IMG/VR virus record: IMGVR_UViG_3300048772_000033
Location: 1 to 21,024 of that record
Length of the DNA: 21,024 bases
Reading direction: 5' to 3' (one strand)
From: a virus
A program made the translations under genes and the position numbers. Under the pieces are notes generated by a model. That model did not search any database. It worked only from the letters and a program-made list of their open reading frames with translations, and was not told the DNA's origin. Positions 1-21,024 of this stretch are shown here, one piece after another (position 1 is the first letter of the stretch; the number at the start of each line of letters is the position of its first letter).

Positions 1-24
1 ACACTTCTGGACCACGAACCATGA
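1..24 (+). CDS. C-terminal end of an upstream phage gene (partial)
   Basis: Frame 1 is open from the window edge and reads TLLDHEP before a TGA at 22-24. That stop overlaps the ATG of the next gene as ATGA, the same coupling used by many genes here. Only seven residues are visible, so the product cannot be identified. By position, just before the tail assembly chaperone, a tail tube or sheath-region gene would be expected, but that is inference from tail operon order. Confidence 0.5.
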   Translation, partial: TLLDHEP

Positions 25-488
25 AGACGACCATCACTCTCAAAAGTGGTCACCATCTGGTGATCAACGCCGCAAGCCTCGGGGTATCCGGGGATCTCAT
101 GCGGACCATCTCCAGCGAACTCAAGGCCAACGTGAAGCTGGCGAGCCTGTCCACGGGCGTCGTGTTCGGGCTGCTCACCGGCAACCTTGGCGCCGTGGTG
201 CAGTCCATAGGCGGCAACGATCTGGACGTGCTCGCGCAGTTGCTTCTCACGCTGCTCGGGTCGAAGAAGATCTACGACTCGTTCTTCGAGTGTGCGCGGA
301 CCTGCACCTTGGACGCGATGGGGCCGATGGAGAAGATCACGGAGGCGAGCTTCGAGCCGGTCGAAGTGCGGCGGGATCTGATCCCGGTCGCAAAGGAGGT
401 GATGCGGGAGAACCTCGCCCCTTTTTTCGTCGATCTCCTATCTACGTTACAGACCCAAGAAAGCACGACGGCATCGAGCCCGCCGTGA
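21..488 (+). CDS. Tail assembly chaperone, short (G-like) product
   Basis: This 155-residue protein is the zero-frame product of a tail assembly chaperone gene. Chaperones of this kind bind the tape measure protein and recruit tail tube subunits, and are not part of the finished virion. Residues about 100-137 contain EKIT, then F-E-P, then a stretch ending in NLAPFF (131-136), a layout typical of these chaperones where the conserved part ends near the recoding site. The gene lies directly upstream of the tape measure gene, as in most tailed phages. Its start overlaps the preceding stop as ATGA, and no clear Shine-Dalgarno motif is seen. A slippery heptamer sits in frame at 422-428. The identification rests on motif layout and position. 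Confidence 0.75.
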   Translation: MKTTITLKSGHHLVINAASLGVSGDLMRTISSELKANVKLASLSTGVVFGLLTGNLGAVVQSIGGNDLDVLAQLLLTLLGSKKIYDSFFECARTCTLDAMGPMEKITEASFEPVEVRRDLIPVAKEVMRENLAPFFVDLLSTLQTQESTTASSPP

Positions 489-670
489 CCTGCACCATGG
501 ACGACACCCGGCTTGCGGCCATCAGGATCGCAGAGGGTGGGTTCTGCGGGGGCGATCCGCTTCGAGTTATGGACATGCCGGTGGACTGGGCGATGGACTT
601 GCTGCACTTCATGCGGTTTCGGAATGAGTTTGATGTTACAGCCTCGATACTGAATACTCCGAAGACATGA
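21..670 (+). CDS. Tail assembly chaperone, -1 frameshift (GT-like) product
   Basis: Predicted fusion of codons 1-136 (21-428) to the -1 frame, which resumes at base 428 and stays open to the TGA at 668-670, giving about 216 residues. The -1 frame has no stop across this stretch. Its extension of about 80 residues includes a D-M-P-V-D-W-A-M-D-L-L motif, similar in character to the T extensions of lambda-like G/GT pairs, which contact the tape measure protein. The heptamer T_TTT_TTC at 422-428 is correctly phased for simultaneous slippage. The extension would otherwise be an unexplained stretch of about 180 bases without its own gene. Frameshift efficiency cannot be judged from sequence. Confidence 0.72.
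422..428 (+). promoter_or_regulatory. Programmed -1 ribosomal frameshift site T_TTT_TTC
   Basis: The heptamer has the X_XXY_YYZ form in the zero frame of the chaperone gene: T, then codons TTT and TTC encoding F135-F136. It is preceded by CCC, so the run is CCC-TTTTTT-C. Slippage by one base keeps codon-anticodon pairing for both tRNAs and moves ribosomes into the open -1 frame ending at 670. No strong downstream stem-loop or pseudoknot was found by eye. Confidence 0.7.
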
Positions 671-771
671 ACAAGAACCTATGGATTAGAATTGAGAATT
701 GGATGCTGGCGGTAGGGATCGCGATGGTATTGCTCGGTTCGGGATATTGGATAGCACGGTTCACGGAATAG
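667..771 (+). CDS. 34-residue single-TM membrane peptide
   Basis: A short ORF starts with ATG at 667 and overlaps the stop of the frameshift product as ATGA, then runs to TAG at 769-771. It encodes M-N-K-N-L-W-I-R followed by a hydrophobic stretch from about W12 to I29 (rich in L, A, V, G, I) and ends in A-R-F-T-E, so it could span a membrane once. Local composition is clearly more AT-rich than the neighbouring genes. No family is recognised. The ATGA coupling to the chaperone and the fact that it fills the gap before the tape measure gene support a real gene, but the size makes chance possible. Confidence 0.5.
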   Translation: MNKNLWIRIENWMLAVGIAMVLLGSGYWIARFTE

Positions 772-791
772 CTTTGTAACTCGTTGAAGCT

Positions 792-2066
792 GTGAAAATT
801 GGGGAGCTATTTGTTGCGCTGAGTTTCAAGGTCGATGGCCAAGGCGACTTGGTCAAGGCGTACAACGATGTCCAGAATCTAGGCAGGGCGTCGGGGGCGC
901 TGGCGCTCGGGATCGGGGTCATGTCAGCGGGGTTCGTCGCGATGATCAGCGAATCTGCCGCAGCGGGGAACGCGCTGAAGAATTTTCAACTTACGACCGG
1001 ACTGAGCACGGACAGCCTGCAGCAGTGGGAATATCGAGCGCAACGGGCCGGGGTGGGCGCCGGAGTAGTTCAGGGTGCGATAACCAAGATGGCCACGAAG
1101 ATGGGCGAGGTTATCAAGTCCGGTCAGTTCACTGGGTTTACCGGGTGGACTGTGTTCGGGGTTGACCCATCAGCCAACCCGTTCGAGACATTCGACCGGC
1201 TTAACGCAAAGTTCAAGACTCTGAATGATCCGAACAAGCTCAACTTGTTCAGGAGTTTTGCGACAGACCTCGGGATCAGCGACAATCTGGTGGCTTTGTT
1301 CAGGCGGGACCTGACGGGGATCGAGCTACCAAAAAAGCTGCTGCTTGATCAGCAGAACATTGACGACCTCGACCTCATGTACGGGAAGATCCTGGGCATC
1401 AAGGTGGAGATCGAAAACGCAGGGGGTAAGTTCTCGTCGGTCTTCGGTCCCGCAGTGGACGATGCTACCGCAAAGGTGGACCTGCTGGCCAAGAGATGGG
1501 CTGATTTCTCGAACAAACTTAATAGCGGTACGCCTAAAGCAGAGCACGATAAAGGTTTGTTGAACACCGGGGTCGAGGTGGCGGGTGTCGCGCTTTTGGG
1601 GCTTACGGGTCTTGCGGGGGTGATCAGGCTCACGAAGGGAGTTGTGAACCAGATCAAATCGGCGGTGCCGCTTGCGGTGCTCGGGGTAAGATACTCTCCG
1701 TACATGACGGTAGCCGCAGCGGCGTATGACAAGGGGAAGGATTTTCAAGCTGTGTTCGATGGCGCGGGTGGTCGGAATTTCGGAGAGAAGTTGAACACGT
1801 TCATAAAGCCCCCGTTCTGGGACCCGATTAATCGGGCCTCTAATGCGCTGTTTCCTCAAGGAGGTCACTGGTTAGATTTCCTCACTAAGTCAACCCCCAT
1901 GCCTCCGGCTATGCCGATGTCTCCGCGGGAGTTTCACACCACGGTTATCATCAACAACCCGCCTAGCAACATGGACGCCAAGCGGGTCGGGGCTGATGCC
2001 GCTGAGGCTGTGAATGCCAAGATCTACGCCTACACGGCTCTGGGAGCCGCGGCAGTGGGATTCTGA
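792..2066 (+). CDS. Tape measure protein (short)
   Basis: This protein sets tail length by spanning the tail tube lumen and is ejected ahead of the DNA at infection. It is assigned from its place after the chaperone and its makeup: an N-terminal M-K-I-G-E-L segment, alanine/glycine-rich helical stretches, and hydrophobic segments at about residues 35-52 and 261-278 that could insert into a host membrane. Residues about 68-100 (TGLSTDSLQQWEY and onward) match a motif often seen in phage tape measure proteins. The start is GTG: an in-frame TAA lies at 777-779 and no ATG follows closely. At 424 residues it is short for the class. Using about 0.15 nm per residue, the tail would be roughly 60-65 nm. 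Confidence 0.8.
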   Translation: MKIGELFVALSFKVDGQGDLVKAYNDVQNLGRASGALALGIGVMSAGFVAMISESAAAGNALKNFQLTTGLSTDSLQQWEYRAQRAGVGAGVVQGAITKMATKMGEVIKSGQFTGFTGWTVFGVDPSANPFETFDRLNAKFKTLNDPNKLNLFRSFATDLGISDNLVALFRRDLTGIELPKKLLLDQQNIDDLDLMYGKILGIKVEIENAGGKFSSVFGPAVDDATAKVDLLAKRWADFSNKLNSGTPKAEHDKGLLNTGVEVAGVALLGLTGLAGVIRLTKGVVNQIKSAVPLAVLGVRYSPYMTVAAAAYDKGKDFQAVFDGAGGRNFGEKLNTFIKPPFWDPINRASNALFPQGGHWLDFLTKSTPMPPAMPMSPREFHTTVIINNPPSNMDAKRVGADAAEAVNAKIYAYTALGAAAVGF

Positions 2067-2069
2067 CCC

Positions 2070-3158
2070 ATGGCCACCAACATCGTCCAGTCTGATCAGC
2101 CGAGCATCTACGACACGCTCTCGACGCTGCGGACCGCCAACCCGGATCAGTACGCGGCCATCGTGCGCCCGGACAAGCCTCCGTCGGGCATCGGCGGGTT
2201 CGTTTTCGACATCCCCGGAGACGAGGAAGTGCGGATGAAGGCCAACATCAGCCGGCATTACGTCGAGAGCAACGTGCCGATTGCGGACCACATCGCCCTT
2301 GAGCCCGAGCAGATCACCCTTCGCGGCATGGTGGCCGAGATCGCGGTGGTGCAGAAGACCGTCGTGCCGACGAGCCGGGCGGTCGGAGTTCTCCCTCTCT
2401 GCTGCCCGATGATGCCGCGCTTGACAGCCGGCGTTGTGAGCAAGCTGGCCGGGCTCGCAGTCGGCAACGTGATGGGGAAACTGCCCGGCGTGGCGGGCAT
2501 GGGCGCGGCGACCGCAGCAGCCATTCTCAACGGCGGAACGGTCCCAGGAGCGGCGATGGTTGCCACCGGGCAGGCCGCGCTGGCGCAGGCCGCGGCGAAC
2601 GTGTCAGGGCTCCCTGCGGGCACCACCTCGGCACTGCTGGGCATGGCCTCCAGCGGGATCGCTTCCAATCTCGCGTCCGCACTGTCGAGTCTCACGGGTT
2701 CCTCGGGCTCCTCCGGGATGCGGACAGCGGGGCTCATGCTCGCTGAGGCTGCGCAGGCTGCCGCTGGTGAGGGAGCGCAGAGCGTGTTCTCGTATTACCA
2801 GAGTCAATACGTGTTCAGCTCGCGGCAGACCACGGCGTTCACATACTTTCAACAGCTTTGGTTCGGGCGGCAGACCTGTTCCGTCGAGACGCCCTGGGGC
2901 ATCTACACGAACATGGCGATTGCCGAAGTGCGCGCGGTTCAACCGAAGGAGTCCAAGGGCTACTCGGACTTCACGGTCGTCTTCGAGAAGATCCGCGTGG
3001 CCGGGGACATCACCGTGCAGGTCGGCCCGCTGCAGGGGCGCGACGTGATCGGGGAGCCCTCGGTGACGACGAGCATCGGGTCGTCCACGGCGAGCTATCC
3101 GGTGCTCAACAAGACTCTGTCAGGACTGAACGGCTTGAATCCTAACCTCGGACCCTGA
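2070..3158 (+). CDS. Dit-like baseplate/tail protein
   Basis: A 362-residue structural protein. Residues about 40-92 hold F-V-F-D-I-P-G, then an S-R-H-Y-V-E-S segment with an A-D-H-I core and a Q-I-T-L-R-G motif. This is the pattern of the Dit-like N-terminal domain of phage tail proteins that join tube to baseplate. A long Ala/Gly/Ser-rich linker follows (about 125-240). The C-terminal part (about 255-330) has T-P-W-G-I-Y-T-N-M and a D-F-T-V-V-F strand, as in baseplate proteins of this set. The gene sits between the tape measure and the plug gene, and its stop overlaps the next ATG as TGATG. The domain call is from memory of the family pattern. Confidence 0.65.
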   Translation: MATNIVQSDQPSIYDTLSTLRTANPDQYAAIVRPDKPPSGIGGFVFDIPGDEEVRMKANISRHYVESNVPIADHIALEPEQITLRGMVAEIAVVQKTVVPTSRAVGVLPLCCPMMPRLTAGVVSKLAGLAVGNVMGKLPGVAGMGAATAAAILNGGTVPGAAMVATGQAALAQAAANVSGLPAGTTSALLGMASSGIASNLASALSSLTGSSGSSGMRTAGLMLAEAAQAAAGEGAQSVFSYYQSQYVFSSRQTTAFTYFQQLWFGRQTCSVETPWGIYTNMAIAEVRAVQPKESKGYSDFTVVFEKIRVAGDITVQVGPLQGRDVIGEPSVTTSIGSSTASYPVLNKTLSGLNGLNPNLGP

Positions 3159-3520
3159 TGGCTCTCATTCTCACAGGTCAAACGCCCGATCCGGTTCAAG
3201 TGTGGTCCATCGCGCTTCCCAGCGGGGGCACGCTGACCGTCACGGCGACATATCGGGCGCAGCAGCTTGGGTGGTATCTCGACCTGTCGTGGGACGGTCA
3301 GACGCCTCCTTGGGTCTGCACAGGGGTTCGGTTGGTGTCATCGCCAAACCTGCTGCGCCAGTTCCGCAACCGGCTCGGGTTCGGCCTCGGGTGTGTCATG
3401 GTGGATGGGTCAGACCCATCGAGCCAAACGTCTTTCGTCGATGGGACCTGCACCCTGATTCTACTCACCGCCGCTGACGTGGCGGCGTTCGAGGCTGTCT
3501 TCTATCCGGGGAACCCCTGA
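3158..3520 (+). CDS. Baseplate plug protein, cyanophage Pam3 gp18-like
   Basis: A 120-residue all-beta protein. Its opening resembles the small plug domain described in the cyanophage Pam3 baseplate: a short N-terminal strand, an L-P-S-G-G-T-L-T-V-T-A-T-Y core, the W-Y-L-D-L-S-W-D-G strand near residues 38-46 and a later L-L-R-Q-F-R-N-R-L-G-F segment. The plug seals the central channel below the tape measure. Position between the Dit-like and hub genes agrees, with TGATG overlaps at both ends. A 7-bp inverted repeat at 3404-3420 lies inside the gene. Confidence 0.68.
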   Translation: MALILTGQTPDPVQVWSIALPSGGTLTVTATYRAQQLGWYLDLSWDGQTPPWVCTGVRLVSSPNLLRQFRNRLGFGLGCVMVDGSDPSSQTSFVDGTCTLILLTAADVAAFEAVFYPGNP

Positions 3521-4470
3521 TGGACTTCGCCGGCTCAAAGTTCGGACGCACCTGCAAGCTGAGTCTGGAGACTCAGCCGGACTTGTTCGGACTCAGCAAT
3601 CACATCGACATCCCCGACGGGCTGACCATCGAGTTCTCGATCAACCGGCAGTCGCTCTCATCCGCGCAGACCGCGCAGTTCAGAATCTACGGGCTGGCCC
3701 CGGGCACGCGGGACAACGTGTACAAGGACCGGTTCGACCTGACGCAGTACCGGGCGCTCCAGTTCTCGGCGGGCTATCAGACGTTCATGCCGATGATCTT
3801 CAACGGGCAAATCTTTCAGGCGTACTCCGAGAAGAACCGCGAGGAGTCGGTGACGATCATCGACGCTTTCGACGGCGGGCCGATGATAGCGAATGGCTAC
3901 TCCAATACTTGCACAGGTGGTCCGATCCTCCAAGACACAGCTTCGAACGTTATAGACCGTCTGATGGCAACGTTGCCAGGGATCAAAGGCAAGCCAGTGG
4001 TCGGGTCGTTTCCCACAACAAACATGCGCGGTGAGGTGCTCTGTGGGAACACTTGGGACTTGATCCGCCAGAAGACCGGAGGCAACTGTGCCATCGTGGA
4101 CGGCAGACCTTATGCCTTAAATCTTACCGAGGCGCTTCTCAATGATCGGATCACGGATCTGAGACTAGCCAGCGTGAACGACAAGAGCATCCCGGTCATC
4201 AGCTCGGACACTGGGATGATCGGCGCGCCGAAACGCTCGGGCATGCTGGTTGAGTGGGACATGCTCTTTGAGCCTCGGCTGCGGCTGTTTCAGATCGTCA
4301 ACATCCAGAGCGCGTACAACAAGAAGTTCAACGGCCCCGCGAAGGTCATGGGTTTTCAGCACAAGGGCATCGTGTCCAAGACCGTGATCGGGGACTACAC
4401 CACCACGGCGTCGTTCATCTTCGCCAAGGGGTTGACGGCTGCTCAAGTCGCGTCAGTTCTCACCGGATGA
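3520..4470 (+). CDS. Baseplate hub protein
   Basis: A 316-residue protein taken to be the trimeric hub that connects tail tube and spike, equivalent to phage gpD, Mu gp44 or T4 gp27. The N-terminal part (about 1-110) is beta-rich with I-E-F-S-I-N-R-Q and F-R-I-Y-G-L strands and an F-N-G-Q-I motif, typical of hub proteins. The middle (about 125-200) carries the helical segment and the TWDLIRQ-type region. The end (about 225-316) has the M-I-G-A-P-K-R and M-L-F-E-P-R-L strands seen in hub families. It is flanked by the plug and spike genes and overlaps the spike start as ATGA. Assignment is from fold pattern plus order. Confidence 0.7.
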   Translation: MDFAGSKFGRTCKLSLETQPDLFGLSNHIDIPDGLTIEFSINRQSLSSAQTAQFRIYGLAPGTRDNVYKDRFDLTQYRALQFSAGYQTFMPMIFNGQIFQAYSEKNREESVTIIDAFDGGPMIANGYSNTCTGGPILQDTASNVIDRLMATLPGIKGKPVVGSFPTTNMRGEVLCGNTWDLIRQKTGGNCAIVDGRPYALNLTEALLNDRITDLRLASVNDKSIPVISSDTGMIGAPKRSGMLVEWDMLFEPRLRLFQIVNIQSAYNKKFNGPAKVMGFQHKGIVSKTVIGDYTTTASFIFAKGLTAAQVASVLTG

Positions 4471-5246
4471 CGAACCAAGGACCAATTCCGCAAGTCAGCC
4501 TGCGCGACGTGCTCAACGCCGAGCGCGACAGCGCGTTCGCTGCGTTGAACAAGATCCAGATCGGCACCATCGTCTCTTACGACGCGACGAAGCAGAAGGC
4601 CCAGGTGCAGCTCGTGAACAAGCGGGTCGTGTACAACACGCCGATGACCACCAGCGTCGTGCCTCCGGACCCTCAGCTTGTGCCGTATCCGGTTTTTGTG
4701 GACGTGCCTGTGTTCGTGTTCTCGGGTGGCGGGTCGTTCATCTCCATGCCCATCGCGGCCGGGGATACCTGCCTTGTGCTGTTCAACGACCGGGACCTTG
4801 ATCCTTGGTGCACGAACGGCACGACCGGCGCGGCGCCCAACAGCACGCGGATGCACTCCCTCGCGGACGGCATCGCTCTCGTGGGCATCCGGCCTTTCTC
4901 GCATCCGCTCGCGGGTCTCTCATTGACCGACGTGGTTCTGGGCCATTCGACCTTGGACAGCTTTCTGACGTTGAGCGCAACGCTCGCCAGCCTCGCCCGG
5001 TCGAACGGGACGAACATCACGGCCAAGGACGGCAGCGCGGAGATCACCACAGCGGCGGGCGCCACTGTGAAGGCTGACGGGACGAAGGTTCTGATCAGCG
5101 ACGGCGCAATCACCTTGAAAACCGTGCTGGATGCGTTATGCACGGCTCTGACAAGCTGGGTGGACACCCGAGGGGACAGTCCGAACCCGGCGACCGTCGC
5201 ACTCATTACGGCAGTGAAACTTCAGGCTGACACTCTCCTTGAATAA
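4467..5246 (+). CDS. Baseplate spike, Gp138 N-terminal domain type
   Basis: A 259-residue cell-puncturing spike protein. Residues about 5-30 form the lead helix (SLRDVLNAERDSAFAAL), followed by an OB-fold-like region (about 30-135) with I-G-T-I-V-S-Y-D, a proline-rich P-V-F-V-D-V-P-V strand and G-D-T-C-L-V-L-F-N-D-R-D-L-D, which match Gp138 N-terminal proteins. From about residue 175 come short repeated strands (GTNITAKDGSAEI, GATVKADGTKVLI) typical of a trimeric beta-helix, then a C-terminal helical tail. The spike caps the hub and pierces the outer membrane on sheath contraction. The end overlaps the next gene. Confidence 0.8.
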   Translation: MTNQGPIPQVSLRDVLNAERDSAFAALNKIQIGTIVSYDATKQKAQVQLVNKRVVYNTPMTTSVVPPDPQLVPYPVFVDVPVFVFSGGGSFISMPIAAGDTCLVLFNDRDLDPWCTNGTTGAAPNSTRMHSLADGIALVGIRPFSHPLAGLSLTDVVLGHSTLDSFLTLSATLASLARSNGTNITAKDGSAEITTAAGATVKADGTKVLISDGAITLKTVLDALCTALTSWVDTRGDSPNPATVALITAVKLQADTLLE

Positions 5247-5610
5247 CGGATCGATCAGAGCACTTGACGGCGCGGGCGACTGGACCTTCGGACAGGGGTT
5301 GTCGAACTACCTGACGGGTCAGGCCGCGATCATTCAGGACGTGGAGACGGCGCTTCTATTTTTCCAGAACGATTGCTTCTGGGCGACGACGTTCGGCGTG
5401 GACTGGTGGAATCTCCTTGGGCAGACAGGCAGCGCCGCGGAGAACGCGATCCTCCTGCAGTGTCGCAAGGTGATCCTCGGAGTGCGCGGCGTGGTCTCAA
5501 TCGCGTCCGTGAACGCGAGCCTCAACAGCGCCAGTCGAACCTTGACCATCAGCTACAGCATCAATACGGTCTATTCGCAGGCCAGTGGATCGGTGCAACC
5601 TTCTTTCTGA
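5239..5610 (+). CDS. Baseplate wedge protein, T4 gp25-like
   Basis: A 123-residue protein of the gp25 / gpW wedge family, which links the sheath to the baseplate. The conserved region is at about residues 13-65: D-W-T-F-G, L-S-N-Y-L, then I-Q-D-V-E-T-A-L-L-F-F-Q-N-D-C-F-W and G-V-D-W with L-L-G. The later part has C-R-K-V-I-L-G-V-R-G-V and a T-I-S-Y strand. The start is uncertain: TTG at 5239 is the best fit because the conserved domain begins soon after, and the only near alternative upstream is CTG at 5227. It overlaps the spike gene by 8 bases and has no clear Shine-Dalgarno motif. Confidence 0.8.
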   Translation: MNNGSIRALDGAGDWTFGQGLSNYLTGQAAIIQDVETALLFFQNDCFWATTFGVDWWNLLGQTGSAAENAILLQCRKVILGVRGVVSIASVNASLNSASRTLTISYSINTVYSQASGSVQPSF

Positions 5611-5611
5611 C

Positions 5612-6784
5612 ATGGCAACCAATTCAGTCGGCCCTTCGGGGATTACGATTCAGTCGCTTTCAGACATAGTGTCTGAAATCACGGCGGGGATGCAGGCCAT
5701 CTACGGCGCGGGCATCAACCTGAACCCGAACACGCCCGACGGGCAGATGATCAACCCGGTCGCACAGGCCAAGGAGGACGTGCTGGAGATGGTCCTGTCC
5801 GCGGCTGCCAGCATGGACCCAGATCAAGCGACGGGCGTTCTGCTCGACCAGCGGTGTGCCTACAACGCCGTCGTGCGCGAGCAGGGCACCTACACCCAGC
5901 AGAGCGTCACGGTCACGGCCAGCGGCTCGGTCACACTCCAAGGGCTCGACCTTTACCCGACGGCCCCGTTCACGGTGGCTGACGGCTCGGGAAACCAGTA
6001 CCAGCTCCTCGTCACCGCCACACTCTCTGCCGGCAGCACCGCGCTGAACTTTCAGGCGTCCGTTCTTGGCGCCGTGTCCAGCCCGGCCAACTCGATCACG
6101 GTGCCTGTGTCAATCATCGCGGGGGTGACCGCAGTGAACAATCCTTCGGGCGCAACGACCGTTGGCACGGACGAGGAGACCGATGCGGCTCTGCGTATCC
6201 GCCGCGCCAACTCGGTCCAGCTCCCCTCAATCGGTTGGCTTGCTGGAATGTACGCCGCGATCTACGCCGTGCCTGGCGTGATCCAAGTGCAGATCTTCGA
6301 GAACGACACCCCCGGCACTAACGGCGCGGGCGTGCCGGCCAACTCGATCTGGGTCATCGTCAACGGCGGCACGGACGCGCTGGTGGCCGCAGCAATATAT
6401 CTCAAGCGCAACGCCGGATGCGGCATGAAGGGCAGCGTGTCCGTGGCGATCACGCAACTGGACAGTACCACGTTCACGATCTGGTTTGACCGGCCGACCG
6501 CCGAGGCCCTGTGGTTCGAGGCAACTCTTACGGCCATCACCGGGGCGCTCGACAAGACGTGGATCGCCAATCAGGTCCTTGCCCAGTTCGGCACATCCTA
6601 CGGGATCAACCAGTCAGCTGACTCAGCTTCGGTCGTCGCGTACATCAAGAGTATCGCGCCGAACGCCAGCGTCAGCGCCGAGGGCGTCTCGACCACCGGC
6701 TCGGGCTACTCCACCTTGGTCACGCCCACGGGGGTCAACTACCAGTTCTACATTCCTGACGTGTCGCACGTCACCATCAGCTAA
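5612..6784 (+). CDS. Baseplate wedge protein, J-like
   Basis: A 390-residue baseplate J family protein (P2 gpJ / Mu gp47 / T4 gp6 type), which forms the wedge ring that triggers sheath contraction. Recognisable parts are the N-terminal helix region with N-P-N-T-P-D-G-Q-M-I-N-P, a beta-rich middle (about 100-190), and the family's key motif V-G-T-D-E-E-T-D-A-A-L-R-I-R-R at about 185-199, followed by V-P-G-V. The ATG at 5612, just after the previous TGA, is chosen over an upstream in-frame ATG at 5585 that lies inside the wedge gene. A perfect 9-bp inverted repeat lies 46 bases into the gene (5658-5678). Its stop overlaps the next ATG by one base. Confidence 0.87.
   Translation: MATNSVGPSGITIQSLSDIVSEITAGMQAIYGAGINLNPNTPDGQMINPVAQAKEDVLEMVLSAAASMDPDQATGVLLDQRCAYNAVVREQGTYTQQSVTVTASGSVTLQGLDLYPTAPFTVADGSGNQYQLLVTATLSAGSTALNFQASVLGAVSSPANSITVPVSIIAGVTAVNNPSGATTVGTDEETDAALRIRRANSVQLPSIGWLAGMYAAIYAVPGVIQVQIFENDTPGTNGAGVPANSIWVIVNGGTDALVAAAIYLKRNAGCGMKGSVSVAITQLDSTTFTIWFDRPTAEALWFEATLTAITGALDKTWIANQVLAQFGTSYGINQSADSASVVAYIKSIAPNASVSAEGVSTTGSGYSTLVTPTGVNYQFYIPDVSHVTIS
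5658..5678. repeat. Perfect 9-bp inverted repeat with 3-base spacer
   Basis: TTTCAGACA, then TAG, then TGTCTGAAA. Both arms are exact reverse complements. It lies in the 5' part of the J-like gene, where it encodes L-S-D-I-V-S-E. It could be a protein-binding operator, a short mRNA hairpin, or a chance effect of coding sequence. No T run follows, so it is not a typical terminator. Confidence 0.5.
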
Positions 6785-7311
6785 TGGCCAGAGACCTACA
6801 GACATGCGGGGCATACTACGGCTCCCGACTGGCGATCCAGTACCGCGGGCAGCCCAAGGCGCAGGCGACGATCCAGCTCTTGACCAAGCAGGCCATGGGC
6901 GACCTGATGATTCAGGACGTGCAGGACGCTTGGGACCTTGCCACGGCCGTAGGCCCGCAGCTCGACACCGTGGGTAAGTACATCGGCCTCTCACGCAACG
7001 TGTCCGTGACCCTGACACGGCCCTACTTCGGCTTCGTGCTCTATGCGGGAGGTGGGAACACCAACGGGTTTCAGGGATACGGTCCTGGGTATGTGCTGAT
7101 CGGGGTTGAAGGCTACGATCCGCTTACCGGCTATACCAACGGCACCATTACGTCACTCAACAGCGGGTACAACTGGGGTGGCAATGGCACGCTGACGGTT
7201 CCAGATATCACCTGTCAGGATGACTTGACCAGCTACTCGGTCGGCACGATCACGGCGCTGAACGGTGGCACAGGCTGGGGAGCAGACGGATCATTGGTAG
7301 TCCCGAATTAA
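6784..7311 (+). CDS. DUF2612-like tail protein, N-terminal half
   Basis: A 175-residue protein. Residues about 10-72 match the N-terminal half of DUF2612 / tail protein I-type baseplate proteins: Y-Y-G-S-R-L-A-I-Q-Y-R, an alanine-rich helix, then A-W-D-L-A-T-A-V-G-P-Q-L-D-T-V-G-K-Y-I-G-L-S-R. Y81-F-G-F follows, as usual in the family. The expected C-terminal half (T-D-x-x-Y-R through L-P-K-P-x-G-V) is missing here and found in the gene at 8057. Instead, the end is glycine-rich with two copies of a GTITxLNxGxxWGxxGxLxVP unit at residues 120-140 and 154-174. Such proteins cap the wedge and anchor fibres. The gene is coupled to the J-like gene by a one-base overlap. Confidence 0.65.
   Translation: MARDLQTCGAYYGSRLAIQYRGQPKAQATIQLLTKQAMGDLMIQDVQDAWDLATAVGPQLDTVGKYIGLSRNVSVTLTRPYFGFVLYAGGGNTNGFQGYGPGYVLIGVEGYDPLTGYTNGTITSLNSGYNWGGNGTLTVPDITCQDDLTSYSVGTITALNGGTGWGADGSLVVPN
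7139..7308 (+). repeat. Two-copy coding repeat in the DUF2612-like N-half gene
   Basis: The 3' end of the gene holds two units about 34 codons apart. Each encodes G-T-I-T, then L-N, then W-G and a closing V-P. The DNA copies differ at many third positions, so the repeat is old or kept at protein level. Glycine and aromatic spacing suggests short beta-repeats on the virion surface. Confidence 0.6.
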
Positions 7312-7312
7312 C

Positions 7313-8053
7313 ATGGCAACAGCACCCGATATTTTCACGAAGTCCTGCACTTACAACGGTACCGAGCCATGCCTGCGGATGCAGACCCGAGGACAGTTGC
7401 TCCGGCTGACTGGGCTCCCGCCGAATTGGAAAAAGGTCCGTGTGGCTATGATCGCGTCGTTGACCACACCAGCAGGAGATAATCTGACACCCGTAGCCGA
7501 GACGATCGCAGCGGTCGGCACTGACATGCACAGGACTTGGCTTTTCGGTCTGAGCAACGGCGTGGCATTTCCCGGCGACGTTGGTGGGGGGCTTTTCGTG
7601 GGGGTGAGACCCTCTCCGCATTTGAATCTCGCTGTTGGCAGTTCATCAGGGTGGAACATATCCGCAGACGGTACACCCGGAGGAAGCGGCACCTGGGCCG
7701 CCCTTTTTACTAACGGAGCAACCATAAGCCCCGACTTCGGAAACGGGAATATGGCTTTGCAGATGACTGACCCAACGGACGTCGTGGCGTACTGTTTTGG
7801 AATGGTGATTGAAATCGATGTGTCCGTTGCGGGCACCCTTACAGTGAGTAAGGGGAATGTGAACAACCTATCCCGAGCCGACAAAGCACAGATGTCTGCG
7901 ATTCTGAACGGGACCGTAGCCGATCCAACAAATATCTCTGGAGGGTGGTGGAGTAGCAGCGTGGCCGTGGCCTGCCAGTATCTCCTGATGCGCTGGCCGC
8001 TTTCCCTCAACTCGATGCGCGTTCACAACTACGACGCAATTCAACTCGCCTGA
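7313..8053 (+). CDS. Unknown virion-region protein inserted between DUF2612-like halves
   Basis: A 246-residue protein that I do not recognise. It is rich in G, S, T, W and beta-branched residues with no signal peptide or TM segment, which suggests a beta-sandwich structural or binding protein. Features include a T-W-L-F-G-L-S-N-G segment (about 75-83), a G-D-V-G-G-G-L-F-V-G-V motif (about 88-98), a V-I-E-I-D-V-S-V-A-G-T-L strand and a mixed C-terminus with S-R-A-D-K-A-Q-M. Base and codon use look less GC-rich than in the baseplate genes. It sits one base after the DUF2612-like N-half and three bases before the C-half, so a role at the baseplate edge is plausible, but this is inference. Confidence 0.6.
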   Translation: MATAPDIFTKSCTYNGTEPCLRMQTRGQLLRLTGLPPNWKKVRVAMIASLTTPAGDNLTPVAETIAAVGTDMHRTWLFGLSNGVAFPGDVGGGLFVGVRPSPHLNLAVGSSSGWNISADGTPGGSGTWAALFTNGATISPDFGNGNMALQMTDPTDVVAYCFGMVIEIDVSVAGTLTVSKGNVNNLSRADKAQMSAILNGTVADPTNISGGWWSSSVAVACQYLLMRWPLSLNSMRVHNYDAIQLA

Positions 8054-8056
8054 CCC

Positions 8057-8368
8057 ATGGCCGTCTACTGGAATCCAACCGGGGTTTTTCTAACCTATAA
8101 CTACGCGGCCACGGCGCTGACGCAGTTGACTGACCCGACGTACCGTCAGTGCCTCCAGATGCAGGCAATCCTCAATTCGTGCGACGGGACTCTCTCGGCA
8201 ATTCAGAAGTACCTGCAGACCTTCTTTCCGGGGCTCGTCACCGTGGTCGATAGCGCGGCAATGGTTCTGACGTACAACGTGTCCCGTGGCGTCTCGATAG
8301 ATCCCGGTATCATCGCCAACTTTCTTCCAAAGCCCATGGGGGTCGCAATCATCGTGAACATCGTATAG
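8057..8368 (+). CDS. DUF2612-like tail protein, C-terminal half
   Basis: A 103-residue protein that matches the C-terminal half of DUF2612 proteins: L-T-D-P-T-Y-R near residues 24-30, the N-S-C-D-G-T-L motif, F-F-P-G-L-V-T-V-V-D-S near 55-65, and the closing F-L-P-K-P-M-G-V-A-I-I. In single-chain members these follow directly after the region found in the gene at 6784. Both pieces have their own start and an open frame, so the two chains may assemble together. ATG at 8057 follows the previous TGA by three bases. Confidence 0.68.
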   Translation: MAVYWNPTGVFLTYNYAATALTQLTDPTYRQCLQMQAILNSCDGTLSAIQKYLQTFFPGLVTVVDSAAMVLTYNVSRGVSIDPGIIANFLPKPMGVAIIVNIV

Positions 8369-8370
8369 CC

Positions 8371-9066
8371 ATGGCCAAGATCACAAGAGCACTTCAAAAA
8401 GTCTTCGGCGGGTCGTTGACCCAGGGACTGACAAGCACCATCCCGGACTTCGGGTCTCTCGCTGCAGGGAGCCCGGCGGCTTCAGGAAACCCGGTAACCA
8501 TGCAGACCGCCGCGTGGCTTGGTGGCTGGGCCTCGGCCGTCGTGGGAAACCACAGCCCCGCTTTGGAAGATATGAACACAGCGTTCTACCTTCTGAGCCG
8601 ACAGATTGCATATTTGATGCAGCAGGGCGTGGCCGAGTACGACGCAACTACACCATACTTTCACTATGGCCTCGCGCTCGATTCCGCCGGTACGGGGCTC
8701 TACGAGAGTCAACAGGACAACAACACCGGCAACGCCCTTAGCAGCACGAGCTGGTGGTTGCCCTACCAGGACCAACACTCGTCGCGCGGCGCCGCGAAGG
8801 CGTTCGTATCGTTCGCCGGTAGCAACGGGGCGATCTTCAACGCCTATAACTGCACGGTGGCGCGGAATTCGACGGGTAACTATACGGTGACCTGCGCTGC
8901 CGGCTGGGGGAACATTACGCCGGTCATCACGGGGACCGTTGGCTCCGCGGCACCTGGAGTTTTCAACGTGATCACCACAGACGCCACCACGGTCAACTTT
9001 AAGACCTACAACCTGTCCGGTGTGTTGACCGACTTCGGCACCGTGTACGTCGCCTTCTTCGCATGA
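8371..9066 (+). CDS. Tail fibre protein
   Basis: A 231-residue fibre or receptor-binding protein. The N-terminal module (about 1-130) is a common phage fibre attachment region: F-G-G-S-L-T-Q, D-F-G-S-L-A-A-G-S-P, an A-A-W-L-G-G-W-A segment, L-E-D-M-N-T-A-F-Y-L-L, Y-L-M-Q-Q-G-V-A-E-Y-D, Y-E-S-Q-Q-D-N-N-T-G-N and a W-W-L-P end. The C-terminal part (about 140-231) is a beta domain with F-V-S-F-A-G-S-N-G-A-I and closing V-Y-V-A-F-F-A, similar to fibre tip modules. It follows the baseplate genes directly and overlaps the next start as ATGA. Confidence 0.75.
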   Translation: MAKITRALQKVFGGSLTQGLTSTIPDFGSLAAGSPAASGNPVTMQTAAWLGGWASAVVGNHSPALEDMNTAFYLLSRQIAYLMQQGVAEYDATTPYFHYGLALDSAGTGLYESQQDNNTGNALSSTSWWLPYQDQHSSRGAAKAFVSFAGSNGAIFNAYNCTVARNSTGNYTVTCAAGWGNITPVITGTVGSAAPGVFNVITTDATTVNFKTYNLSGVLTDFGTVYVAFFA

Positions 9067-9866
9067 GCCCCGTCCCAATTCCCATCCGGCTGCAGTGCAG
9101 CACGGTCTCCGCAACGGCCCCGATTGACGCCAACACGGGCTCGGCTCCAATCGCGTGGCGCGGGCAGGCTCTCGCGGTGCAGGTGGGAATCTTCGACAAC
9201 AACGGAGTCGCCATCGACGTGTCCGGGCTGGCCAGCTTGAGTGTGGCCCTGCAGGCAACCGCTGACGCGCTGACGCCATTGGCGGTTGTGACCACGACGA
9301 ACTTCACCGCGGGACTCACAAAGTCAGACTGGCTCGCGGGGCTGGCCCAGCAGGCCGAGTGCGACTTCACGTCCGCGCAGACCGACCAGAGCCTTGGCGG
9401 CGCGGCTTACGCGAACCTGTGGGTCGTGGTGACGGGCATCACTTCAGCCGGCGCGACGATCATCTACGGAGCCGGTATGTTCGTGTTGATGCTGGCAAGC
9501 AACTCGGTTCCGTTCCCTGCCCCGGCAGGACTCGTGAGCTACCATGCGCAGGGCAGCGCGACAGGCAACAGCACCGTGACACCCACGAGCCAACTGCACA
9601 CCGAGGTCCTGACGATCAGCGGCGCGGCGCGCACGAGCAACGTGGTCCTCGGAGTGACGAACATCTCAGCTGGCGCGCGGCTGGCCTTGCGCTTGACGGG
9701 TCTCAACTCGGCCAGCGCGATTGTGCTGAACTTCCTGAGCGGAAGCCTCTCGGGACCGAACGTGGTAACGCTCACCACGAACGGCACGATGGTCCGCGCA
9801 TGGATCGACGCCACTTTCGACGGGTCGCAGTGGAACTTCGCACTTGTCACAACTTCCAACACGTAG
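9063..9866 (+). CDS. Beta-rich appendage protein of unknown role
   Basis: A 267-residue protein. The N-terminal half (about 25-150) has alternating strands with W-R-G-Q-A-L-A-V-Q-V-G-I-F-D-N-N-G and D-W-L-A-G-L, a layout seen in beta-sandwich domains of phage baseplate appendage proteins of the BppU kind, though that match is weak. The C-terminal half (about 160-267) is T/S/N-rich with repeated hydrophobic strands and ends in F-D-G-S-Q-W-N-F-A-L-V, a common closing strand of phage appendage proteins. It lies between the fibre and another structural gene with ATGA coupling upstream, so a virion role is likely; function unknown. Confidence 0.6.
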   Translation: MSPVPIPIRLQCSTVSATAPIDANTGSAPIAWRGQALAVQVGIFDNNGVAIDVSGLASLSVALQATADALTPLAVVTTTNFTAGLTKSDWLAGLAQQAECDFTSAQTDQSLGGAAYANLWVVVTGITSAGATIIYGAGMFVLMLASNSVPFPAPAGLVSYHAQGSATGNSTVTPTSQLHTEVLTISGAARTSNVVLGVTNISAGARLALRLTGLNSASAIVLNFLSGSLSGPNVVTLTTNGTMVRAWIDATFDGSQWNFALVTTSNT

Positions 9867-9881
9867 TAACCAACTATCACC

Positions 9882-10457
9882 ATGGCAGCAATCGAAACGG
9901 ACGGCAGAGTTTCAGTTTTCACCGGAGCGGACGGCAAGCCGACGATGCCCCAGCTCAACGCTGATGGCAGTATCTCGACAAGCCCCGGAACAAGTCCGGG
10001 CAATCAGCCCGTGACCATTGCCGACGGTGCGAACGTGACGCTCGGCTCCAAGACTGACACAGCCGGCGCAACCCCATCAACGGCAAACTTGACGCTGATG
10101 CAGAGGATCAGCGGCCTGTGGAATACGATCTTCGGCACAGTCACTGCCCCCGGCGGCACTCCGACGGCGGTGGTGAACGTGCAGCAAGCAGGCGCAATGA
10201 GTGGCTTTGACAACACAGGCACGTCCATCACGGGTGCAACCTTCGTCGCGCTGCCGTCTCACGCCTGCCACTCGGTCACGTTCCTTGGCGGCTCCGTCCC
10301 GTGCGACATCGAGACGGCGACTAATGCGACCTACGCGACCGGCATCACGCTCCCCGGCCTGACGGTTCCGGTCCTCGCAAACAGCAACGAGATCACGCTG
10401 CAGCCAACGAGTCAGGTTGGCTCGGCTGGGATAATCAGCTTCCAATATAACTCCTAA
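9882..10457 (+). CDS. Small structural protein of unknown role
   Basis: A 191-residue protein. It opens with A-I-E-T-D-G-R-V-S-V-F-T and a low-complexity S-P-G-T-S-P-G-N linker, where the DNA also forms a 6-bp inverted repeat (9984-10000). Residues about 55-80 (K-T-D-T-A-G-A-T-P and L-M-Q-R-I-S-G-L-W-N-T-I-F) look like a short helix of the type found in phage virion proteins. The rest (about 110-191) is beta-rich with one Cys pair region (H-A-C-H, V-P-C-D). I do not recognise a family. Position in the appendage cluster suggests a fibre-associated or decoration protein. Confidence 0.55.
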   Translation: MAAIETDGRVSVFTGADGKPTMPQLNADGSISTSPGTSPGNQPVTIADGANVTLGSKTDTAGATPSTANLTLMQRISGLWNTIFGTVTAPGGTPTAVVNVQQAGAMSGFDNTGTSITGATFVALPSHACHSVTFLGGSVPCDIETATNATYATGITLPGLTVPVLANSNEITLQPTSQVGSAGIISFQYNS

Positions 10458-10461
10458 TCTT

Positions 10462-11748
10462 ATGGGCGCACAATACAAACCACAGTACCTGCTTCCGGTT
10501 TCGTCACTGCCCGGAGCCCTTGGCACTTTGCGACAGGCGTTGGTTGATGGGAAAAGAAGTGTCCGTCTAAACATTCTCGGAGACTCGACCAGCTCGGACT
10601 CAACGAAGTGGGTCACACCGTTTGCGCAACTGGTGGCCGCGAAGTTTCCGGCGCTGAATGTCGAGTTGACCTATTGGGACGACACTAACAAATGCTGGTA
10701 TCCGAAGACGATTATCCAGACCGGAACGGCAGGACCGAGCTACCTGTCAACGGCAACAAATACGGCGAGCGTGAGCGGGTCGTTACTGTCAACGCCGACC
10801 GGAACGCAAACATGGATCGAGGAAATGACTCGCGTGAATTGGGCGGATTCAAATACCTCACTAGATAACTGGACTGCCGGTGCTGGAAACCGCGGAATCC
10901 GCCTGCGACTTTCTTCCGGCTACCCGCAGATGATATGGAGCACCGATGGTACTGCATCGGTTACGGTGACCTCCTCGGCTGCAGTCCCTTTTGCGAATGG
11001 CGCTCATGGCTGGCTTAAGCGCGTTTTCGTTCCTAACAATGGGAGTGGGTCTTACACGGTAGATTTTTACACCTCGACCGACGGGGTAAACTATACGCAC
11101 CTGGGTACTCAACAGACCGGCACAGCAACGACCGTGTTCGCGTCAACATCGGACTGGCTTTGGAATCTCACGTCAGCGATGGGCACATTGTATGGACTCA
11201 CTGGATACAGCGGAGCAAATATCATTTTCCCTCAGTGGCTCTCCGCTTTCATGACAAACAACATCACCAGCCCGATTCTCGGTGGCGGTCAAACGCTTCA
11301 TATTTCCGTACAGGCGATGCCCGGAAGTGACCCGACGTGGTGGAGCACGGCATCACGGGTGAATGGTGGGATGATGTCAGTTGCCGACAATATCGTATGG
11401 GTAATTCTCGGACACAATCTCTCCACGCATGAGTTTGCGTCGTACACAGGAATATTGGATACCTTCATGGGCATTCTGAGGGCTGTAGCGCCACAAGCTC
11501 AGTACGTGTTTTTCGCTGAGAACCCACAGAATAATCCGACACCTGACAACTCAGTTTCTCACGCCTCTCGTAATCGGACCATGCCTGGGTATTGCTCGAA
11601 AAACGGGATTGGATTCGCCAGTCTGGAGGAAGTGTTCGCCACCGACCCGCGTGGTCTTAATGCCGTTGTAACCCCGAATGACGTACACCCGACTGCGGCG
11701 GGGTATTCGTTGCAGGCGTCAACAGTGTTCCACTGGATATTCGGATGA
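10462..11748 (+). CDS. SGNH/GDSL-type hydrolase with inserted lectin-like domain
   Basis: A 428-residue protein. SGNH blocks in order are I-L-G-D-S-T-S at 38-44 (Ser42 nucleophile), M-P-G-S-D at 286-290 (block II Gly), L-G-H-N at 316-319 (block III Asn) and N-D-V-H-P-T-A-A-G-Y at 406-415 (His409). Such enzymes remove acetyl or other ester groups, and in phages often act on surface polysaccharide during adsorption. Residues about 100-260, between blocks I and II, form a long beta-rich insert with a Y-T-V-D-F-Y-T-S-T-D-G-V-N-Y-T strand pattern like concanavalin/laminin-G folds. The canonical D-x-x-H is shifted: Asn406 is at the usual Asp position and Asp407 follows. The gene closes the appendage cluster and overlaps the next ATG as ATGA. 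Confidence 0.72.
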   Translation: MGAQYKPQYLLPVSSLPGALGTLRQALVDGKRSVRLNILGDSTSSDSTKWVTPFAQLVAAKFPALNVELTYWDDTNKCWYPKTIIQTGTAGPSYLSTATNTASVSGSLLSTPTGTQTWIEEMTRVNWADSNTSLDNWTAGAGNRGIRLRLSSGYPQMIWSTDGTASVTVTSSAAVPFANGAHGWLKRVFVPNNGSGSYTVDFYTSTDGVNYTHLGTQQTGTATTVFASTSDWLWNLTSAMGTLYGLTGYSGANIIFPQWLSAFMTNNITSPILGGGQTLHISVQAMPGSDPTWWSTASRVNGGMMSVADNIVWVILGHNLSTHEFASYTGILDTFMGILRAVAPQAQYVFFAENPQNNPTPDNSVSHASRNRTMPGYCSKNGIGFASLEEVFATDPRGLNAVVTPNDVHPTAAGYSLQASTVFHWIFG

Positions 11749-11903
11749 AAAACGCCGACGGCAACGCTGCGTTGGGTACGCGCTGGCTGGTCTCCGATCC
11801 CCGCCTCACCGAGGCTGACGCACAGGCGCTTATCGCTCAGGGTGTGCTCGTACTCGACCCTGCCAACCCCGACGTGACCTACGGTCAGACACCACAGCAA
11901 TGA
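11745..11903 (+). CDS. 52-residue translationally coupled ORF, unknown
   Basis: A short ORF with ATG overlapping the hydrolase stop (ATGA at 11745-11748) and its own TGA overlapping the lipoprotein ATG (ATGA at 11900-11903). It encodes M-K-N-A-D-G-N-A-A-L-G-T-R-W-L-V-S, then helical T-E-A-D-A-Q-A-L-I-A-Q-G, and a polar end D-V-T-Y-G-Q-T-P-Q-Q. No TM or signal is seen. Perfect coupling at both ends and coverage of the whole gap support a real gene. Function unknown; it may be a chaperone or clip for the fibre complex, but nothing in the sequence shows this. Confidence 0.6.
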   Translation: MKNADGNAALGTRWLVSDPRLTEADAQALIAQGVLVLDPANPDVTYGQTPQQ

Positions 11904-12400
11904 CTCGCATCGTCTACACCCTCACGGCTCTCACGCTGTTCGCTTGCCTGATCGCGTCGTGCGGCAAGAAAGCGGAGAAGATCACGACGGGCGTGTCTCT
12001 TCTACCGATAGCGGTGCTCTCAATCCAGCCCGGTATCACCGGCAGTGAGAGCTATGCCGAGGTGCAGTCGTCAGCACTTCCGGGATTCGAGTCTGATCTA
12101 CAGGCAGAACTTTCGCATCTCGGAGTCGTTGGCTGGCAGACACGGGCTGACTGCAAAGAGTTCGCCCGGCTGTACATCGCCGTCGCGCAGGCACGGTATG
12201 CCAATGCAGCGTTCTACAGCTTCGAGCTTCCTCCCGAGTTGGCACTAGCCGAGGTCTGGTACGTCAAGGACAACGGCAAGGACCACGCCATCGTCGCCGC
12301 TATCACCGAGAAAGGGCTAACCTTCGTCGAGCCGCAGACCGGGGATGTCATCGCGCTATCAGACGCCGAACGCGACAGCATTAACTTTTGCAGATGGTAA
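11900..12400 (+). CDS. Lipoprotein with possible papain-like Cys-His site
   Basis: A 166-residue protein with a lipoprotein signal: hydrophobic residues 4-19 and lipobox I-A-S-C at 18-21, then G-K-K. After cleavage, Cys21 would be lipidated and the protein held at a membrane. The mature part has D-C-K-E-F-A at 84-89 (Cys85), a D-H-A-I-V-A motif (His129) and E-P-Q-T-G at 144-148. A Cys, then His, then E-P-Q order is what papain/transglutaminase-fold proteins show, including phage proteins labelled MOA-lectin-related. Enzyme activity is inference. It is coupled by ATGA to the previous ORF and lies just before the holin, so a part in lysis or envelope change is plausible. Confidence 0.6.
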   Translation: MTRIVYTLTALTLFACLIASCGKKAEKITTGVSLLPIAVLSIQPGITGSESYAEVQSSALPGFESDLQAELSHLGVVGWQTRADCKEFARLYIAVAQARYANAAFYSFELPPELALAEVWYVKDNGKDHAIVAAITEKGLTFVEPQTGDVIALSDAERDSINFCRW

Positions 12401-12413
12401 AAACAATCCTCCC

Positions 12414-12896
12414 ATGAACTTCCTCGACATTCTCAGTCCGCTCATCAAGCCGATCCTCGACGACGTTTGCTCTTTCATTCCGAACCCTGAGGAAAAACAG
12501 AAAGCCCGTCTCGCCGCGGATGCCGCGCTGATGGCTCAGTCCGCAGCATTACAAGCCGCAGCCATCGCGGCCGCGCAGGGGCAAATCGACATCAATAAAG
12601 CCGAGGCGTCATCATCTTCGATCTTCGTTTCTGGCTGGCGCCCGGCGGCCGGCTGGGTCTGCGGCTTCGGGCTCGCGTGGCAGTTCGTTTTGCAGCCGCT
12701 CATTCAATACGCGGTCGGGATCTACTCGACCTATTCCGGGCACGCGGTCCCGCCGCTTCCGGCGCTCGATACCGGCCAACTCATCGCGCTGCTCATGTCG
12801 ATGCTCGGGCTCGGCACGATGCGCACGTTTGAGGCATCGCAAGGCGTTGCCCGCGACAATCTCACCGATCCACGTCCGCAACCTCCCACAAAATGA
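12414..12896 (+). CDS. Holin, three-TM GTA-release type
   Basis: A 160-residue protein matching the 3TM holin family first linked to gene transfer agent release. Key features are an N-terminal helix, an alanine-rich region (33-55), G-Q-I-D-I-N-K-A-E-A (56-65), the signature F-V-S-G-W-R-P-A-A-G-W (71-81), TM segments at about 81-104 and 121-135 with L-P-A-L-D between, and L-G-L-G-T-M-R-T-F-E (131-140) near the end. Holins open the inner membrane at the end of infection. The ATG at 12414 is chosen because the upstream part of the longer frame overlaps the lipoprotein gene and lies outside the family. The end overlaps the next start as ATGA. Confidence 0.85.
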   Translation: MNFLDILSPLIKPILDDVCSFIPNPEEKQKARLAADAALMAQSAALQAAAIAAAQGQIDINKAEASSSSIFVSGWRPAAGWVCGFGLAWQFVLQPLIQYAVGIYSTYSGHAVPPLPALDTGQLIALLMSMLGLGTMRTFEASQGVARDNLTDPRPQPPTK

Positions 12897-13030
12897 CTCC
12901 CTACATCATCACGTCCGCAGTCTCTGCCGTAGCCGGTGCATGGCTCTGGCATCTGATCTCGATCAAATGGATTCCGGCGGCGCGCGCCAAGGCGAAGGCC
13001 GACCTCGATAGGCTGTCAGCGAAACTGTAA
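12893..13030 (+). CDS. 45-residue single-TM peptide
   Basis: A short ORF with ATG inside the holin stop overlap (ATGA at 12893-12896), ending with TAA at 13028-13030. Residues 4-25 are hydrophobic (Y-I-I-T-S-A-V-S-A-V-A-G-A-W-L-W) and the tail is basic and helical (R-A-K-A-K-A-D-L-D-R-L-S-A-K-L). An N-terminal TM with a charged helix after it resembles a very short inner-membrane spanin or holin partner, but it is too short for an ordinary i-spanin. Position directly after the holin supports a lysis role. Confidence 0.6.
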   Translation: MTPYIITSAVSAVAGAWLWHLISIKWIPAARAKAKADLDRLSAKL

Positions 13031-13055
13031 CCCTGCTGGAAGAAAAACCGCTCTC

Positions 13056-13424
13056 ATGGCTGAGGACCAACTAGACCGACTCAACCGGGCGATTGAGCAG
13101 CTGTTTGCCCTCACCAGGGACGCCGCGAACCAGCACAACGACTTCGCTGTAAAGTGGACAGTGGAACACGGCGGCCTCGTCGCAGCCGTCGCACGAATCG
13201 AGGAACGGATGAAGATGCCTGCAACGTGCGCCTACCCGGCACGGTGTGACACGCTGGAGACCCGGATGAGCCAAGTGGAGAAGGACGCTGCGGACCTCAA
13301 ACTTACTCGGGCGAAAGTGGAAGGCGGATGGAAGTCCGTAGGCGTCGTGGTCGGCTCGATCGGCGGAGCCGTTGGGATCGCATCGGGGCTGGCGGTCATT
13401 CTCCAGATGTTCAAAAAGCCCTGA
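13056..13424 (+). CDS. Coiled-coil protein with C-terminal TM, possible XhlA-like lysis helper
   Basis: A 122-residue protein with two helical, coiled-coil-prone stretches (about 2-20 and 66-90), a Cys pair region (about 58-65) and one C-terminal TM segment (about 93-117, G-V-V-V-G-S-I-G-G-A-V-G-I-A-S-G-L-A-V-I-L). This layout, soluble helices then a single TM, is like XhlA-type proteins that act with holins, though sequence identity to that family is not evident. It is the last + strand gene before the convergent junction. The purine-rich stretch upstream (GGAAGAAAA) is rather far from the ATG. Confidence 0.6.
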   Translation: MAEDQLDRLNRAIEQLFALTRDAANQHNDFAVKWTVEHGGLVAAVARIEERMKMPATCAYPARCDTLETRMSQVEKDAADLKLTRAKVEGGWKSVGVVVGSIGGAVGIASGLAVILQMFKKP

Positions 13425-13497
13425 CCAGTCTCCGGTGCATCCGCAGGCCGCTCAAACGCGGATCGCTCGACTGAGTTGCAACACGGATAGGGCGTAG

Positions 13498-13528
13498 CGG
13501 GCAACGTGGACAGGATTCCACGGGCAAC
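13498..13528. repeat. Inverted repeat flanked by CGGGCAAC direct repeats
   Basis: Two copies of CGGGCAAC lie at 13498-13505 and 13521-13528, and between them CGTGGA (13505-13510) pairs with TCCACG (13517-13522) around a 6-base loop. It lies in the non-coding convergent gap. It could be an operator or part of a termination region; no T run is present. Confidence 0.4.
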
Positions 13529-13555
13529 AGCGAAGTCGATTGGGCGAGGTTTCAT

Positions 13556-13576
13556 GGTGCGCTAAGGTAGCGCACC
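13556..13576. terminator. Perfect 9-bp hairpin at the convergent gene junction
   Basis: GGTGCGCTA at 13556-13564, loop AGG, and TAGCGCACC at 13568-13576 are exact complements. The hairpin sits between the ends of the + strand tail/lysis operon (13424) and the - strand replication operon (13611), where a two-way terminator is expected. No U tract follows on either strand, so it is not a textbook intrinsic terminator and may instead block RNA decay or act with Rho. Confidence 0.45.
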
Positions 13577-13593
13577 GCGCGCTTGACGGGTAT

Positions 13594-13620
13594 GGGGTGA
13601 AACACCCTGTTTAGATAAAC
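13594..13620. terminator. Two small adjacent inverted repeats, possible terminator element
   Basis: GGGTG (13595-13599), loop AAA, CACCC (13603-13607) forms a 5-bp stem, extended by a G-T pair. Directly after it, GTTTA (13609-13613) and TAAAC (13616-13620) form another around GA. The second includes the stop of the last - strand gene. Short stems and weak T content make this a tentative call. Confidence 0.3.
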
Positions 13621-13778
13621 AGCATCGTGATCGCCAACGCGAAGGCCATTGCGGCACGAACCGCATTAGGCTTCCAGTTCGCTCCCCATGCTGACTGGTC
13701 GTCCGCTGTTGCGGCGCAGGCTCCAGAGCAGAACGCGAAGAAGATGATGAAGATTCGCACGACGACTTCGGCTCTCAT
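13611..13778 (-). CDS. 55-residue membrane or exported peptide
   Basis: The last gene of the - strand operon. The start at 13778 is preferred because its ATG overlaps the stop of the 91-residue gene as ATGA; a longer version from 13826 would overlap that gene by about 50 bases. The protein begins M-R-A-E-V-V-V-R, then a hydrophobic stretch (I-F-I-I-F-F-A-F) with an A-C-A-A-T-A end that could be cut by signal peptidase. It closes with a second hydrophobic segment (A-M-A-F-A-L-A-I-T-M-L-F-I). It may be a two-TM peptide or an exported peptide with a tail anchor. Not recognised. Confidence 0.5.
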   Translation of the reverse strand: MRAEVVVRIFIIFFAFCSGACAATADDQSAWGANWKPNAVRAAMAFALAITMLFI

Positions 13779-14050
13779 GTTTTTAAGTCTTGACTTTCGG
13801 GAGTTTGTGGGTTCGTAGCGGAACATGGTTGCCGAAGTACAAACATCACTCGGGACAGGGCCGCAGCACGCCGGGCGTGCCGCGCGGCTCCTTGAAAGTG
13901 TTTGTGTAACTCAGCCTTGCGCTGCAGGCGTCCAGCCTCGTGCCGTATCTCGGCAAGAATCTGCAGATCCTCGGCCTCGATTCGCGCATTGGCCTGCCCG
14001 GGTGCGCTTTCACGAGGAGCTGACACTGGCGGAATACTGCTAGGCTTCAT
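13775..14050 (-). CDS. 91-residue basic helical protein, unknown
   Basis: Starts with ATG at 14050, 11 bases inside the end of the helicase gene, and ends with a TGA coupled to the next ATG. The first 20 residues are Pro/Ser-rich, followed by a charged helical stretch (about 22-67: A-E-D-L-Q-I-L-A-E-I-R-H, R-K-A-E-L-H-K-H) with many Arg and His. No family is recognised. It is the penultimate gene of the replication operon; a nucleic-acid-binding accessory role is possible but unproven. Confidence 0.5.
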   Translation of the reverse strand: MKPSSIPPVSAPRESAPGQANARIEAEDLQILAEIRHEAGRLQRKAELHKHFQGAARHARRAAALSRVMFVLRQPCSATNPQTPESQDLKT

Positions 14051-15392
14051 GGAGCTTGCGCAGGTTCACGAGCGCGTCGAGTAGCGCCGACTGGTTGTCT
14101 CCCTTGGTCCGCAGCGTCTCCACCACGGCGTCGTCGATTGTTCCGGTGCAGAGCACCCGCACGATGCGGATCACACGCTTCTGGCCGAAGCGCGCAACGC
14201 GCCCGTTGAGCTGATCGTAAAGTTCTCGGCTCCACGTCGGGCTGAACCACAGCACCGTCGATCCGCCCTCCTGCAAGTTGAGCCCGTGGCCCACAGACTG
14301 CGGATGCACCAAGAGGCGTGCTACCTCGCCCCGGTTCCACCGCTGCTCCAGCTCACTCTGCGCCGTCGCGGTCTTCGCGTCCTCGAACGCTTCCGCGCCT
14401 GACAGAGACTGGCGTAGATACGCCAGTTCGTGCCGGTAGTTGTACGCGATCAGGAGAGGCTCCGGGTGCTTCTCACAGTAATCTTTCACGGCCTCGAACT
14501 TCGCAGCGTGAATCAGGACCGGCACGCCCTGCTCGTCGTACACGGACCCACCGGCCACTTGAAGCAGCTTGTTGACCAACACCGCGGCGTTGGGCGCCAC
14601 GATCACCTGTCCGCTCTTGCCGATCAGGAGCAGAAGCTCTTTCTCCAGCTCGTCGTACATCCAACGTGCCTCGGTCGGGAGCTTCACCTCAAGGTCCTCG
14701 ACCACCGTGTCGGGCAGGTTCAGGTACTCGCTGGAGAGCAAGGTCAGCGTGATGTCCGAAATCTTCGCCTGGATCTTCTCCTCGGCCCCCGGGTTGGGCA
14801 CCCAGTTGTACTCCATGTAATCCGTCGCATGGAAGAACCCCTGCTTGAACGCCTCGAAGGATTGGCCCAGCCGGTCTCCGTTGTCCAGCAGGCGGAACTG
14901 GCCGAACAGCTCCATGAGGCTGTTGGGCGCTGGCGTGCCCGTGAGGCCCCAGCGCCTTGCCGTCTTCGGGATCAGCTGCCGGATGGCCTTGATCCGCTGG
15001 CTTGATGGATTCTTGGCACGGGTCAACTCGTCGAAGACCACAACGTCAGGGCACCAGTGAGCCAGCAGCTTCGCCAGCTTGGGCAGCATCTCGTAATTGC
15101 ACAGGTACACGTCAGCCGAGCGATCATGCCATGCCTTCCATCCGGCCTTCGTGCGAAGGTTAGCAACCTCCAGGTGCGGAGCCCAGCGGGCCAGCTCGGT
15201 CGGCCACGTCAGATTGCAGACGCGCAACGGAGCCACCACGAGCATGGTCTCGGCATCCCCCATGAGCCGCAGGCCGTCGAACGCGACGATGGTGGCAAAG
15301 CACTTCCCCATGCCCAGCCCGGCGAACAGCGCTGCGCGCGGATGGGTGATCAGGTGCCTGATCATCATCTGGCGGTAGATGGGGAGGGTCAT
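14040..15392 (-). CDS. SNF2-type DEAD-like helicase
   Basis: A 450-residue superfamily 2 helicase/translocase. Motifs: Q-like start, Walker A G-L-G-M-G-K-C at 25-31 (Cys replaces the usual Thr/Ser), motif Ia region L-V-V-A-P-L-R (51-57), motif II F-D-E-L at 120-123, motif III L-T-G-T-P-A-P-N (150-157), motif V V-G-H-G-L-N-L-Q, and motif VI Q-L-N-G-R-V-A-R-F-G-Q (about 394-404). Phage SNF2 proteins of this size are standard parts of DUF2800/DUF2815/PolA/VRR-NUC replication modules and are thought to remodel replication or recombination intermediates. The start overlaps the PP-loop gene stop as ATGA; a GGGAG stretch about 10 bases upstream could act as ribosome binding site. Confidence 0.9.
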   Translation of the reverse strand: MTLPIYRQMMIRHLITHPRAALFAGLGMGKCFATIVAFDGLRLMGDAETMLVVAPLRVCNLTWPTELARWAPHLEVANLRTKAGWKAWHDRSADVYLCNYEMLPKLAKLLAHWCPDVVVFDELTRAKNPSSQRIKAIRQLIPKTARRWGLTGTPAPNSLMELFGQFRLLDNGDRLGQSFEAFKQGFFHATDYMEYNWVPNPGAEEKIQAKISDITLTLLSSEYLNLPDTVVEDLEVKLPTEARWMYDELEKELLLLIGKSGQVIVAPNAAVLVNKLLQVAGGSVYDEQGVPVLIHAAKFEAVKDYCEKHPEPLLIAYNYRHELAYLRQSLSGAEAFEDAKTATAQSELEQRWNRGEVARLLVHPQSVGHGLNLQEGGSTVLWFSPTWSRELYDQLNGRVARFGQKRVIRIVRVLCTGTIDDAVVETLRTKGDNQSALLDALVNLRKLHEA

Positions 15393-16177
15393 CCGAGTAA
15401 GCTCCCACAGCCGCAGCCGCCCCAGTCGTCACGAGGGAACGACTCCCCCGCTTCGATACGGGTCTTCAGATCGAGCAACGACAGCGGTTTGGTTGTGCCA
15501 CCTCGCCGGTCTTTCAAGATCGTGAACTTGTTCGACTCGATACCGCGTACTTTGAAATCTTTTCGGATCACATCTTCTTCCAGAGCCCACTCCATGTACC
15601 GTTCGGGCAGGACTCGGTACAGGTGAACCCAGTGAGAGATCCCCGCTTTCACGCATCGCCCGCCGCAGTTGTTGTGGGGGAAACCTAGATCGTAAAGCGG
15701 TGAAATCGGGAGCTTGAGAGCTTCTGCCTCTTTGACCATGCGGCACTTGTCCCAGATGGGCTCCATGACCATCGGGGCTTCCCAATGGTACTGCGGCTTG
15801 TTCACTCGTAGGTGCTCCAGCCGGTGCGGCTCGGTCCACTCGAAGCCTATATAGTGCACGTCGTCAGGCCCACAGTTTTGGTCTGTCCACTTGTCCAGCA
15901 TTTCGCGTTTCAGGATAACTGAGCAGATCGGAAACCGGGCGTTGCCAATCAGACCTTCCCTCTTAAAAAGCTGAAGCGGTGTTTCACCAAAGCAAAGCTC
16001 GGTGATCGGAACGCCGAGCAGCTCTGAAGCTCGTCGGTTGAAGATGTACAACGACGGATCTTCGATCAGCACGTTAGCGAACAGGAGCACCATGTCCGAT
16101 GGTCCGAACTCCTGCCAAACCCGGTGCGCGGCCCAGAACGAACACAGACCCCCGGACCAATGTACGACGCGCTTCAT
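15389..16177 (-). CDS. PP-loop protein, PAPS reductase-like
   Basis: A 262-residue protein of the adenine nucleotide alpha-hydrolase (PAPS reductase-like) superfamily. The PP-loop S-G-G-L-C-S lies at residues 8-13 after a W-strand. A R-F-P-I-C-S-V-I-L-K-R segment mid-protein and an H-N-N-C-G-G-R-C-V-K-A-G motif later match phage members, and the end carries C-G-C-G. The cysteines could bind metal or Fe-S, or take part in sulfur transfer. True PAPS reduction is unlikely to be the role; phage members are often suspected of nucleotide or RNA/DNA modification. The start at 16177 (M-K-R-V-V-H-W) is chosen because it overlaps the VRR-NUC stop as ATGA and has AAGG upstream, rather than an upstream ATG at 16234 inside that gene. 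Confidence 0.75.
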   Translation of the reverse strand: MKRVVHWSGGLCSFWAAHRVWQEFGPSDMVLLFANVLIEDPSLYIFNRRASELLGVPITELCFGETPLQLFKREGLIGNARFPICSVILKREMLDKWTDQNCGPDDVHYIGFEWTEPHRLEHLRVNKPQYHWEAPMVMEPIWDKCRMVKEAEALKLPISPLYDLGFPHNNCGGRCVKAGISHWVHLYRVLPERYMEWALEEDVIRKDFKVRGIESNKFTILKDRRGGTTKPLSLLDLKTRIEAGESFPRDDWGGCGCGSLLG

Positions 16178-16455
16178 GTCTCGCACCTTATGTCCATCCG
16201 CGCCTTGAACGTCTCGAAGTTGTTCACGACCCACACCTCGGCATTGTGGTCGGTCAGCTTCTTCTGCTCGTGCAGTTGCAGCTTGGTGCAGGAGCCCGTG
16301 GGTGCTTTCAACTCGACGAAGATCACCTGCCCGCCCGGCAGCACGAGGATGCGGTCAGGCACGCCTCGCTGGTTCGGTGAGACGAATTTGTAGCACAGAA
16401 TCCCGTGCTCCCGGCAGTAGTCCACCACCTTCCGTTCTATTGATGCTTCGCGCAT
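16174..16455 (-). CDS. VRR-NUC domain nuclease
   Basis: A 93-residue stand-alone VRR-NUC nuclease, a PD-(D/E)xK fold of Holliday junction resolvase type that phages use in replication or recombination. Visible active-site features: Glu7 in the first helix (S-I-E-R-K-V), G-V-P-D-R with Asp34, and F-V-E-L-K with Glu48 and Lys50, followed by a Q-rich helix. ATG at 16455 is chosen because the domain begins right there; the longer frame to 16626 adds 57 low-complexity residues that overlap the upstream gene. The stop is coupled to the PP-loop gene by ATGA. Confidence 0.88.
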   Translation of the reverse strand: MREASIERKVVDYCREHGILCYKFVSPNQRGVPDRILVLPGGQVIFVELKAPTGSCTKLQLHEQKKLTDHNAEVWVVNNFETFKARMDIRCET

Positions 16456-16712
16456 GTTTCTACGAGTTGCCAGAGTTCTTGGGTGCTGCGAGTGCCGAGC
16501 TTTGTCACAAGCCGGCGCAGAACGGGAGTCCGTCGGGCTCCCGCCAGTTCGAGGACCACCAGCTTGCGCAGGTCGTCCGTGGAGATCGCTCCATTGAGGA
16601 GCAGGATCTCGTTGAGGTGGTTCCACCCGCTCAGGTGGGGCGTGAGCCGCTTCTGGTCAGCGACGGACACGTTCACGCCGAGCTGGGCGATCAGTTTTTG
16701 TGTGGGGGTCAT
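16437..16712 (-). CDS. 91-residue helical protein, unknown
   Basis: Starts at ATG 16712, which overlaps the upstream stop as ATGA, and ends 18 bases inside the VRR-NUC gene. Rich in Leu, with predicted helices throughout (T-P-T-Q-K-L-I-A-Q-L-G, L-N-E-I-L-L-L-N-G, D-D-L-R-K-L-V-V-L-E-L, T-P-V-L-R-R-L-V). It reads like a small all-helical DNA-associated or adapter protein, but no family is recognised. In related phage modules a large VapE-type ATPase/primase gene is often found at this place between polymerase and VRR-NUC. Confidence 0.6.
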   Translation of the reverse strand: MTPTQKLIAQLGVNVSVADQKRLTPHLSGWNHLNEILLLNGAISTDDLRKLVVLELAGARRTPVLRRLVTKLGTRSTQELWQLVETCAKHQ

Positions 16713-17017
16713 TCGAGTAATCGGTCTTTCGACTCGGCCAGAGCCCGAGCCAGTGGTTTGCCGCAAAGGTCCGCATGCTGCTTCACTGTGCCGGGGTGTT
16801 CGATCAGTAGTTTCTGGACCCCGAGCCGCCCCGCAGTCCGGGCCAGCCGCACGGCGTCCATGTCGAACAAGTGCGCGATCTGGCCGCGATTCTTGAAACA
16901 GTTCGGCGTGCGGCTCTGCATGTGCGCGAAGCTGCCGTCCATCAGGTGCAGAGCCTGTCCACCTGACTGGCTATGCGCGTAGGCCAAAAGAAGCTCGCGT
17001 TGTTGGAAGGTCAGCAC
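16709..17017 (-). CDS. 102-residue unknown protein after DNA polymerase
   Basis: GTG start at 17017, three bases after the polymerase stop; the stop is coupled as ATGA to the next gene. The centre and end hold what look like conserved blocks: F-A-H-M-Q-S-R-T-P, I-A-H-L-F-D-M-D-A-V-R-L-A-R-T-A-G, then Q-H-A-D-L-C-G-K-P-L-A-R-A-L. The His and Cys residues could bind metal. I do not recognise the family. It lies between the polymerase and other replication genes, so an accessory replication role is possible. Confidence 0.6.
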   Translation of the reverse strand: MLTFQQRELLLAYAHSQSGGQALHLMDGSFAHMQSRTPNCFKNRGQIAHLFDMDAVRLARTAGRLGVQKLLIEHPGTVKQHADLCGKPLARALAESKDRLLE

Positions 17018-17020
17018 GGT

Positions 17021-19105
17021 TTAAGCCTTGGTGTAGTACCTGACTTGCTTGCCCTCAGCCTTGAGCGGCAGGCCCGCAGCCCAAGGCGGAAGGTCGGTGA
17101 GTGCGGCAACGAAGTCGTCCAGCTTCCCCTGGGCGCGGCCCAAGGCTTGATCGTGGATCAGTCCCCAGATGGTGAAGCCCCGGCGTTCCGCCGTGACAGC
17201 GCCGTGAGCGATGAAGTCCGCCGCAACGGCTTGGGTGATGTTTTCAGCGGCCTTGCCCGGCCACAGCTTGATCCGGCCCCACTTGGTCTTGCCGGGGAGT
17301 TGTCCGTAGTACGTCACGTTGTCGCGGTCCTCGCCCTCGGGCGTCTCGACCTTGGGATGTGGATACGCGATCACCCGGTTGGACGGGAGGCGCAGGAGCA
17401 GGTAGGGCAGCCCGGCCACGGTGCGGAACTCGTAAGATGCGTGCTTGCCGGCCATGAACCGATCGCCCGGATGTAGCAGCGCGTTGCGCATGGCCGTGTC
17501 GCAATCGGCCCAGAACTGCACCACCATCGGGTGAGAGTTGCGGTAGCCGATCACGCCCTTCTCGGCAAGTTCGTCACTGACGCGCACACGGTACAAGTCC
17601 CAACAGGTCTTCTGGAACTTCGGCCACCAAATCCCGAATCCCGCGCCCAGCTCCAAACGCTTGCCCAGGTCGCGCTGCTCGCCCGTGATCTGCGGCTCGG
17701 GCACGCCGTACACCACCCGCGCCATCGTCTTGTACACGTCGGGCTTCAGCTCCTTCGGCCCGGTCCACGCATCGGCCTTTCGATGAATCGAAAGAATGTC
17801 CTCCTGCCCCGCGAGCCAGCACACGATCCGGGCCTCGACCGAAGCGTAATCAGCGTCGAACATCTGGGCCGTCGGGTCGTGAATGAAGTTGCGGATGCAG
17901 TTGGCGATAGCCTCCAGCGGGTTGCCGTAGATCATCTCGATGTCCCCGGCGCTGCGGCCGGCGCAGATCAGCTTGTACACTCCGTCGGCGTCCTTGATCG
18001 TGGGCTTCTTGAAGTTCTGCGGCTGCAGCTTGATGCCCGACCAGCGACCCGTGCCTGCGCCGTGGTACAGGAACATCCCACGGGCGAACCCATCAGGGCA
18101 GGCGCACGCCAGCATGGTCTTGACCTTCTTCACCGCGGCATAGCTGACCAGCTTGTAGAGCTTCAGAGCCTTCAGACCTTTCTCGATCTTCTCCGTCAAT
18201 GCGACAGGCTCCTCCACGTCCAGCGGGTCCTCGTCATCCTCCGCCGCTTCGGCGGAGGCGATCAGGTCGTCCGTCGTCTTCGACTGCATGTTGATGAGCT
18301 TGAGCCCGCACTCCTCCAGCCACTTCTTCACCTTGTCGCGCTGGGTCGGGTCGAGGCCGGTCAGCTCGCGGAACTCCTTCGTCACTGCGGCTTGCACCTG
18401 GTCGATGATCGTGTTCGCGTGCTGCAGCGCCTTGATGTTGAGCGGGAGTCCCCGGTCGTTCATCCGCGCATCGAACAGGAACGTATCCAGCGCGGCGGTC
18501 TTCAACTCGAAAGGCTTCAGCCGGTGATGCACCTCGCGCTCGGACTTCACGTCAAGAGCGCAATACTTGCCGAACGTGGCGAACTTCTCGCGGTTTTCAA
18601 CCGCGCACGGGTCCGCGAACTCGCCGGTATCCTTCTGCGGAATCGAGAACAGCCGGATCATCGCGTAGCCTTCGCCCCACTTCTTTTGTCCGAGGTTCAG
18701 ATCCTCGCCCACGTTGGCCAGCGAAGCGCGAAGCCCTGCCTTGCGGGCGAGTGCTGCCGTGCATCTCCACTTCTCAATTGCCGGGGGGACCCGGCCAATG
18801 TCGAGCTTCATGCGGTACTTGGTCAGCGCCCGCTCGAACTCCGCGTTGTGCGCCCAGAGGATGGCCTCCGGATCAGCCAGAGCCTCGTCAAGCAGGGTCA
18901 GCGCCTCGAAGTTATAATTGCAAGACTCCAAGCATCTATCAGGAGCCCGCGCCGGGTTGTACCACAGCACGGGCTCCTCGTTCTCACGGGCGATGGCGAA
19001 CATCAGAATGCGCGTGGACGGGTCGCAGGCGTAGCGGTACGCGCCGACCTTCTTCAAGTCTGCTTTGCTGCGCGTCTCGTAGTCGATGTGGTAGTTGCGG
19101 GTCAT
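17021..19105 (-). CDS. Family A DNA polymerase with 3'-5' exonuclease domain
   Basis: A 694-residue phage replicative polymerase. Exo domain: D8-Y-E10 (Exo I), H-N-A-E-F-E near 86-91 (Exo II, with Glu where Asp is usual) and Y181-C-A-L-D185 (Exo III). An acidic insert (about 284-300) lies before the polymerase domain. Motif A is D418-A-D-Y-A-S-V-E-A-R426, motif B R478-D-L-G-K482 through F490-G491, and motif C H651-D652-Q653 rather than H-D-E. Aligned on the O helix, E. coli Pol I Phe762 corresponds to Leu486 and Tyr766 to Phe490. There is no 5'-3' exonuclease domain. The start overlaps the stop of the upstream 114-residue gene as ATGA. An antisense frame through the whole gene is a coding shadow. 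Confidence 0.93.
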   Translation of the reverse strand: MTRNYHIDYETRSKADLKKVGAYRYACDPSTRILMFAIARENEEPVLWYNPARAPDRCLESCNYNFEALTLLDEALADPEAILWAHNAEFERALTKYRMKLDIGRVPPAIEKWRCTAALARKAGLRASLANVGEDLNLGQKKWGEGYAMIRLFSIPQKDTGEFADPCAVENREKFATFGKYCALDVKSEREVHHRLKPFELKTAALDTFLFDARMNDRGLPLNIKALQHANTIIDQVQAAVTKEFRELTGLDPTQRDKVKKWLEECGLKLINMQSKTTDDLIASAEAAEDDEDPLDVEEPVALTEKIEKGLKALKLYKLVSYAAVKKVKTMLACACPDGFARGMFLYHGAGTGRWSGIKLQPQNFKKPTIKDADGVYKLICAGRSAGDIEMIYGNPLEAIANCIRNFIHDPTAQMFDADYASVEARIVCWLAGQEDILSIHRKADAWTGPKELKPDVYKTMARVVYGVPEPQITGEQRDLGKRLELGAGFGIWWPKFQKTCWDLYRVRVSDELAEKGVIGYRNSHPMVVQFWADCDTAMRNALLHPGDRFMAGKHASYEFRTVAGLPYLLLRLPSNRVIAYPHPKVETPEGEDRDNVTYYGQLPGKTKWGRIKLWPGKAAENITQAVAADFIAHGAVTAERRGFTIWGLIHDQALGRAQGKLDDFVAALTDLPPWAAGLPLKAEGKQVRYYTKA
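18238..18258 (-). repeat. GC-rich 8-bp hairpin inside the polymerase gene
   Basis: CCTCCGCC (18238-18245), five-base loop, GGCGGAGG (18251-18258), exact complements. It falls in the codons of the acidic insert (S-A-E-A-A-E-D). Its stem could slow ribosomes between the exonuclease and polymerase domains, or it may simply follow from Ala/Glu-rich coding. Confidence 0.4.
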
Positions 19106-19446
19106 AGCGGGGGTTGAATTTTAGCCAACGCCAGAGCCTTCTGGAGATCCTTGTTAGACGAAACGTCTGACGTGGTGTTTAACAGGCGCACGTACAGTTC
19201 CGAAGGCAGCGATTGAATCCACTGACCAAGACATCTCCGCAACTCAGGCGACCGGTTTTCGTACAGATCGTTCAAAACACACTCCTTCAGGCGCTCTTTA
19301 AGAGCCCGTTTGGCCTCGGGAATGTCCGGATTGTACCCGCCCGTCGCACAAACCCGGAGTTCCGCACGCATCTCCACGTAGCCGACACGATCGACTTCGT
19401 GGAACTCGATTGCGTCTTTGATCTTGTCTAGCGAGTTGAGGGTCAT
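19102..19446 (-). CDS. 114-residue helical protein before DNA polymerase, unknown
   Basis: ATG at 19446 with an AGGA about 9 bases upstream, one of the few plausible ribosome binding sites in this operon. Stop overlaps the polymerase ATG as ATGA. The protein is mostly helical and charged (D-K-I-K-D-A-I-E-F-H, A-K-R-A-L-K-E-R-L-K-E-C-V-L, L-R-R-C-L-G-Q-W-I) with four cysteines... three clear ones at C-A-T, E-C-V and R-C-L. No family is recognised. Tight coupling to the polymerase suggests an accessory replication role, such as a clamp-like or processivity helper, but nothing shows it directly. Confidence 0.62.
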   Translation of the reverse strand: MTLNSLDKIKDAIEFHEVDRVGYVEMRAELRVCATGGYNPDIPEAKRALKERLKECVLNDLYENRSPELRRCLGQWIQSLPSELYVRLLNTTSDVSSNKDLQKALALAKIQPPL

Positions 19447-19449
19447 GGC

Positions 19450-19785
19450 TCAAATCCTGATGGTCTCTTGACCGTTCAACTCGGCCTCGCGGTCGGACAG
19501 TTCTTCCTCGCGGATTGCAAGCGCGTTCTCGCGAGCATCAAGTTCCTCTTCGCGTACTGAGTCAGCCTCGACCGCCTTTGGCTCCGGGCGGGTCGCCCCG
19601 AGCGAATAGAACGGCGCCACGTCGAGTGACAGGGCGCGGGCAAGGGCGCGGCGGTTGATGTTGAACTCGAACAGGCGCTCGGAGCGGGCGGCACCAAACA
19701 GCGTGCCGTAGAGGGTCACTTCGTCGTTGTCAGATGCTCCGCGGGGCGCGGAACTCTCGATGTATAGGTTGATCTGCTGCTTCAT
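19450..19785 (-). CDS. 111-residue protein with C-terminal coiled coil, unknown
   Basis: ATG at 19785, downstream of a strong stem-loop region (19802-19896). The first 60 residues contain beta-like strands (Q-I-N-L-Y-I-E-S, V-T-L-Y-G-T-L-F-G, L-F-E-F-N-I-N-R-R-A-L). The end (about 77-106) is a charged heptad-like coiled coil with two copies of R-E-E-E-L followed by D-A-R-E-N / S-D-R-E-A-E. No family is recognised. It follows the ssDNA-binding gene after a 142-base gap and precedes the 114-residue gene by three bases. Confidence 0.6.
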   Translation of the reverse strand: MKQQINLYIESSAPRGASDNDEVTLYGTLFGAARSERLFEFNINRRALARALSLDVAPFYSLGATRPEPKAVEADSVREEELDARENALAIREEELSDREAELNGQETIRI

Positions 19786-19801
19786 GTGTAGGGGTTAGGT
19801 T

Positions 19802-19896
19802 GAGGGTGAAAAGAGCCGGCAGGCCGCGAGCGGCATTATCCCGGCAGGTTGAACGCCCGAAGGCACCGACTTTACCTGCCAGCTCTTTTCACCCTC
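19802..19896 (-). ncRNA. Candidate structured RNA: 22-bp closing stem with two internal hairpins
   Basis: Bases 19802-19823 and 19875-19896 are reverse complements over 22 positions with one C/A mismatch (19817/19881), which becomes a G-U pair only in the - strand transcript. Inside the loop, 19855-19864 forms GCC-UUCG-GGC on the - strand, extendable by two G-U pairs, and 19823-19834 forms GCCG-CUCG-CGGC. The result is a three-way-junction-like fold of about 95 bases. An alternative pairing of 19874-19880 with 19843-19849 (7 bp) would break the long stem, so a switch is possible. It lies in the gap between the ssDNA-binding gene and the 111-residue gene. Function unknown; folded by eye. Confidence 0.55.
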
Positions 19897-19920
19897 CCCG
19901 GCTTCGTGGAGCCGAGGAGG
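19893..19920 (-). terminator. Strong hairpin just after the ssDNA-binding protein gene
   Basis: CCTCC-C-CGGCT (19893-19903) pairs with AGCCG-A-GGAGG (19910-19920) around a 6-base loop. The single internal C/A mismatch is a G-U pair on the - strand. It begins 7 bases after the stop of the ssDNA-binding gene. No U run follows, so complete termination is doubtful; attenuation or 3' end protection of the upstream mRNA fits better. Its 3' arm shares four bases with the long stem at 19875-19896. Confidence 0.45.
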
Positions 19921-19927
19921 GATCGTT

Positions 19928-20527
19928 TTACTCCAGCGCGGGGTCGCCTGCGGAGGCGTCATCCTCTGCCGGAAGAGCTTTGAACTCCTTGGTGGGATCA
20001 GCCGGGCCGGCGCCGAACGCCTCGCCCTTGCGGACGAACTGGACGGTGCGCAGCGAGGCGTAGATGCCCTTGCCGTATTCAGGGTGCTTCTTGTCGTCCA
20101 TCGCATAGATCTGGACCGACATGTTGATGTAGCAGCCCGAATAGACCTTCAGGTCCTCCGCCCCGATGGGCGTCAGGTCACGGTCCACAACCGAGATCCG
20201 CTTGTCGGTGGAGGCCGAGAGGTACATGCACCCCGGCCCGTAGCCGTCGGGATACCCGTCGCTGTCCGGGTACTTATGCGGGTCACGGCGCTCCGTGCCC
20301 TCGTGCAGGCAGGTTCCCTTGAGCTTGGGCCACTTGCCCGCGCCCCACTTCTCGTCGCCAACGGCCTTGATGGTCGCCTGGACGAGCTTGATGGCCGCGA
20401 CGTTCTTCGCCTTGTCCATGATTGCGGTTGCGGAATACTTCTCCTTGTCGCCGGGCTTGAAAGCCTTGGCGGTAAAGAGACTCAAATATGAGGCTCTGAC
20501 GTTTTCGAGTACGATGTTGATAGGCAT
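19928..20527 (-). CDS. ssDNA-binding protein, DUF2815 / Enc34 type
   Basis: A 199-residue phage single-stranded DNA-binding protein of the Enc34 (DUF2815) family, which coats ssDNA during replication. Typical features: N-terminal V-L-E-N-V-R-A-S-Y-L-S-L-F with K-P-G-D-K-E-K-Y-S-A-T-A-I-M (about 7-37), K-G-T-C-L-H-E-G in the middle (about 69-76), M-Y-L-S-A-S-T-D-K-R (about 101-110), V-Y-S-G-C-Y-I-N (about 127-134) and a closing strand with G-I-Y-A-S-L-R-T-V-Q-F-V. The acidic tail (E-D-D-A-S-A-G-D-P-A-L-E) is like those SSBs use to bind partner proteins. It lies directly after the DUF2800 gene, the usual pair. Confidence 0.88.
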   Translation of the reverse strand: MPINIVLENVRASYLSLFTAKAFKPGDKEKYSATAIMDKAKNVAAIKLVQATIKAVGDEKWGAGKWPKLKGTCLHEGTERRDPHKYPDSDGYPDGYGPGCMYLSASTDKRISVVDRDLTPIGAEDLKVYSGCYINMSVQIYAMDDKKHPEYGKGIYASLRTVQFVRKGEAFGAGPADPTKEFKALPAEDDASAGDPALE

Positions 20528-20552
20528 TGGGTTTACTTTGTTTCGATGTTAC

Positions 20553-21024
20553 TTATTCGAGCAGCGGGTCCGGGCCATCGAGGTTCCGAAGTTCGCTGAC
20601 TGGGTTGAGTTCGTCTCGGGGGTCATCCCCCGAGACGAGAGTGGGTTTGCCAGCGGGCTTTTCGACAACCGCGCTGATCAGATTTTTGTACTTCGTGGAG
20701 AGGTCCATTCCCTTGAACAGCTTCTCCGACTGGGGCACCGACACGAGCGAACGCGGCATGCACTGGTCGATGGTGAACTTCTGACGCAGAAGCCTCTCGG
20801 CCTCTGCTTCGTCCTTCCAAGCGCGGCGCGAGATGCCGGCCACCAGCTTGCAGCCGGGGACCTGCGTCCCCGCGGAAGCGAGGATGAACGCCTGGGCTCT
20901 GACCTGTTCGAGGAACGCCTCGATCTGGGACTGAGCCCGGACGATCTTCCCAAGCTGAGCCGGGCTCAGCTTGCCCACATCGGGGAACAGAAGCGGCTTG
21001 ACCACTTCCTCCACCTCGGCGGGC
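20553..21024 (-). CDS. DUF2800 family protein, C-terminal part (cut by window edge)
   Basis: The frame is open from the window edge (about 157 residues visible; the GTG at 21012-21014 is not taken as the true start). The sequence matches the C-terminal third of DUF2800 proteins, which belong to the Cas4/RecB-like nuclease group in phage replication modules: L-S-P-A-Q-L-G-K-I-V, then V-P-G-C-K-L-V-A-G-I-S-R-R-A-W-K-D-E-A-E-A, S-V-P-Q-S-E-K-L-F-K-G and the K-P-A-G-K-P-T-L-V-S-G-D-D-P-R-D-E close. The nuclease core would lie outside the window. It is followed at 25 bases by the ssDNA-binding gene. Confidence 0.8.
   Translation of the reverse strand, partial: PAEVEEVVKPLLFPDVGKLSPAQLGKIVRAQSQIEAFLEQVRAQAFILASAGTQVPGCKLVAGISRRAWKDEAEAERLLRQKFTIDQCMPRSLVSVPQSEKLFKGMDLSTKYKNLISAVVEKPAGKPTLVSGDDPRDELNPVSELRNLDGPDPLLE

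Follow-up and report, generated by a model that had tools for sequence, protein, structure and literature searches.

Genetic context of the element

The 21,024-nt stretch of viral DNA analysed here (the window) carries a replication operon on its minus strand, and the gap behind the gene for its single-stranded DNA-binding protein (SSB) contains a set of inverted repeats, which raises the question of whether these form a structured RNA and what such an RNA would do at this place. On the list of open reading frames this is the sole sizeable intergenic gap on that strand, as an earlier sequence-only reading had stated; it is 142 nt long (19786-19927) and is followed by a gene for a protein of 111 amino acids and by the DNA polymerase, nuclease and helicase genes. 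The SSB and 111-aa genes lie on the same strand and neither a promoter nor a terminator was called between them, which by prediction makes the element (Table 1) intercistronic. A coding role for the gap was considered and rejected: out-of-frame ORFs spanning it are not conserved, and an in-frame ATG upstream of the 111-aa gene in the related viral contig L004 is closed by a stop codon in the window.

Table 1. Features of the SSB gene end and the element behind it (positions in the window)
Feature	Position	Strand	Evidence or remark
Enc34/DUF2815-type ssDNA-binding protein gene (SSB)	19928..20527	-	Pfam PF10991, E 2.3e-32; directly upstream of the element
P0 hairpin, 12 bp, CCCUCCUCGGCU-CCACGA-AGCCGGGGAGGG	19892..19921	-	folding and pair probabilities
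P1 5' arm, GAGGGUGAAAAGAGCUGGCAGG	19875..19896	-	22-bp inverted repeat; pair probabilities about 1 except in the lowest 5 bp
P1 loop region, 51 nt, alternative small hairpins	19824..19874	-	sequence and fold; diverged in L004
Loop hairpin GCC-UUCG-GGC	near 19852-19867	-	sequence and fold
Loop hairpin GCCG-CUCG-CGGC	near 19823-19834	-	sequence and fold
P1 3' arm, CCUGCCGGCUCUUUUCACCCUC, no U-tract behind it	19802..19823	-	outer 14 bp same in L004
A/C-rich spacer, AACCUAACCCCUACAC, no Shine-Dalgarno, ahead of next ATG	19786..19801	-	sequence; near-identical in L004
111-aa gene, function not assigned, 3' of the element	19450..19785	-	ORF; no Pfam match

Among the collections searched, the only relative of the 111-aa protein was its L004 counterpart (78% identity), and no prophage relatives of its gene were found in the bacterial genomes searched. 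The C-terminal half of the encoded protein is charged and repetitive (window 19450-19785; L004:4302-4658).

Fold of the element

Folding confirmed the structure, and everything that the sequence-only reading had named was found to be present in the sequence. The minus strand of 19786-19930 folds at -71.8 kcal/mol (z = -5.9) and none of 200 shuffled sequences folded as well, while the z-score of the plus strand of the same region is only -2.1. The 22-bp stem (P1), made up of 21 Watson-Crick pairs and one U-G pair (19881/19817), is the best inverted repeat in the entire 21-kb window, and when the positions were checked all four C/A mismatches that had been pointed out on the plus strand proved to be U-G or G-U pairs on the minus strand.

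Other details of that reading were revised. The hairpin ahead of P1, described as 11 bp, is indeed there, but it has 12 bp and it overlaps the long stem, as the last 5 nt of P0 are the first 5 nt of P1 (19892-19896); when the upstream part was shuffled 300 times, this overlap was never reached. The fold with full P0 (-70.8 kcal/mol) and that with full P1 (-71.8 kcal/mol) lie about 1 kcal/mol apart, and thus P0 and the base of P1 should exchange easily. The two hairpins reported in the loop can be drawn from the sequence, but a structure holding both the UUCG and the GCCG-CUCG-CGGC hairpin is about 10 kcal/mol worse (-61.4 against -71.8 kcal/mol) than the best inner fold. A switch had also been proposed in which the 5' arm pairs with either of two copies of CCTGCCGG; pairing with the nearer copy gives -59.2 kcal/mol, 12.6 kcal/mol worse, and is absent in L004, so the proposal is not supported. 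Transcript prefixes of about 95-105 nt form this pairing in folding calculations, so at most it may exist transiently during transcription.

Comparison with the closest relative

L004 was found by a polymerase search (polymerase segment 74% identical), and its gap carries both P0 and P1 in the same position, with P0 kept. Its P1 is 23 bp long including two mismatches, which are pairs lost relative to the window; there are in addition two double-sided compensatory changes (U-G/G-C and A-U/G-C) and one single-sided change (U-G/C-G). With the window and L004 as the only two sequences, 130 of 500 shuffles were as good, and for this pair the covariation is suggestive only. Identity between the two contigs rises abruptly at the 3' arm of P0, which places the element at a module joint as well: the SSB proteins are 44% identical, and the DNA of the 111-aa gene is much closer. 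The 111-aa gene is thus far more conserved than the adjoining SSB gene, as though it were a cassette that had been exchanged, with its joint at the hairpin. In the near relative L005/L006 the SSB gene has no such element. Separately, the match to the polymerase gene in L004 is interrupted at about 6800-8010 by extra, intein-like sequence (LTSDGWKKIEDVLIEDQVWDGESWVCHDGV..) between its N- and C-terminal parts.

Recurrence behind SSB genes

SSB-family loci were gathered from IMG/VR and from named phages, and the 130-nt windows behind 64 distinct SSB stops were compared with those behind 330 other gene ends of the same loci. A z-score below -3 was observed for 34% of the SSB-stop windows and 4.8% of the controls (p = 7e-11), and in the SSB-stop windows folding is better for the sense than for the antisense strand (p = 4.5e-5). 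In a larger set, where only gene ends with 40 nt or more of gap behind them served as controls, a strong stem (score at least 10) was present at 54 of 128 distinct SSB-gene ends and 29 of 283 control ends (p = 6e-13), so that the gap restriction does not remove the effect; P0-P1 composites were found at 22 of the 128 and 9 of the 283, respectively (p = 2e-6). These figures come from thresholds chosen while the data were in view, from sets in which related loci remain after removal of near-duplicates, and from control genes that are simple ORFs.

In the class proposed here a hairpin lies at most about 30 nt from the SSB stop, and its 3' arm reaches or runs into the base of a stem scoring at least 10; the members are the window, L004, L013, L041, and Bordetella phage BPP-1, which has a P0-P1 element after its SSB gene, with its relatives. 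In BPP-1 the homologous piece is NC_005357 36108-36224. In the first set, the five longest stems (window, L004, L013, L041 and BPP-1) all have P0 at the base of P1 and none has a U-tract behind P1. Shuffles of the upstream part rarely give the overlap in the window, L004, L013 and L041 (p = 0 to 0.01); the test is gapless and misses a bulge in BPP-1, where it gives 0.11. Many SSB genes have no such element, and of the near relatives L101 and L107 only one carries a long stem (TCCTCCCCTCGCCC/GGGCGAGGAGAGGA) in the gap after SSB, a gain or loss between close phages. The following gene varies from phage to phage but the element keeps to the SSB gene, and because it recurs whatever gene follows, it is taken to belong to the SSB gene end. 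This makes punctuation of the SSB mRNA likelier than ligand control of the next genes or a free small RNA; regulation of those genes and a processed small RNA were among the roles that the sequence-only reading had put forward.

Covariation and strand

Stronger covariation was found in BPP-1-type phages, whose SSB proteins are 66-93% identical. Their P1 stems open with a U-rich stretch, CGCUUUG or something similar, and close with CAAAGCG, and the arms are otherwise wholly different, so that many positions show three or four kinds of Watson-Crick pair; 93% of positions pair within a phage's own arms as against 45% when arms are exchanged. Several of these stems are 16-19 bp long, below 22 bp, and the P0 loops are mostly UUCG, CUCG or UGCG. 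Across the whole set, UUCG tetraloops number 8 on the sense and 0 on the antisense strand, YNMG loops 17 and 7, and GNRA loops 8 and 3, and stems scoring at least 9 contain 31 G-U as against 12 A-C pairs (p = 0.003). The sense-strand loops and the G-U excess argue for an RNA of the SSB strand, and the earlier claim of a minus-strand RNA structure is well supported by the recurrence in relatives, the covarying helices and the better folding of the sense strand. No clear excess of G-U over A-C is seen in the longest stems (about 9 to 6; about 5 to 4 in the BPP-1 group), which leaves room for upkeep of P1 by template switching or for a role of P1 as DNA.

Other RNAs at the SSB 3' slot

Several RNAs of other kinds were observed behind SSB genes. 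A sequence-conserved motif, GGGGGGAAAGC ... GCGAGUACCCCC (AGUA/GAA, loop-E-like), in which an arm and the tip vary, lies directly behind SSB at L176:2044-2107 and at 13 further loci (L173, L175, L177-L179, L184, L185, L189, L191, L192, L197, L208 and L214); it has no match in Rfam and may represent a new RNA family that occupies this slot. In L173, L175 and L191 (each 2043-2169) its variable tip carries a tRNA-like insert with a T-arm-like GTGAGTTCGAATCTCAC, and ARAGORN called no tRNA in L102, which is from the same contig as L175. A pseudoknot-like conserved RNA, UCGAC-AAGCCGUGAGU-GUCGA..ACUGGAAAUAACCACGGC, with CCGUG/CACGG against CUAUG/CAUAG as the loop pairing and likewise no Rfam match, follows SSB in L137 (Acinetobacter phage 4316, about 1760-1910) and in L085 and L090 (about 3045-3210). 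Rfam places isrK and C4 antisense RNA genes 3' of the SSB gene at L099:3199-3420 and scores a tRNA directly behind SSB at L039:3064-3120, where ARAGORN does not call one.

Known systems and class searches

At lambda tI/sib, the site of int retroregulation, a hairpin and then an overlapping longer RNase III-type stem lie just 3' of the gene; the first of the two acts as a genuine terminator for one promoter, and cutting of the stem leads to decay of int mRNA. The window resembles it in having a hairpin and an overlapping long stem 3' of a gene, with two alternative states of the 3' flank, and differs in that no U-tract is present and that P0 would survive a cut in P1. The overlap is therefore found in the window without the terminator whose read-through forms the RNase III stem, while in L149, L160, L200 and L228 both parts look present; the BPP-1- and enterobacterial-type relatives with U-tracts are closer to tI/sib than the window is. 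The RNase III sites of the T7 early operon are long intercistronic hairpins which split a polycistronic transcript, as the window element would in its own phage operon, but the position is another one, two hairpins overlap in the window and cutting there is inferred. We know of no RNase III site after T7 gene 2.5. RNase III processing of int mRNA and the T7 sites are both cited in PMC5371410, where the minimum for an RNase III target is 22 nt.

At the same place after the same gene, a rho-independent terminator is annotated in Xanthomonas phage FoX4; the window element differs from it by the lack of a U-tract, a far longer stem and a 51-nt loop. Among T4 mRNAs that of gene 32 is the most stable, and RNase E processes it (PMC3014915); this is a similar association of structured RNA and processing with an SSB gene, except that the T4 pseudoknot is in the 5' leader and the SSB family is unrelated. 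The Enc34 paper (PMC5686142) describes the SSB protein and the words terminator and mRNA are absent from it, and in the part of the literature covered by our search no account of RNA elements behind DUF2815 genes was found. The window element is regarded as a variant of a kind known from lambda tI/sib and the T7 RNase III sites.

The window has no Rfam match at gathering score and no tRNA was found in it. A dispersed repeat or miniature transposon was rejected, the element being single-copy in the window, as was a mobile repeat: the two-arm pattern matched only the homologous gap of L004 among viral contigs and nothing among genome contigs. A looser pattern, GGGTGAAAA..TTTTCACCC, gave 19 matches which, L004 excepted, are unrelated inverted repeats without an adjacent SSB gene.

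Proposed role and alternative explanations

It is likely that the element punctuates the mRNA at the RNA level, by processing or by termination. Our main reading, with a probability of roughly 0.55, is that in the window it is mainly an RNase III-type processing site between cistrons; processing is favoured by the position, by the lack of a U-tract and by a duplex of RNase III size, since the 22-23 bp in the window match the continuous double strand of about 20-22 bp or more of such sites. P0 would form first in the minus-strand transcript, and once the 3' arm of P1 had been transcribed the 22-23-bp duplex would close, long enough for the host RNase III. Cleavage of P1 would divide the transcript of the replication operon in two: the SSB mRNA, with P0 left at its 3' end to hold off 3'-to-5' exonucleases, would be long-lived, and the part encoding the 111-aa protein, DNA polymerase, nuclease and helicase would have a cut 5' end and lower expression. 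Against this reading stand the P1 stems of the BPP-1 group that fall short of 22 bp, the many SSB genes that have no such element, the lack of a clear G-U excess in the longest stems and the weak covariation between the window and L004.

That the element is a terminator or attenuator, at which some of the transcripts end behind the SSB gene, is backed by many relatives (L064, L053, L149, L160, FoX4 and BcepNazgul) in which a U-rich stretch comes after a GC-rich hairpin at this position, and in many BPP-1-type and enterobacterial relatives a U-rich stretch (UUUG or UUUUU) stands behind P0, where the same site probably also acts as a terminator. For the window it is unlikely: there is no U-tract behind P0 or P1 in L004, L013, L041 or the window itself (where the tails are UGAAAAGAG and AACCUAAC, respectively), no terminator was called in the gap, and a weak GCCGG..CCGGC hairpin ahead of UCUUUUC in the window, considered as a terminator in its own right, was rejected as it is missing in L004. 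We think it similarly unlikely that the repeat works as DNA, whether as a protein-binding site, a replication signal or a cruciform, or as a palindrome that template switching during replication keeps perfect. Correction of quasi-palindromes by template switching is a known mechanism and would yield arms like those of P1 in the BPP-1 group, nearly all Watson-Crick with fast turnover; the outer 14 bp retained in both the window and L004 would also fit. The better sense-strand folding over the set speaks against a DNA repeat, as do the UUCG and other stable RNA loops on that strand, the overall excess of G-U over A-C and an order of P0 then P1 that is kept relative to SSB transcription.

Control of translation of the 111-aa or later genes, with the P1 and P0 states set by a protein such as SSB or by a ligand, seems improbable. 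The two states are at most 1 kcal/mol apart, the element ends 16 nt ahead of the ATG, and T4 gp32 regulates its own mRNA via a pseudoknot (PMC3014915); against this, the ATG lies in the open A/C-rich spacer in both states, and the next gene differs among phages while the element stays with SSB. Least probable is a discrete small RNA with a function of its own, or the source of one, for although the element is compact, very stable and without an Rfam match, its primary sequence turns over completely between relatives, and even at E up to 5 Rfam returned only chance miRNA models in the gap.

A wider idea, which we regard as doubtful, is that the 3' flank of DUF2815/Enc34-type SSB genes is reserved for structured RNAs, which would have originated or been exchanged there on many occasions and would all set the level of SSB, perhaps through feedback of SSB on its own mRNA end; terminators, overlapping P0-P1 pairs, the GGGGGGAAAGC...GCGAGUACCCCC motif and the pseudoknot-like motif would all be occupants of it.

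Phage replication needs SSB in far larger amounts than the polymerase of the same operon. For unequal products from one operon, a recurrent RNA element right behind the SSB gene offers a simple and testable account, and such an element occurs in many phages including the laboratory phage BPP-1, among which natural variants allow a terminator and a processing hairpin to be compared at one fixed position.
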